A stretch of 64,000 nucleotides of DNA from NCBI GenBank assembly GCA_947500415.1, contig CANMRT010000001.1:1576982-1640981 (forward strand), in the 5' to 3' direction. The DNA comes from an uncultured Roseicyclus sp. (GTDB lineage Bacteria > Pseudomonadota > Alphaproteobacteria > Rhodobacterales > Rhodobacteraceae). A program made the position numbers and the translations under genes. Below are positions 1 to 64,000 of the stretch, piece after piece. Under the pieces are notes generated by a model. That model was not told where the DNA came from, searched no databases, and was given only the letters and a program-made list of their open reading frames with translations. Every line of letters begins with the position of its first letter. Position 1 is the first letter of the stretch.

Positions 1-260
1 AGTACCGCGATCATGTGGCCGGCATCGCCATGGACCGGGCCGAGGCCGCCCGCCAAGCCTATATCGACGGCGGCGGCACCATCGTTGAGATGAGCGCGGA
101 AGAGCGTCAGGCCTGGGCCGACAGCATGCCCAATATTGCCCAGGAATGGGCGGCCAACCTTGATGCCACCGGCGCGCCGGGCACCGAAATGCTTGTCGCC
201 TACATGGACAAGCTGCGCGACGCGGGCTTCACGCCGCTGCGCGACTGGGCGGCTGAGTAA
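1..260 (+). CDS. TRAP transporter substrate-binding protein (DctP family), C-terminal end only
   Basis: The reading frame is open from the first complete codon at position 3 to a TAA at 258-260, so this is the 3' end of a gene that begins outside the window. The last 85 or so residues are helical and polar (AARQAYIDGGGTIVEMS, then MPNIAQEWAANLDA and LRDAGFTPLRDW), as in the C-terminal helices of DctP-type periplasmic binding proteins. The family call rests mainly on position: DctQ and DctM genes follow at once on the same strand. Such proteins deliver a carboxylate-type ligand to the membrane subunits. The ligand cannot be read from this fragment; the downstream dioxygenase suggests an aromatic or dicarboxylate compound, which is inference. 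Confidence 0.8.
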   Translation, partial: YRDHVAGIAMDRAEAARQAYIDGGGTIVEMSAEERQAWADSMPNIAQEWAANLDATGAPGTEMLVAYMDKLRDAGFTPLRDWAAE

Positions 261-281
261 AGCCGGGACTGGACCATAAAC

Positions 282-911
282 ATGATCGTCACGGGTCTGA
301 AAAAGATTGAACGCCTCGTCGTGGCGATCGCCATCATTGCCAATGTCAGCGGTGCCTTTGTGCTGCTGACATTGGTGGCGATCATGAATGTTGATGTGGT
401 CTCGCGGAACTTGTTCAGCGCGCCGTTCCGTGGGGTCGTCGAAGTCGTCATCTTTTCATTGGCGCTGATCGTATTCTTACAGCTGCCAGATGTTGTCCGC
501 ACCGGGCGGCTGACCCGCTCGGACGGGTTCCTGGGCCTGATGCGCAGCCGCGCGCCGCGTTTTGGGGCGACGCTGACCCGTGTGTTGGATGCAACCGCCT
601 GCGTGTTCATGTGCCTGATCGTCTGGACGGTCTGGCCGGAATTCGTGGAAAGCTTTGAAAGCTGCCATTTTTTCACGCCGCCGGACTTCGGCCCGGAGCC
701 CACCGGCAACCTGTGGGTGGACTTCAAAGCAGGTCTGGCGCGCTGCGATTACTTCGGAACACCCGGCATCTTGCAGGCGCCATGGTGGCCGGTGCGCCTT
801 GCCATCGCCTTTGGCTGTGCCTGGGCCGCCGTGCTGTTTTTCTTCAAGGCCGTGTTGGGCGACACGCAGGCCCCGCGCCACGTCACCGCGCAATCCAGTG
901 GCGAGGTCTAG
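282..911 (+). CDS. TRAP transporter small permease (DctQ family)
   Basis: This 209-residue membrane protein has four hydrophobic segments, at about residues 10-35, 50-70, 98-118 and 165-190, the DctQ topology. It lies 21 bases after the binding protein and 3 bases before the large permease, so the three are surely co-transcribed. Between the third and fourth segments it has a loop of about 50 residues with two cysteines (in ESCHFF and LARCDYF). That makes it longer than most DctQ proteins, which run to about 160-190 residues. DctQ subunits pair with DctM to drive sodium-dependent uptake of the ligand brought by the periplasmic protein. The start is the ATG at 282. Confidence 0.9.
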   Translation: MIVTGLKKIERLVVAIAIIANVSGAFVLLTLVAIMNVDVVSRNLFSAPFRGVVEVVIFSLALIVFLQLPDVVRTGRLTRSDGFLGLMRSRAPRFGATLTRVLDATACVFMCLIVWTVWPEFVESFESCHFFTPPDFGPEPTGNLWVDFKAGLARCDYFGTPGILQAPWWPVRLAIAFGCAWAAVLFFFKAVLGDTQAPRHVTAQSSGEV

Positions 912-914
912 GGG

Positions 915-2222
915 ATGGATCCGCTTACAATTGGCATGCTGTCGGTGGCGGCGATCGTCGTCCTCGTCTATCTCGGCCTCTATATTCCCGTCGCCCTTGG
1001 CCTTGTATCGTTCGTGTCGATCTGGCTGATGTCTGGGCGGCCCATTCTGGCGTTTAACTTTCTGAAAGTGGCGGTCGGGGATGGGGTCACGGAATACAAC
1101 TTCGCGACCATTCCGCTTTTCACCTTAATGGGCTTGCTGGTTTCAAAGGCCCGATTGGGCCGAGATATCTATGATGTGATGAATTCAGCCTTTCGCCGCG
1201 TGCTGGCGGGCATCGGGATGGCGACAGTCGGGGCCAATGCGATTTTTGCTGCGGTGACGGGATCTTCCATCGCCTCCGCCTCGGTCTTCACCAAAATCGC
1301 CGTGCCGCAGATGCTGCGCTACAACTACAACAAGCGTTTTGCCGTGGGCGTTGTCGCCGGATCGTCCGTTCTGGGCATGATAATCCCGCCGTCCGCGATG
1401 CTGATCATCTACTCCTTCGTGGCCGAAGTGTCCGTGGGCGACATGTTCCTGGCCGGCATCATCCCGGGCTTGTTGCTGACGGCCGTCTATATCGCCGCCA
1501 TCTTTCTGATGGCGCGGTTCTGGCCTTCGTTCATCGGTACGGACATCAAGGCCGACACTCTGCCTGCCATGCCGCCCGCCGAGATGTTTCGAAAAGCCTG
1601 GCCGGTCGTGGCGCTGATCCTGTTGGTTCTGGGCGGCATCTACACCGGCTGGCTGACACCGGTGGAGGCCGGGGCGGCGGGCGCGGCCCTTGCTTTGATC
1701 GTGGCGCTTGCGCGCCGGTCCATGTCGCGTCGCGAGTTCTGGGAAACGTTGGTGGAAACCGGCCATATCAGCGCCGCGATCCTTTTGCTGATCGCCATGG
1801 CGTCCTTCTACAGCCGGATGCTGGGATATGCCGGCCTGCCCAACCAGCTCGACGCGCTGTTGCAGGGATGGGATCTGTCGTTCTTTCAGATCATGCTGCT
1901 TTACGTGATCCTGATGCTGGTCCTTGGCACGTTGCTGGATACGGCCTCCATCATTCTGATCGTGGTTCCACTGTTCATCACCTTGATCGAAGGCATGGGT
2001 TTCAGCCTGATCTGGTTTGGCATTGTCACGGTCATCGGTGCTGAAATCGGGCTGCTGACGCCACCGCTCGGGATCTCGTGTTTTGTGATCAAGAGCACGC
2101 TCAATGACCCCAATATCTCGCTCAAGGATGTATTCCTGGGCTCACTTCCCTTCGCTTTCCTCATGCTGCTGGTGCTGATCGTGATCATCCAGTTCCCGAT
2201 CCTGTCCACCGCGCTGCTGTAA
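915..2222 (+). CDS. TRAP transporter large permease (DctM family)
   Basis: A 435-residue, very hydrophobic protein with about a dozen transmembrane segments, the normal length for DctM. Family-typical stretches are visible, including FTLMGLLVSKARLG near residue 75, AVTGSSIASASVFTKIAVP near 115-135 and GMIIPPSAMLIIYSF near 155-170. The last includes the G-x-I-I-P-P-S signature. DctM is the transport channel and couples ligand uptake to the sodium gradient. The gene starts 3 bases after dctQ and is followed after 21 bases by the dioxygenase gene, so transporter and enzymes form one operon. Substrate unknown. Confidence 0.94.
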   Translation: MDPLTIGMLSVAAIVVLVYLGLYIPVALGLVSFVSIWLMSGRPILAFNFLKVAVGDGVTEYNFATIPLFTLMGLLVSKARLGRDIYDVMNSAFRRVLAGIGMATVGANAIFAAVTGSSIASASVFTKIAVPQMLRYNYNKRFAVGVVAGSSVLGMIIPPSAMLIIYSFVAEVSVGDMFLAGIIPGLLLTAVYIAAIFLMARFWPSFIGTDIKADTLPAMPPAEMFRKAWPVVALILLVLGGIYTGWLTPVEAGAAGAALALIVALARRSMSRREFWETLVETGHISAAILLLIAMASFYSRMLGYAGLPNQLDALLQGWDLSFFQIMLLYVILMLVLGTLLDTASIILIVVPLFITLIEGMGFSLIWFGIVTVIGAEIGLLTPPLGISCFVIKSTLNDPNISLKDVFLGSLPFAFLMLLVLIVIIQFPILSTALL

Positions 2223-2243
2223 CCCTGACGGAGCCTTTGCCCG

Positions 2244-3116
2244 ATGAAGAACGTCACAATGGACACCATCACGCAGGCCTTCGTGGACTACTGCGCCGAT
2301 GACACCGACCCGCGGACAATGTTCGTGCTGACCAAGCTGGTTGAGCATCTGCACGCCTTCGCAAAGGAAACGCAGCTGACCCATGCGGAATGGAGCCGGG
2401 CGCTGAAATTCGCGACCGATGCCGGCAAGATAACTGACGATGAACGCAACGAGTTTGTGCTGATCTCGGATGTCACGGGTCTGTCGTCGCTGGTGGACAT
2501 GATCGGCTCACAGCATGAGGGCACGTCTTCAAGCGTGCTTGGCCCGTTTCACTCCGTTGGTGCGCCCTTGCTGCCAGTGGGAGGTGACCTGAAAAAGGAC
2601 AATGACGGCGCTACTGTCGTGATCGAAGGCCATGTGCGTGACCTAGACGGCAACCCAGTCGAAGGCGCAATGATCGAGCTATGGCAGACCGCCGAGAACG
2701 GATTGTATTACTCTCAAGACGGCGGGCAGGGCGACTTTAACCTGACCTGTTCGATGAAGACCGGCGCCGATGGTCGCTATGCCATGACCACGGTCAAACC
2801 CGCGCCCTACAAAGTGCCCGATGACGGCCCGGTGGGGGAGCTTTTCCGCGCCACCGGTCGCACGCCGTGGCGCCCCTCACACCTGCATTTCATCGTCCAG
2901 ACGGACGGGCTGAAGTCGCTTGTCACCGAAGTCTTCGCGAACGGCGATCCCTATCTCGACCAAGACGCGGTCTTCGGCGTGCGCACCGATCTGATCATGG
3001 ATTACGTCGAATGCCACGATCTCGACGCGCTGCCGGGTGATCTGGAAATCGGACGCAACGCCACCATTCCCTATTTCAAGGTCGATTTTGACTTCGTCCT
3101 TGTCCCTGAATCCTGA
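2244..3116 (+). CDS. Intradiol ring-cleavage dioxygenase (hydroxyquinol/catechol 1,2-dioxygenase type)
   Basis: This 290-residue protein has the N-terminal helical dimerisation domain (about residues 1-100) followed by the beta-sandwich catalytic domain of intradiol dioxygenases. The four non-heme Fe(III) ligands can be placed as Tyr156 (in ENGLYYSQD), Tyr189 (PAPYKVPDDGPVG), His213 and His215 (PSHLHFIV). Their spacing (33, 24 and 2 residues) matches the hydroxyquinol/catechol enzymes. The enzymes use O2 to cleave between the two hydroxyls of a catechol-type ring, giving a muconate- or maleylacetate-type product. The gene sits between a TRAP transporter and a DRE-TIM enzyme in one operon. Hydroxyquinol is the best guess for the substrate, but this is not decided by the sequence. 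Confidence 0.88.
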   Translation: MKNVTMDTITQAFVDYCADDTDPRTMFVLTKLVEHLHAFAKETQLTHAEWSRALKFATDAGKITDDERNEFVLISDVTGLSSLVDMIGSQHEGTSSSVLGPFHSVGAPLLPVGGDLKKDNDGATVVIEGHVRDLDGNPVEGAMIELWQTAENGLYYSQDGGQGDFNLTCSMKTGADGRYAMTTVKPAPYKVPDDGPVGELFRATGRTPWRPSHLHFIVQTDGLKSLVTEVFANGDPYLDQDAVFGVRTDLIMDYVECHDLDALPGDLEIGRNATIPYFKVDFDFVLVPES

Positions 3117-3146
3117 GAAATTCTGACCTGTAGAAGGAACGCACAG

Positions 3147-4358
3147 ATGCGCGAAACACATCTTGAAGACGGCAAATGGTGGGTCAGCCCCTATAACTTC
3201 GAAAGCGATGTGCGCGGTGGTTTGAACCTGCCCGAAAAGGTGGAAATCCACGACGCCACCTTGCGTGACGGGGAACAGACACCGGGCGTGGTTTTCTCGG
3301 TGGACGATAAGATCGAAATTGCGACTAAGCTAGACGAATTGGGCGTAGACCGGATTGAGGCGGGGATGCCCGCAGTGTCGCCCGATGACCAGACGGCGAT
3401 CAAGGAAATCTCCAAACTTGGCCTGAAATCCAAGATCTTCACCTTCGCCCGGGCAATGCAGAAAGACATCGATCTGGCCCTGGAATGCGGCGCGGATGGT
3501 GTCGTGATCGAGGTGCCGATTGGATACCCGAAACTGGTCACACAGTTTGGTTGGACCTGGGAAGATGTGGCCAAGAAGACCGCGCCGGTGATCAACTATG
3601 CCCGCGAAAACGGGCTTCACGCGTTGTTCTTTCCCTATGACACGACCCGCGCGCGCAAGGACGATCTGACCAACCTGTGCAACTACATCATGGACAACGC
3701 GCCGCCTGACAGCATCGGCATTGTCGACACGATGGGTTGCGCCACGCCCGAGGCGATCAAGCATATGGTGCGCTGGGTCAATGACATGACCGGCCTGCCG
3801 ATCGAAATCCACACTCACAACGATTTCGGTATGGGCGTCGCCACCGAATTGGCCGCAGTAACGGCGGGCGCGGTCTGCGTCCACTCCTGCGCCAATGGGT
3901 TGGGAGAGCGTACAGGCAACGCCGCATTGGAAGAGCTGATGATGGGCCTGCACCTGCTTTACGGCTACGACACGCAGTACAAGCTGTACAAAATTCCCGA
4001 ACTGGCCGAGATGATTTCCGCCAAATCCAACATCCCGATTGCGCGGAATAAACCCGTGCTGGGCCACGGAAATTTCATCCGCGAGAGTGGCATCGGCATC
4101 AATTATGTGATGAACGATCCACTGGTGATGTTTGCCACGCACCCGTCCTTGACGGGCAAGGAAGGGGAGGTCGTCTTGGGCAAGAAATCCGGCAAGGCCT
4201 CTATCATCTACAAGATGGGCGAATTGGGCATGGGCGAGCTTGAGGACGAAAAGATCGGCGCTATTCTTGATGAGGTCAAAAAGGCCGGGATCGCCAAGCG
4301 TGACGTGCTGACCAACGAAGAATTTGCCAACATCGTCTCAGCCGTCAAAGCGGCCTGA
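3147..4358 (+). CDS. DRE-TIM metallolyase (isopropylmalate/homocitrate synthase-like, HMGL-like domain)
   Basis: This 403-residue protein has the hallmark DATLRDGEQ at residues 36-44 (Arg40, Asp41, Glu43), the metal-binding IHTHNDFGMG at 221-230 (His222, His224) and the glycine-rich GLGERTGNAA at 251-260. These define the DRE-TIM family, whose members join an acyl-CoA to a 2-oxoacid, or do the reverse lyase reaction, with a divalent metal. It lacks the long C-terminal regulatory domain of leucine-pathway LeuA and follows a ring-cleavage dioxygenase by 30 bases. A catabolic role on a ring-fission product, or a homocitrate/citramalate-type condensation, is therefore more likely than leucine synthesis. 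The exact reaction is unknown. The ATG at 3147 follows the purine-rich GAAGGAA. Confidence 0.82.
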   Translation: MRETHLEDGKWWVSPYNFESDVRGGLNLPEKVEIHDATLRDGEQTPGVVFSVDDKIEIATKLDELGVDRIEAGMPAVSPDDQTAIKEISKLGLKSKIFTFARAMQKDIDLALECGADGVVIEVPIGYPKLVTQFGWTWEDVAKKTAPVINYARENGLHALFFPYDTTRARKDDLTNLCNYIMDNAPPDSIGIVDTMGCATPEAIKHMVRWVNDMTGLPIEIHTHNDFGMGVATELAAVTAGAVCVHSCANGLGERTGNAALEELMMGLHLLYGYDTQYKLYKIPELAEMISAKSNIPIARNKPVLGHGNFIRESGIGINYVMNDPLVMFATHPSLTGKEGEVVLGKKSGKASIIYKMGELGMGELEDEKIGAILDEVKKAGIAKRDVLTNEEFANIVSAVKAA

Positions 4359-4373
4359 GCGGAGGACCACACG

Positions 4374-5033
4374 ATCCCTTTCCAGTCCCTTCCAACGCAA
4401 TCGGAATCCTCGACCAAGCTGGCCTACCGCCAGCTGCGCGAGATGCTTTTGACCGGCGGGCTTGCGCCGGGTGAAAAGCTGAAGATCGACCGATTGCGGA
4501 AGGTTCTGGATGTCGGTGCGTCGCCCATTCGTGAGGCGTTGAGTTTGCTTGTGTCGGATCAGCTTGTGGTCCGGCATGAACAACGCGGGTTTCAGGCCGC
4601 CAAGACCAGCCGTGAGAATTTCGATGAGATCCTCAGTTTGCGGAGCACGCTCGAAGGCAAAGCACTGCGCCAAAGTATGGATCTGGCGACCCCGGAATGG
4701 ATTGAAGGCCTCGTCCTCGTCCACCATCGGATGACGCGGATGAAGTCGGTCGGATCACAGGAATTCGAAGTCGAACACAAGAATTTCCATATGGGCCTGA
4801 TCGGGAATTGCAATTCGCCGCTGATGCTACGGATTTGCGACCAGCTCTATGATCTCAACATCCGGTATCGGAATATTGCCGGGCGCTCGAAAGACTACAA
4901 AGGGCGCAAAGTGGATGACGAGCATCAGGATATTCTGAATGCCGTCATCGCCGAAAAGCCGGACGATGCGGTCCGGCTCCTGTTGCTGCATTACGAAAAA
5001 ACGGGCGACTTCCTGAAGGCTTTCATCGAATAG
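4374..5033 (+). CDS. GntR family (FCD-type) regulator, apparent ATC start
   Basis: A winged-helix domain (about residues 15-85 from the ATC at 4374) is followed by a helical FCD ligand-binding domain (about 95-215, with LRSTLEGKALRQ and FHMGLIGNC), typical of regulators of carboxylate and sugar-acid catabolism. It probably controls the upstream transporter-dioxygenase operon. The first ATG is at 4443, inside the first DNA-binding helix (TKLAYRQLREMLL). The in-frame open stretch extends upstream to 4359 without ATG, GTG or TTG. A strong ribosome-binding site, GGAGGA at 4361-4366, lies 7 bases before an ATC codon at 4374. Either ATC is used as a rare start, or an ATG has mutated, or the base is a sequence error. 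The family call is firm; the start is not. Confidence 0.82.
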   Translation: MPFQSLPTQSESSTKLAYRQLREMLLTGGLAPGEKLKIDRLRKVLDVGASPIREALSLLVSDQLVVRHEQRGFQAAKTSRENFDEILSLRSTLEGKALRQSMDLATPEWIEGLVLVHHRMTRMKSVGSQEFEVEHKNFHMGLIGNCNSPLMLRICDQLYDLNIRYRNIAGRSKDYKGRKVDDEHQDILNAVIAEKPDDAVRLLLLHYEKTGDFLKAFIE

Positions 5034-5199
5034 GCGGTGCCACCTGCGTTGGCGATGTGCCCATCCACCAATGCCGGAGTTCTGCAGCGAACGGCTCGCT
5101 ACCGACCGCGGTATTCTTTACGAATGCCGAAGCTCGCCACTGGCGAACTTGCTACTCAGGGATGCCCAATTGCCGTCGCATGAGGCGCACGTATTTAGT

Positions 5200-5991
5200 G
5201 TGCGTTCGCTCGCGCATCGCATTTAACCAAAAGGTGACCACAGACATCCGCGCAGGTGCCATGGCCGACGGCACCGGAACCCTGAATGCCGCGTCCAGCG
5301 CGACAGGTAGCTTAGCGCCGGCAGAAGTCACCGAAACGCTTACCCGGGATTTCATGGCGGCCCTGATTGCCAGCCAACCGCGCCTTGGCGGTTGCTGAAC
5401 AGCGAGGGCCCAAGCGGCCTCCAGCGAAAGCGCGTCCGAGATTGACGGCACCGGTTTTCTGATCGGACCATACTACGCGGCGCATCTTGGCGACATCATC
5501 GTGGATGCACGTGTGTTTCGGGGCGAGACCGAGAACCGTGTGCTTCCGACCGGGCTCTACACCGATACGTTCTCAACGGAGCTGGTGCTCGCGATGTTCA
5601 ACCAGTCCGGTGCGATCGAGCAGGACCGTGCAACGCTGCGCCCGACGGTTGACTGGGCCTATTTCAAAGAACGCTCAAAGGCCTATGTCGACGCGCTTTC
5701 AAACCCGGTCGGCGCGCAGCGCTACCAGTTGAATGAACTAGATGCCGGGATTGATTGGGTCATGCCCCTCGGATCCGGAGCCGTGGACTTCACTGGAGGG
5801 GCGAGCGCGATCTTCACTGCTGAAGAGGGCGGTAACGACACACTTCAAGGTGGTGGCGCGCGCATTGATCTTGGCCTGCGGACAACGGGAGAGGGCCGGT
5901 ATCATTTGACGTCGGCGTTCATGTGGATGGGCTGTTTCAGGAAAATCAGGAGCGGATTGGCGCAAATGCGAACGTGGAATGGCGGTTCTGA
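5200..5991 (+). pseudogene. Degraded autotransporter (beta-barrel domain remnant)
   Basis: Fragments in shifting frames read as the C-terminal part of an autotransporter. In frame 2, a linker with TETLTRDFMAALIASQPRLGG is cut by a TGA at 5396. From 5392 the continuation LLNSEGPSG lies in frame 1. Frame 2 then gives barrel-like sequence (GTGFLIGPYYAAHLGD near 5450, then GLYTDTFSTELVLA and YVDALSNPVG), apparently after an internal deletion. Near 5925 the frame shifts again, and only the other frame gives a proper barrel end, VDGLFQENQERIGA through NVEWRF with terminal Phe and a TGA at 5989-5991. The passenger domain is not recognisable. The 5' limit is approximate. At least two frameshifts and a deletion make function unlikely. 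Confidence 0.72.
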
Positions 5992-6039
5992 ACCGGTAAC
6001 TATTAAAGACGGCGAAGCCGAAAAGCGCGTGTGTTTGAT

Positions 6040-6104
6040 TGCCTGAATTGCAGGCATTATCTCGGATTTCGCCTAAACCTTAGGCGTTCCAAAAAGACGC
6101 CCGC
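6040..6104 (+). promoter_or_regulatory. Hairpin-rich leader upstream of ureD
   Basis: Between the autotransporter wreck and ureD there are two perfect inverted repeats: TGCCTG-AATTG-CAGGCA at 6040-6056 and CGCCTAA-ACC-TTAGGCG at 6070-6086. The right arm of the second overlaps a third possible stem, GGCGT (6083-6087) with ACGCC further downstream, so the second and third hairpins cannot form together. This may be operator DNA or a leader with alternative folds controlling the urease operon. No promoter boxes are convincing. Confidence 0.4.
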
Positions 6105-6176
6105 TTCTCCAGACGCTTAGGGCTGGTTTCAATGCGCAGAACCTTCGACAAAAGCTGTCGGAGGGGATGCCGCCAA

Positions 6177-7031
6177 ATGCTGGAAAACGCTGAGACAATT
6201 GCGCCGGGCGCGACACCCGTTGCGCCGCTGCCGAAACCACCGCGCGCGCGCGGGGCGGTCACTGTATCAGGCGTTTCCAGCCCGCGTGGCACCGAAATCG
6301 GCGCGCTGCGGCAAGCCGGGTCGCTGAAGGCGATGTTCCCGCGCCGGACAGGTGCAGAGTTGCCCGTTGTCCTGGTCAACACGGCAGGCGGACTAACCGG
6401 CGGCGATCGCTTCGATGTCGATCTGAAAGTTGGCCCCAACGCGCAAACCTCTGTCACCACACAAGCCGCAGAACGCGCCTATCGCGCCACCAAAGGCCAG
6501 CGCGCCTCCATGATCAGCAAGGTGTACGTGGCGTCGGGCGGTCGGCTCAACTGGTTGCCACAGGAGACCATCCTTTTTGACGGCTGTGCCTATGACCGTC
6601 GCTTGCGGGTGGACCTTGAAGACGACGCGGAGCTCCTTCTCGTTGAGCCCATTGTCTTCGGGCGCACGGCGATGGGCGAGGTTCTGCATGACGCGAGTTT
6701 CTCCGACATCATCGACATCCGCCGCGCGGGCAAACCTCTTTACCTCGACCAAATGCGCCTAAATGGCGATATCGCGGCCCAGATGGCGCGGCGCGGCACC
6801 GGCAATGGAGCCGGTGCCATGGCTTGCCTGGTTTACGCATCGCCCGATGCAGAGGCCCAACTCGATACTATCCGCGCCATGCTGCCCCCCACCGCTGGCG
6901 CATCCTTGATCCAAGGCGACCTTCTGGCGATGCGATTGCTTGCCCCCGACAGCCACCTTCTACGCCAATCGCTGATCCCCGTTCTCAACCACCTGACAAA
7001 CAACGCCCTCCCAAGACCCTGGATGATCTGA
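6177..7031 (+). CDS. ureD: Urease accessory protein UreD
   Basis: A 284-residue UreD/UreH homologue, the scaffold on which UreF and UreG dock to insert nickel into the urease apoprotein. Visible family features are [30 protein letters not shown] and [11 protein letters not shown] place the start at the ATG at 6177 because GGAGGGG at 6160-6166 lies 10 bases upstream and the length then fits the family. An in-frame ATG at 6132 would add 15 residues without a ribosome-binding site. It is the first gene of a ureDABCEFG operon whose genes are separated by 1 to 11 bases or overlap, and it is followed directly by ureA. Confidence 0.94.
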
Positions 7032-7032
7032 C

Positions 7033-7335
7033 ATGCAACTTACCCCCCGTGAAAAGGACAAGCTTCTGATCGCCATGGCCGCCGAAGTTGCGCGCAAGCG
7101 GCTGGCCCGTGGCGTGAAGCTGAACCACCCCGAAGCCATTGCGCTGATCACCGATGCGGTACTGGAGGGCGCGCGCGACGGACGTTCGGTCGCCGACATG
7201 ATGGAGGCCGGTGCGCAGGTTATCACGCGCGATCAATGCATGGAAGGCGTGCCCGAGATGATCCACGACGTGCAGGTCGAGGCGACGTTTCCCGACGGCA
7301 CCAAGCTTGTCACCGTCCATAACCCGATCCGCTGA
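7033..7335 (+). CDS. ureA: Urease gamma subunit UreA
   Basis: Exactly 100 residues, the standard length. It starts [20 protein letters not shown] and contains the typical [10 protein letters not shown] and [29 protein letters not shown] region (positions given by the gene). The gamma subunit is structural and packs with UreB and UreC into the (abc)3 trimer that hydrolyses urea to ammonia and carbamate in the cytoplasm. One base separates it from the ureD stop codon. Nothing is missing. Confidence 0.97.
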
Positions 7336-7346
7336 AGGAGGTGCCC

Positions 7347-7652
7347 ATGATCCCCGGAGAACTCTTCCCCGCCGATGGCGACCTACAGCTGAACACCCAC
7401 AGCGCTGCGATTACGCTAATGGTCGCCAACACCGGCGACCGGCCCGTTCAGGTCGGCTCGCATTACCATTTCGCCGAGGCCAACAGCGCGCTGAACTTTG
7501 ACCGCGACGCCGCGCGGGGACGCAGGCTCGACATCGCAGCTGGCACTGCCGTGCGGTTTGAGCCGGGCCAAAGGCGCGAGGTGCAATTGATCGAGATTGC
7601 GGGTGCGCGCCACATCTACGGGTTCAATCAGAAAATCATGGGGGCGCTCTGA
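7347..7652 (+). CDS. ureB: Urease beta subunit UreB
   Basis: A 101-residue structural subunit beginning [15 protein letters not shown], with the conserved [19 protein letters not shown] and the typical C-terminal [14 protein letters not shown]. The ATG at 7347 is chosen because AAGGAGG at 7335-7341 is properly placed. A GTG at 7341 lies inside that ribosome-binding site. The stop codon is 1 base before ureC. UreB bridges the gamma and alpha subunits in the urease trimer. Confidence 0.96.
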
Positions 7653-7653
7653 C

Positions 7654-9413
<1,760 letters not shown>

Positions 9414-9414
<1 letters not shown>

Positions 9415-9869
9415 TGACCGACCTTCCCCTTGCCCAAACTGTCACCCATGACCACCACACGCCCGATTGCGTGACGCTGACCTATGAGGATCGCTTCCTC
9501 CGCCGCCGTGTCCTGACCAGCGACGCAGGCGCGCGCTTTCTGGTCGATCTGGAACAGACCACCAGCGTCAACAACGGCGACGCTTTTGTGCTGTCCGATG
9601 GCCGCAAGGTCGGCGTGAAACCCGCGCCCGAGGCCCTTCTGGAGGTGCGCGGTGATCTGACCCGCCTCGCCTGGCACATCGGCAACCGCCACACGCCCTG
9701 CCAAATCGAAGAGGACCGCCTGCTGATCCAGCAAAACCACGTGATGGCCGATATGCTCGCACGGTTGGGCGCCGAGGTGACGGAAGTGATCGAGCCCTTC
9801 ACGCCGGAGGGTGGGGCCTACGGGCATGGGCGCACCCACGGACATGCCCATCACGACCATGAACACTGA
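9414..9869 (+). CDS. ureE: Urease nickel metallochaperone UreE
   Basis: A 151-residue UreE with an N-terminal peptide-binding domain and a C-terminal metal-binding domain (RLAWHIGNRHTPCQIEED, then NHVMADMLARLGAEV). It ends in a histidine-rich tail, [15 protein letters not shown], which suits nickel storage and delivery to UreG. The ATG overlaps the ureC stop by one base and the 3' end overlaps ureF by 11 bases, indicating translational coupling. Confidence 0.95.
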
Positions 9870-10488
9870 CCTTCTGACCCTCGCCCAGTGGTTCTCGCCC
9901 GCCTATCCGGTGGGCTCGTTCGCCTATTCTCATGGGCTCGAAGCCGCAGTTGCTGGTGGCGATGTCACCGTCGATACCCTGCAGGACTGGCTGGAAGACG
10001 TGCTGCAATACGGGGCAGGGCACGCAGACGCGCTTTTCCTTGCCGCCGCCTACCACGCGCCCGATGCGGGTGCCGTCGACGCCACTGCGCGCGCCTTCGC
10101 CCCAAGTCGGGAGCGCCTAAGCGAAGCTGACCTGCAAGGGGATGCCTTCTGCAAAACCACCAGTGCTGCGTGGGACATGGACCTCGAAGGCCTCGTCTTT
10201 CCTGTCGCCGCAGGACGCGCCGCTAAACTGTCAAACCTGCCCCTCGACCAGACCGCCACGCTTTACCTGCAAGGCTTCGCCAGCAACCTCGTCGCCGCCG
10301 CCCAACGCCTCATGCCCCTTGGCCAAACCCGCGCGCAGATGATCCTGCGCAGCCTCGCGCCACTAATAGCGGAGATCGTAAGAGAGACCGCCGACGGCGA
10401 CCTCGACGCCCTTTCCGGCACGGCCTTCCTCGCCGATATCGCCTCTATGCGCCACGAAACCCAAGAACCAAGGATTTTTCGAACATGA
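9859..10488 (+). CDS. ureF: Urease accessory protein UreF
   Basis: A mostly helical 209-residue protein with the family-typical [19 protein letters not shown] at its N terminus and [12 protein letters not shown] and [20 protein letters not shown] further on. UreF forms the UreD-UreF-UreG complex and gates GTP hydrolysis by UreG during nickel insertion. I use the ATG at 9859, which overlaps the end of ureE. An upstream in-frame start at 9811 would translate the UreE histidine-tail region in another frame. The TGA overlaps the ureG ATG by 4 bases. Confidence 0.94.
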
Positions 10489-11120
10489 CCCGCATGAACG
10501 GGCCTTTGCGCATCGGAATTGGTGGCCCGGTTGGGGCTGGAAAAACCACACTGACTGCGCGGCTGAGCGAGGCGCTTCGCGATCATCACTCCATCGGTGT
10601 CATCACCAACGACATCTACACACAGGAAGATGCCGAGGCGCTGATGCGGATGCAGGTGCTGCCGCTGGACCGGATCATCGGTGTTGAGACCGGCGGCTGC
10701 CCCCACACCGCGATCCGCGAAGATGCCTCCATCAACCTGGGCGCGGTTTCGGAAATGGTGGACCGGCACCCGGATGTCGAAGTGATCCTGATTGAGAGCG
10801 GTGGTGACAACCTGTCGGCCACGTTCAGCCCGGAACTTGCGGACCTGACGATCTATGTCATCGATGTTGCCGCAGGCGAAGAGATCCCCCGCAAGGGCGG
10901 TCCCGCGATCACACGCTCGGATATTCTGGTCATCAACAAGACCGACCTCGCTCCGTACGTAGGCGCGGACCTGTCAGTGATGGAGCGGGATGCCACGCGA
11001 ATGCGCGCGAACCGTCCTTTTGTGTTCACCAACCTGCGCGCAGGCGAGGGGGTGGGGGCTGTGCAAACGCTAATCGAGCAACTGGGCGGCCTACGCGCCG
11101 CGGCACCGGCGGCCGACTAG
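10485..11120 (+). CDS. ureG: Urease accessory GTPase UreG
   Basis: A 211-residue SIMIBI-class GTPase with the P-loop GPVGAGKT at residues 14-21, the metal-binding Cys-Pro-His in [13 protein letters not shown], the [15 protein letters not shown] switch region and the guanine-specificity motif NKTDLAP. UreG binds nickel and GTP and drives activation of UreC with UreD, UreF and UreE. It ends the operon. No urea transporter gene is found next to it in this window. Confidence 0.97.
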
Positions 11121-11301
11121 CGGGTAAAGGCGCACTGTAAAGTTCTTCACAACTCCCTTCACCGATCCGCACGAAATTTTACCGGATGAAATTTCCGCTC
11201 GCCCCGATGTTCCCTCCACCGGGCCTTGTTGTATAGCTTCGCAGCAAATTGGGATAACGGGGAACACACCCGCCCAAGACGGAAGCGAAGGAGGACGCGC
11301 C

Positions 11302-13248
11302 ATGACCAACACGATCGCCACGCCATCGGATGGAAAAACGCCCCATGTGGATGCCGCAGGCTACGCCCGCATGTACGATCAATCGGTCAGCGACCCGGAT
11401 GCCTTCTGGGGTGAACATGGCAAGCGCATCGACTGGATGACGCCCTTCACCAAGGTCAAGAACACCAGCTTCGCACCGGGCAACATCGACATCCGCTGGT
11501 TTGAAGACGGTACCCTGAACGTCGCCGCAAATTGCATCGACCGTCACCTTGAGACACGTGGCGACCAGACCGCGATCATTTGGGAGCCTGACAGCCCCGA
11601 TGATGAGGCGATGCACATCACCTATCGCCAGCTGCACGCCAGCGTCTCCAAAATGGCCAACGTTCTCAAAGAGATGGGCGTAGGCAAAGGCGACCGCGTC
11701 GTCCTCTACCTGCCCATGATCCCTGAGGCTGCCTACGCCATGCTGGCTTGCGCGCGCATCGGCGCAATCCACTCCATCGTATTCGCAGGCTTCTCCGCCG
11801 ACGCCCTCGGCGCGCGGGTGAGTGCCTGTGGCGCAAAGGTTGTCATCACCGCCGACGGCGCACCTCGCGGCGGGCGCGTGACCAAGCTGAAAGACAACGT
11901 CAACCAAGCGCTCCTGAACGATTTTGATGAGGTCAAATGCCTCGTCGTCCAGCGCACAGGCCAACAAATCGCATGGCGTGACGGGCTGGATTACTGGCTG
12001 CACGAGATGTCCGAAAAGGTAGCCGATGATTGCCCGCCGACCGAGATGGGCGCCGAAGACCCGTTGTTCATCCTCTACACCAGCGGCTCCACCGGGCAGC
12101 CCAAGGGCGTTGTCCACACCACAGGCGGCTACATCGTCTACGCATCCATGACGCACCAATACACCTTCGACTATCAGGAAGGCGACGTCTTTTGGTGCAC
12201 GGCGGATGTCGGCTGGGTCACGGGTCACAGCTACATCGTCTACGGACCGCTTGCGAATGGCGGCACCACGATCATGTTCGAAGGCGTGCCGACCTTCCCC
12301 GATGCCGGGCGCTTCTGGGCGGTCTGCGAAAAGCACAAGGTGAACCAGTTCTACACCGCCCCCACAGCCATCCGTGCGCTGATGGGCCTGGGCAACGAAT
12401 GGGTCGAGAAATACGACCTGTCGGACCTGCGGGTGCTGGGATCTGTGGGGGAGCCGATCAACCCAGAGGCCTGGAATTGGTACAACGACGTCGTGGGCCA
12501 GGGCCGCGTGCCGATCGTCGACACTTTCTGGCAGACCGAAACCGGCGGACACATGCTGACCCCGCTGCCCTTCGCCACCAAGCTCAAGCCCGGTGCAGCA
12601 CAACAGCCGTTCTTTGGCGTGCAACCCATCGTGCTGGAGCCTCAAAGCGGCGCGGTCGTTGAGGGCAATGGCGTGGAGGGCGTGCTTTGCATCGCCGACA
12701 GCTGGCCCGGCCAGATGCGCACGGTCTGGGGCGACCATGAACGCTTCGAGAAGACCTATTTCAGCGACTATAAGGGTTACTATTTCTCCGGCGACGGTTG
12801 CCGTCGGGATGAGGATGGCGACTACTGGATCACGGGCCGCGTCGATGATGTCATCAACGTCTCGGGCCACCGGATGGGCACGGCAGAGGTGGAAAGCGCG
12901 CTGGTCGCACATTCCAAGGTCGCCGAGGCCGCCGTGGTGGGCTACCCCCATGACGTGAAGGGGCAGGGCATCTACGCCTATGTCACCCTGATGAAGGGCG
13001 AAGACCCAACGGAAGAGCTGCGAAAAGAGCTTGAAGGTTGGGTGCGCTCCGAAATCGGACCGATTGCCAAGCCCGATCTGATCCAATGGGCGCCGGGCCT
13101 GCCCAAGACCCGCTCGGGCAAGATCATGCGCCGCATCCTGCGCAAGATTGCAGAGGATGATTTCGGCGCACTTGGCGATACGTCCACGCTTGCAGAGCCG
13201 GAAGTTGTCGATGATCTGATCGGCAACCGCATGAACCGCAAGGACTGA
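11302..13248 (+). CDS. acsA: Acetyl-CoA synthetase (AMP-forming)
   Basis: This 648-residue protein is full length for Acs. The phosphate-binding loop [11 protein letters not shown] lies near residues 258-268, the [15 protein letters not shown] adenylate motif near 410-425 and the catalytic A10 lysine in [15 protein letters not shown] near 600. It makes acetyl-CoA from acetate, ATP and CoA. The ATG at 11302 has GAAGGAGGA about 6 bases upstream. It is a separate unit 180 bases after ureG on the same strand. The catalytic lysine is the usual target of acetylation control; nothing here shows whether that occurs. Confidence 0.96.
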
Positions 13249-13797
13249 CGATCTTAGGGCGCGGTCCGCTTGAAGGCCACGCCTTAACCTTTTTCGCGTG
13301 AGAATGACGGGCCAATTGCGCCCCGCTGACGATGGCCTGCCATGAAGAAGCCGTGGCCGGACCCCTTCAATCGCGCGCGCATTTCATCAAAATCGGAAAA
13401 ATCGGGTGCCCCGACGTCGCGGGAGAGGATCGCACGGGGCACCCGTATCCTGAAACGAGGCGGGCCTCGTCGCAAGCTCAGCGGCATTGGTGGGTGGGCA
13501 AAGGGTTCACTCAATACCCTAGGCCCTAGGAAACGGATCATGCCGCCGCTTTCAAAGCAATTTTGCCCCCCACGGAAGGGTCGTGGTTTTGGCTAAAGGT
13601 TTCGCTATTGAATAAACCAACTCTGCCATGTGCCCGTTAACGCACCGCCAATCCTGCGTTTACGTAGCGTAAGAAATGTCCCGATGCCCAAAACTGTTAG
13701 TTTTTCGTGAAAAGCCCGCCCTTTGCATGCGTTTGGTTGATTGGGCCACGCCAGCGATTGCAAACTAACGTGACACAATCTGCTCGGGGGCCGGATC
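13249..13797. other. Intergenic region before the subtilase gene
   Basis: About 550 bases without a convincing gene. Short open frames such as 13342-13596 are basic, low-complexity and match nothing I know. A small hairpin ACGAGG-CGGG-CCTCGT lies at 13455-13470, and a repeated CCTAGG occurs near 13520. The half closer to the subtilase is poorer in GC and holds an imperfect dyad, TTAACGCA at 13637-13644 and TGCGTTTA at 13655-13662, also seen in the SARP/PAP2 promoter region. Confidence 0.5.
13637..13662 (+). promoter_or_regulatory. Candidate operator upstream of the subtilase gene
   Basis: TTAACGCA (13637-13644) and TGCGTTTA (13655-13662) form an inverted pair with one mismatch and a 10-base spacer, about 135 bases before the subtilase start. 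The same half-site, TGCGTTAA/TTAACGCA, occurs twice between the PAP2 and SARP-like genes (17020-17027 and 17080-17087). The link is a short-motif observation only. Confidence 0.35.
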
Positions 13798-15804
13798 ATG
13801 CACGATACAACCGCTTGGAACGGCTATGCCGATTGGACGCTTGAACTTGCGGGCCTGAACCGCGGGTCCAGCAAAGACGCCACCATGTGGGAACCGATTT
13901 GCCTGCGCATCCTGACGGCCAAGGGCGCGCCCGCAATGGGCGCGGACTGTGATGCGTTCTTCAAGCAAGCCGCGTCGATCGGACGTGAGGGCGGCTTCAT
14001 CGTTCCTCCAATGGAGCGACAGTTTCACTACACTCTAAGTGCCCCAAAAGAAGCGGTGGAGATCATCGCCTACCGCCGCCTGGATCGCCGCGCGGTTTTC
14101 ACTGGTGATCATGGAGCGAAGGGCGCGGACACTGGCCTTCGCTTCGAAGTGCTGGCCACCGGCGCCGTCATCCGCGACGACACTCTGCCGACACTCGAAA
14201 AGGTCAACGCCCGCGACCCTTTCCTGCCCCCAAAACTCGTCTTCGGCATCATCGATGACGGGATAGGCGTTCTGCATGGACGCAGCCGCCGGAATGCAAC
14301 CGCCAGCCGGATTGAGAAGGTGCTTTGGCTGGCCGCGCACCCCGGATCTGCGTCCGTGCAGACTTTGGCGGAGCTCAATGATGAGCTTTCCCGCCCAATC
14401 CAACGCTCCGAACAGGACGCCTATAAAGAGTTGGCCGATGCGGCCTATGCACCGCGGACACGCCACAGCCTCGGGCGCGCGCAAACCCACGGTGCCCACA
14501 TGCTCGACCTTGCCATTGGGGCCAGCGACAGTTCGGACCCCCTGTCGCGCGTGCCGATCCTTGGCGTTCAGGTCGCCCCGGAAAGCTTCGACGATACCTC
14601 TGGCACGCGATTGAACTTCGATATTTTGATCGGCCTGAGGTGGATGATCCTGGAAACCGCCTTGCTGGCAGGCCGGGGCACGCCGGTCGACCTCGTGGTT
14701 AACATTAGCCTTGGTTACACCGCAGGCCCGAAAAACGGCCGCTCCTTCATCGAACAGGCCATCGCACGGCTGATCGAACTTGCCGAAATGGCACTGCATG
14801 TGAACGTCTACGTCTTGGTTCCGTACGGAAACGCCTATGCCGACAACGTTATCGCGCGTACGAATATCCGAGGTGGTGAAGCCGAGACCTTCAACCTCCG
14901 TGTTCAGCCTGATGATAGGACCCCCTCCTTCCTTGAAATGCGATTGACCGACCAAAGCCCAGAACAGGACCCGGGCCTGATCGAAGTCACAATAGCAGCG
15001 CCCCGTGGCGGCATGCAGCAGTCGGTCTTCACTTTGCCCGCCGGACAATACGCGGACCTCAACGATGATGCGGGCCGCTTGGTCGGGCGGCTCTACCACA
15101 TTCCCGCGCGCACGCTTTTTGCGGGCCAGGTTGAACCCGCCTATCTGATGCTGGCTCTGGCACCCACGGTCACATCCCGCTCAGACGCGGACCTCACATG
15201 CCCAAGCGGCCAATGGCAGATCACCCTGCGAAATTGCGCCGAACAGGCGATGGATCTGACAGCACAAGTGCAGCGCGACGATGATCCCTCAGGCCGCAAC
15301 ACCGGCGCGCGTCAGGCCCGCCTGGAAGGGGAGGAAACCCGCGTCTGGGATGCGCTCGGTCGAGATTTCGAGGGTGTGGATGAGGGCGCGAACCGCGTGA
15401 CCCGGCGCGGCACGAACTCGGCGCTTTCCACGATCGCCCACTCCCGCGTGCATTCGGTCGGCGGGGCATTGGTGCGCCGTGATCCTGCTGTGCCTGCCCA
15501 CATGACGGTGGAGGCGGCCGAATACTACGGCGCAGAAGGCGCGGATTGGTCGGGTGATGCACCTGATCTCAGCGCAATCAGCGAGGTCGAGCGCGGCGCA
15601 CCTGGCGTGACGGCGGCTGGTCTGACCTCAGCCGGAAATGCGCGGCTCTCGGGCAGCAGCACCGCTTGCGCCACCGCGGCGCGTGATTTGGTGAACCGTC
15701 TGCTGACAGAGCCGCCCTTGCCGGATATGCCACATCCCGCTGCCGATTCCCGGCTAGGTGGGCGGACAATTCTGGACACACCGGCAATCCGGCGGCGGCC
15801 CTAA
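13798..15804 (+). CDS. Subtilisin-like serine protease (S8 family), no signal peptide
   Basis: A 668-residue protein with all S8 catalytic positions: Asp153 in FGIIDDGIG, His231 in QTHGAHMLDLAIG, the oxyanion Asn345 in VPYGNAYADN and the likely nucleophile Ser621 in LSGSSTACATAARD. About 275 residues lie between the oxyanion Asn and the Ser, much more than in subtilisin. That stretch includes a beta-rich part (GQWQITLRNCAEQ region, 470-515). Residues 1-145 are an unknown N-terminal domain, and there is no signal peptide or membrane segment, so an intracellular or specially secreted protease is likely. It converges on the PAP2 gene; a small hairpin overlaps its stop codon. Family is sure; substrate is not known. 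Confidence 0.85.
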   Translation: MHDTTAWNGYADWTLELAGLNRGSSKDATMWEPICLRILTAKGAPAMGADCDAFFKQAASIGREGGFIVPPMERQFHYTLSAPKEAVEIIAYRRLDRRAVFTGDHGAKGADTGLRFEVLATGAVIRDDTLPTLEKVNARDPFLPPKLVFGIIDDGIGVLHGRSRRNATASRIEKVLWLAAHPGSASVQTLAELNDELSRPIQRSEQDAYKELADAAYAPRTRHSLGRAQTHGAHMLDLAIGASDSSDPLSRVPILGVQVAPESFDDTSGTRLNFDILIGLRWMILETALLAGRGTPVDLVVNISLGYTAGPKNGRSFIEQAIARLIELAEMALHVNVYVLVPYGNAYADNVIARTNIRGGEAETFNLRVQPDDRTPSFLEMRLTDQSPEQDPGLIEVTIAAPRGGMQQSVFTLPAGQYADLNDDAGRLVGRLYHIPARTLFAGQVEPAYLMLALAPTVTSRSDADLTCPSGQWQITLRNCAEQAMDLTAQVQRDDDPSGRNTGARQARLEGEETRVWDALGRDFEGVDEGANRVTRRGTNSALSTIAHSRVHSVGGALVRRDPAVPAHMTVEAAEYYGAEGADWSGDAPDLSAISEVERGAPGVTAAGLTSAGNARLSGSSTACATAARDLVNRLLTEPPLPDMPHPAADSRLGGRTILDTPAIRRRP

Positions 15805-15811
15805 AGCCGCC
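15794..15811. terminator. Small hairpin between convergent subtilase and PAP2 genes
   Basis: GGCGGC at 15794-15799 pairs with GCCGCC at 15806-15811 around a 6-base loop that includes the subtilase TAA. There is no clear T-run on either strand, so it is at best a weak bidirectional terminator. Confidence 0.3.
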
Positions 15812-15819
15812 ACCGAACC

Positions 15820-16968
15820 TTACCTTTCCGGCATCTGCCTCAGCGCCTTCATCCACAGGTAGGCGCTGATGTCATCGACTGGCGCGTTCAATGTCACGAC
15901 ATCCGGCGGCGGCGGTTGGTTCGGATGGGCATCGCCCAATAGCTGACGAACCGAATCCTCCGTCAGATCATGGATCGGGTTCGCAGGCCCAGGCAGCTCC
16001 AGGGTGCGCACCGCCGTCTCACCGGCACCCGACAGCCAATTCACCAAAGCCTCACCCAACGTCACGCCAAGGACCAACCCGCACAGGCTGTCGTGCGGAT
16101 AGTGAACCCCGGCAACGGTGCGATTGTCCGATATCCGCATGGCGCTGCGCATCAGCATCCGGGCTGATCCATTCACGTCACGGGTGGCCGCATTCATGTC
16201 AAACCGCCCCACGCCGCCTGCTTTGCGATTAACCAGACCCGCCAACACCGTCGCCAATGCAAACGACTCCGTGGCGTGGCCCGACGGCCACGCGCCGTGC
16301 GTTGGCGTATCGATGATCGGCATCACCTTGGACGACAACAGCGAAGGGCGCGGCACGTCGAAGACGAATTTGAACGGAAATTCGATGTAGCCGCACAGGC
16401 GCACGACCGCTTCCAGCAGCTCGTAAACCCAATCGCTGCGCGACCAGTCCAACAGCAACACCGCACTGAAGAACGAGGTGATATCTTCCGTCTGCATTAG
16501 GATCTCGTCGATCCGATCCGCCCTAAGGTCGGCAGCATCGCGCACCATCGGCAATTGGATATCGGCGAAGTACGCGTTGTCGGGCCGGTTCAACGTGACA
16601 AGCGGGTTGGCCGGATCGATCAGGCTGCTGTGCAACTCATTGTTCGAGACGGCAAATCGCGCAAAGAACTGATCGTCGATGACGACTTCACGCGGAATGT
16701 CCGACAGCGCCTCCAGCTTTTCACCAGCAGTCCGATTGTCGAGCAGATTGGCCGGTGTCGTGCCGGGATCAGTGTCGCCTGTCCAATATGGGGCAACCCC
16801 TTCACGGTGGCTCAGCAGGGCGGAGGACTCGAGTCCATCAACCTCGCCGCCATCCTCACGTCCGGCCCGACCTGCGCGACCCGCCCGTCCAGCTCTGCCA
16901 GCGCGTCCCGCACGCCCGGCCCGCCCTGCACGTCCCGCGCGGCCCGCCCGTCCTGCATATGTTGCCAT
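15820..16968 (-). CDS. PAP2/vanadium-haloperoxidase-fold protein with collagen-like N terminus
   Basis: The 382-residue protein has the full PAP2 active-site set: K-x6-RP as Lys200 to Arg207-Pro208 (KFVFDVPRP), Pro-Ser-Gly-His at 228-231 (WPSGHATE) and R-x5-H-x3-D as Arg283, His289, Asp293 (RTVAGVHYPHD). Such proteins are acid phosphatases or vanadium haloperoxidases. The lack of membrane helices and the length favour the soluble type. Residues 5-37 are eleven perfect Ala-Gly-Arg triplets, a Gly-X-Y collagen-like pattern, encoded with varied synonymous codons. There is no signal peptide. It is divergent from the SARP-like regulator and convergent with the subtilase. Confidence 0.82.
   Translation of the reverse strand: MATYAGRAGRAGRAGRAGRAGRAGRAGRAGRAGRAGREDGGEVDGLESSALLSHREGVAPYWTGDTDPGTTPANLLDNRTAGEKLEALSDIPREVVIDDQFFARFAVSNNELHSSLIDPANPLVTLNRPDNAYFADIQLPMVRDAADLRADRIDEILMQTEDITSFFSAVLLLDWSRSDWVYELLEAVVRLCGYIEFPFKFVFDVPRPSLLSSKVMPIIDTPTHGAWPSGHATESFALATVLAGLVNRKAGGVGRFDMNAATRDVNGSARMLMRSAMRISDNRTVAGVHYPHDSLCGLVLGVTLGEALVNWLSGAGETAVRTLELPGPANPIHDLTEDSVRQLLGDAHPNQPPPPDVVTLNAPVDDISAYLWMKALRQMPER
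16858..16956 (-). repeat. Eleven tandem Ala-Gly-Arg codon triplets
   Basis: 99 bases encode (AGR)11 directly after Met-Ala-Thr-Tyr of the PAP2 protein. All four Ala codons, several Gly codons and CGG, CGC, CGT and AGA for Arg are used, so the DNA units differ while the peptide is perfectly periodic. This argues for selection on the protein rather than recent slippage. Confidence 0.85.
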
Positions 16969-17019
16969 GATCTCCCCCGCCCAATTCGTTCAATTTGCAA
17001 ATGTCACAGTGCTTTCCGT

Positions 17020-17087
17020 TGCGTTAATGCGTCAACGCATGGGCCCGTGCTGATGATTTTTTCACGAAAAATTTGCGATTTAACGCA
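17020..17087. promoter_or_regulatory. Palindromes in the divergent PAP2/SARP promoter region
   Basis: TGCGTTAA at 17020-17027 runs into a perfect palindrome, ATGCGT-CA-ACGCAT, at 17027-17040. TTAACGCA follows at 17080-17087, preceded by TGCG at 17074-17077. These dyads lie between two divergent genes and are good candidates for autoregulatory operator sites, probably of the SARP-like protein. No assignment can be proved from sequence. Confidence 0.4.
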
Positions 17088-18737
17088 GTTTCTGGCTCCA
17101 TAGCCCTGCAAGAGGGGGCAGCTCTGGAAACACCTTTGAAAAACCGCCTGAAAATCCGGTTCTTTGGAACCTTCTCAGTCGTGGACAACAGCGGCGCTAA
17201 CCTGACCCCAAAGGGCAAAAAGGCCCGCGGTATCGTCGCACTTCTGGCTGAGACCACCACCATGCGGCGCGGGCGGCGCTGGCTTGAGGCTATGTTGTGG
17301 AGCGACCGCGCCCCAAGCCAGGCCAGCGGCTCTCTTCGCCAAAGCCTCAGCGAGATCCGCGCGGCGCTTGGGAAACACGCAGATGCCCTGCGCTCTGATC
17401 GCAGTGATGTCTGGCTTGAAGCAAGCCTGATCGAGACCGATATCGACCCGGCCAGCCCTTTGCGCGAAGAGGGTCGCGGCTTTCTGGAAGGTTTCGATGT
17501 CCGCGATGAGGCGTTCGAGCAATGGTTGACCGAGGCGCGCAGCCGCTATGACCATGCCGCCGCGCCGGCCTCCGTCGCCGCTCAACCTTTGCGCAATGTC
17601 GTCACGATCCGCTCCGCGGTGTCAGAGATTGGGTCGGTGACCGAAAATGTCGTCGGTCGCGTGCTGGCTGACACCGTCGCACGCGGGATCGAGCAGAATT
17701 TCACCGCCGCCCGTTATATCAGCGCATCGCGCGACACGCCTAACCTAATCCCTGATCTGGAAATCCGCTGCGACGCCGCAAATGATGGCGGTCGTGCGGT
17801 GGCCTTCATCCGGATCGAAGAAGGCGCCAGTGGCCGCGTCCTCTTCTCAGAACACCTCACCGTGCCCGGCACCTCCGCCGATCTTCTTCAATCCGACGCG
17901 ATCCACGCCATCGTGAATGCGGCCGCCGCCCAAGTGCCCGCGAAGCTGGCCAACCAAATCGACCTGACCCGCCCCGAGGCCGCGGCGATGGGCTTTTCCA
18001 GCCTTGCGCGTCGGCAGTTGCAACGCCTCGACAGCACCGGACTTTCCGACGCGAACGAAAACTTCCAACGGGCCTATGAGGTTGACAACAATGGTGTTTT
18101 CCTTGCCTGGCGCGCCTTCGTAAGAATGGCGCAGCTGGTCGAAGCCGTGGAAGGGGACGCCGCCGGCTGGCGCGATGAGGTTGATCAATTGGCCTCCGAC
18201 GCGCTCAACCAATCCGGTAGCAACAGCCTCGCCGTGGCGCTTGTGGCGCTCACCCGTTTCATGCTCGACGACGATCTGCGTCCGGCGGCTGAACTGGCGA
18301 ACACGGCCATGACCCTGAATTCCGACAGCCTTTTTGCGCGGCAGACTCTTGCGCTTGCGCACTCTGCAGTGGGGGACGCCGATCAAGCCTACGCGATGTC
18401 CTCCAGCTGCCGCGTCGCGGCCTCCCGCGATGAACTCAGCCACCTGTGGGACCTCTACCATTCGCTCGTCTGCATTGGGGCAGGGCGGCTGGATGAGGCG
18501 CGCCAAACCTCGATGAACTCCGCCGCCAAATCGCCCACCTTCATCGCCCCGCGCCGCCAATTGGTGGCCCTTTGCGCCCAATCCGGTGATTTCGAGAACG
18601 CCAAGGCGCATCTTACGGCGCTCGAAAAACTGGAAGGCGGCTTCACCCTCGACCGCTACCTCGACGATCCGGAATACCCGAACCTGACCGTGCGCAACGC
18701 AGGGCTGCTCGACCCCGTGCGCAAGATCAAGGACTGA
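17073..18737 (+). CDS. SARP-like transcriptional regulator with C-terminal helical (TPR-like) repeats
   Basis: An OmpR-type winged helix (from KIRFFGTFSV to LRQSLSEIRAALG, about residues 27-105) is followed by a BTAD-like segment (FLEGFDVRDEAFEQWLTEA). A long helical part of about 350 residues follows, with TPR-like features (NAKAHLTALEKLEG, DADQAYAMSSSC). This layout is that of SARP-type activators outside the actinomycetes. The outermost in-frame start is TTG at 17073. The purine run AGAGGGGG at 17111-17118 suggests translation really begins at the CTG at 17124 or the TTG at 17136, shortening it by 17-21 residues. It is divergent from the PAP2 gene, which it probably controls together with the subtilase gene. 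Confidence 0.75.
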   Translation: MRFNAVSGSIALQEGAALETPLKNRLKIRFFGTFSVVDNSGANLTPKGKKARGIVALLAETTTMRRGRRWLEAMLWSDRAPSQASGSLRQSLSEIRAALGKHADALRSDRSDVWLEASLIETDIDPASPLREEGRGFLEGFDVRDEAFEQWLTEARSRYDHAAAPASVAAQPLRNVVTIRSAVSEIGSVTENVVGRVLADTVARGIEQNFTAARYISASRDTPNLIPDLEIRCDAANDGGRAVAFIRIEEGASGRVLFSEHLTVPGTSADLLQSDAIHAIVNAAAAQVPAKLANQIDLTRPEAAAMGFSSLARRQLQRLDSTGLSDANENFQRAYEVDNNGVFLAWRAFVRMAQLVEAVEGDAAGWRDEVDQLASDALNQSGSNSLAVALVALTRFMLDDDLRPAAELANTAMTLNSDSLFARQTLALAHSAVGDADQAYAMSSSCRVAASRDELSHLWDLYHSLVCIGAGRLDEARQTSMNSAAKSPTFIAPRRQLVALCAQSGDFENAKAHLTALEKLEGGFTLDRYLDDPEYPNLTVRNAGLLDPVRKIKD

Positions 18738-18757
18738 CGCTTGCCGGGGCCAACTCC

Positions 18758-19636
18758 ATGACATTCGACCAGATCCGTACCTTCCTTTGGGTTGCCCGTT
18801 TGGGTGGCTTTCGCAAGGCGTCCGAACGTCTGCACCTGTCGCAACCCGCCGTTTCTACCCGCATCGCCAACCTTGAGGCCGAGCTTCAGGTCTCGCTCTT
18901 TGAACGCGGCCCCGGCCACCTGATCCTGACCAAACAGGGCCAGCAATTGCTGACCTATGCCGAGCAGATGTTGTTTGTAGAGGAAGAGATCAAACACCGC
19001 GTAGGCTCCGCGGCGCAGGTCGAAGGCCTTTTCCGCATCGGCGCGTCCGAGACCATTGCACAAGCCTGGCTGCCGGACTTTCTGCAAGCCTTCTCAACCG
19101 CTTACCCCAGCGTGAACGTGGACCTGACTGTCGACATCTCCGGCGCCCTGCGCGATGGTTTGGTCGAAAGACGCCTCGACCTCGCTTTCCTCATGGGCCC
19201 AGTCAGCGAGTTTTCCGTCAAAAACGTGGCCCTGCCGCGTTTCGATCTGCATTGGTATCGCGCGGCGCACTTGGGCGAAGTCGATCTCGCCCAGACCCCG
19301 GTGATCTCCTACGCCAGCCGCACGCGCCCCCACCGGGAGCTGACCAGCGCGCTCGCCCAACGAGTCGGGCCAAAAATGCGTGTCTTCACGTCCGCCTCCC
19401 TATCGGCCAGCCTGCGCATGATCGCGGCGGGCATTGCCGTTGGGCCGTATCCCAAAGTCCTCGCCGCTCCCTTCATCGATGCGGGCGACGTGACAGAGTT
19501 CGACCCCGACCTGCCGCTCTCACCGTTGGAATTCACGGCCTCCTACCTGGCCGAGCCGCGCAGTGTGCTGGTTGAGACTTCCGCCGAAATGGCGCGCGAC
19601 GTGGCCGCCAAATGGCATCAGTCCCATCCCGAGTGA
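18758..19636 (+). CDS. LysR family transcriptional regulator
   Basis: A 292-residue LTTR. The N-terminal winged helix contains FLWVARLGGFRKASERLHLS and QPAVSTRIANLEAELQVSLF (residues 8-50). The effector domain follows, starting VEGLFRIGASETIAQAWLP near residue 88. It lies 20 bases after the SARP-like gene, but functionally it fits better with the co-directional genes that begin 93 bases downstream (DUF1445, TRAP, 5-oxoprolinase), which it probably regulates. The co-inducer is unknown. Confidence 0.9.
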   Translation: MTFDQIRTFLWVARLGGFRKASERLHLSQPAVSTRIANLEAELQVSLFERGPGHLILTKQGQQLLTYAEQMLFVEEEIKHRVGSAAQVEGLFRIGASETIAQAWLPDFLQAFSTAYPSVNVDLTVDISGALRDGLVERRLDLAFLMGPVSEFSVKNVALPRFDLHWYRAAHLGEVDLAQTPVISYASRTRPHRELTSALAQRVGPKMRVFTSASLSASLRMIAAGIAVGPYPKVLAAPFIDAGDVTEFDPDLPLSPLEFTASYLAEPRSVLVETSAEMARDVAAKWHQSHPE

Positions 19637-19729
19637 CTTCCAGAAAATCTATCACCTTTAATCAATAATGATAATTTGAACAGATGGGCGGTCCCGTGCA
19701 ACCCTACGAGGTAGCCAAGGGGAAATTGA

Positions 19730-20548
19730 ATGGCCGCGCCATCCGCTGCAAGCGACACACATCCAAGCGCCGCTGAGATCCGGCACCGCATCCGCGCGGG
19801 CGCCCATACGGGCCACACCGCAGGCCTCGCCCCCGGCAAACTCCAATGTAACTTGGCGATCCTTCCGGAAGCCCACGCCCTTGATTTCCTGCGCTTTTGT
19901 CAGCGTAACCCCAAGCCATGTCCAGTCGTCGGTGTCAGCGAAACCGGCGACCCGATGTTGCCGACGCTTGGCCATGACATCGACATCCGCACTGACGTTC
20001 CAAAATATCGGGTGTTCCGCGAAGGCGTTCTGACGGGCGAGGCCACGGATATCAGCGACCTTTGGTCGGACGATCTGGTCACGGTCGCCCTGGGCTGTTC
20101 CTTCACCTTCGAGAATGCGCTGATGCGTGCGGGCATTCCGGTCCGCCATATCGAACAAGGCCGCAACGTGCCCATGTTCCGCTCGAACATCCCGCTGCAA
20201 CCGGCGGGCCCCTTCGGCGGCGAGATGGTCATCACCATGCGCCCGATCCCTGCGGACCGCGTCAAGGACGCCCACACCATCAGCGCCCGCTTCCCGCAGG
20301 CCCACGGCGCACCCATTGCCACAGGTGATCCGCGCGCGCTTGGCATCCAATCGCTCGATATGCCTGACTACGGCGATCCGGTCGAGGTCCGCGCGGGCGA
20401 GGTGCCCGTCTACTGGGCGTGTGGCGTGACCCCGCAAAACGTGCTGCTGGAGGCGAAACTGCCGCTCTGCATCACCCATTCGCCCGGTCACATGCTGATC
20501 GCGGATGTCGCCGAAGACGCAGAAACCACAATCTATTCAAAACGATAA
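19730..20548 (+). CDS. DUF1445 protein (D-glutamate cyclase-like / putative hydro-lyase)
   Basis: A 272-residue member of the YcsI/DUF1445 family. Family-typical stretches are LAPGKLQCNLAILPEAHALDF near residue 35, DIRTDVPKYRVFREG near 85, VALGCSFTFENALMRAGIPV near 120 and the C-terminal VYWACGVTPQNVLLEAKLPL and THSPGHMLIADV. The related human mitochondrial protein converts D-glutamate to 5-oxo-D-proline. The family is otherwise annotated as a hydro-lyase without proof. Here it heads an operon with a TRAP transporter and a 5-oxoprolinase-type enzyme, which supports a role in pyroglutamate/D-glutamate metabolism by inference. Confidence 0.8.
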   Translation: MAAPSAASDTHPSAAEIRHRIRAGAHTGHTAGLAPGKLQCNLAILPEAHALDFLRFCQRNPKPCPVVGVSETGDPMLPTLGHDIDIRTDVPKYRVFREGVLTGEATDISDLWSDDLVTVALGCSFTFENALMRAGIPVRHIEQGRNVPMFRSNIPLQPAGPFGGEMVITMRPIPADRVKDAHTISARFPQAHGAPIATGDPRALGIQSLDMPDYGDPVEVRAGEVPVYWACGVTPQNVLLEAKLPLCITHSPGHMLIADVAEDAETTIYSKR

Positions 20549-20571
20549 ACGATCCAACAAGGAGAAGACCC

Positions 20572-21597
20572 ATGAAAAAGACCCTAAGCATTCTGGCGGC
20601 CACAACCGCCCTCGCGGGTGCCGCCCAGGCCGAGGATTTCAACGTCGTCGGCAGCTGGTCGTCGCTGCCCCTCCACAACGCCTATGAGGCGCCATTCTGG
20701 ACCGAGGTTCTGCCCGCCGCCGGTGATTTCAATGTCGAGCTGACCACCCACAATCAGATGGGCCTTGGCCTGTCGGAAATCTATCCGCTTCTGGGGCAGG
20801 GCGTTTATGACGTCGCCATGACCGTCGGCGACTATGCCGTGGGTGACGCGCCTGAGCTGGAAGGCCTCGACGTGCCACTGCTGGCGCTGACCGCTGATGA
20901 GGCACGTGCCATGGTCGATGCGGCCCGGCCCATGGTCGAGGAAATCTTCCGCACTCGTTTCAACGCCGAAGTCCTCGCCATCGCGCCCTATCCGCCACAG
21001 GTCGTCTTCTGCAACGCCGAAATCTCCAGCCTCGATGACCTCGAAGGCCTGCAAGTCCGCGCTTCGGGCCGGATGACCGCGATCTTCCTCGAAGCGCTTG
21101 GTGCGGAAGGCGTGAACGTGTCCTTCTCCGAAGTGCCGGGTGCACTTCAGAACGGCGTAGTCGATTGCGCCGTGACGGGTGCCGGGTCCGGCTATTCCGC
21201 AGGCTGGTGGGAAGTCTCCACCCACCTTTTGCCGATCCCCCTTGGCGGCTGGGACAGCGTTGTGACCGCAATGAACGCCGACCGTTGGGATGGCCTTTCC
21301 GCTGAAACACAGGCCACCATCGAGGCCGAGATTGCCTCTGGTTTTGAGGACCCCGCCTGGGGCTCCGCGCAGGATGCCTTGGTCAACGACATCGCGTGCC
21401 TGACCGGTATTGGCGAATGCCCCGCTGGTGACGCACGTGGCATGACGCTGGTCGAAGTCTCCGACGCGGATTTCGAGCGCGCGCGTGGCATCTTGATCAG
21501 CGAAGTGCTGCCCGATTGGGCCGAGCGCGCTGGCGGCGACTGGGCCGAGCGCTGGAACGCTTCAGTAGGTGAAGTTGTTGGCGTAACCATCGAATAA
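20572..21597 (+). CDS. TRAP transporter substrate-binding protein (DctP-type)
   Basis: A 341-residue periplasmic protein with a clean signal peptide, MKKTLSILAATTALAGAAQA, cleaved before EDF. It has DctP-family features such as MTVGDYAVGDAPELEGLDVPL, an FCNAEISSLDDLEGLQVRAS segment with the conserved arginine, and VDCAVTGAGSGYSAGWWEV. The ATG at 20572 follows AAGGAGAAG and is the true start although the frame is open further upstream. It lies 23 bases after the DUF1445 gene. The ligand is unknown; 5-oxoproline, D-glutamate or a hydantoin is suggested by the neighbours. Confidence 0.9.
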   Translation: MKKTLSILAATTALAGAAQAEDFNVVGSWSSLPLHNAYEAPFWTEVLPAAGDFNVELTTHNQMGLGLSEIYPLLGQGVYDVAMTVGDYAVGDAPELEGLDVPLLALTADEARAMVDAARPMVEEIFRTRFNAEVLAIAPYPPQVVFCNAEISSLDDLEGLQVRASGRMTAIFLEALGAEGVNVSFSEVPGALQNGVVDCAVTGAGSGYSAGWWEVSTHLLPIPLGGWDSVVTAMNADRWDGLSAETQATIEAEIASGFEDPAWGSAQDALVNDIACLTGIGECPAGDARGMTLVEVSDADFERARGILISEVLPDWAERAGGDWAERWNASVGEVVGVTIE

Positions 21598-21625
21598 GCC
21601 AAGAAAAAGCTGAAGGACGCATCCC

Positions 21626-22174
21626 ATGGAATTGCGCTTGATAAACGCTCTACGAAGGATCAACCGCGTTGTTGCGCTGTTGGTTGGCTTTGGCCTTCTG
21701 GGCATGGCCGCCTTCGTGGTGATCGACATCATCCTGCGCCAATTCCACGCGTCCTTCGGCGGCTCGGAAGAACTTGCGGGCTACGCCATGGCGCTGGCCA
21801 CAAGCTGGGGCATGGCCTACGCGCTGCTTGAACTGGGCCACATCCGCATCGACCTTCTGCGGTCCCGCACGAGGCCGCAGGCCAAGGCGCTTTTTGACGT
21901 CTTCTCCCTGATCGTCATGTCCGGCGTCGTCGTCACCATCGCCATCAAATGCTGGCCCGTGATGGAACGCGCCATCACCAACGGCTCTCGCGCCAACACG
22001 CCGCTGGCCACGCCGCTGGCGTGGGTACAGGTGCCTTGGTTCGCGGGTTGGGTCTGGTTCGCGCTCATGTCCTGCCTCGTCACCCTCTGCGCCATCGCGC
22101 TCGTCGCCAAGGGTCGCGGACCTGAGACCGAGCCTTTCGCGGGCGCCTTCGCCGAACAGGACAGCTTGCAATGA
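21626..22174 (+). CDS. TRAP transporter small permease (DctQ family)
   Basis: A 182-residue protein with four membrane segments at about residues 14-36, 50-70, 90-112 and 132-155, as expected for DctQ. It lies 28 bases after the binding-protein gene, with GAAGGA upstream of the start, and its 3' end overlaps the DctM gene by 4 bases (ATGA). Together with those genes it forms the second TRAP system of the window. Confidence 0.92.
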   Translation: MELRLINALRRINRVVALLVGFGLLGMAAFVVIDIILRQFHASFGGSEELAGYAMALATSWGMAYALLELGHIRIDLLRSRTRPQAKALFDVFSLIVMSGVVVTIAIKCWPVMERAITNGSRANTPLATPLAWVQVPWFAGWVWFALMSCLVTLCAIALVAKGRGPETEPFAGAFAEQDSLQ

Positions 22175-23454
22175 TTACTTACGTCTCCGCAGGCCTCCTT
22201 GCGCTCCTCGCCCTGTCGATCCCGGTGGGCATCGTTCTGTTCCTTCTGGGCTTCGGCGTGGATCAGTTTTTCTCGTCCTTCCCGCTCACACGCGGCCTCG
22301 GCAACATGGTTTGGTCCTCCTCCAATTCCGCCACCCTCATCGCCATTCCCTTCTTCGTGCTACTGGGGGAGGTCCTCGTCCGCTCCGGTGTCGCCACCCG
22401 CACCTATGCGGCGTTGGACCGTTGGGTCAGCTGGCTGCCCGGCGGCCTTGTCCACGCCAATGTCGCGACTGCCACGATGTTCTCCGCCACCTCCGGCTCC
22501 TCCGTTGCTACCGCCGCGACCGTGGCCACCGTTGCCATGCCGCAGGCCGAAAAGCTGGGTTACGACCCCAAGCTCTTCTCCGGGGCCATCGCCGCGGGCG
22601 GTACGCTTGGCATCATGATTCCGCCCTCGATCAACCTGATCGTTTATGGCTTCCTCACGCAATCCAGCATCCCGCAACTCTTCCTTGCGGGCCTTATCCC
22701 CGGCCTTGCCCTTGCTTTCGCCTTCCTGATCGTGACCGCCATCATCTGCCTGATCCGCCCTGACCTCGGCGGCCAACGGCGCCTCTTTCCCTTCCCGGAA
22801 ATGCTCCGCGCGCTTCTGGACCTGATTCCGATCATCATCCTCTTCGGCCTGATCGTCGGCTCAATCTACCGTGGATGGGCCACGCCGACGGAGGCCGCAG
22901 CGGTCGGCGTGGCCGGTGCCTTCCTCATCGCCCTAGCCTTTGGTGGCGTCAGCTGGACCATGCTGCGCGACAGTCTGCTCGGCACCGTCAAGATCACCTC
23001 CATGATCATGCTCATCATCATCGGCGCGTCGTTCCTGAACTTCACCCTCTCCTCCGCCGGTCTGGGTCGCGAACTCACCGCCTTTATGGAGGGGCTCGGC
23101 CTCGGCCCCTTCGGCTTCATCATGGTCGTCGTCGTCCTCTACATCGTGCTCGGCTTCTTCATCGAAACCCTGTCGCTCATGGTCGTCACCATCCCGATCA
23201 TCGTGCCGATGGTCATCGCGCAGGGCTACGACGTCATCTGGTTCGGCATCCTGATGATTGTGCTGATCGAAATGGCGCTGATCACCCCGCCCGTTGGCCT
23301 CAACCTCTACGTCGTGCAGGGGGCCCGAAAATCCGGCTCGCTGAACGAGGTTATGCTCGGCGCGGTGCCTTACGTCTTGGTCATGCTGGCCATGGCTTTC
23401 GCCCTGATCGCACTGCCTGATATCGCGCTTTGGCTGCCATCAGCCCTCGAATAA
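22171..23454 (+). CDS. TRAP transporter large permease (DctM family)
   Basis: A 427-residue, highly hydrophobic protein with about twelve transmembrane helices. Signature stretches include FFVLLGEVLVRSGVATRTY, ATMFSATSGSSVATAATVATV and GIMIPPSINLIVYGF, the equivalent of the G-x-I-I-P-P-S motif. It is translationally coupled to the DctQ gene by an ATGA overlap. The next gene, the oxoprolinase, follows after 69 bases, so the operon probably continues. Confidence 0.94.
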   Translation: MITYVSAGLLALLALSIPVGIVLFLLGFGVDQFFSSFPLTRGLGNMVWSSSNSATLIAIPFFVLLGEVLVRSGVATRTYAALDRWVSWLPGGLVHANVATATMFSATSGSSVATAATVATVAMPQAEKLGYDPKLFSGAIAAGGTLGIMIPPSINLIVYGFLTQSSIPQLFLAGLIPGLALAFAFLIVTAIICLIRPDLGGQRRLFPFPEMLRALLDLIPIIILFGLIVGSIYRGWATPTEAAAVGVAGAFLIALAFGGVSWTMLRDSLLGTVKITSMIMLIIIGASFLNFTLSSAGLGRELTAFMEGLGLGPFGFIMVVVVLYIVLGFFIETLSLMVVTIPIIVPMVIAQGYDVIWFGILMIVLIEMALITPPVGLNLYVVQGARKSGSLNEVMLGAVPYVLVMLAMAFALIALPDIALWLPSALE

Positions 23455-23523
23455 CGCGCACCCCCCTTGTGAACACCGAACCAATGCGGTCCAAACGGCT
23501 CGCAAACGAAGAGGAACCATCTG

Positions 23524-27080
<3,557 letters not shown>

Positions 27081-27084
<4 letters not shown>

Positions 27085-27782
27085 TCTTCCATGTTTCGCA
27101 AGGCTTTGACCGTGCGAAACTCTTCCTGTTCCGGCTCGGCGGCCAGCAACGGCTGGTTGTCGAGCTGCTTGGAATAGGCCCGTGTCTCCAGCCGGCTCAA
27201 TTCCCGTTTCACCAGTTCAACCTGGAACAACAGCCGTTCTTTGGAGCTACGCAATTTGTCCATCGCGGCCTCCAACTGGCTTTCGTCGCCTTCGGTGAAG
27301 ACCGACATCTCATCCAGCGCGACGATGTTGATCGCAGGCATCAACACCCAATCCAACGCGTCGCGGTAAACCTGGCTTGTCAGCGCCTCCAACGGATAGC
27401 TGAACCCATCCTCGCTTTTCAGCGCCCTGTGCGGGTTGCCGACAATGGCCGCGAAACGCACCAACGCCCGGGCCGGTTGGTCGCCATGGTGGGAATAGAT
27501 GACCCGAAGTTGCCGCAGCGCAAGGCCCGGAAGCTGGATTTCCTCGTCAGGATTGGAGAACACACCGTCCGACGTGGACAGGCGAAATTCGTTCAAGACC
27601 TGCGCCAAACGGTCAGCGACCTGCGGGCAGAAGACATCTTCCAGCGCCCGTTCCGTGGTGAAGGTGATCCGGTGGCGGTGTTCCGGTTTCGAAATAACCA
27701 CGGCAACGGGGACCCATGGCGCATCTTCGGATGCGTGGGACAACGTAATTGAAAACCCGTCAGGGGGTTGCACGTCGGTCAC
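27081..27782 (-). CDS. Conserved-looking hypothetical protein, cytoplasmic
   Basis: A 233-residue protein I do not recognise. It begins with GTG at 27782, has no signal peptide or membrane segment, and reads as a mixed alpha/beta domain (residues 1-165, with ITLSHASEDAPWVPVAVVIS). A charged coiled-coil-like helix follows (about 170-215, ESQLEAAMDKLRSSKERLLF). It overlaps the convergent oxoprolinase gene by 4 bases. It lies 141 bases downstream of the CheB-CheR-PAS gene on the same strand, so it could be its partner in a signalling pathway. No function is proposed. Confidence 0.65.
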
Positions 27783-27923
27783 GCCAGACGCCTCCGATCC
27801 TACCGCTGATCATGATAATTATCCTGATCTGCTTAAGAAACCGTTAATTCTTTTCGACCGAAACGAAAAAATGACGGAAAAACAAGCACCGTGGCGGCTG
27901 AATTCATGGCTTTTGCACAGGCT

Positions 27924-30461
27924 TCAGGCCTGTGCATCTGCCTTGGTTTTGGGGTTTTCGTCCACCAATGTGGCCACCACACCCAACACATCATCGCGTT
28001 GATTGCGGAACGGCGTAACCGAAAGCTTCTTTTCGACCCCGTCCGCTTCGAACCACAACTCCCGCTCCTCGCGCATACGGAAGACCTCGTTGCAGATATT
28101 GGCAAGGTGCGACGCATTTTCCGGCATATCGCATTGCGAAAGATGCACTCCGGTCTGGGGTAGATCGGGAATGTTGAATTGATCCATGGCGGCTTGCGAG
28201 GCACGGCGCACAATCAAGGCCTGATCGATCACCAGCACCGGGAAAGGCACAACCTCCAGCGTAGCGGCCAGATCGGTCGACACACGTTGCAATTCGGCGG
28301 AATTGACCTGCAATTCCTCGTTCACCGTGATCAGTTCTTCGTTGGTGGACTGAAGTTCTTCGTTCGAGGTCTCAAGCTCCTCATTCGTCGCCTGAAGCTC
28401 TTCATTGGTAGATTGCATCTCTTCGTTGATGCTTTGCAGTTCCTCGTTGGAGGTCTGCAACTCCTCAACCGTTTGCTGCAACGCCTCGCGGGTCTGGCTG
28501 ACCTCCAGCTCCATCTGGCGAATGTAGTTGCGCTGTTCGTCTTCGCTCAGCGCTTCCAGCGCGTCGAACTGCGTTTCCTTCAAACGCGTCTCGATGCCCA
28601 CCAGCACATGGTCTTCGCCATGATCGACACTGGGCAGCGGATAGCACATGCAACGCGCTTCGTTGAAACCATCCCCTTCCAACTGATGCCAACGCCCGGC
28701 GCGCAATTGCTTGTTCTTCAGGGCCGTGGCGCACAGGCCAGTGATCTCGTCCCGCAAGGGTTTGCGCAGGTTTCGCACACCGATCCAAAGGGGCGCATTC
28801 TCGGTCATCTGCGTGAATGGAGAGATGTCGCCAAACACCCGAACCATCTCGCCGCCGCGCGTGATGATGAAACCATTCTGGGCGACGACACGCGCAAGCG
28901 CATCAAATGTCCCGTGGGCCGAGGCATGTTTGTCCACCGCAACGGTGGCGCGCGGCAGATTGGGTGTGGGCGACCACCGGCCAAAGGCCCGATTGCCCAT
29001 CTCGAACCGGGGTGGCGCCTGGGTCATTCCCATACGGCGCTTGGAGTAGATCTTTTCGCCACCCGCGCGGGTTTCAAACAGCGTCTCCATATTGCCAACG
29101 GTTTCGGATGTTCCAAGAAACAGCAGGCCGTCGGGGTTCAACGCATAGTGGATGCGGTGCAGAACCCGGTTCTGAAGCGCCGTGTTGAAGTAGATCAAGA
29201 CGTTGCGCAGGCTGACGAAGTCGACATTCAGGAATGGCGGGTCGTGGAAGATATTGTGCAATGAAAATAGAGTGATAGCGCGGAGCTCTGGCACCACTTC
29301 AATGCGCCCGTCATGGACGTTGAAGTAGGTCTCCAAAATGTGTTCCGGCACGTCAGAGGCCGCCGTGATCGGATAGCTGCCGCGCCGCGCCACTTCGAGG
29401 GCACGATCATCAATATCCGTGGCGAAAATCTGGATCCGCGCCTTCTTCATCTCTTCCAGGCCGCCCATGGCCTCGGACAGCATAATGGCGATGGAATAGG
29501 CTTCTTCACCCGTCGCACAGCCGCCCACCCACAGGCGCAGGTGTCCCACTTCCTTGCCCTTCACCATCCGCTCAAACTCGCCGCGTAGCTGCTCAAACTG
29601 GCTTTGGTCGCGGAAGAAGCGGGTGACCGAGATCAACAGATCCCGGAACAAAGCGTCGACCTCGTCGGTAGTGGTCCGGCAGAAGGCCACGTATTCGTCG
29701 TAATCGCCGATATCGAGGGCCGCCATGCGTCGGTTGATGCGCCGCGTAACGGTGTTGTCCTTGTAGTCGCGGAAATCGACATTGGTGCGCGCCAGCAGGA
29801 TCTGGAAAATGTCCGATAGCTTGCTGGGGCGCTCATTCAACTTGCGCAGCTGATCAAAATCGCGCGGCTGCGCGAGGATTTTGGTCAGGTGTTGCCCGAT
29901 CTGTTCCGGTGACAGCGTCAGGTCGATGCACCCGGTTTCTGCCGCGGACGCAGGCATGCCGTCGTATTTCGCGGTCGCCACATCTTGCGCGATCGTTATG
30001 CCCCCGGCTTCCCGGATCGCCTGCACGCCGTAGCTGCCGTCGCTGCCCGTGCCCGACAAGACCACGCCCACGGTCCGCTCGCCCACCTCTTCAGCCATGG
30101 ATTTGAACAACCGGTCCGCCGACGGCTTGGGAGAGGCCGGATGACCGCTCGGCTCAACCAGTTGCAACATGCCATCCTGCAAGATGACGTCTGAGTTCGG
30201 CGGCGTGATGAAAATGGTATTGGCTACAGGTTGGGTCGCGCCATCAAGCTCCACCACCGGCAACGGCGTTTCGACGGAAATCAAAGACGTCAGAAGGCTC
30301 TTGTGCGTGGGCGACATGTGCTGCGCCAGAACGTAGACTGCGTTCGCATCGGGCGGCAGGTTCTGTACTAGGGATGACGCCGCTTCCAAGCCGCCGGCAG
30401 AGGCACCGATACCTACAAAAAACAGCTTGTCGTCCAACTTGGGGTCGTCATCCTTTGGCAT
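27924..30461 (-). CDS. CheB-CheR-PAS fusion protein (chemotaxis-type methylesterase/methyltransferase)
   Basis: This 845-residue protein joins a CheB methylesterase domain (residues 10-200; catalytic Ser21 in GIGASAGG, His48 in AQHMSP, Asp141 in SGTGSDGSYG) to a CheR domain. The CheR part spans about 210-480 (KDNTVTRRINRRMA, WVGGCATGEEAYSIAIML for SAM binding, and PFLNVDFVSLRNVLIYF). A long coiled coil of ELQ/NEE heptads (about 640-730) and a C-terminal PAS domain (about 740-845) follow. Relatives often continue into a histidine kinase, which is absent here. No receptors or CheA/W are nearby, so it probably signals outside classical chemotaxis. The ATG at 30461 is the start. Confidence 0.92.
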   Translation of the reverse strand: MPKDDDPKLDDKLFFVGIGASAGGLEAASSLVQNLPPDANAVYVLAQHMSPTHKSLLTSLISVETPLPVVELDGATQPVANTIFITPPNSDVILQDGMLQLVEPSGHPASPKPSADRLFKSMAEEVGERTVGVVLSGTGSDGSYGVQAIREAGGITIAQDVATAKYDGMPASAAETGCIDLTLSPEQIGQHLTKILAQPRDFDQLRKLNERPSKLSDIFQILLARTNVDFRDYKDNTVTRRINRRMAALDIGDYDEYVAFCRTTTDEVDALFRDLLISVTRFFRDQSQFEQLRGEFERMVKGKEVGHLRLWVGGCATGEEAYSIAIMLSEAMGGLEEMKKARIQIFATDIDDRALEVARRGSYPITAASDVPEHILETYFNVHDGRIEVVPELRAITLFSLHNIFHDPPFLNVDFVSLRNVLIYFNTALQNRVLHRIHYALNPDGLLFLGTSETVGNMETLFETRAGGEKIYSKRRMGMTQAPPRFEMGNRAFGRWSPTPNLPRATVAVDKHASAHGTFDALARVVAQNGFIITRGGEMVRVFGDISPFTQMTENAPLWIGVRNLRKPLRDEITGLCATALKNKQLRAGRWHQLEGDGFNEARCMCYPLPSVDHGEDHVLVGIETRLKETQFDALEALSEDEQRNYIRQMELEVSQTREALQQTVEELQTSNEELQSINEEMQSTNEELQATNEELETSNEELQSTNEELITVNEELQVNSAELQRVSTDLAATLEVVPFPVLVIDQALIVRRASQAAMDQFNIPDLPQTGVHLSQCDMPENASHLANICNEVFRMREERELWFEADGVEKKLSVTPFRNQRDDVLGVVATLVDENPKTKADAQA

Positions 30462-30610
30462 CCAAATACTCCGAGAGCCGCGAGGGGAGGGGCGTGAACC
30501 TCCCTCTCAGGCTAGAGCGCTGGACACCGTCCTTCAACAGGCCCAAAGGCAGGAAATCGTGTCAGATGGGTCGCAGGACACCTACAGGTCTAGGGCATTT
30601 TGGCCACAGG

Positions 30611-31066
30611 TCAGCGCGACTCAAAAGTTAACGCCCCGGTGAGGCGTTGGGGCCCAAGCGCACCCATCTCAACCACAAGCGCGCCATCCGCTCCCGGGGT
30701 GAAAGCCACCGACTGTCCATCGTCCGAAATTAACTCGATCCGTGTGTCGCTGGCCGCGCCGCTGACGGTGACAGTTGCATCCTCAGTCCCGGAAAACACC
30801 ACGTCCCCCGACGCCGTGCCCCCCGTGATGGAAACTTGCCAATCCCCCTGAAATCGCCCCTGAACGGTTGCGCATCCCAGGGTGCCGGTCCAATCGGTTT
30901 CGGACGTTGCACTGGCATCCAGCGTGCAACGGATACGCAGTCGTGCCCCATCCGGCGCCGTCAGACGCGCATTGGTGCGCCATTCGCCAGACAGCCACGC
31001 GGGCACCTCCGCCAAAGCGGGCAGGGGCAGGGCGATCAACGCGACGGACAGGATAAGTGGCTTCAT
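30611..31066 (-). CDS. Small secreted protein, unknown, partner of the MMPL exporter
   Basis: A 151-residue protein with a signal peptide, MKPLILSVALIALPLPALA, cleaved before EVPAWLSGEW. The mature part is beta-rich and periodic (GRFQGDWQVSITGGTASGDV and VFSGTEDATVTVSG), suggesting a small periplasmic beta-barrel or sandwich. The start codon overlaps the 3' end of the MMPL/RND gene by 4 bases, so the two are translationally coupled. It may be the periplasmic carrier of what the exporter moves; that is inference. No family recognised. Confidence 0.75.
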   Translation of the reverse strand: MKPLILSVALIALPLPALAEVPAWLSGEWRTNARLTAPDGARLRIRCTLDASATSETDWTGTLGCATVQGRFQGDWQVSITGGTASGDVVFSGTEDATVTVSGAASDTRIELISDDGQSVAFTPGADGALVVEMGALGPQRLTGALTFESR

Positions 31067-33126
31067 CGTTTCACCATTCGGATCAGGGACGGAAGGAAAC
31101 CTAGATCGGCAATCAACGCCATCCAGAGTGAGAAGATCACGAAAACGCCAAATATGGGCAAGCTTGCCGTTGCACTGAACAACGTCGCCAGGAATCCAAG
31201 CGTCATGATAAGGGTTGAAGCGACCATCGGCGGCCCCGCATGGGTCAACGCTTCCGCCAGTCGCGCGTCGCGGTCACCCTCAGCCAAACGCCAGCGATTG
31301 AAGAAGTGGATCGTGTCATCGACCGCAATCCCGAAGGCCACGGTCAGCGCGAATGCCACACTCATCGTCATGCCCTGTCCGGTCACAACCAAAGCCGCCT
31401 CAATCGCCATCATCGGCAGCGCCGAGATCAATGTGGCCAACAAGGCCAGCACGATGGATCGTTGCGAGACGGCCACCACCAACGCAATCGCACAGAGCGC
31501 CACGTAAAAGCTCATCCGCATGCTCGCGACGGTCTCAGGCACCACCTCGTGTGACAGCAGCGATTGCCCGGCAAGGGTGGTCACATCTGTCAGCTCCGCC
31601 TCTGCCAAAGCGCCGTTCAAAGCATCCAGTTCCGCGCCAAACCGATCCGGGGCCGCTCCAAGTGGCAGAAGAACCGGAACCGCCACGGCCAAACCATCCT
31701 CGGCCCTGAATCGCTCTGGCACCTGCGGTGCGCCGTCCTGGGTCTCGCCCGTGCCACTGAATGCAATCTCGGCCACCTGCGCCAAACGGGGCGCATCTGC
31801 CTCCGACAGGCCGGGTTCCCCGTCAGTGTCGTCGACCACCACGAATAGCGAGGCCGAGCCAAGGCCCTCCGCCTCCATGAACGCCAGATCCTGCCCCAAT
31901 GGCGTGGCATCGCGGATGTGCTCAGACAGCGAGAATGATGGTTCCGCGCGGTTCATCGAAGGCAGCAGAGCGACGGTTGCCACAATTGCCAAAACGACCG
32001 CCATTGTCGGGCGCGCCAAACCGGCACGCGCAGGCGCAAGGACCAGGCCAAAGCCTGCAGGTGCCCGCAATTCGCCCGGTGTCAAAACCCGCGCAAGCAT
32101 CGGGAACAACAGGCAGACCGACGCAAACCCGCACGCCATGGCCACGGGCCCCCAAAGTGCCAATCCGGCCAAGGCGTCGGTGCCAACAATGCCAAAACTC
32201 GCCAACGCCAAGGCAGACGTCAGCGACGTCATAAAGGCGGCGGGCAATACTTCGCGGATCGCCCGCTCCAACCCCATGCCCTTCTCACGGCTCGCGTAAA
32301 ACAGATGCAGCGAGTCTGCGAAGGCCAACACCATCACCAGCGTTGGCAGGGTGGCAAGCCACGGGTCCAGATCGCGCCCGGACCAGCCAAGCAGGCCCAT
32401 GAACCATAAAACCCCAACGGTCGAGGGCACAGCGCAAACCACAATCGCACGCGCCGAGCGCACGATCATCCACCCGACCACAATGCAGATCAGTACGGCC
32501 AAGGGTGTCACGGTCGCCTGGTCGCGGATCAAGCTGGAGGAGATCTGCCGCTCCACCGCTTGCTGCCCCACGGCACGGACCTCTAGCGGCGTGGCAGCCT
32601 CAACCAGCGGCGGCAACAGCTCAGCAATCGCGCCGGGCGACACGCCTTCATCGGCAATGACATGCAAGAGCGCGGCCGACCTGTCGGCGCTGGCCAGCGC
32701 TTCCGCTGCCGGTCCAGCCGCGAAGAATGTTTCAAACCGATCCTCCAGTGGGGACTCCGGATCGGCCAGGATCAGCGGCGTAGTGACCCCCTCAGCAGGG
32801 ATCGAGAACAGGCTGACGACCTCGGCCACGCCTTCGGTGAATTGCAGATCAAGGATCAGGTTTTCCAACGCCTCAAACGCGTCCGCATCGGCCAGATCGT
32901 CGGCCCGGACCAGCAACGCCTCATCGGCTATGCCCAACCCAAACCGATCGCGGAACCGCGCGTAATTCTGAAAGCCGGCGCTTTCACCTTCCATCGCTTG
33001 CGTCATGTCGGCCTTCACACTCAGGTTGAAGGTTCCGATGACGGCCACCGCGCTCAGTAGCACGGCGATGCCTGCAGCCAGCCAGGGTCGCAAATGACCC
33101 GCTGGCGCCTCCCTCTTTTCGCTCAT
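31063..33126 (-). CDS. MMPL/RND family exporter
   Basis: A 687-residue protein with the RND half-repeat twice: one membrane helix followed by a periplasmic loop (about residues 35-210), five helices, then the same again. The family signature is visible in the second half as VAFGIAVDDTIHFFNRW, with the paired acidic residues that relay protons. The size is that of MMPL-type lipid or hopanoid exporters rather than the 1000-residue AcrB type. The ATG at 33126 (MSEKREAPAG) is preferred; a TTG at 33222 would add a hydrophilic tail. It is divergent from the oxoamine synthase gene with 125 bases between them. Confidence 0.87.
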   Translation of the reverse strand: MSEKREAPAGHLRPWLAAGIAVLLSAVAVIGTFNLSVKADMTQAMEGESAGFQNYARFRDRFGLGIADEALLVRADDLADADAFEALENLILDLQFTEGVAEVVSLFSIPAEGVTTPLILADPESPLEDRFETFFAAGPAAEALASADRSAALLHVIADEGVSPGAIAELLPPLVEAATPLEVRAVGQQAVERQISSSLIRDQATVTPLAVLICIVVGWMIVRSARAIVVCAVPSTVGVLWFMGLLGWSGRDLDPWLATLPTLVMVLAFADSLHLFYASREKGMGLERAIREVLPAAFMTSLTSALALASFGIVGTDALAGLALWGPVAMACGFASVCLLFPMLARVLTPGELRAPAGFGLVLAPARAGLARPTMAVVLAIVATVALLPSMNRAEPSFSLSEHIRDATPLGQDLAFMEAEGLGSASLFVVVDDTDGEPGLSEADAPRLAQVAEIAFSGTGETQDGAPQVPERFRAEDGLAVAVPVLLPLGAAPDRFGAELDALNGALAEAELTDVTTLAGQSLLSHEVVPETVASMRMSFYVALCAIALVVAVSQRSIVLALLATLISALPMMAIEAALVVTGQGMTMSVAFALTVAFGIAVDDTIHFFNRWRLAEGDRDARLAEALTHAGPPMVASTLIMTLGFLATLFSATASLPIFGVFVIFSLWMALIADLGFLPSLIRMVKR

Positions 33127-33251
33127 CAAGTCGGCCTGTTGTTTCTTCTGTGCATCACGCGCCGGACCCGTCGCAGAGCGCGGGTTATTCTCCGTTGACG
33201 GAACACCGGACGCAATGCCCAATTAGGGCGTTCTTTGACCTACGGATAGAT

Positions 33252-34451
33252 ATGACCGATTTGACACACCGCTTGGCCCCATTGCGCCTGGGTCGAAGCA
33301 TGGGCCTGCTGCAGCAAGTGGCCGAGGATGAGGCGCTGTCTGGCCGGGAATTGACCCTTGGCGGACGCAACATGCTCAGCTTCGCCTCTTGTAGCTATCT
33401 TGGGTTGGAGATGGAGCCTGCCTTGAAGGACGCGGCCATTGCCGCGACGCAGGCCTATGGTACCCAATTCTCCGCCTCCCGCGCGTTTATCTCTGCACCG
33501 CCCTATGCAGAGGCTGAGGCGCTGTTGTCCCAAATCACCGGACGCCCCTCGCTACTGGTGCCGTCCACGTCGCTTGGCCATCAGGCGGCACTACCGTTGC
33601 TGGTCGGACCGGACGATCTGGTCCTGATCGACGTGCAGGCCCACGCCAGCCTTCATGTCGCCGCCCAACTTCTCAAAGCGCAGGGCATTCGCGTGCAAAC
33701 CGTGGGCCATTCCGCCCCCGATCACGTCGCCCGCAAACTGCGCGCCAGTGATGCGCCGCGCGTTTGGCTGCTGATCGACGGCGTCTATTCCATGATCGGC
33801 GACGTCGCGCCTTTTGCGGCCTACGACCGCCTTCTGGCCGAGGATGAGCGCCTAACGCTTTACATCGACGATGCCCATGCAACCGGTTGGTGCGGCGACC
33901 GAGGGCAGGGGATGGCGCTGGACCGCTGGCCGGATCATCCGCGCGTCCTCGTGGCCCTGTCGCTCAACAAGAGTTTCGCCTGCGCGGGCGGGTGCCTTGC
34001 CTTGGCCAGCGACGAACAGGCAGAGGCCGTGCGCGCCTTTGGCCCTGCGATGACCTTTTCCGGCCCGGTGCAGCCGCCTATGCTCGGGGCAATCCTCGCC
34101 TCCGCGCGGCTGCATTTGTCCAATGACTTGGCCGAACGCCAAAGCGCCCTGCGCCAACGCGTCGCCCACTTCAATGCAGGTGCCAAAGCCCTCGATATGC
34201 CGCTCGCCTGCGAAGACGAGACACCCATGCGTTACATCCGCATCGGCGATGTCGGCCGCACAGTGGCCGCCGCCACAGCCCTGCAAACCGCGGGCTATTT
34301 CATGGCCTCCGTGGCACCACCCGCCGTCTCTGCCCGTGACGTCGGCCTTCGGATGACCATCACGGCCCACCACACCATGTCCGACATCGACGCCCTTCTG
34401 ACCGCACTGTCCGACGCCCTCGCCGCGTCGCTTCAGGCGGCAGCAGAGTGA
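33252..34451 (+). CDS. PLP-dependent alpha-oxoamine synthase (serine palmitoyltransferase/KBL/AONS-like)
   Basis: A 399-residue fold-type I PLP enzyme. Family landmarks are FASCSYLGLE near 44-53, the substrate-binding FSASRAFISA near 73-82, His131 in QAHASLH, Asp206 and His209 in YIDDAHATGW and the PLP lysine Lys240 in LSLNKSFACAGG. These enzymes condense an amino acid with an acyl-CoA or acyl-ACP and release CO2, giving sphingoid bases, aminoketones or biotin and heme precursors. The ATG at 33252 is chosen because the family domain starts there. The next gene overlaps it by 4 bases and encodes an acyltransferase-like protein, which points to lipid synthesis. The amino acid and acyl substrates are unknown. 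Confidence 0.87.
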   Translation: MTDLTHRLAPLRLGRSMGLLQQVAEDEALSGRELTLGGRNMLSFASCSYLGLEMEPALKDAAIAATQAYGTQFSASRAFISAPPYAEAEALLSQITGRPSLLVPSTSLGHQAALPLLVGPDDLVLIDVQAHASLHVAAQLLKAQGIRVQTVGHSAPDHVARKLRASDAPRVWLLIDGVYSMIGDVAPFAAYDRLLAEDERLTLYIDDAHATGWCGDRGQGMALDRWPDHPRVLVALSLNKSFACAGGCLALASDEQAEAVRAFGPAMTFSGPVQPPMLGAILASARLHLSNDLAERQSALRQRVAHFNAGAKALDMPLACEDETPMRYIRIGDVGRTVAAATALQTAGYFMASVAPPAVSARDVGLRMTITAHHTMSDIDALLTALSDALAASLQAAAE

Positions 34452-35566
34452 CCCTGCGCCTGACACCCGCCGAAACGATCCTGTATCGTACCGGCCCCAA
34501 CAACATCTCGATCCTGTTTGAGGCCCGGGACGGCTTCGATCCGGCCCGCGCGCTCTTCGGCCTGAACCAGATGATTGAAGAGGCGGAGCGCTTTCACCGC
34601 CGTCCAACGGGCCGCATTTTCCCCTGCTTCGGGGGTCGCCAGCCGATCCATTGGCCCGACCATGTCTGCGTGTTGAACGCCCCAGACCTTAGCGCCCCGC
34701 ACATGATGTCCCAGATCCGGCAACTCGCCCTGCCATCCGACCGACCTCTCTGGCGCGCCGTTCTGGTGAACCCCGACGGCGGGGCAGGGTGGAGCGGTCT
34801 TGCACTGCACTTCGACCACGCAATTGCCGACGGCACCCGCATCTCACGCCACATCACCACCCGCGCGTTGCCAAAGCCGGACCAGCGGATGCCGGTGGAT
34901 GAACTGCCGCACGTCTCCCTGCCGCAGCTAAAGGCACAGGGCGATCCGCGCCTCATACCAGCCCTTCCCGGCCTTGCTCGGTTGTCCTTTGAGGGCCTCG
35001 CCCGCGCCGTGCCACAGGCCAACGGCCATTCAGATGCCTTGCTACGTCTGGGCCACAGAATGCTCTCCCAGGATCCCGCTTTCGCGGACTTGGACCCCAA
35101 ACGACGTGACCATGCCGAAGTGGCCCGGATCGAGGCTCTGCGCAGTAAAAGCGGCGTGTTGGGCAACCGCGCCCGAATGGAAACCGTCGATCTTTCCACC
35201 TCGTCCACCGCCGGAACAGCCCTTTTTGAAAGCGTCCAAACGCCCGCCGTCGGGCATTTTCGCATGGCGGTGGCGCGGATCATCCCGGCCCCGCTCCTGC
35301 GTCGTATCATCCAACGTGAATTTTCCGCTCCGGGCGTCGTGCTGACCGTGGTGCCTGTGGGCCGCAAGTTGCGCCCCCTCTTTGGCATCGACCTCGCCGC
35401 GATCCACCCCGCAGCCCCCGCCATGGGGCGCCCACCGATCGGGATAACGGCGGTGCGCACAGGCGATGGCTTTGATGTCTCCGTCTCTGCCCGCAACCCA
35501 ACTGGGGAGGCCATAGAGGGCCTGTCGGAGCGCGTGGCCGCAGCCATGGTCGAGGCCACTCAATAG
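34448..35566 (+). CDS. Wax-ester-synthase-like / condensation-fold acyltransferase
   Basis: A 372-residue protein with the two-lobed CoA-dependent acyltransferase pattern. The catalytic HHxxxDG motif appears as Asp123-His124-Ala-Ile-Ala-Asp128-Gly129 (LALHFDHAIADGT), so the first His is Asp and the catalytic His is kept. The N terminus (LTPAETILYRTGPNNISILF) resembles that of WS/DGAT proteins, which begin with a similar M-x-L-x-x-x-E segment. It starts with GTG at 34448 inside the 3' end of the oxoamine synthase gene, so the two are coupled. It may acylate the product of its neighbour. Specificity unknown. Confidence 0.72.
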   Translation: MTLRLTPAETILYRTGPNNISILFEARDGFDPARALFGLNQMIEEAERFHRRPTGRIFPCFGGRQPIHWPDHVCVLNAPDLSAPHMMSQIRQLALPSDRPLWRAVLVNPDGGAGWSGLALHFDHAIADGTRISRHITTRALPKPDQRMPVDELPHVSLPQLKAQGDPRLIPALPGLARLSFEGLARAVPQANGHSDALLRLGHRMLSQDPAFADLDPKRRDHAEVARIEALRSKSGVLGNRARMETVDLSTSSTAGTALFESVQTPAVGHFRMAVARIIPAPLLRRIIQREFSAPGVVLTVVPVGRKLRPLFGIDLAAIHPAAPAMGRPPIGITAVRTGDGFDVSVSARNPTGEAIEGLSERVAAAMVEATQ

Positions 35567-35611
35567 AAATATTCAATTGATCGATGTGGCTTTGATCGGC
35601 AATAAGCCCGT

Positions 35612-36505
35612 ATGATCAACAAGCTCGAAATGTTCATCGCCGTCGCCCGCGAAGGCCACTTTGGCCGCGCCGCGGAAAGCCTGGGCCTGACCCAACCGAC
35701 GCTGTCCACCGGCATTAAACAGCTTGAAGAAAACCTCGGCGTGCAGCTGATCTTCCGCGGCTCCCGCTACGGTGGCCTGACCCCGGAAGGGCAACGCGCG
35801 CTGGTCTGGGCGCGCCAACTTGTCAGCGACGCCCGCACCTTCCGCCAGGAAATGCGCACGGCCCGCCACGGGCTCAGTGGCATCGTCCGCCTCGCTGTAA
35901 TCCCCACCGCGTTGACCAAAGCCGCGCAGCTCTCCGCGCGTTTCACCGAGGTTCACCCAAATGTCCGCTTCACGATTCTCAGCCGAAACTCCGCCGAGAT
36001 CCTGAAAATGCTGGAGAATCTTGAGATCGACGCAGGCCTTTCCTACCTCGACAACGAACCCCTTGGCCGTGTCACGACCGAGCCGCTCTATCGTGAGCGC
36101 TACACTCTCGTAACCCACCGCGAAAGCGATTTGGCCCTTCAAGACAAGGTCGAATGGCAGGATCTCGCGGGCGAACGCATCTGCCTTTTGACCCCCGACA
36201 TGCAAAACCGCCGCATCATCAACGAAGCCTTCATGGAGGCGGGCGTCACGCCCGAAGCGCAGGTGGAAAGCAACTCCACGGTGGTGCTGGCGGCCCACGT
36301 GGAGGCCGGCGGTTGGGTCACGGTGCTGCCCCACGACATGGCGCAATTCCTTTGTGCCGGGAAATCCGATCTGGTGATCCGCCCTATTGAAGGCGGCGGC
36401 ATGGACCATTCCGTGGGCCTCGTCGCGCCCTACCGCGAACCCCATACGCCGGTCATCGCAGCCCTCATCGCGCAGACCCGCCGGCTGCGTGAAGCGGACC
36501 AGTGA
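35612..36505 (+). CDS. LysR family regulator next to the formate dehydrogenase operon
   Basis: A 297-residue LTTR with the winged helix at residues 1-60 (MFIAVAREGHFGRAAESLGL, then QPTLSTGIKQLEENLGVQLI) and a CysB-like effector domain starting GLSGIVRLAVIPTALTKAA near residue 90. It is co-directional with fdsGBA and 128 bases upstream. Regulators of this type in this place control NAD-dependent formate dehydrogenase in other proteobacteria. Dyads with TTCAAT cores lie both before this gene (near 35570) and before fdsG (36549-36589), consistent with control of both promoters. Confidence 0.9.
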   Translation: MINKLEMFIAVAREGHFGRAAESLGLTQPTLSTGIKQLEENLGVQLIFRGSRYGGLTPEGQRALVWARQLVSDARTFRQEMRTARHGLSGIVRLAVIPTALTKAAQLSARFTEVHPNVRFTILSRNSAEILKMLENLEIDAGLSYLDNEPLGRVTTEPLYRERYTLVTHRESDLALQDKVEWQDLAGERICLLTPDMQNRRIINEAFMEAGVTPEAQVESNSTVVLAAHVEAGGWVTVLPHDMAQFLCAGKSDLVIRPIEGGGMDHSVGLVAPYREPHTPVIAALIAQTRRLREADQ

Positions 36506-36548
36506 AACAGTCGGATTTGAAACGCGAAATGCCGCCTTGCGTTCATTG

Positions 36549-36597
36549 GAATTTTCAATCGACCAACGGGACATCGATATTGAAATTCGAATAATGG
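36549..36597 (+). promoter_or_regulatory. Probable LysR-type operator region of the fds operon
   Basis: GAATTTTCAATCG (36549-36561) and CGATATTGAAATTCG (36575-36589) form an imperfect dyad with a 13-base spacer, 45-85 bases upstream of fdsG. The right part, TGAAATTCGAATAATGG (36581-36597), has a near-identical reverse complement upstream of the dehydratase at 42946-42962. The arrangement suits an LTTR recognition site plus activation site. Confidence 0.45.
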
Positions 36598-36633
36598 CGA
36601 TGCATCTTTAACGCGAACGTTCCGGAGCATGCC

Positions 36634-37101
36634 ATGTCGTCCACAGCCGCGCCGCACGATCCCGCCGGGATCGCGTCGATCATCACGCAATATCTGCATC
36701 TCGAAGGCCCGCTTTTGCCAATGCTGCATGGCATTCAGGAGGCCTATGGCTGCGTCCCTGACGATGCGCGCCCACTGATCGCCGACGCGCTGAACATCAC
36801 CGAGGCCGAGTTGCACGGTGTGATCTCTTTCTACCACGATTTCCGTCGCGAACCCGCTGGCCACCACGTGCTCAAGATCTGCCGGGCCGAGGCCTGCCAG
36901 GCCGTCGGTGCCAACGCGCTCTCCGACAAGGTGCTCTCCATGCTGGGTCTCGATTGGCACGGCACCTCCGCCGACGGGCGGATCACGGTGGAGCCTGTTT
37001 ATTGCCTGGGCCTCTGCGCTTGCGGTCCCGCCGCAATGGTGGACGGGCAGGTTAGGGGTCGCGTGACGGCTGAGGCGTTGGTGCAGGAGTTGGCACAATG
37101 A
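36634..37101 (+). CDS. fdsG: NAD-dependent formate dehydrogenase gamma subunit (NuoE-like)
   Basis: A 155-residue thioredoxin-fold subunit that carries a [2Fe-2S] cluster through four cysteines: Cys in ICRAEACQAVG (two) and in VYCLGLCACGPAAM (two, plus an extra one). The N-terminal helical part (YLHLEGPLLPMLHGIQEAYG and DALNITEAELHGVISFYHDF) is typical of NuoE/HoxE/FdsG. It passes electrons to FdsB. The ATG at 36634 follows GGAG by 6 bases, and the 3' end overlaps fdsB by 4 bases. Confidence 0.93.
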   Translation: MSSTAAPHDPAGIASIITQYLHLEGPLLPMLHGIQEAYGCVPDDARPLIADALNITEAELHGVISFYHDFRREPAGHHVLKICRAEACQAVGANALSDKVLSMLGLDWHGTSADGRITVEPVYCLGLCACGPAAMVDGQVRGRVTAEALVQELAQ

Positions 37102-38594
37102 AGGTTTGGGTTCCCCGCGACGCCGCCGCCAAGGCGCTCGGCGCAGATGCCGTTGCCGCCGCCTTTGAGGCCGCAGGTGCTGAAGTCATCCGCAACGGCT
37201 CCCGCGGCATGATCTGGCTGGAGCCGCTGGTTGAGGTTGAACGCGATGGCACGCGCGTGGGCTTTGGCGCGGCAACGCCCGCAGACGTGGCCGCCATCCT
37301 CGACGGCTCCGCCGAAAGCCTCGGCCCCGTTGAAGAGATCCCCTTCTATGCCAAACAAAACCGCCTGACCTTCCAGCGTTGCGGCGTCATCGACCCGCTG
37401 AACCTCGCCGAATACGAGGCTCACGGCGGCCTCGCAGGTCTCCGCCGCGCCGTCGAAATGTCAGACGCCGACATCGTGGCGGAAGTCACCGAATCCGGCC
37501 TGCGCGGTCGTGGCGGCGCGGGCTTCCCGACCGGCATCAAGTGGGAGACGGTCCGCAAGGCCGACGGCCCGCAGAAATACATCGTATGCAATGCCGATGA
37601 AGGCGACAGCGGCACATTCGCTGACCGCATGATCATGGAGGGCGACCCCTTCTGCCTGATCGAAGGCATGGTGATCGCGGGCCTCGCCGTTGGCGCAACG
37701 CAAGGCTATGTCTACCTCCGCTCCGAATACCCCGAAGCTATCGAGGTGATGAACGCCGTGATTGCAATTGCGCGCCAAAACAACGTGCTCGGAACCGTTC
37801 TTAATTCATCACATGAATTCGATATGGAGGTCCGTGTCGGCGCGGGCGCCTATGTCTGCGGCGAAGAAACCTCGCTTCTGAACTCCCTAGAAGGCAAACG
37901 CGGCGTCGTCCGCGCCAAACCGCCGCTTCCCGCGCTCGAAGGCTTCCTGGGTCGCCCCACCGTGGTCAACAACGTCATCTCGCTCGCCACCGTCCCGGTG
38001 ATTTTCGAGAAGGGTGCCGCGCACTACGCAAGCTTCGGTCTTGGCCGCTCCAAAGGCACAATGCCGATCCAGATCGCGGGCAACGTCAAACATGGCGGCC
38101 TGTTCGAAACGGCCTTCGGTATGCCCCTCGGCGACCTCGTCAACGACATTGCGGGCGGCACAGCCTCGGGCAAACCTGTGAAGGCCGTGCAGGTCGGCGG
38201 TCCGCTTGGCGCCTATTTCGCGCCCGAGAAATTCGACACGCCCTTCGCTTATGAACCCTTCGACGGGGCAGGCGGGCTGATCGGCCACGCAGGCGTGGTG
38301 ATCTTTGATGACACTGCAGACATGCTTGGAATGGCCCGCTTCGCCATGGAGTTCTGCGCCATCGAAAGCTGCGGCAAGTGCACGCCCTGTCGCATTGGCG
38401 CGGTGCGCGGGGTCGAGACGATCGACCGGATCGCGCAGGGCGACGCCACCGCCATCCCGCTGCTGGTCGATCTTTGTGAAACCATGAAAGACGGCTCGCT
38501 CTGCGCACTTGGGGGCTTCACGCCCTACCCGGTGATGAGCGCGCTGGAACAATTCCCGGAAGAATTCGCGGTCGCTCAGGAGGCAGCAGAATGA
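37098..38594 (+). CDS. fdsB: NAD-dependent formate dehydrogenase beta subunit (NuoF-like)
   Basis: A 498-residue flavoprotein. The N-terminal ~120 residues are a thioredoxin-like domain, followed by the NuoF core with the NAD/FMN-binding GLRGRGGAGFPTGIKWE near residues 134-150 and VGAGAYVCGEETSLLNSLEG near 250-270. A C-terminal [4Fe-4S] motif is ESCGKCTPCRIG with a later Cys in GSLCALGG. It reduces NAD+ with electrons from formate. It is coupled to fdsG and fdsA by 4-base overlaps. Confidence 0.95.
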   Translation: MKVWVPRDAAAKALGADAVAAAFEAAGAEVIRNGSRGMIWLEPLVEVERDGTRVGFGAATPADVAAILDGSAESLGPVEEIPFYAKQNRLTFQRCGVIDPLNLAEYEAHGGLAGLRRAVEMSDADIVAEVTESGLRGRGGAGFPTGIKWETVRKADGPQKYIVCNADEGDSGTFADRMIMEGDPFCLIEGMVIAGLAVGATQGYVYLRSEYPEAIEVMNAVIAIARQNNVLGTVLNSSHEFDMEVRVGAGAYVCGEETSLLNSLEGKRGVVRAKPPLPALEGFLGRPTVVNNVISLATVPVIFEKGAAHYASFGLGRSKGTMPIQIAGNVKHGGLFETAFGMPLGDLVNDIAGGTASGKPVKAVQVGGPLGAYFAPEKFDTPFAYEPFDGAGGLIGHAGVVIFDDTADMLGMARFAMEFCAIESCGKCTPCRIGAVRGVETIDRIAQGDATAIPLLVDLCETMKDGSLCALGGFTPYPVMSALEQFPEEFAVAQEAAE

Positions 38595-41488
38595 AAGACT
38601 TCATCATCCCTTGGGACGACGACCGCGACATGGGCACCAAGGCCGTGCAAGGCGCGCCCGTCACCTTGACCGTCGACGGCTTCGAAGTGACCGTACCTGA
38701 AGGCACCTCAGTGATGCGCGCGGCCTCTGAGATTGGAATGCAAATCCCCAAACTCTGCGCCTCCGACAACCTTGAAGCCTTCGGCTCCTGCCGCCTCTGC
38801 GTCGTGGAAATCGAGGGCCGTCGCGGCACCCCCGCGTCCTGCACCACACCGGTGGCCGAGGGCATGGTTGTCCGCACGCAATCCAGCAAAGTGAAGAAAA
38901 TCCGCAAGGGCGTGATGGAGCTCTACATCTCCGACCACCCCCTCGACTGCCTGACCTGTGCGGCCAACGGCGATTGCGAATTGCAGGACATGGCCGGGGC
39001 CGTGGGCTTGCGCGATGTCCGCTACGAGGCGCCCGAAGACGGCAGCCTGATCAACCATTTCGAACAGCGCCAAGGCGACCAGCCCAATCCCGAATGGATC
39101 GCGAAAGACGACAGCAACCCGTATTTCACCTACGACCCCTCGAAATGCATCGTCTGCAACCGCTGCGTCCGTGCGTGTGAGGAAGTCCAAGGCACCTTCG
39201 CGCTCACCATCGAAGGCCGGGGCTTTGACAGCCGCGTCTCCGCCGGTGGCCCCGCCAACGATTTCCTGACCTCCGATTGCGTCTCTTGCGGCGCCTGCGT
39301 GCAGGCTTGCCCGACGGCCACGCTTCAGGAAAAATCCGTGATCGAGCTTGGCACCCCCGAACGCTCGGTCGTCACCACCTGCGCCTATTGCGGCGTCGGT
39401 TGCTCGTTCAAGGCCGAACTCAACGGCGACGAACTCGTCCGCATGACACCCTACAAACACGGCGAGGCCAACCGTGGCCATTCCTGCGTCAAAGGCCGCT
39501 TCGCCTGGGGCTACGCCAACCATCAAGACCGCATCATGAACCCGATGATCCGCGATTCGATTGATGAGCCGTGGAAAGAGGTCTCGTGGGATGAGGCGAT
39601 GACTTTCACCGCCAACCGGATGCGCGGCCTACAAGAGAAATATGGCCGCAAGTCCATCGGCGTGATCACCTCATCCCGCTGCACGAATGAGGAAACCTAC
39701 CTCGTCCAGAAGCTCGCCCGGGGCGTCTTCATGAACAACAACACTGACACCTGCGCCCGCGTATGCCATTCGCCCACCGGGTACGGCCTGGGCCAGACCT
39801 TCGGCACCTCCGCCGGCACGCAGAACTTCGACAGCGTTGAACACGTGGACGTCGCCGTCATCATTGGCGCCAACCCCACCGACGCACACCCCGTCTTCGC
39901 CAGCCGCCTGAAAAAGCGGGTCCGCGCAGGCGCCAAACTGATCGTGGTCGACCCCCGCAAAACCGATGTCGTCCGCTCGGCCCATATCGAGGCCGCGCAT
40001 CACTTGCCCCTGCGCCCCGGCACCAACGTGGCCGTCGTCACGGCGCTTGCCCACGTCATCGTCACCGAGAAAATCTACGACGAAGACTTCATCCGTGAAC
40101 GCTGCGATTGGGATGAATTCCAGGATTACGCCGCCTTCGTCTCCGACCCGCGCCATTCCCCGGAAATGACCGAAGTCCTCACCGGTGTTCCAGCCGAAGA
40201 GCTTCGCAAAGCCGCGCGCCTCTACGCGCAAGGCGGCAACGGTGCCATCTACTACGGCCTTGGCGTCACCGAGCACTCCCAAGGCTCCACCACTGTCATG
40301 GGCATCGCCAACCTTGCCATGATGACCGGCAACATCGGGCGCGAAGGCGTCGGTGTGAACCCGCTGCGGGGCCAGAACAACGTGCAGGGCTCCTGCGACA
40401 TGGGTTCCTTCCCGCACGAACTCCCCGGCTACCGCCACGTGAAGGGTGACGAGGTCCGCGCGCTGTTCGAGAGCAAGTGGAACGTCAAAATCGACCCCGA
40501 ACCGGGCCTACGCATCCCCAACATGCTCGATGCCGCCGTCTCCGGCAGCTTCAAGGGCCTCTACTGCCAGGGTGAAGACATCCTGCAATCCGACCCGGAC
40601 ACGCACCACGTCCAGGCGGGCCTCGCGGCCATGGAATGCGTCATCGTCCACGACCTCTTCTTGAACGAGACGGCGAACTACGCCCACGTCTTCCTGCCGG
40701 GCTCCACCTTCCTCGAAAAGGATGGCACCTTCACCAACGCCGAGCGCCGCATCAACCGCGTGCGTGAGGTGATGAAGCCCAAAAACGGATACGCCGATTG
40801 GGAAGTCACGCAGCTCCTGGCGCAAGCCATGGGTGCCGATTGGAACTACAGTCATCCCTCGGAAATCATGGATGAAATCGCTGAAACCACGCCCGGTTTC
40901 GCCAACGTCAATTACGAGATGCTCGACGCGCGTGGCTCGGTTCAATGGCCTTGCAACGACGCGGCCCCCGATGGCTCGCCCATCATGCATATCGACGGCT
41001 TCGTGCGCGGCAAGGGGCGCTTCATCAACACCGAATACGTGGCCACCGATGAACGCACCGGCCCGCGGTTCCCGCTTCTGCTGACCACCGGTCGCATCCT
41101 GTCGCAATACAACGTTGGCGCGCAGACCCGGCGGACCGAAAACTCGATCTGGCATTCTGAGGACGTGTTGGAAATCCACCCCCACGACGCCGAAGTGCGC
41201 GGCATCAAGGAAGGCGATTGGATCAAACTCGCCTCCCGCGCGGGAGAGACCGCACTCCGCGCCACGCTCACCGACAAGGTTGTGCCGGGGGTCGTCTACA
41301 CGACCTTCCACCACCCCGACACGCAGGCCAATGTCATCACCACCGACTTCTCCGACTGGGCCACAAACTGCCCTGAATACAAGGTGACGGCGGTGCAGGT
41401 GGGTCTCTCGAACGGTCCGACCGAATGGCAGCGCGAGTACAACGAGCAAGCCGCGCGCTCCCGCCGGATCCAAACGGCGGCGGAGTGA
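38591..41488 (+). CDS. fdsA: NAD-dependent formate dehydrogenase alpha subunit (molybdenum, catalytic)
   Basis: This 965-residue subunit begins with a plant-type [2Fe-2S] and NuoG-like iron-sulfur region: CASDNLEAFGSCRLC near residue 55-70, a DCLTCAANGDCEL segment, then two [4Fe-4S] ferredoxin motifs near CIVCNRCVRACEE and CVSCGACVQACP. The molybdopterin domain starts with TTCAYCGVGC. The molybdenum ligand is Cys392, in TCARVCHSP, where some relatives have selenocysteine. It oxidises formate to CO2 on a bis-MGD cofactor. The C-terminal MGD-binding domain is complete (FPLLLTTGRILSQYN near 835). Selenocysteine is not used. Confidence 0.96.
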   Translation: MKDFIIPWDDDRDMGTKAVQGAPVTLTVDGFEVTVPEGTSVMRAASEIGMQIPKLCASDNLEAFGSCRLCVVEIEGRRGTPASCTTPVAEGMVVRTQSSKVKKIRKGVMELYISDHPLDCLTCAANGDCELQDMAGAVGLRDVRYEAPEDGSLINHFEQRQGDQPNPEWIAKDDSNPYFTYDPSKCIVCNRCVRACEEVQGTFALTIEGRGFDSRVSAGGPANDFLTSDCVSCGACVQACPTATLQEKSVIELGTPERSVVTTCAYCGVGCSFKAELNGDELVRMTPYKHGEANRGHSCVKGRFAWGYANHQDRIMNPMIRDSIDEPWKEVSWDEAMTFTANRMRGLQEKYGRKSIGVITSSRCTNEETYLVQKLARGVFMNNNTDTCARVCHSPTGYGLGQTFGTSAGTQNFDSVEHVDVAVIIGANPTDAHPVFASRLKKRVRAGAKLIVVDPRKTDVVRSAHIEAAHHLPLRPGTNVAVVTALAHVIVTEKIYDEDFIRERCDWDEFQDYAAFVSDPRHSPEMTEVLTGVPAEELRKAARLYAQGGNGAIYYGLGVTEHSQGSTTVMGIANLAMMTGNIGREGVGVNPLRGQNNVQGSCDMGSFPHELPGYRHVKGDEVRALFESKWNVKIDPEPGLRIPNMLDAAVSGSFKGLYCQGEDILQSDPDTHHVQAGLAAMECVIVHDLFLNETANYAHVFLPGSTFLEKDGTFTNAERRINRVREVMKPKNGYADWEVTQLLAQAMGADWNYSHPSEIMDEIAETTPGFANVNYEMLDARGSVQWPCNDAAPDGSPIMHIDGFVRGKGRFINTEYVATDERTGPRFPLLLTTGRILSQYNVGAQTRRTENSIWHSEDVLEIHPHDAEVRGIKEGDWIKLASRAGETALRATLTDKVVPGVVYTTFHHPDTQANVITTDFSDWATNCPEYKVTAVQVGLSNGPTEWQREYNEQAARSRRIQTAAE

Positions 41489-41505
41489 CAGTGAGGCACG
41501 CCCCC

Positions 41506-41568
41506 AGCCCGGTTAACAGCCACGAAGTGGCCCGGGCTATCGCCTGCCCGTCCCGGCGGGCTGGCGAT
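41506..41568 (+). repeat. Two adjacent strong hairpins between fdsA and fdhD
   Basis: Hairpin 1 pairs AGCCCGG (41506-41512) with CCGGGCT (41532-41538) and encloses GCCAC-GAA-GTGGC at 41519-41531. Hairpin 2 pairs the 12-base arms 41539-41550 and 41557-41568 (ATCGCCTGCCCG against CGGGCTGGCGAT, one mismatch) around TCCCGG. They directly follow the fdsA stop codon within the operon. There is no T-run, so this is more likely an intergenic repeat element or an mRNA-stability hairpin than a terminator. The remaining spacer up to 41684 holds no credible gene. Confidence 0.6.
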
Positions 41569-41684
41569 TTGGTTGGTCTTGGCGCATCCAATGAATGGAA
41601 GATGTACGTGGCCAACATAAAGTGCCCCGAACAAGCGTTGCATCGCCACCCCACGGGCAGGCGCTCGCCCTCTGGTGCATTCCA

Positions 41685-42494
41685 ATGACCCCTACCCGAT
41701 CCATCCCCGCGCAGGCCCTCGGACCCAAACATGCAAGCGACGTCGCCCGCTCGCTCCCCGAGGAAACGCCTGTGGCCATTACCGTCAACGGCACCACCCA
41801 AGCCGTCATGATGTGCAGCCCTGCCGACCTCGAAGATTTCGCTACCGGCTTCGCCTTCACCGAGGGCTTCGCGACCCCCGACCAAATCGACTCCATCGAG
41901 ATCATCGAAACCAAAGCAGGTATCGAAGCCCGCCTCTGGGTCCCCGATGCCATCGCCGACGCCCTTGGCGACCGCCGACGCGCCATGATGGGTCCCGTCG
42001 GCTGCGGCCTCTGCGGGATCGATTCCCTCGAACAGGCGCTCCGCGATCTGCCGGTCCTGGGGCAGGGCGGCTCCATCGGTCTGGCCGCGGCCGCAAAAGC
42101 TCCAGAAGCCCTCCGCGCCCACCAACCGCTCCACGACCTCACCCACGCCGTCCACGCCGCAGGCTTCCTTTCGCCAGACGGCGAGATCGTGCTGGCCCGC
42201 GAAGACGTGGGCCGCCACAACGCCCTCGACAAGCTGATCGGCGCCGCCTTGCGCACGGGCCAGGACCTGAGCCAGGGTGCAATCGTGCTGACTTCCCGCA
42301 TCTCGGTCGAGATGGTCCAGAAAACCGTCCTCGCTAGAAGCCCCATCCTCATCGCCGTCTCCGCGCCGACCGCCCACGCCGTGCGTCTGGCCGAACCCGC
42401 AAACCTCACAATCGCCGCCTTCGCCCGCGATGGCCGGCTCGAGACCTTCACCCATTCCAACCGCATCGACCGGAGCAAAACCCATGCCGCATGA
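41685..42494 (+). CDS. fdhD: Formate dehydrogenase sulfurtransferase FdhD
   Basis: A 269-residue protein with FdhD features: an N-terminal TVNGTTQAVMMCSPADLEDF with FATGFAFTEGF, the two-cysteine GPVGCGLCGIDSLEQ near residue 105 that shuttles sulfur, and REDVGRHNALDKLIG near 175. FdhD transfers sulfur from IscS to the molybdenum cofactor of FdsA, without which the enzyme is inactive. The ATG at 41685 gives the normal length; the open frame upstream to 41595 belongs to the hairpin-rich spacer. Its end overlaps the start of fdsD. Confidence 0.94.
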   Translation: MTPTRSIPAQALGPKHASDVARSLPEETPVAITVNGTTQAVMMCSPADLEDFATGFAFTEGFATPDQIDSIEIIETKAGIEARLWVPDAIADALGDRRRAMMGPVGCGLCGIDSLEQALRDLPVLGQGGSIGLAAAAKAPEALRAHQPLHDLTHAVHAAGFLSPDGEIVLAREDVGRHNALDKLIGAALRTGQDLSQGAIVLTSRISVEMVQKTVLARSPILIAVSAPTAHAVRLAEPANLTIAAFARDGRLETFTHSNRIDRSKTHAA

Positions 42495-42687
42495 AAAACT
42501 CACTCGCATGGCCAACCAGATCGCCACCTTCTTCGCCACCCAACCCGGCACCGATCAGGCCGAGCGTGTCGCGATGCACCTGAACGATTTCTGGGGCCCT
42601 GAAATGCGCGCCGAGCTAAAGGCCCAGGCCGCCGAGGATGACAGCGATCTATCGCCTCTGGTGAAGGAAGCGATCCCTCTGATCTGA
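42484..42687 (+). CDS. fdsD: Formate dehydrogenase delta subunit
   Basis: A 67-residue protein, MPHEKLTRMANQIATFFATQ at its N terminus, with the helix-rich FdsD pattern (HLNDFWGPEMRAELKA). FdsD proteins accompany FdsA/FdsC in cofactor insertion or stability of the enzyme and are usually 60-80 residues. It starts inside the end of fdhD (11-base overlap), so both are coupled. It is the last gene before the palindrome array. Confidence 0.9.
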   Translation: MPHEKLTRMANQIATFFATQPGTDQAERVAMHLNDFWGPEMRAELKAQAAEDDSDLSPLVKEAIPLI

Positions 42688-42694
42688 GCAGACA

Positions 42695-42911
42695 TGCGTT
42701 CGTCTGAACGCCGTTTTGCGCCTACGCGAAAATCCGTTCACCTGAACGCTTTTTCCGCAAATAACCCGTTCACCTGAACGCATATCTGCTCAGGTGAACG
42801 CAGTTTGCCACCCGCTCCGCACTTGCGACGGAATCCGTTCATCTGAACGCAGTTTCCGCAAAATACCTGCTCACTTGAACGCATCCCCGTTCACGTGAAC
42901 GCATTTTAGAC
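42695..42911. repeat. Array of seven GTTCA-N2-TGAAC palindromes
   Basis: Seven copies of a 12-base palindrome start at 42698, 42736, 42768, 42788, 42837, 42869 and 42889. Core forms are GTTCACCTGAAC (twice), GTTCGTCTGAAC, GTTCATCTGAAC, GTTCACGTGAAC, GCTCAGGTGAAC and GCTCACTTGAAC. The right half TGAACGC is kept in all. Spacings are 38, 32, 20, 49, 32 and 20. The 32-20 pattern repeats with a 101-base period, showing a duplicated block of about 70 bases (from 42736 and from 42837). It lies after fdsD and ends about 85 bases before the dehydratase ATG, so it looks like a multi-site operator for that gene. Confidence 0.85.
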
Positions 42912-42945
42912 ATGCTTGAGGCTGGGAGTCTTGGGCGATAGTGTT

Positions 42946-42962
42946 CCAATATTCGAATTTCG
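42946..42962 (+). promoter_or_regulatory. ATTCGAAT-centred site upstream of the dehydratase
   Basis: CCAATATTCGAATTTCG contains the palindrome ATTCGAAT. It matches the reverse complement of the fds promoter element at 36581-36597 at 15 of the first 16 or so positions by eye. It lies 25 bases before the start codon. It may be a second LysR binding site; a 7-base inverted repeat GATAGTG/CACTATC also flanks it (42937-42973). Confidence 0.4.
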
Positions 42963-42986
42963 GTGTCACTATCTGGAACCAGCCCT

Positions 42987-44756
42987 ATGTCCAACACCCG
43001 CGCCAATCGCCGTTACCGGTCTCAGGAATGGTTCGACAATCCCAACAACCCGGGCATGACCGCGCTCTACTTGGAGCGCTACCAGAACCAGGCCTTCACC
43101 CAGGCTGAGTTGCAGGCGGAAAAGCCGATCATCGGTGTGGCGCAGACTGGCTCCGACCTCGTGCCGTGCAATAAAATCCATGTATTTCTGATGGATAGGA
43201 TCAAGGCGGGCATCCGCGATGCGGGTGGCATCCCGCTGGAATTTCCCGTCCATCCGATCCAGGAAACCGGCAAACGCCCCACCGCCGCGCTCGACCGGAA
43301 CCTGCAATACCTGTCGCTTGTGGAGGTCCTGCACGGCTACCCCATCGACGGCGTCGTGCTGACCACCGGCTGCGACAAGACCACCCCCGCCATGCTCATG
43401 GGCGCGGCCACCGTGGACCTCCCCGCCATCGCCCTGAACGGCGGCCCCATGCTCGACGGCTGGTTCCGCGGCAAGCGCGCAGGCTCCGGAACCAGCATCT
43501 GGGAAGGCCGCCGTCTGCTCGCCAAAGGTGAGATAGATTACAATGAATTCATGGAGTTAGCTTGCGCCTCCTCCCCCTCACTCGGCCACTGCAACACCAT
43601 GGGCACGGCCTCCACAATGAACGCTTTGGCCGAAGCGCTCGGCATGACGCTCCCCGGCGCGGCAGCCATCCCCGCGCCCTTTCGCGAGCGGATGGAGATG
43701 GCCTACCTCACCGGTCGCCGCGCCGTTGAAATGGTCGAAGAAGATCTCAAACCTTCCGACATCCTCACCCGCCAAGCCTTTGAAAACGCGATCAAAGTCA
43801 ACACAGCCATCGGCGGCTCCACAAACGCGCCACCCCATCTGCAAGCCCTCGCGCGCCATGCAGGCGTCGAGCTTCATGTCACAGATTGGGAAAAGATCGG
43901 TCACGCCTTGCCGCTTCTCGTCAACATGCAACCCGCCGGCGAATACCTCGGCGAGAGCTTCTTCCGCGCCGGCGGCGTCCCGGCCGTGATGGGTGAGTTG
44001 ATGGCTGAAGGCCTACTGGACGGCACGGTGATGACCGCTTCTGGCAAACCGCTCGGCGAAGCACTTGGCGAAATTCGCTCATTAGATCAGGATGTTATCC
44101 GCCCTGTCGCAAACCCCATGCGGGATCACGCGGGCTTCGCGGTTCTGTCGGGCAATCTCTTCGACAGTGCCCTGATGAAGACCTCCGTCATCTCCGAAGA
44201 CTTTCGCACACGGTTCCTGAAAGACAACCGCTACGAGGGCCGCGCCGTCGTATTCGAGGGACCCGAGGACTACCACGACCGCGTGAACGACCCCGAATTG
44301 GCCGTCGACGAAGAATGCATCCTCTTCATCCGCGGCGTCGGTTGCGTCGGATACCCCGGCTCGGCTGAGGTTGTGAACATGCAACCCCCTGATATGCTTA
44401 TCAAAGAAGGCATCAAGCATCTGCCAACTGTCGGAGATGGGCGCCAGTCTGGCACGTCTGAGAGCCCGTCAATCCTGAACGCGTCACCCGAATCCGTCGT
44501 CGGCGGCGGCCTCGCCTACCTTCAGACCGGAGACCGGGTCCTGCTGGACCTCAACGAAGGCACGCTGAACGCGCTGGTTCCAGAGGACGAATGGGAAGCC
44601 CGCAAAGCTGCCTGGACGCCGCCAGAGATCCACCACCAAACCCCATGGCAGGAACTTTATCGCAAGCACGTCGGGCAACTTGCAGACGGCGGCTGCCTTG
44701 AGCTTGCTACAGCCTATCAAAGGATCGCGAAGGACCTTCCTCGCGATAACCACTAG
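42987..44756 (+). CDS. IlvD/Edd family dehydratase (sugar-acid, arabinonate/xylonate type)
   Basis: A 589-residue [Fe-S] dehydratase. Cluster cysteines are in LVPCNKIHV near residue 55, TTGCDKTTPAML near 125 and SLGHCNTMGTASTM near 195. The C-terminal part has FIRGVGCVGYPGSAEVVNM and the conserved GDGRQSGTSESPSILN. The N terminus (YRSQEWFDNPNNPGMTALYLERY) is that of the sugar-acid branch (L-arabinonate, D-xylonate, galactonate) rather than IlvD proper. It would form a 2-keto-3-deoxy sugar acid. The ATG at 42987 is preferred to an upstream GTG at 42963. It stands alone, downstream of the palindrome array. Confidence 0.87.
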   Translation: MSNTRANRRYRSQEWFDNPNNPGMTALYLERYQNQAFTQAELQAEKPIIGVAQTGSDLVPCNKIHVFLMDRIKAGIRDAGGIPLEFPVHPIQETGKRPTAALDRNLQYLSLVEVLHGYPIDGVVLTTGCDKTTPAMLMGAATVDLPAIALNGGPMLDGWFRGKRAGSGTSIWEGRRLLAKGEIDYNEFMELACASSPSLGHCNTMGTASTMNALAEALGMTLPGAAAIPAPFRERMEMAYLTGRRAVEMVEEDLKPSDILTRQAFENAIKVNTAIGGSTNAPPHLQALARHAGVELHVTDWEKIGHALPLLVNMQPAGEYLGESFFRAGGVPAVMGELMAEGLLDGTVMTASGKPLGEALGEIRSLDQDVIRPVANPMRDHAGFAVLSGNLFDSALMKTSVISEDFRTRFLKDNRYEGRAVVFEGPEDYHDRVNDPELAVDEECILFIRGVGCVGYPGSAEVVNMQPPDMLIKEGIKHLPTVGDGRQSGTSESPSILNASPESVVGGGLAYLQTGDRVLLDLNEGTLNALVPEDEWEARKAAWTPPEIHHQTPWQELYRKHVGQLADGGCLELATAYQRIAKDLPRDNH

Positions 44757-44873
44757 TCAAATCTCACCAAGGGTGACGGTGTAACATTATGTAAACAAAG
44801 GAAATTGATCTCTCCCGTTGCCCTAGGCTGCAGGCCCGAGCCGCGTTGATGCGCGAAGCAAAGCGCAATTCCC

Positions 44874-45500
44874 TTAAAGCCGCGCCAGCGCGACCTCCAG
44901 ATCGCCGTATCCCGTAAACCGCCGCTCGAACGCCAAGCCCAAAGCCTCTGCATGACCGCGCGCCTTTTCGGTTAAGGCCGGGTCATCTACCTGTGCTTGA
45001 TAGACCAACGTCGTGTATTTGCCGAAGTACATGTCGCGCAATTCAGGGAACCGGTCCAAGCCCAACGGTTTCGTCACGAAGGCATCGAATTGCTTCACTA
45101 GGAAGTCCGTCAGGTAGAAACACGTCATCTCTCCACGGGACTCAAACGCCTGATTCCCCTCGAAAAACGAGTAGCAATGCGGGCCTTCCAGCATCTCGAC
45201 CCCCAACTCCGCGCACTTGGACTGTAACAATCCGCCGGTTCCACAGTCGGCGTAGAGCACAAAGATATCGTCATAGTCTGCGCGTCTGCGCACCACAGCC
45301 TCTTCCACGGCGGCAGGGATCAGGTCCGGTGTGTTGTGGAGTTTCGCGGGCAAGCAATGAAGATCCAAATGTTCCCAATGGTTTAGCTGCTTTAGGGCGA
45401 GAACCTCATGGGCCAGCGCGCCGCAAGCGAGCAACAGGATGCGCCCTGATTTCTGTGCATTCATGCCGAGTTCAACAAGATTTTTATCATCGACGTGCAT
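44874..45500 (-). CDS. DUF1638 protein
   Basis: A 208-residue cytoplasmic protein of the DUF1638 family, recognised by ILLLACGALAHEVLAL, LDLHCLPAKLHNTPDLIP and the cysteine-containing VLYADCGTGGLLQSKCAE. It also has GPHCYSFFEGNQAF and FYLTDFLVKQFDAFVTKPLG. Its genes are often found near corrinoid methyltransferase genes, and in roseobacters it has been tied to split B12-dependent methionine synthase. The exact reaction is unknown to me. The start at 45500 is preceded by AAAAGG; a later ATG at 45464 is possible. Confidence 0.8.
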   Translation of the reverse strand: MHVDDKNLVELGMNAQKSGRILLLACGALAHEVLALKQLNHWEHLDLHCLPAKLHNTPDLIPAAVEEAVVRRRADYDDIFVLYADCGTGGLLQSKCAELGVEMLEGPHCYSFFEGNQAFESRGEMTCFYLTDFLVKQFDAFVTKPLGLDRFPELRDMYFGKYTTLVYQAQVDDPALTEKARGHAEALGLAFERRFTGYGDLEVALARL

Positions 45501-45648
45501 TGAAACACCTTTTCACGAGGCCGTGCGCTCACGCCTCCGTCAATTGAGCGGAGCGGTTGACAATGGTGAGTGTGGCCGCAGCAAGGGGCACCACTCAGCC
45601 TCTCAACCGACACGATACACTGTCAAATCGACAAAGGGACCACATACA

Positions 45649-46155
45649 ATGGCAATCGCATCCACTAACCCGACCTCCGGCGCACTTCCTCGCGTGAACC
45701 TCGACACCATCGTCTTGATCCTGCTGGCCGGTGCTGCAGGGACCATGGCCTTCGACCTCTGGGGCAAAACAATCGCCCCGCTTTTGGGCCTTGGCGGCCT
45801 TGCCCCCGTTGGGCTTGCACGCGGCTTTTTGGGCGCGCTTGGCCTGCCTAATGGCGCGCCTTACGGCAACCTGATGCACCTGTTTTTGGTGGGTGTGATC
45901 GCCTATCCGGTCGGCTGGCTGTTCATCGCGCGGCCGATCTTCAACAAGGTCCTGCCGGGCCTGCACTGGACCATCGCCTCGGCCCTTTACGGTGCAGCAC
46001 TTTGGGTCTTCGCCATCGGCTTCATCGCTTGGTTCGCTGGCAACCCGGCATTCTTGGGGTTCGCCCGGATCACCTGGGTCGCGCTGGCCGGTCACGTGCT
46101 CTACGGCGTCGTCGCTGCGGCCACCGTGGTTTACATGGAAAAGCGGACAGCCTGA
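45649..46155 (+). CDS. Four-helix membrane protein, unknown
   Basis: A 168-residue inner-membrane protein with hydrophobic segments at about residues 20-38, 70-95, 108-130 and 138-160 (LMHLFLVGVIAYPVGWLFIA; IGFIAWFAGN). The ATG at 45649 has AAAGGGA upstream. The gene is divergent from the DUF1638 gene and a TTGACA box lies at 45557-45562, but no clear -10. I do not recognise a family with certainty. It is alone on its strand, and nothing in the sequence shows a partner or a function. Confidence 0.75.
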   Translation: MAIASTNPTSGALPRVNLDTIVLILLAGAAGTMAFDLWGKTIAPLLGLGGLAPVGLARGFLGALGLPNGAPYGNLMHLFLVGVIAYPVGWLFIARPIFNKVLPGLHWTIASALYGAALWVFAIGFIAWFAGNPAFLGFARITWVALAGHVLYGVVAAATVVYMEKRTA

Positions 46156-46221
46156 GCCACGCTAGCGTCAAAAATCGAGCGGGTCGCAGACATGCGGCCC
46201 GCTCGGTTCGTTTTGGGCGCC

Positions 46222-46398
46222 TCAGAGTTTGCGCATGAAGTTGTAGGCCACGATTGAAAGGAACGCGCCTACGCCCAAAGGGGCGGCCATAGCCCAAAAT
46301 CCATTGCCGAAGGCCAGGATGAGCCAGATCAGAAGGCCGGATCCGGCCAACATGAAGGCGAATAAGCCAAATAGGATGCGTGCTTGAATGCTCAGCAT
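46222..46398 (-). CDS. 58-residue membrane protein
   Basis: A very small protein, MLSIQARILFGLFAFMLAGS at its start, with two hydrophobic segments (about residues 7-29 and 33-53) and a basic end, FMRKL. Upstream GAGGAGAA gives a good ribosome-binding site for the start at 46398. It lies between the four-helix protein (convergent) and the DMT exporter gene (same strand). No family recognised. Confidence 0.65.
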   Translation of the reverse strand: MLSIQARILFGLFAFMLAGSGLLIWLILAFGNGFWAMAAPLGVGAFLSIVAYNFMRKL

Positions 46399-46465
46399 AA
46401 GTCGTTCTCCTCTCGTTGTTTTTTTCTGAAATGGAGTGACTGGAACATCTGCCAAGCGCGGCGGA

Positions 46466-47347
46466 TTAACGCGGTGAGCGCAGGCGTGGTCCAAGCACAG
46501 CAAGTGCAATGCCGGACAGGATGATCGCACCCGCGAAGGCTTCGCCAGCCGTAATCCTTTCACCGAGTACGATGGCCGCGACGATGATGCCCACAACCGG
46601 AATACCAAGCGCAAAGGGCGTGACCTGAGCCGCAGGGTGACGCGACAATAGAGCGCCCCAGATCGAGTATCCCACGACGGTTGAGGCGATTGCGACATAG
46701 AGCACCGCGCCCCAGCCGCTGGCATCCATAGCGGCGATGGCGGCGAAGGGCGAAGGGCCCTCCAACCCGTAGGACATCGCCAGCATAGGCAGCGGCGGGA
46801 TCAGGCTCGCCCAGATGAAAAGCGCCAGCATGTTGACGTCCGGCAGGCGGCGCAGGATCAGGTTGCCACAGGCCCAGGACAGGGCCCCGCACATCACGAG
46901 GGTCAGCCCCCAAAGCGTGATGTTGCCCCCGCCGATCAGGGCAAAGCCTGCCACACCAAGGCATGCGAGGGAGATGCCTGCGGCTTGGATCAAACTGACA
47001 CGCTCCTTATAGACCAGTGCGGCCAGAAGGATCGTTAGCGGGGCCTGGCTTTGCAAAAGGAGGGAGGCGAGGCCCGCCGAGGCATCCGCGCGCATCGCGG
47101 AGAAGAGGAAGGCGAATTGGCCCATATTCAGGAGCGCGCCGACGCCAAAGATTGCAAGCCAAGAGGCCGGGCGTCGAAAGAACACGATCAACGGCACGAG
47201 GATCGCGAACCGTAGCCCCACGAAGAGGAGCGGCGGCAGTTGGTCCAGCGCCAGCTTCATGGCGGTAAAGTTCGACCCCCAGGCCAGGATCACCAGCAAG
47301 ACCAGCGCAAGGTCGCGGGGCGGCATGGAATGGGACGTGGTGGCCAT
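46466..47347 (-). CDS. EamA/DMT family transporter
   Basis: A 293-residue protein with ten hydrophobic segments in two EamA halves. The first half starts ALVLLVILAWGSNFTAMKLA and has the family-typical loop LPPLLFVGLRFAILVPLI. The second half ends LGERITAGEAFAGAIILSGI. Such proteins export amino acids or other small metabolites in exchange for protons. The ATG is at 47347, and the GNAT gene is upstream on the same strand with an 8-base gap, so the two may be one transcript. Confidence 0.9.
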   Translation of the reverse strand: MATTSHSMPPRDLALVLLVILAWGSNFTAMKLALDQLPPLLFVGLRFAILVPLIVFFRRPASWLAIFGVGALLNMGQFAFLFSAMRADASAGLASLLLQSQAPLTILLAALVYKERVSLIQAAGISLACLGVAGFALIGGGNITLWGLTLVMCGALSWACGNLILRRLPDVNMLALFIWASLIPPLPMLAMSYGLEGPSPFAAIAAMDASGWGAVLYVAIASTVVGYSIWGALLSRHPAAQVTPFALGIPVVGIIVAAIVLGERITAGEAFAGAIILSGIALAVLGPRLRSPR

Positions 47348-47355
47348 GGCGGCAC

Positions 47356-47793
47356 CTAACCCTGCGCAGCCTCGTCGTGCAATGTGTGGCTGAACATCGC
47401 CAGACGTTCACCGGTGCGCTCCCATTGTAGGCTGGCGTAGAACCCTTCGGCCATATCCGTGGGGTCCGCAACAACCCAGATCTCCTTGCAATCAAGGCCG
47501 CGGGCGTGTTGGGACAGCGCCTGCATCAGCGCCGTCGCAATGCCCCGGCGGCGGAAGGGTTCAGCCACGCCAAGCTCATTGATCCACATCTGAGGCGGCT
47601 TGTCGGGGTGGTGATAGTGCATCCCGGTGATCATCCCAACGATCTGCGTGCCCACAATGGCCACCGCCATATGCAGGCGCGGGTCGGCGAGGTAGCTGGC
47701 GAGAAGATCGGGCTGCGGTGGGGCATCGAAAACGTCGTCGTGCAGGTTTTCGAAGAGGTCGGCATCGTCGGGACCGGTCAAAATGATCTGCAT
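47356..47793 (-). CDS. GNAT family N-acetyltransferase
   Basis: A 145-residue single GNAT domain. The acetyl-CoA loop is ELGVAEPFRRRGIATALMQA (about residues 75-94), with the R-R-x-G-I-A consensus. The C-terminal segment is FYASLQWERTGE. The start is the ATG at 47793, with GGAGGG just upstream; a TTG at 47805 overlaps that site. It may acetylate a small molecule or an aminoglycoside-like compound; the substrate is unknown. It shares the strand with the DMT exporter, possibly modification plus export. Confidence 0.87.
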   Translation of the reverse strand: MQIILTGPDDADLFENLHDDVFDAPPQPDLLASYLADPRLHMAVAIVGTQIVGMITGMHYHHPDKPPQMWINELGVAEPFRRRGIATALMQALSQHARGLDCKEIWVVADPTDMAEGFYASLQWERTGERLAMFSHTLHDEAAQG

Positions 47794-47802
47794 CGTGCCC
47801 TC

Positions 47803-47841
47803 CAAAGAAAAAGCCCGCCCCGGGGCGACCGGAACGGGCTT
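47803..47841 (-). terminator. Rho-independent terminator of the corrinoid protein gene
   Basis: On the minus strand, AAGCCCG pairs with CGGGCTT (plus positions 47835-47841 and 47811-47817) and is followed by a T-rich run (plus 47804-47812). It lies about 20 bases after the corrinoid protein's stop codon, so transcription should end before the GNAT gene. Confidence 0.75.
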
Positions 47842-47862
47842 CGATTGTAGAATGTGGGTGGC

Positions 47863-48567
47863 TCAGGCGCCAGCGGCCATCTGGTTGTGCTTGCGGGCCA
47901 CAAAGGTCTTGGCAGTTTCCACAGCGACGGCGGCGTCACGGCAATAGGCGTCCGCCCCGATGGCTTTGCCGAACTCTTCGTTCAGAGGCGCGCCGCCGAC
48001 CAGAACGATGTAGTCGTCGCGGATGCCTTGTTCGACCATCGTGTCGATGACGACCTTCATGTAGGGCATCGTCGTTGTCAAAAGCGCGGACATGCCGAGA
48101 ATGTCGGGTTTCTCGGTTTCCATCGCTTCGAGGTAGGACTCGACCGCATTGTTGATGCCCAGATCCACAACCTCAAAGCCCGCACCTTCCATCATCATCG
48201 ACACAAGGTTCTTGCCGATGTCGTGGATGTCACCCTTCACGGTGCCGATCACCATCTTGCCGACCCGGGGCGCGCCGGTTTCGATCAGGAGCGGCTTAAG
48301 GATCGCCATGCCGCCTTTCATGGCGTTGGCGGCCATGAGAACTTCAGGCACAAACAGGATGCCATCGCGGAAGTCGTTGCCGACGATGGTCATGCCGCCC
48401 ACCAGCGCTTCGGTCAGGATGCGGTAGGGCTCCCACTTGCGTTCCAGCAGGATATTAACGCCTTCTTCGATCTCTTCCTTGAGGCCGTCGTAGAGGTCGT
48501 CGAACATCTGGGCGACGAGATCCTCGTCATTGAGTTCGGACAGGATGATGTCGTCTTCTTCAGACAT
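47863..48567 (-). CDS. Corrinoid (cobalamin-binding) protein
   Basis: A 234-residue protein made of a four-helix methyltransferase cap (residues 15-100, GVNILLERKWEPYRILTEAL) and a B12-binding Rossmann domain. The domain contains the base-off motif D-x-H-x-x-G as DIHDIGKN (about residue 117) and the later GMSALLTTTMPYMK and VLVGGAPLNEEFG. The split architecture is that of MtbC/MtaC proteins and of stand-alone MetH cobalamin domains. It shuttles a methyl group between donor and acceptor proteins. The ATG at 48567 follows a GGAG. Neighbouring DUF1638 and homocysteine methyltransferase genes support a methionine-synthase role. Confidence 0.92.
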   Translation of the reverse strand: MSEEDDIILSELNDEDLVAQMFDDLYDGLKEEIEEGVNILLERKWEPYRILTEALVGGMTIVGNDFRDGILFVPEVLMAANAMKGGMAILKPLLIETGAPRVGKMVIGTVKGDIHDIGKNLVSMMMEGAGFEVVDLGINNAVESYLEAMETEKPDILGMSALLTTTMPYMKVVIDTMVEQGIRDDYIVLVGGAPLNEEFGKAIGADAYCRDAAVAVETAKTFVARKHNQMAAGA

Positions 48568-48606
48568 GGGATCGTCTCCATGGAACGGCCGCGTGGCCTC
48601 TTGGAT

Positions 48607-48636
48607 GGTAGCCTTTTCAGAATTGGTAGTCTTTTC
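48607..48636. promoter_or_regulatory. Direct repeat upstream of the corrinoid gene
   Basis: GGTAGCCTTTTC at 48607-48618 and GGTAGTCTTTTC at 48625-48636 are two near-identical 12-base units, 18 bases apart, 40 to 70 bases upstream of the corrinoid protein start on the minus strand. They could bind a tandem regulator. They lie in the divergent region shared with the radical-SAM gene. Confidence 0.45.
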
Positions 48637-48724
48637 CAAGACCTGCACATGGCGAATTGCGACATAGGGCGTCAGGCGGGCGACCTGCCTTGCATGTGTT
48701 CCTATTTTGTTCCATCCTGCATGG

Positions 48725-49804
48725 ATGAGCGTGCAGCATGATCCATCGCGACGGCCTGCGGGCCGCGCGGCACTCACCAACGACGTAGGTCGGTTCGAGT
48801 CGCTCGTGCGCGAGGCGGTCGATGATGGCTGGGATCTTGCAGAAGAAGTGCCGCCGCTGCGCACCGAAGTGACGGAGGAGGTGCCGAGGTCTGTCATTAC
48901 GCGAAACCAGTCGCCCGACGTGCCGTTTGATCGCTCGATCAACCCGTACCGGGGGTGCGAACATGGCTGTATCTACTGCTTCGCACGCCCGACGCACGCT
49001 TATCTGGGTCTCTCGCCGGGCCTCGATTTTGAAACGAAACTGGTTGCACGCCCCGATGCGCCGCGCGTGCTGGAGGTGGAGTTGCGGCGCAAATCCTACC
49101 GCTGTGACGTGATCGCTATCGGAACCAACACCGACGCCTACCAACCGATCGAGAAAGAGCGTCGCGTGATGCGGGGCATTCTGGAAGTCTTACAGCGGTT
49201 TCGACATCCTGTTGGCATCGCCACCAAAGGCGTATTGGTAGAGCGTGACATCGATATTCTGGGGGAAATGGGGCAGGCGGGCCTGACGCGCGTGGGCCTG
49301 AGCATCACGACATTGCAGGACGATATTTCGCGCCGGATGGAGCCGCGCGTGCCATCGCCCAAGCGCCGCCTGCAAGCGATTGAACGATTGGCGAAGGTCG
49401 GTATTCCGGTCCGCGTGATGATCTCGCCCATCGTGCCGGGGCTGACCGACCATGAGATTGAAGGGATCGTTTCCGCCGCCCGTGATGCAGGCGCTGTGGC
49501 GGCGAGTATGATCCCATTGCGGCTGCCTGCTGAAGTGTCTCAGCTTTGGCAAGACTGGCTGGCTGAACATTACCCGGAGCGGATGGGCCGCGTCATGTCC
49601 AAGCTGCGCGATATGCATGGCGGGAAAGACTACGATTCCGAATGGGGCAAACGGATGCGAGGGCAGGGGATTTGGGCGGACCTGTTGCAGCATCGGTTTG
49701 CGCGCGCGGTGAAAGAGGCTGGCTTGCATGGAGAGCTGCCACCGCTGCGCACGGATTTGTTCGAAGTGCCGTTGGCGCGGGGCGATCAGTTAGCGCTGTT
49801 CTAG
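48725..49804 (+). CDS. PA0069-type radical SAM protein
   Basis: A protein of about 359 residues with the radical-SAM cluster motif as CEHGCIYCFARPTHAY (CxxxCxxC) in INPYRGCEHGC. GLSITTLQDDISRRMEPR and SPKRRLQAIERLAKVGIPVR follow, as in the family often named after Pseudomonas PA0069, sometimes called Rv2578c-like. The reaction is not known; DNA photoproduct lyase-like folding has been suggested for relatives. The ATG at 48725 (MSVQHDPS) is preferred over a TTG at 48707. It is divergent from the corrinoid gene and is not obviously linked to methionine synthesis. Confidence 0.87.
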   Translation: MSVQHDPSRRPAGRAALTNDVGRFESLVREAVDDGWDLAEEVPPLRTEVTEEVPRSVITRNQSPDVPFDRSINPYRGCEHGCIYCFARPTHAYLGLSPGLDFETKLVARPDAPRVLEVELRRKSYRCDVIAIGTNTDAYQPIEKERRVMRGILEVLQRFRHPVGIATKGVLVERDIDILGEMGQAGLTRVGLSITTLQDDISRRMEPRVPSPKRRLQAIERLAKVGIPVRVMISPIVPGLTDHEIEGIVSAARDAGAVAASMIPLRLPAEVSQLWQDWLAEHYPERMGRVMSKLRDMHGGKDYDSEWGKRMRGQGIWADLLQHRFARAVKEAGLHGELPPLRTDLFEVPLARGDQLALF

Positions 49805-49820
49805 GCGTATACTTTGCGCC

Positions 49821-50057
49821 TTATTCGTCGGTGTTTCTCGGTTTGGCCGCCAAGGCGATCACGAAGAATGCGAGTGTTATGCCACCCGGGATCAAAACCA
49901 TGAACGAAAAATCTTCGTTGTTGAGGTCCCAGGGTGCGCGCATCGTGCAATTGCCAGAAACACTTCCGAAGGCGCAGGCCATACTGGACACGAATTGATA
50001 CCAGAGAAACCAGGCGACCAGAGAAATGCAGCCGAGGATGATGAAAACGACTCGCAT
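49821..50057 (-). CDS. Small two-helix membrane protein
   Basis: A 78-residue protein with two hydrophobic segments (VVFIILGCISLVAWFLWYQF and VLIPGGITLAFFVIALAA) linked by a short loop with two cysteines. No family recognised. It lies between the convergent radical-SAM gene and the homocysteine methyltransferase gene, whose 3' end is 18 bases upstream on the same strand. Confidence 0.6.
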   Translation of the reverse strand: MRVVFIILGCISLVAWFLWYQFVSSMACAFGSVSGNCTMRAPWDLNNEDFSFMVLIPGGITLAFFVIALAAKPRNTDE

Positions 50058-50074
50058 GATGCGGTCAGCTTAGA

Positions 50075-51094
50075 TCAAGCGCGTGCGCGTCGGCGACCCC
50101 TGCGTTCGCGAACCGGTCCGCCGCCTGCCTCGGTGCCATCCGCATCCGAGGAGAAGCCGCCAAGTTCTGCAGCGATTTGTTCAAGGCTCGGGCAGGCCCC
50201 GCGCGGCGTTTCTTCCAAGGCGCGGCGCATCTGACGCAGGTGGTCGGGCGTGGTCCCACAACACCCACCAATGATCGTTGCACCTACGTCGCGGGCGAGC
50301 ACGGCGTAGCGCGCCATCAGTTCGGGCGTGCCGTCGTAGTGAATGTGTCCGTCGACATACTTCGGAATGCCAGCGTTACCTTTGGCGATGACCGGGCGTT
50401 CGGTGCCAGCGGCGCGAAAACCCAGAACCGTACGCAAAAGGTCCGACGCGCCGACGCCACAGTTGGCCCCGAAGGCGATCGGCTTGTGGTCCAGCCGTTC
50501 GACTAGCGTGGCCATCGCGGCGGAGGTCACGCCCATCATGGTGCGGCCAGCTGTATCAAAGCTCATCGTGCCGCAAAATGGCATGTCCGCCAGCTTTGCC
50601 GCTTCGGCTGCGGCTTTGTATTCCTCGGGCGCTGAGATCGTCTCAACCCACAATACATCCGCGCCGCCCGCTTTCAGGCCCTCTGCCTGTTCGTGAAACA
50701 TCTCGACCGCAATCTCGTGGGTGAGGGCACCCATGGGGGCCATGATCTCGCCTGTTGGGCCAACGGAACCGGCGACGATGACGGGCCGGTTGGTGGAATC
50801 AGCAAGCTCTCGCCCAATGGCTGCACCCGCCTTGTTCAACTCAAAGACGCGGGTTTGGGCATCGTGCAGCTTAAGGCGTGCAGCGGTGCCGCCGAAAGTG
50901 TTGGTCAGAAACAGGTCCGAGCCCGCGTCGACAGCACCTTTGTAAAGCTGCGTGATGCGGTCGGGGTGGTCGACATTCCAAAGCTCAGGCGCGTCACCGG
51001 ACTGAAGGCCCATGTTGAACAGGGTCGTCCCGGTTGCGCCATCGGCCAAAAGCCAATCGCGAGTCGCCAGAAGGCTGGAGAGGGGGTCTGACAT
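50075..51094 (-). CDS. Homocysteine S-methyltransferase family protein (BHMT/MetH-N-like)
   Basis: This 339-residue TIM-barrel protein has the substrate and zinc-binding features of the family. They are ADGATGTTLFNMGL near residue 18, FLTNTFGGTAARL near 58, a first zinc cysteine in FGANCGVGASD and the paired cysteines in IIGGCCGTTPDH. The C terminus is a basic, low-complexity tail. It moves a methyl group to homocysteine from betaine or, with a separate corrinoid protein, from B12. The corrinoid and DUF1638 genes nearby suggest the latter. The start at 51094 is preceded by a structured leader that can pair with its ribosome-binding site. Confidence 0.88.
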   Translation of the reverse strand: MSDPLSSLLATRDWLLADGATGTTLFNMGLQSGDAPELWNVDHPDRITQLYKGAVDAGSDLFLTNTFGGTAARLKLHDAQTRVFELNKAGAAIGRELADSTNRPVIVAGSVGPTGEIMAPMGALTHEIAVEMFHEQAEGLKAGGADVLWVETISAPEEYKAAAEAAKLADMPFCGTMSFDTAGRTMMGVTSAAMATLVERLDHKPIAFGANCGVGASDLLRTVLGFRAAGTERPVIAKGNAGIPKYVDGHIHYDGTPELMARYAVLARDVGATIIGGCCGTTPDHLRQMRRALEETPRGACPSLEQIAAELGGFSSDADGTEAGGGPVRERRGRRRARA

Positions 51095-51157
51095 GGGGAA
51101 GCCTTGTTCTTCGCGCGTGTGGGGGCGGTGTGCCCCCGTGGGGCATTATGAACAAGG
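51095..51157 (-). promoter_or_regulatory. Structured leader with sequestered ribosome-binding site (riboswitch/attenuator-like)
   Basis: Read on the minus strand, the leader begins CCTTGTTC (51157-51150), which pairs perfectly with GAACAAGG (51109-51102), 7 bases before the start codon. The AAGG in the second arm is the only ribosome-binding site. In between, GGGGGC (51137-51132) can pair either with the upstream GCCCC (51144-51140) or with the downstream GCCCCC (51126-51121), so these two inner hairpins exclude each other. This is the layout of a translational switch. It matches no SAM, SAH or cobalamin riboswitch consensus I can recall. Confidence 0.55.
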
Positions 51158-51194
51158 TGGAAAATATGCATGATTTACATGAGGTGCATTCATG

Positions 51195-51227
51195 AAAAAG
51201 CGGCGCCGGTGTTCAGCGCCGCCTTTT
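51195..51227 (-). terminator. Rho-independent terminator of the DUF1476 gene
   Basis: GCGGCGC (51200-51206) pairs with GCGCCGC (51216-51222). On the minus strand the stem is followed by a run of five T (plus 51195-51199), in the right place after the gene that ends at 51280. A shorter T-run on the plus side makes it weakly bidirectional. Confidence 0.75.
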
Positions 51228-51279
51228 GAGGTTTTTGCGAGATGCAAACGGACGATGCGTCACGAAAATGGACGAGGCC

Positions 51280-51594
51280 TCAGACCTCGTCCATCAACTG
51301 CGCTTTCGCGACGGGCATCAGGCTCTCGTATTTCGCGCGAACTTCATCTTCTGGCAGTTTGCCGTCCAGATCACCAAGCACCTTGCGCATGACATCTTCG
51401 TGGCCGGCTTCCTCAAAATCAGCCTTCACGACCTCGGATGCATAGGCATTGGCGTCGTCGCCGGATTTGCCAAGGGCTTCCGCCACCCAAAGACCCATCA
51501 GCTTGTTGCGGCGGGCTTCGGCCTTGAATTGCATTTCGGCATCATGGGCGAACTTGTTTTCAAAGGCATTTTCGCGTTCGTCGAAGCTGGACAT
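51280..51594 (-). CDS. DUF1476 protein, alphaproteobacterial F1-ATPase zeta-type inhibitor
   Basis: A 104-residue, mostly helical and acidic protein beginning MSSFDERENAFENKFAHDAE, with FKAEARRNKLMGLWVAEALG. These are the marks of DUF1476, the zeta subunit that inhibits F1-ATPase hydrolysis in Paracoccus-like bacteria. The start at 51594 is chosen because the family N terminus begins there; the frame is open further upstream. It is followed by a good terminator and is transcribed away from purC, 172 bases off. Confidence 0.88.
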   Translation of the reverse strand: MSSFDERENAFENKFAHDAEMQFKAEARRNKLMGLWVAEALGKSGDDANAYASEVVKADFEEAGHEDVMRKVLGDLDGKLPEDEVRAKYESLMPVAKAQLMDEV

Positions 51595-51766
51595 GGAGGC
51601 TCTCCATTCAGGGGTTAACAGTTTTGCGGCGACCTTATCCCCCCGCGCCAGAGCGCCGCAAGCCGAAGCCTGCGCACGCGCTTGCGACACAACGCGCGAT
51701 AACCTATAGGCTGGCCCTATTCGCGTGGGGCGATTGAGCCTTGCGCCACCTGATGGGACAGCATCC

Positions 51767-52528
51767 ATGGCACGCCGCAAGAAGGTCTACGAGGGCAAGG
51801 CCAAAATCCTCTATGAAGGCCCCGAACCCGGCACGCTTGTGCAGTATTTCAAAGACGACGCGACGGCGTTCAACGCCGAAAAGCGCGACGTGATCGACGG
51901 CAAGGGCGTGCTAAACAACCGCCTGAGCGAGTTTTTCATGACCGGCTTGACGTCGATCGGGGTGCCGAACCACTTCATCAAACGTATCAACATGCGGGAA
52001 CAGTTGATCCGCGCGGTTGAGATCATCCCGCTGGAAGTCGTCGTGCGCAATGTCGCTGCGGGCTCCATCTGTTCGCGCCTGGGGATCGAGGAAGGCACAC
52101 CGATGCCGCGCCCGATCGTGGAGTTCTATTTCAAGAATGACGATCTGGGCGATCCGATTGTCAGCGAAGAGCATATCATCGCGTTCCAATGGGCCGCACA
52201 GCAGGACCTGGACGATATGGTGTCGCTAGCCTTGCGGGTGAATGATTTCCTGAGCGGCCTCATGCTGGGTGTCGGCATCAAGCTGGTCGACTTCAAGATC
52301 GAGATCGGGCGCGTCTGGGACGGTGATTTTATGCGGTTGATCGTGGCCGATGAGATCAGCCCCGATAGCTGCCGCCTGTGGGATATCGAGACCAACCGGA
52401 AGCTCGACAAGGACGTGTTCCGCCGCGATCTGGGCGATCTGGCGGATGCATACACGGAAGTCGCCCGCCGCCTTGGCGTCATGCCACAAGGCCCGTCGGG
52501 CGTGTCGAAGCCGACGTTGATTAACTGA
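51767..52528 (+). CDS. purC: SAICAR synthetase (phosphoribosylaminoimidazole-succinocarboxamide synthase)
   Basis: A 253-residue PurC, the normal length. The N terminus is [20 protein letters not shown] with the ATP-binding region. [20 protein letters not shown], then [15 protein letters not shown] and [20 protein letters not shown], are all conserved. It joins CAIR and aspartate with ATP in purine synthesis. The ATG at 51767 is the start, and a 14-residue upstream extension is unlikely. It opens the run purC-purS-purQ. The partner PurL is not in the window. Confidence 0.96.
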
Positions 52529-52544
52529 GAAAGGGCCACCGCCG

Positions 52545-52778
52545 ATGAAAGCTACCGTGACCGTCATGCTGAAACAGGGCGTATTGGATCCGCAGGGCGA
52601 GGCGGTGAAATCCGCGCTCGGCTCGATGGGGTTCGAAGGCGTGGGCGGCGTGCGTCAGGGCAAGGTGATCGAGCTGGACCTGGCTGATGGCACCTCTGAG
52701 GCGCAGGTGACCGAGATGTGCGAAAAGCTGCTCGCGAATACGGTGATTGAAAGCTACCGGGTGGAGATGGGCGCTTGA
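52545..52778 (+). CDS. purS: FGAM synthase subunit PurS
   Basis: A 77-residue protein with the small alpha/beta fold of PurS ([20 protein letters not shown] at its start and YRVEMG at its end). PurS holds PurQ and the small PurL together, so that ammonia from glutamine can be used to make FGAM. It lies 16 bases after purC and overlaps purQ by 4 bases. Confidence 0.95.
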
Positions 52779-53443
52779 AGGCGGCGGTTGTTCAGTTTCC
52801 TGGATCCAATTGCGACCGGGATATGGCCGTGGGATTTCGTCACGCCGGATTTGACGCGTCGCTCGTTTGGCACAAGGAAACTGCGCTGCCTGAGGGCGTG
52901 GATGTAGTGGGCGTTCCCGGCGGGTTCTCCTACGGCGACTACCTGCGTTGCGGTGCTATCGCGGCTCAATCGCCGATCATGCGCGCTGTGAAGGACTTCG
53001 CTGCAAAAGGCGGGCATGTTCTGGGTGTGTGCAACGGATTTCAGGTGTTGTGCGAAACGCAGATGTTGCCGGGTGTCTTGATGCGTAACGCGGGGCTGAA
53101 ATTCGTGTGTCGGAGCGAACCGCTTGAGGTTGCGACCGCCGACAGCCCCTTCACCAATGACTACAGCGCAGGGCAGGGGATCGACGTTCCGATTGCCCAC
53201 CACGATGGCAATTACCAGATTGATGATGAGGGCCTTACCGCGCTGCGGTCCGAGGACCGGATTGCTTTCACCTATCGTGACAATCCCAACGGCTCGCGCG
53301 CCGATATCGCGGGCGTTCTCAGCGCCAACCGGCGTGTCTTGGGAATGATGCCCCACCCGGAACGGGCTATTGAAGATGCGCAGGGCGGAGCCGATGGCGC
53401 GTCCTTGTTCGCGGCACTCGCCGGAGCATTAGTCGCCGCGTAG
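52775..53443 (+). CDS. purQ: FGAM synthase glutaminase subunit PurQ
   Basis: A 222-residue class I glutamine amidotransferase. The nucleophile cysteine is in [11 protein letters not shown] near residue 85, and the catalytic His and Glu are in [12 protein letters not shown] near residue 195. It releases ammonia from glutamine for the PurL subunit. It starts inside purS (4-base overlap), and the start codon is read TTG at 52775. It ends the purine run. Confidence 0.96.
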
Positions 53444-53490
53444 CGCGTATCGGCCTTGAGCGCATGGGCCGCGCGCCCTACGCTTGACCC

Positions 53491-55263
53491 ATGAGTGTGA
53501 CGGACCCGAGTTTGCGACGCCAGAGGTGGGAGCATTGGCGGCCATGGCTGTTGCGTGGCGGACTGGTCGCGTTTCTTATCGGTGCGGTCTCGGTCATCTG
53601 GATCTCGAACATTTGGCTAACGGAGCGCTTTACGGAGACCACACGCAACCGCGCGGAACTCCGGTTGGCGATCTATTCCGGTTCCGTGATTTCCGAAATT
53701 CAGCGCCATCAGGTTGTGCCGCTTCTACTTAGCCGCGACCCAGTGTTGATCCGCTCACTTGAAGCCAATGACTACACGGCCACGTCGCAATATCTGATTT
53801 CATACGTCGAAGATATCGGGGCGGCCTCGATCCTGTTGCTGGACCGTGAGGGTCGGGTTGTGGCCGCCACGGACCGAGCACGCATATCCGAGCGGCGCAA
53901 CGCGGACCCTTTTTTCGTTGAGGCTACGCGCAGCCCCGACACGGTTTTCACGTCAAATGAGCCTGAGACCGGTCGCTTCGATTTCACGTTCTCGCGCCAG
54001 ATCGAAAATGGCGACGGATTGTTGGGTGTGATCCTTGTGGAGATTGACCTTGGCCGTCTGGTCGACCGTTGGCGTGGCACGTCCGAGGCGGTGTTTCTGA
54101 CCAACAGCACCGGCGAGATTATCCTGTCGACCGAACCGCGCTGGCGCGGGCGGACAGAGACTGAGGCAATGTCGTTGCGCACGCCGCCCAATGCGATCCA
54201 AAGGGCATTGGAGGCCACGGGGGATTGGGCCTTCGGTGATCCGGGGCCGAACTTCTTCGGCTCCACCACCATCCGGCTGGAGACGCGCATTCCGTTCCGC
54301 GGATGGCGCATTGTCAGCTACACGGCCTACACCTCAGTCCGGGAGCGGGTGAACGGGGTTCTGGCACTCCAGATCATGGGATTCGCGCTGCTACTGGCGG
54401 GCGGCTTTTATGTTTTGAGCCGACGCGCCCGGATGCAAAGCGCTGTTTTGGCACGGGAATCGGCGGAACTGCGCCGCCTGAACGGACGGCTACAGCGGGA
54501 AATTGCCGAGCGTCAAAAGGTCGAACGCAACCTTGAGGAGGCCGAACAGAGCCTTCAGCAGAGCCAAAAATTGGCGGCCTTGGGAGAGATGTCTGCCGCC
54601 GTCAGTCATGAGCTGAACCAACCGCTTGCCGCGATGAAAACGTACCTCGCAGGCGCAAGGCTTTTGTTGCAGCGCAAACGCACAGAAGAAGCGGCCAGTT
54701 CTTTCCAGCGGATCGATGACCTGATCGAACGGATGGGTGCAATCACACGGCAGCTGAAAAGCTATGCTAGAAAGGGCGGAGACGCGCTTGAGCCAGTTGA
54801 TATGCGCGAAGCGCTGAAGGGCGCCTTGACCATGATGGAGCCGCAATTGCGCACCGACACGGTCGAGATCACGCAATCGCTACCGCGCAAACCCGCGATG
54901 GTGCTGGCGGATCGCTTGCGGCTGGAACAGGTGATCATCAACCTGCTGCGCAATGGGTTGGACGCGATGAAAGGGGCCGAGCGACGGGAATTGGACCTGA
55001 TGATCGTGGAAGGAGAAGAGGTTGTTCTGACCGTTCGCGACACCGGAGACGGGATTGACGATCTGGAGGCTTTGTTCGAGCCATTCTACACGACGAAGAA
55101 ACCCGGAGAGGGAGTGGGCCTTGGCCTCGCCATCTCATCGGGGATTGTGAAGGACCTTGGCGGACGCCTGTCAGCGCGCAATTCAGAGCGCGCGGGCGCC
55201 GTGTTCGAAGTACGCCTGCCGGCTTTGGCCGAAGGGCAGGGCGGCCAATCGGCCGCGGAGTGA
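53491..55263 (+). CDS. DctB-like membrane sensor histidine kinase
   Basis: A 590-residue kinase with a membrane segment at about residues 20-42 and a second at about 285-305, flanking a periplasmic sensor of about 240 residues of the double-PAS (DctB-like) type. The phosphorylated His373 lies in MSAAVSHELNQPLAAMK. The ATPase domain has RLEQVIINLLRNGLDAMKGA, the GDGIDDLEALFEPFYTTK box and GVGLGLAISSG. It pairs with the regulator gene 93 bases downstream. Such kinases sense C4-dicarboxylates and related acids. The periplasmic ligand here is not known. Confidence 0.9.
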   Translation: MSVTDPSLRRQRWEHWRPWLLRGGLVAFLIGAVSVIWISNIWLTERFTETTRNRAELRLAIYSGSVISEIQRHQVVPLLLSRDPVLIRSLEANDYTATSQYLISYVEDIGAASILLLDREGRVVAATDRARISERRNADPFFVEATRSPDTVFTSNEPETGRFDFTFSRQIENGDGLLGVILVEIDLGRLVDRWRGTSEAVFLTNSTGEIILSTEPRWRGRTETEAMSLRTPPNAIQRALEATGDWAFGDPGPNFFGSTTIRLETRIPFRGWRIVSYTAYTSVRERVNGVLALQIMGFALLLAGGFYVLSRRARMQSAVLARESAELRRLNGRLQREIAERQKVERNLEEAEQSLQQSQKLAALGEMSAAVSHELNQPLAAMKTYLAGARLLLQRKRTEEAASSFQRIDDLIERMGAITRQLKSYARKGGDALEPVDMREALKGALTMMEPQLRTDTVEITQSLPRKPAMVLADRLRLEQVIINLLRNGLDAMKGAERRELDLMIVEGEEVVLTVRDTGDGIDDLEALFEPFYTTKKPGEGVGLGLAISSGIVKDLGGRLSARNSERAGAVFEVRLPALAEGQGGQSAAE

Positions 55264-55355
55264 GATGAAGATGCCTGTGCCCCGGACGCCTCGGGACGCG
55301 GAACACCACCCAGGCCCGCTTTGCGCAGCCCGGACCCAATAAAAGGATCTGCGAC

Positions 55356-56672
55356 ATGAAGATCGCGATTGTGGATGATGAGCAGGATATGCGGCAGTCG
55401 ATCAGCCAATGGCTGGCGCTGTCGGGATTTGAGACGGAAACTTATGCCAGCGCCGAAGACGCGTTGAAGGGGATCGGCGCCGATTTTCCGGGCGTCGTGG
55501 TGACGGACGTCAAGATGCCGGGCATGGACGGCATGGCGTTTCTGAAGCGTCTGATGGGCGTCGATAGCGGCATTCCGGTGATCCTGATCACGGGCCATGG
55601 CGACGTGCCGATGGCTGTGGAGGCGATGCGGATCGGGGCCTATGACTTCCTCGAGAAGCCGTTCAACCCGGACCGGATGACGGACTTGGCCAAGCGCGCG
55701 GGTCAACAACGCCGCCTGACGTTGGACAACCGGGCGCTTCGCAAGGAGCTGTCGGACGGAACGGTTTTGATGCGTAAGCTGATTGGGTCAAGCCCAGTCA
55801 TGGAGCGGCTGCGTGAAGACATCCTCGACCTCGGACAAGCTGATGGGCATGTGCTCATCACCGGCGAGACGGGAACAGGCAAAACGCTCGTGGCCCATGC
55901 TTTGCATGCAGTTGGGCCCCGTGCGGGCAAGCATTTTGTCGTGCTAAGTTGTGCGGCCCACGAAGAAGAAGACCTTGCCGCGAAACTCTTCGGCCCTGTG
56001 GGCGAGGATCAGGACAAGCCGCTGGTCGAACAGGCCCGGGGTGGGACATTGGTATTGGAGGATATCGAAAGCCTTAGCCAAGCCCTACAAGCCCGGCTTC
56101 TGACGTTTATCAACGATCAAGGCACGCCTGCGGAGACGCGGATCGTGGCGATCTGCAACGCGCCGGAGCCGGATCAATGCGAAGGCGCTCTTCGGCCCGA
56201 TCTGTTCTACCGACTTGCGGCCATGCGCATCGACCTACCGCCACTGCGTCAACGCGGTGAAGATATTCTGACACTCTTTACCCGATTTGGGGAGCAATTC
56301 AGCGAGGAATACGGCACGGACGCCCCACAGGTGACCGCACAAGAAGCGGCGCAATTGTTGCAAGCGCCTTGGCCCGGCAACGTGCGGCAGCTGATCAACA
56401 TTGCAGAACGCGCAATCTTGCAGCAGCGGCGTGGATCGGGGTCGATTGCATCGCTTTTGATGTCCGATAACGCTCAAATCGCGCCTCAGGCAATTGGAGA
56501 GGGCAAGCCGCTGAAGGAATATGTGGAAGCCTTTGAGCGGATGCTGATCGACAATACGATGCGGCGCCATCGCGGCTCGATCGCCAGTGTCATGGAAGAG
56601 CTGTGCCTGCCCCGCCGGACGCTGAACGAGAAGATGGCGAAGTACGGGTTGAGCCGGTCGGACTACTTGTAG
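55356..56672 (+). CDS. DctD/NtrC-like response regulator lacking GAFTGA
   Basis: A 438-residue regulator: receiver domain (residues 1-120; phosphorylated Asp51 in VVVTDVKMPGMDG, Lys in FLEKPFNPD), AAA+ domain (about 145-365; Walker A ITGETGTGKTLVA) and a Fis-type C terminus (ELCLPRRTLNEKMAKYGLS). The loop where GAFTGA should be reads FGPVGEDQDKPLVEQARGG, so the sigma-54 contact is missing, and the Walker B motif is LVLEDIES rather than LFLDEI. It therefore probably works without sigma-54, as described for NtrC of Rhodobacter capsulatus. It is partnered with the kinase just upstream. Confidence 0.88.
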   Translation: MKIAIVDDEQDMRQSISQWLALSGFETETYASAEDALKGIGADFPGVVVTDVKMPGMDGMAFLKRLMGVDSGIPVILITGHGDVPMAVEAMRIGAYDFLEKPFNPDRMTDLAKRAGQQRRLTLDNRALRKELSDGTVLMRKLIGSSPVMERLREDILDLGQADGHVLITGETGTGKTLVAHALHAVGPRAGKHFVVLSCAAHEEEDLAAKLFGPVGEDQDKPLVEQARGGTLVLEDIESLSQALQARLLTFINDQGTPAETRIVAICNAPEPDQCEGALRPDLFYRLAAMRIDLPPLRQRGEDILTLFTRFGEQFSEEYGTDAPQVTAQEAAQLLQAPWPGNVRQLINIAERAILQQRRGSGSIASLLMSDNAQIAPQAIGEGKPLKEYVEAFERMLIDNTMRRHRGSIASVMEELCLPRRTLNEKMAKYGLSRSDYL

Positions 56673-56684
56673 AAACATTCGCGA

Positions 56685-57569
56685 ATGACATCACAACAAC
56701 TATCCGTGGCTATCTGGCTGGGTGGCAGTGTGGCACTCACCCTGCTTGGTGGGCTCATTTTCGGACTTTTGTTTTTCTTGCTGTTCAGCGCGTGGGTGGT
56801 TTCAAAATGGAACGTCCTTGCAGGCGTCGCACTTGGCGTCGTGATCGTGGCCCTTTTCTTTGGTCCTGGGTTCTTTGATCGCCAGGTGTTTGAACGGCAA
56901 TTGGCCCAAATTCGGGCGCAGGAGGTGACTGGCGAGCCATTGGATCTGACTGGTGCCAACGTGATGTTCATGGGTATGTCGGGCCGTTACCATCCTGAGG
57001 ATTGCACGGACCTTTGCCGCAACATCGCAGCGTTCGGGGCGGCCGAAAATGTATATTTCGGCTTCAATCGAAGCCTCGATCTAAACGTTGTTTCGGGGCC
57101 CATTGATTTGCTTGATCGCGATATCCTCCAATTCGAAGGGCCGCTGGAGGATTGGCCGCGACAAGGCACGCCCATGGTCTCAGCCAGCCCGGAGCGGATC
57201 GACTATGTTGTCTACCAAGGTGGATACTTGGATCCGGATCTGCGCAGAGAACTTTTGCCGGAAGTGTCGAGCTTTGGTGGCTTCTTCCCGTTCTCGACCA
57301 TCTACAACGAATATTTGGTTTATCCGGTTGATGATGCGAGGGCCTTCGACGCCTCGGTTACAGAGCCGATCTTCACGCGGTTCGAAGTGACCCGTAATTC
57401 CGCAACGTTGCCGGGACTTCCGTTTGTCTTACTGGGAGATCTGATCTTTGATCACCGCCATGGAGCGGGCCAAAGCCAGTGGAATAGCTTGAATACGCGT
57501 GACGCCGCAACGTTTCTTTGTGGGGCGATAGACCGTCCAGACAATCTGATTTGTCGGCGAATTCCCTAA
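56685..57569 (+). CDS. Membrane-anchored protein, unknown
   Basis: A 294-residue protein with two hydrophobic segments near its N terminus (about residues 7-35 and 42-60; LTLLGGLIFGLLFFLLFSAW) and a large hydrophilic part of about 230 residues. A Cys pair lies in HPEDCTDLCRNIAAFG, and two more cysteines at the end (FLCGAIDRPDNLICRR) may form disulfides in the periplasm. I recognise no family. It begins 12 bases after the response-regulator stop codon, so it could be co-transcribed with the two-component pair. Confidence 0.65.
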   Translation: MTSQQLSVAIWLGGSVALTLLGGLIFGLLFFLLFSAWVVSKWNVLAGVALGVVIVALFFGPGFFDRQVFERQLAQIRAQEVTGEPLDLTGANVMFMGMSGRYHPEDCTDLCRNIAAFGAAENVYFGFNRSLDLNVVSGPIDLLDRDILQFEGPLEDWPRQGTPMVSASPERIDYVVYQGGYLDPDLRRELLPEVSSFGGFFPFSTIYNEYLVYPVDDARAFDASVTEPIFTRFEVTRNSATLPGLPFVLLGDLIFDHRHGAGQSQWNSLNTRDAATFLCGAIDRPDNLICRRIP

Positions 57570-58081
57570 TGGAGCGGCTGTGCGCAATCCAATCATCTAT
57601 TAACTGAGCTACCTTCGATAGATCAAAGCTGCGATAGTCCGCAGGTTTGGACATTCGTGCGGCAAGCGCACGTTTCCCCATTGTCATTCCGTCGCGCCCT
57701 CCCTTAATGTGAATAGGCTGGCTACACGCTGGCGATCAGTTTCTCTGCACCTTCGACCCGGTGACGCGCTAAGGACGCGACGGGACGTTGGAGGCAGGTC
57801 ACTTGGTCCGAGACGCGCGTTTTTTTGTGTGCGCCCCTCGGATCGCACGGAACCGCGCCCGCTTGGCGCATGAATGGGTGACGCGACCCTCAAAAGGCGC
57901 AGTCACCGGAGACAGACGCGATGCACCGCCACGGAGCAATAACGGATACGATGTCAGGGCCCTTGGCCCTGTCCGTCCGGCCCGGGCAAATCGCGCCATC
58001 AGCACAACGTGATCTACCACTTGCAACACTGCAGGGGCTTGCCCCGGACAGGCGTGCGGGGCGATCACGAGCAAGGATAAA
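57570..58081 (+). promoter_or_regulatory. Long leader region of rne
   Basis: About 510 bases before the rne ATG hold no convincing gene. Several hairpins are visible: CCGAG/CTCGG with GC-rich inner pairing at 57807-57840 around a T-run, and GGGG-CTTG-CCCC near 58034-58045. RNase E mRNA is autoregulated through its leader in other bacteria, so a long structured leader is plausible. The transcription start is not identified. A 104-codon open frame on the opposite strand (57373-57687) mostly overlaps the previous gene and is not believed. Confidence 0.4.
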
Positions 58082-60622
58082 ATGGCAAAGAAAATGCTCA
58101 TCGATGCCACCCACGCGGAAGAGACCCGCGTTGTGGTGGCAGACGGCAATCGGGTTGAAGAGTTCGACTTTGAGTCGCTGAACAAGCGGCAACTCGCAGG
58201 AAATATCTATCTGGCAAAGGTCACGCGGGTCGAACCCTCGTTGCAAGCCGCCTTCATTGACTACGGCGGAAACCGCCATGGTTTTCTCGCGTTTTCCGAA
58301 ATCCACCCGGATTACTATCAAATCCCTGTCGCGGATCGTGAGGCCCTTCTGGCCGAAGAGCGCGCCTATGCCGAACAGCAGGCGCGCGAAGACGAAGAAG
58401 AGACACCAAAGCCCAAGCGCCGCAGGCGTCGTCGTCGCGGCAGTGAGACGAAGGCTGAGGAAACCGGCACCGATGCGGTGACCTCCGGCAATCCGTCCGG
58501 CATGGACGTCGTCGATCTGGAGGCGACGGAAGGCGATGGCGAGGCATCGGAGTCTGTTGACCCCGAAGAGGGCATGTCGCCGATGGAGCGCGTGGAAGAG
58601 ACGCCCGTGGCCGAGCCTGAGGATGATGCGGAGGACGAGGGCGATACTGCTGATGATGCAGCCCCCGACGCTGAGGCTGAAGCAGAGGGCGAAGCAGAAG
58701 CCGACAGTGACGCTGAGACAGTGGCTGACGACGACGATCAGGACGAAATCCGCCCGGTCCGTAAACCACGCCCGCGCCGGTATAAGATCCAGGAAGTCGT
58801 CAAAGTTCGCCAAATCCTGTTGGTGCAGGTCGTCAAGGAAGAGCGTGGCAACAAGGGCGCGGCTCTCACCACCTACCTCTCGCTGGCTGGCCGTTATTGC
58901 GTTTTGATGCCCAACACCGCGCGCGGTGGCGGGATCAGCCGCAAGATTACCAATGCCTCGGACCGGAAAAAGCTGAAGGAAATCGCCACGGCTCTCGACG
59001 TGCCGCAGGGCGCAGGTCTGATTGTTCGGACGGCTGGCGCTCAGCGCACCAAGACCGAGATCAAGCGCGACTACGAATACCTGCAACGCCAATGGGAACA
59101 GATCCGCGAGTTGACGCTGAAGTCCATCGCGCCTGCGCCGATCTATCAGGAAGGCGATCTGATCCACCGGACGATCCGCGACCTCTACAACCGCGATATC
59201 GGTGAGGTCCTTGTGGAGGGCGAGGGCGGCTACAAGCACGCCAAGAACTTCATGAAGATGATCATGCCAAGCCACGCGAAAAACGTGAAGCATTACACCG
59301 ATCCGATGCCGCTTTTCGCAAAGCACAAGGTCGAGTCGTATCTGGGCGACATGTTCAATCCGACCGTTCAACTGAAGTCCGGCGGCTACATCGTAATTGG
59401 CGTGACCGAGGCACTGGTTGCGATTGACGTGAACTCTGGCCGGGCCACGAAAGAAGGCTCGATCGAGGAAACGGCGCTGAAGACCAACCTGGAGGCCGCC
59501 GAAGAGGTGGCGCGGCAGTTGCGTCTGCGTGACCTCGCGGGCCTGATCGTGATCGATTTCATCGACATGGATGAGCGGCGCAACAACAACGCTGTCGAGA
59601 AGCGCATCAAGGATAAGCTGAAGACGGATCGCGCGCGCATTCAGGTGGGCCGGATTTCTTCGTTCGGCCTGATGGAAATGTCGCGCCAACGCCTGCGTCC
59701 CGGCATGTTGGAGGCCACAACGCAGGCCTGTCACCATTGCCACGGCACGGGCCTTGTGCGGTCCGACGACAGTCTCGCGCTATCGATCCTTCGCCAATTG
59801 GAAGAGGAGGGCACTCGTGGCCGCTCCAAGGAAGTGTTGCTGACCGCGCCCGTAGGCATCGTGAACTTCCTGATCAACTTCAAGCGCGAAAGCCTGGATG
59901 CCATCGAGGCACGCTCGGGTATGGCGATCCGGATTGAGGCAGACGCGAGCCTTGTGGTGCCGGACTTCAAGATTGAGAAGTTCAAGACGGCGACCCGCAA
60001 GATCACGGCCGTCGCGCCCGTGATTTCGATGGACGCCTCGCTGATGGATGACATCGACGATGATGCGGAGGCTGAAGAGGCCGTTGAAGCAGTCGTCGAG
60101 ACGCCCGAAGATGATGATCAGCCCAAGAAGAAGCGCCGCCGTCGTCGCGGTGGGCGTGGCCGTCGCCGGAGTGGCGAAGGCGGTGATGAGGCGCAGAATT
60201 CTGAGGATGGGGGCGAAAGCCCGTCTGAAGAGGCGCAAGGTGATGAGGCTTCTGAAGCTACTGAGGCTGCGCCCGAAGCGGCTGAAGGGGAAGAAGAGCA
60301 ACCCAAGAAGCGTCGTCGTTCGCGGCGCGGTGGTCGGGGTCGTAAGTCTGCGGATGCTGTGGAAGAGACTGCTGAGACCGGGTCTGAAGAGGTGCAGACT
60401 GATGCGCCAGCGGAAGAGCCAGTCGCGGAGATGGAACCTGAGGTTGCGGCGGAACCCGAACCAGTTGCGGAAGTCGAACCTGCGCCGGAGCCGGAACCTG
60501 AACCCGAGCCAGAAGTGGCACCTGAGCCGGAGCCCGAGCCGGTTGCCGCGGAAGCAGCTCCGGAACCAGCTCCGGATGAGCCTACCAAACCAAAACGGCG
60601 TGGCTGGTGGTCACGCGGATAG
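58082..60622 (+). CDS. rne: Ribonuclease E/G
   Basis: An 846-residue RNase E with the N-terminal S1 domain split by an acidic, Arg-rich insert at about residues 97-225. The catalytic DNase I-like region follows (AIDVNSG near 447, LIVIDFIDMDERRNN near 490), then the zinc-link CHHCHGTG near 549. The C-terminal 200 residues are a low-complexity arginine-rich and Glu/Pro-rich scaffold (RRRRGGRGRRR; PEPEPEPEPE runs). It processes and degrades RNA and anchors the degradosome. The length and acidic insert agree with alphaproteobacterial RNase E. The ATG at 58082 is the start. Confidence 0.95.
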   Translation: MAKKMLIDATHAEETRVVVADGNRVEEFDFESLNKRQLAGNIYLAKVTRVEPSLQAAFIDYGGNRHGFLAFSEIHPDYYQIPVADREALLAEERAYAEQQAREDEEETPKPKRRRRRRRGSETKAEETGTDAVTSGNPSGMDVVDLEATEGDGEASESVDPEEGMSPMERVEETPVAEPEDDAEDEGDTADDAAPDAEAEAEGEAEADSDAETVADDDDQDEIRPVRKPRPRRYKIQEVVKVRQILLVQVVKEERGNKGAALTTYLSLAGRYCVLMPNTARGGGISRKITNASDRKKLKEIATALDVPQGAGLIVRTAGAQRTKTEIKRDYEYLQRQWEQIRELTLKSIAPAPIYQEGDLIHRTIRDLYNRDIGEVLVEGEGGYKHAKNFMKMIMPSHAKNVKHYTDPMPLFAKHKVESYLGDMFNPTVQLKSGGYIVIGVTEALVAIDVNSGRATKEGSIEETALKTNLEAAEEVARQLRLRDLAGLIVIDFIDMDERRNNNAVEKRIKDKLKTDRARIQVGRISSFGLMEMSRQRLRPGMLEATTQACHHCHGTGLVRSDDSLALSILRQLEEEGTRGRSKEVLLTAPVGIVNFLINFKRESLDAIEARSGMAIRIEADASLVVPDFKIEKFKTATRKITAVAPVISMDASLMDDIDDDAEAEEAVEAVVETPEDDDQPKKKRRRRRGGRGRRRSGEGGDEAQNSEDGGESPSEEAQGDEASEATEAAPEAAEGEEEQPKKRRRSRRGGRGRKSADAVEETAETGSEEVQTDAPAEEPVAEMEPEVAAEPEPVAEVEPAPEPEPEPEPEVAPEPEPEPVAAEAAPEPAPDEPTKPKRRGWWSRG

Positions 60623-60628
60623 AATAGC

Positions 60629-60656
60629 AAAAGGGCGCCCATTGAGGCGCTCTTTT
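60629..60656. terminator. Bidirectional terminator between rne and the DsbA-like gene
   Basis: AAAAGGGCGCC (60629-60639) pairs with GGCGCTCTTTT (60646-60656), with one G-U pair in the stem and a loop of six. T-runs on both strands let it serve both the upstream rne and the convergent gene that ends at 60680. Confidence 0.75.
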
Positions 60657-60679
60657 CATGGCAGTGAATGATTGGCTTT

Positions 60680-61432
60680 TTACTCAGCGGTTTCCCGAAG
60701 GATCGCCACGATCTCCTGCATGTTTGGCAGTGGCACATAGCCCTGCACCAACTGATCGCCGAACACGAAGGACGGCGTTCCAGTGATGCCCATACGGCTC
60801 GCCAGATCACGGTTGTAATTGATGGTCGCCTCGACCAACGGATCGTCAATTGCCGCGAAGATCGCTTCGCTGTCGAGGCCTAGATCGGTTGCCAGACGGG
60901 CCAGCGACAGCTCGGTCACATCGGCACGCATAGTGATAAGCGCGTCGTTCATCAGCTCATAGGCCTGCCCGCCGAGGGCAATGCGCGTGGCGATAGCAAA
61001 GCGGCTGGCCAGCTCAGATTGCTCGCCCAGGATCGGGAATTCCTTGGTGATGATGCGTATGTTTCCGTCGGACTCCACCAACTCGCTCACCTCAGGATGT
61101 GCGCGGCGACAGAAGGAGCAACGGTAATCCAGGAATTCGACGATCACGATGTCACCGTCCGGGTTTCCGCTGACATGGTCGAAAGCAGAGTTGAAGAGGG
61201 CGTCTTCGTTCTCAACCACTGCAAGCGCCTGCGCCTGCGCTTCCAATTCGGCTTGCCGTTCTTCCAGAACGCCGATGGCTTCCATCAAAACTTCAGGGTT
61301 CTCAAGAAGATAGGCGCGGACTTCGGCCCGGAAGGCGTCGCGTTCTGCCTCGGTCAGATCATCTAGATCCGTTGCGGCAGCTTGGCCCGCAAGAAGGGCA
61401 CCTACTGCAGCGCCGAGCAAATACTTCATCAT
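60680..61432 (-). CDS. DsbA-family thiol:disulfide oxidoreductase (Com1/ScsC-like)
   Basis: A 250-residue periplasmic protein with a signal peptide (MMKYLLGAAVGALLAGQAAA before TDLDDL). An N-terminal helical extension (ERDAFRAEVRAYLLENPEVL, residues 28-65) as in ScsC/Com1 proteins may drive oligomerisation. The thioredoxin-fold domain has the active site CSFC in DYRCSFCRRAH and the cis-Pro loop GITGTPSFVFGDQ. It oxidises or isomerises disulfides in secreted proteins. It converges on rne across a shared terminator. Confidence 0.9.
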   Translation of the reverse strand: MMKYLLGAAVGALLAGQAAATDLDDLTEAERDAFRAEVRAYLLENPEVLMEAIGVLEERQAELEAQAQALAVVENEDALFNSAFDHVSGNPDGDIVIVEFLDYRCSFCRRAHPEVSELVESDGNIRIITKEFPILGEQSELASRFAIATRIALGGQAYELMNDALITMRADVTELSLARLATDLGLDSEAIFAAIDDPLVEATINYNRDLASRMGITGTPSFVFGDQLVQGYVPLPNMQEIVAILRETAE

Positions 61433-61546
61433 TCGAATTCTCCGTCATTCGGAATTCTCTGTTCCTACCACATCGCGCAGCGCCCGCCACCATTGACGAG
61501 GCCCCATTTGACTGCTTTCACCGCGCACAATTCAGTGAGGTGAAAA

Positions 61547-62698
61547 ATGCGCCATTCGTCCCGTGCCCTTGTCGACCCGTTCATCGTGATGGACGTGATG
61601 GAAGCGGCTCGCGCGGCGGAAGAGGCCGGTCGTCACATCATCCATATGGAGGTTGGGCAACCGGGGACGGGCGCGCCCCTGGCCGCGCGGAAGCGTCTCG
61701 CCGATGAGATGGAGGCTGGACCGTTAGGCTATACTGTAGCGTTGGGGCGGCCTGATCTAAGGGCAGGGATCGCGGCGCTTTACGATGAATGGTACGGCCT
61801 CGATGTTGACCCCGGCCGCATTGTGCTGACGGCGGGTGCTTCGGGTGCGTTCCTTCTAGCGTTCACCGCGCTCTTTGATGCCGGGGCCAAAGTGGCACTC
61901 GGGGAACCTTGCTATCCATCTTACCGGCAAATCCTCTCGGCTCTGTCGTTGGAGCCTGTAGGCCTGCAAACCCATGCGGAAACGCGGTACCAGCCGACGC
62001 CGGACCATTTGTCGGAGGAGTTGGATGGATTGATCGTGGCAAGCCCGGCCAATCCAACGGGAACGATGCTCTTTGAGTCAGAGTTACGCGCCTTGAGCGG
62101 CGCCTGTAAGTCGCGTGATATCTCCCTGATTTCGGACGAAATTTACCACGGTTTGCAGTATGAGGGGCGTGCCGTTTCGGCACTGGAGGTGACCGACGAT
62201 GTCTATGTCATCAACTCCTTCTCAAAATATTTCTCGATGACAGGATGGCGGCTCGGTTGGATGGTCGTTCCACCCGATCATGTCCGCATTATCGAGCGGT
62301 TGGCGCAGAACATGTTCATCTGCCCGTCCCATGCCGCTCAGGTGGCCGCGTTAGGTGCACTGAGCCCAGATGGACGCGCTGAATTGGATCAACATCGCGA
62401 GGTTTACGCTCGCAATCGTGACTTGCTTTCCAAGGGCTTGGCCGAGGCAGGGCTCACGAAAACCGCGCCTGCGGATGGGGCCTTCTACGTCTATGTGGAT
62501 GTGTCGGAATTTACCGATGATGCACGCGCCTTTGCGACAGAAATACTTGATCAGGCAGGCATTGCGGTGACGCCCGGCCTCGATTTCGATAAGGCGCGTG
62601 GCGCGGGAACGCTCAGGTTTTCCTACGCGCGCGCGACGGCAGATATCGAAGAAGGTGTCTCGCGCCTCATTGCCTTCATGCACGCGCGTAAGGGCTAG
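61547..62698 (+). CDS. PLP-dependent aminotransferase, class I/II
   Basis: A 383-residue aspartate-aminotransferase-fold protein. Landmarks are HMEVGQPGTGAPL near residue 33, LTAGASGAFLLAF near 94, the cofactor lysine in NSFSKYFSMTGWRLGW near 225-240 and DGAFYVYVDVSEF near 310. It moves an amino group between an amino acid and a 2-oxoacid; substrates are unknown. The ATG at 61547 follows GTGAGG. It is co-directional with the amidase but probably a separate unit. Confidence 0.91.
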   Translation: MRHSSRALVDPFIVMDVMEAARAAEEAGRHIIHMEVGQPGTGAPLAARKRLADEMEAGPLGYTVALGRPDLRAGIAALYDEWYGLDVDPGRIVLTAGASGAFLLAFTALFDAGAKVALGEPCYPSYRQILSALSLEPVGLQTHAETRYQPTPDHLSEELDGLIVASPANPTGTMLFESELRALSGACKSRDISLISDEIYHGLQYEGRAVSALEVTDDVYVINSFSKYFSMTGWRLGWMVVPPDHVRIIERLAQNMFICPSHAAQVAALGALSPDGRAELDQHREVYARNRDLLSKGLAEAGLTKTAPADGAFYVYVDVSEFTDDARAFATEILDQAGIAVTPGLDFDKARGAGTLRFSYARATADIEEGVSRLIAFMHARKG

Positions 62699-62750
62699 GA
62701 GTGCGCGCTGCCTTTTGGTAAGCAGGGGCCAACCAAGAGGGATTATCCCC

Positions 62751-63959
62751 GTGATCCGAGCAGTTCTGATTTTCGCCCTTCTGTGCTGTCCTTTGCCAGC
62801 GTTTTCGCAAGGCTTTGGAGCGCTGGCCCGCGTTCTGCCAGAGGACTCTTCTCTTTCTGACAACAGGCGTGGGACCGAGTTGGAGTTGGCGCTGAGCCAA
62901 GCGGTGCCATTCCGGGTCTTCACACTCGACGAACCGATGCGTGTTGTGCTCGATTTTCGCGAAGTCGATTTCACGGGCCTGCCCGAGGGCTTCAACCGGG
63001 CGCGTGAGGTAGACCAAATCGCCTTTGGCGGGGCCTCCACGCCGGGATGGTCGCGCATGGTCCTGACGCTAAACACCCCGATGCTGCCTGAGATCGCGGC
63101 GATGGAGATTGATGACATAAGCGGTGAGGCAGTGGTGAACCTGTCGCTGGCCCCGGCTGAAGCCGATGCCTTTGCGGCAGCAGCAGGCGCACCGCCGGGA
63201 CTAAGCGGCGTGTTGTTGCCCGTTGTAACGCAGGCCGCCCCACCCTCTGATGACGGGACTTTGTTGGTTGTGTTGGACCCGGGACACGGCGGCATTGACC
63301 CCGGCGCGGTGCGCAACGGCCATGATGAGGCCACGCTCATGCTGGCCTTCGCGCGCGAGTTACGGGAAATCATGCGGCGCACGGGAGACATAGAAGTTGT
63401 CATGACCCGCGATGCGGATGTCTTCGTGCCATTGCCGACGCGGGTAACCATTGCGCGGGCCGCAGGGGCGGACATCTTCATCTCCCTCCACGCCGATGCG
63501 ATTGCGGAGGGGCGGGCGCAGGGGGCCACGGTTTATACACTGGCCGATGAGGCCTCGGACGCGGCCACTGCCGCCTTGGCCGAGCAGCATGATCGGGCAG
63601 ATTTGCTGCAAGGCATCGACCTGTCGGGCAGCGATGATGAGGTTGTGAGCGTTTTGCTAGACTTGGCCCGGATTGAAAACGCGCCCCGCAGTCGGGCATT
63701 TGCTGACATTCTTGTGCAAGCTATTGATACCACTGGCCTTGATCTGCATGGCCGCCCACGCGGCGAAGGGGCTTTTTCTGTTTTGAAGGCGGCCGATTTC
63801 CCAGCCGTTTTGCTGGAGGTCGGGTTCCTTAGCGAAGGGGGCGATCTGGAGAACATTCTTGATCCTGGCTGGCGGTCGCGGATGCAGGCGGCGATCACCG
63901 GCGCGGTGATTGCCTGGGCGCAGGCCGATGCAGCAGCGGATGCCCTCAGACGCCAGTGA
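62751..63959 (+). CDS. amiC: N-acetylmuramoyl-L-alanine amidase with AMIN domain
   Basis: A 402-residue secreted protein: signal peptide (MIRAVLIFALLCCPLPAFSQ), an AMIN-like domain (about residues 35-140) and an Amidase_3 domain (about 165-395). The zinc ligand sequence is VLDPGHGGIDPGA, with a later SLHAD, and the catalytic Glu lies in AVLLEVGFLSEGGDL. It cleaves peptide stems from peptidoglycan at division. The start is the GTG at 62751; a longer open frame to 62598 overlaps the aminotransferase. The gene before the window's end probably continues into a penicillin-binding protein gene. Confidence 0.93.
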   Translation: MIRAVLIFALLCCPLPAFSQGFGALARVLPEDSSLSDNRRGTELELALSQAVPFRVFTLDEPMRVVLDFREVDFTGLPEGFNRAREVDQIAFGGASTPGWSRMVLTLNTPMLPEIAAMEIDDISGEAVVNLSLAPAEADAFAAAAGAPPGLSGVLLPVVTQAAPPSDDGTLLVVLDPGHGGIDPGAVRNGHDEATLMLAFARELREIMRRTGDIEVVMTRDADVFVPLPTRVTIARAAGADIFISLHADAIAEGRAQGATVYTLADEASDAATAALAEQHDRADLLQGIDLSGSDDEVVSVLLDLARIENAPRSRAFADILVQAIDTTGLDLHGRPRGEGAFSVLKAADFPAVLLEVGFLSEGGDLENILDPGWRSRMQAAITGAVIAWAQADAAADALRRQ

Positions 63960-64000
63960 ATTCGGCGAGCCAGACTGAGTGCCCCATCAATTCGGCGTCA

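Follow-up and report, generated by a model that had tools for sequence, protein, structure and literature searches.

The seven palindromes between fdsD and a dehydratase gene in the window (the whole stretch of 64,000 nucleotides analysed here) belong to a family of at least 39 arrays of the same architecture in the 4.0-Mb genome, G000. We propose, with slightly less than even confidence, that this array is one of at least 39 putative chromosomal nodes at which a dimeric protein binds DNA sequence-specifically. From the spacing of the arrays and their place on the chromosome we infer that the set forms clade-specific, fast-evolving chromosomal nucleoprotein nodes that work like Noc or SlmA sites.

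The seven-site array in the window

Seven 12-mers resembling GTTCANNTGAAC make up the window array (Table 1). Four are perfect, three carry one mismatch, and all run on as TGAACGC, with steps of 38, 32, 20, 49, 32, and 20 bp. The earlier note on this DNA had described seven near-perfect palindromes with this common right half, and both observations were confirmed. Three further sites with at most one mismatch stand isolated in the window, at 9310, 34760, and 59366. The raw count of GTTCANNTGAAC with up to two mismatches is mildly high for the whole window (31 compared to a shuffle mean of 20.8, with 1 of 100 shuffles reaching 31), and the non-random feature is the clustering of the sites.

The array consists of two three-site cores on the minus strand and one outlying site. 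It has a 101-bp period, in which 74 of 109 bases are alike. The earlier note had found this period and had explained it by duplication of a block; the period stands, but the duplication does not follow from it. The two 78-bp cores have an identity of 0.769, compared to a mean of 0.718 for other pairs of G000 cores, and 17.9% of those pairs reach that value or a higher one. The two window cores therefore resemble any two arrays of the family, and a recent 101-bp duplication is not established. In another genome of the genus, G005, the same locus has one core, to which core 2 of the window is 0.88 identical, and a solitary site. In a third, G001, the fdsD spacer holds a different palindrome, TCCCGAACGGGA. 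A DUF1638 gene lies after the dehydratase gene (window 44874-45500).

Table 1. Features of the window array and its neighboring genes (window coordinates)
Feature	Position	Strand	Remarks
fdsD (formate dehydrogenase delta subunit)	42484..42687	+	PF11390; stop codon 7 bp before first 18-mer
Outlying 18-bp site (TGCGTTCGTCTGAACGCC)	42695..42712	.	38 bp ahead of core 1; 12-mer start 42698
Core 1 site C	42733..42750	-	array orientation minus; 12-mer start 42736
Core 1 B-C spacer	42751..42764	-	T-run/NCG/A-run type
Core 1 site B	42765..42782	-	12-mer start 42768
Core 1 site A	42785..42802	-	12-mer start 42788
Core 2 site C	42834..42851	-	12-mer start 42837
Core 2 B-C spacer	42852..42865	-
Core 2 site B	42866..42883	-	12-mer start 42869
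Core 2 site A	42886..42903	-	12-mer start 42889
Dihydroxy-acid/6-phosphogluconate dehydratase family gene (ILVD_EDD)	42987..44756	+	PF00920, PF24877

A genome-wide family of arrays

Perfect copies of GTTCANNTGAAC occur 61 times in G000, compared to once for the pattern read backwards. A genome scan had been suggested in the earlier note, with even dispersal of the palindrome counting against its reading. The palindrome does occur dispersed over the genome at an even spread, but every one of the 61 perfect copies sits inside an array. Pattern searches found 30 arrays, as well as a 31st region (L068) with a lone site only. R1, a sequence-only covariance model built on 31 cores, found nine further arrays, giving a total of at least 39.

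The core of these arrays is three dimer sites arranged as A-20-B-32-C (in bp). This arrangement was seen in every one of the first 30, with the middle site of L081 falling under the cut-off. Each site is 18 bp long and is composed of two YSYGYYCA half-sites, in which G4, C7, and A8 are nearly fixed, around two free centre bases. The B-C spacer is A/T-rich and reads as a T-run, NCG, and an A-run. Extra sites beyond the core are optional and are found at steps of 24 or 48 bp, or of about 38 bp. The best identity between two G000 cores is 0.91 and the mean is 0.72, with no near-identical recent copies.

Chromosomal spacing and gene context

The arrays of G000 lie about 100 kb apart around the chromosome. 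The gaps between the 39 arrays have a coefficient of variation of 0.48 when taken contig by contig, and of 0.47 when the arrays are placed on a circle inferred from the collinearity of four contigs with G001, compared to 0.96 for random placement. No gap is shorter than 25 kb, where 8.2 are expected, and the smallest is 25.58 kb. Random points given a 25-kb exclusion zone are less even than the arrays as well (0.70). The 43 arrays confirmed or counted in G005 have a value of 0.58, again compared to 0.96, and two gaps under 25 kb compared to 9.5 expected; the smallest, 9.96 kb between one pair of arrays, counts against the node reading. G001 has 13 arrays, and two sampled stretches of 360 kb contained none except one decayed array, so spacing in G001 is far less even.

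The arrays are not confined to the origin region, as the 39 are distributed around the four collinear contigs. If the origin is assumed to lie near parB (C4:316k), the opposite point would fall at about C2:140k, and arrays are found at C2:117k and 236k. By hand count and with a merely assumed origin, about 25 of the 39 arrays share a polarity relative to replication, a number that carries no weight in our argument.

Gene context was determined for 30 G000 arrays with a simple purpose-written gene-calling script. Twelve lie between convergent genes, 16 between tandem genes, and two between divergent genes. The other 87 gaps in the same loci comprise 7 convergent, 55 tandem, and 25 divergent ones. 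Convergent gaps are thus enriched among the arrays (12 of 30 compared to 7 of 87; Fisher p 0.00017) and divergent gaps are depleted (2 of 30 compared to 25 of 87; p 0.012). Many arrays start 0-2 bp past a stop codon. None of the 30 is clearly within a gene, except at L088, where the purpose-written caller places a gene over the array.

Conserved positions and changing dialects

The earlier note's proposed comparison with close relatives supported conservation. Counted at loci with alignable flanks, 35 of the 39 G000 arrays are matched by an array at the orthologous position of another species; no counterpart array was found for L072, L076, L080, and L132. Each of the 13 G001 arrays shares its locus with an array of G000 or G005, and 35 of the 43 G005 arrays share theirs with an array of G000. 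Orientation agrees in every pair tested (30 of 30 for G000-G005 and 9 of 9 for G000-G001). The sequences are a different matter. Only nine of the 30 G000-G005 pairs have similar cores (0.88-1.00), and the other 21 are at background identity (0.56-0.77 with the centres included, compared to a mean of 0.67 for unrelated loci). Orientation is kept in these 21 pairs as well.

The half-sites fall into the dialects GTTCA, GACCA, TCCCA, and TCCCG, the last with a 43-bp step. Among the 30 paired arrays, 14 are mainly of the GACCA type in G005 and two are in G000, and 12 of the 30 loci have the GTTCA type in G000 and the GACCA type in G005. The G001 dialect is TCCCG/TCCCA, and at the L089 locus each of G000, G005, and G001 has a dialect of its own. 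At the L081 locus G001 retains a decayed array, which is of the older type, and it has none at L079, L080, and L086. L080 of G000 is a complete 5-site array; the flanking genes are 19 bp apart in G001, and no counterpart was found in G005. Dialect change at kept loci, together with the presence and absence of arrays, shows that sites turn over in place and that whole arrays are also gained and lost. The route of turnover may be point change under selection, exchange with other strains, or conversion between arrays. In G010, an array segment (L112:3078-3640) cannot be aligned with the sister genome G009, and its flanks are 97% and 89% identical. This suggests an exchange or insertion.

Distribution among relatives

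R1 was run on 13 genomes of the genus at an E value of 0.001. It found arrays in G000 and G005, about four in G010, and one weak place in G001, and it found none in the remaining nine. In G001, TCCCGAACGGGA forms A-20-B-43-C arrays at 11 loci. A second model, R2, brought the G001 total to 13 by adding two arrays whose half-sites are TCCCA and one of which has a 32-bp step. R2 also gave one weak match in G007 that R1 had missed, consisting of two TCCCA-type sites 20 bp apart at the locus of G005 L099 and G001 L120. The L089 locus of G007 has a single similar site. The TCCCA-type traces in G007 are located at L300:46-85 and L161:1390. In the eight remaining members of the genus, no site pair was found in the 17 to 241 kb searched of each and no array was found at the compared loci (at L096, six relatives were comparable). 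A dialect-blind detector recovered 34 of the 39 arrays in G000 and all 11 tested in G001, with zero off-target matches, and it found nothing in 220 kb of G009 and 180 kb of G012. Since several relatives do not have arrays, their role is not essential for the genus.

Outside the genus, a scan of 394 family genomes returned only the query's own genome, under stricter filters that divergent dialects could escape and with one genome per genus apart from a few exceptions. In 300 kb of three genomes from other genera, two GC-rich chance matches were found at a relaxed threshold, along with artefacts of a masked stretch. Plasmid, phage, and viral collections gave no array match, using one array query for two of them and one exact pattern for the third, searches that other dialects would escape. 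An origin of the arrays from a plasmid, phage, or virus was set aside on this result. No account of such arrays was found in the literature, which was covered incompletely.

Probable protein sites and alternative explanations

The arrays could instead be RNA elements, acting as bidirectional terminators or 3'-end hairpins. Their location at the 3' ends of genes fits this idea, as do the T-runs next to sites B and C; the G001 sites are near-perfect hairpins, and single-strand folds of the arrays are more stable than those of shuffled sequences (z -3.3 to -8.4). Fold stability is not decisive, since palindromes must fold in this way and an RNA would as well. Covariation is more informative and was mostly negative. 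Arm complementarity is below that of arms drawn randomly from other sites in G000 (6.05 compared to 6.24 of 8) and in G005 (5.94 compared to 6.25), and the small excess in G001 is not significant (P 0.11). The free centre bases showed no excess pairing between sites, and only 1 of 14 predicted pairs has a two-sided change. Compared as whole sites, A and C of G000 are more complementary than shuffles (P 0.038), and in G005 the same is true of the pairs A-C and B-C (P below 0.001). Mixed dialects could be the cause. Rfam gave no relevant match at the four loci searched. A sub-threshold Rfam match to the Caulobacter sRNA CC2171 was seen beside an array at L066:3111-3287 on the plus strand (43.2 bits, gathering 75). 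With arms and centres mostly free of covariation, independent half-sites for a protein dimer are favored over hairpins, and we consider RNA elements improbable.

Another possible explanation, which we regard as unlikely though not negligible, is that the arrays are intergenic repeats, non-autonomous mobile ones or BIME-like, which have no role in the chromosome, are distributed by some enzyme and tolerated at gene 3' ends, and owe their spacing to target immunity or to selection against close copies. Clade restriction, high copy number, and 3'-end placement are all expected of such a repeat, the L080 pattern implies that a full array can be gained or lost in one piece, and the segment around the G010 array points to exchange. 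However, re-insertion would not keep position and orientation while the sequence turns over, G000 has no near-identical recent copies, the plasmid, phage, and viral collections gave no match, and the Y1/RAYT transposase PF01797 is absent from G000, G005, G001, and G010 at an E value of 0.001. A dispersed regulon, in which the arrays are ordinary operators of one transcription factor for about 40 genes including the dehydratase gene, would account for palindromic dimer sites, for the 86 bp between the last 12-mer of the window array and the dehydratase start, and for the 16 of 30 arrays between tandem genes. It is very unlikely, given the placement away from promoters (12 convergent and only two divergent), the lack of any perfect site outside the arrays, the fixed multi-site geometry, and the even spacing. 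The local form of this idea, an operator for sugar-acid use as the earlier note had suggested, is rejected on the genome-wide search and gene context, as G000 has at least 39 such arrays, mostly at gene 3' ends. Bound arrays could also mark the chromosome as self, stopping or inactivating a translocating nuclease or loop-extruding defence complex that would then spare the chromosome and not foreign DNA, with an arms race driving the dialects. Such a roadblock would agree with the even spacing, with the quick turnover of dialects and the patchy occurrence of arrays across species, and with the absence of this array class from the searched collections of plasmids, phages, and viruses, but the scheme is wholly inferential and we give it little credence.

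A model of three-dimer nodes

A structural node, that is an anchor, loop base, or boundary, is the most likely role of the arrays and ranks above these rivals. The centre distances of 20, 32, and 43 bp are near whole turns of the helix, which places A, B, and C on one face. The earlier note's suggestion of a multi-site platform for a DNA-binding protein gains support from this spacing, from the independence of the half-sites, and from the conserved architecture. Three dimers could dock side by side, bend the B-C spacer, and form a compact complex, and the long B-C step could take one more turn (43 bp) without loss. Such complexes would recur about every 100 kb, and their spread might anchor, loop, or delimit the chromosome in the manner of Noc, SlmA, and MatP sites. 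The half-site sequence and the recognition surface of the protein would drift together, producing the dialects.

It is possible, although we lean against it, that this amounts to a previously undescribed chromosome-organising system, in which a fast-evolving dimeric protein builds nodes of three dimers at the 3' ends of genes, one in every 100 kb or so, and the node set switches dialect in place, array by array, with position and polarity kept. It would be comparable to eukaryotic boundary or insulator elements. Few chromosome-wide site systems are known in bacteria (parS, NBS, matS, and SBS), and they change slowly. Here, one genus appears to offer three or four dialects at shared chromosomal addresses, with mixed arrays and a decayed one as intermediate forms. 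Should a binder be confirmed, this would be a natural experiment on a protein and dozens of sites switching specificity together, and the purpose of evenly spaced nodes would become directly testable.

Candidate binders and comparison with known systems

A search for ParB-domain proteins returned an ordinary ParB and an orphan ParB-like protein; the array-binding protein was not found, and the function given to the arrays is thus read from the pattern of spacing and chromosomal place. The orphan gene (G000:C4:144321; L202:955-1845, minus strand) encodes a protein that scores 58.8 bits with TIGR00180 and 45.1 bits with the Noc model, under the cut-off of the latter. Its presumed recognition-helix residues vary between species. 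The gene is present in 11 of 13 genus genomes, array-bearing and array-less alike, and in G000, G005, and G001 its distance from an array is about 6 kb. It is a weak candidate, as G009 has the gene yet no array in 220 kb.

The arrays are not parS. The parS consensus is TGTTTCACGTGAAACA, from which the YSYGYYCA half-sites differ, and exact parS copies were found near parB in stretches of G001, G005, G009, and G012, separate from the arrays. REP/BIME, Bru-RS, and other intergenic palindromic repeats share with the arrays an intergenic, repeated, and palindromic nature and a location near gene 3' ends. Here, in contrast, the arms do not covary, the sites form evenly spaced triplets of protein sites, and no RAYT is present in the four array-bearing genomes searched; REP/RAYT repeats were rejected on the missing PF01797 transposase and the arms. 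The res sites of serine recombinases likewise combine three palindromic sites for dimers, one gap being short and the other long, but about 40 arrays per chromosome and differing central dinucleotides set the present family apart. SlmA and MatP sites are palindromes that occur by the dozen and serve to guide division or to organise a domain of the chromosome. The arrays likewise number dozens per chromosome, but the motifs differ, and SlmA and MatP sites are not fixed triple arrays.

Noc offers a further parallel. The Noc binding sites (NBS) are reported to be spread over the chromosome except near the terminus, and a specificity switch is documented inside the Noc/ParB family (PMC7383237). 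The arrays resemble NBS as short dimer palindromes spread widely over the chromosome, but they appear to differ in lying all round the inferred circle, and they differ in forming fixed three-site units at gene 3' ends, and in turning over within one genus.
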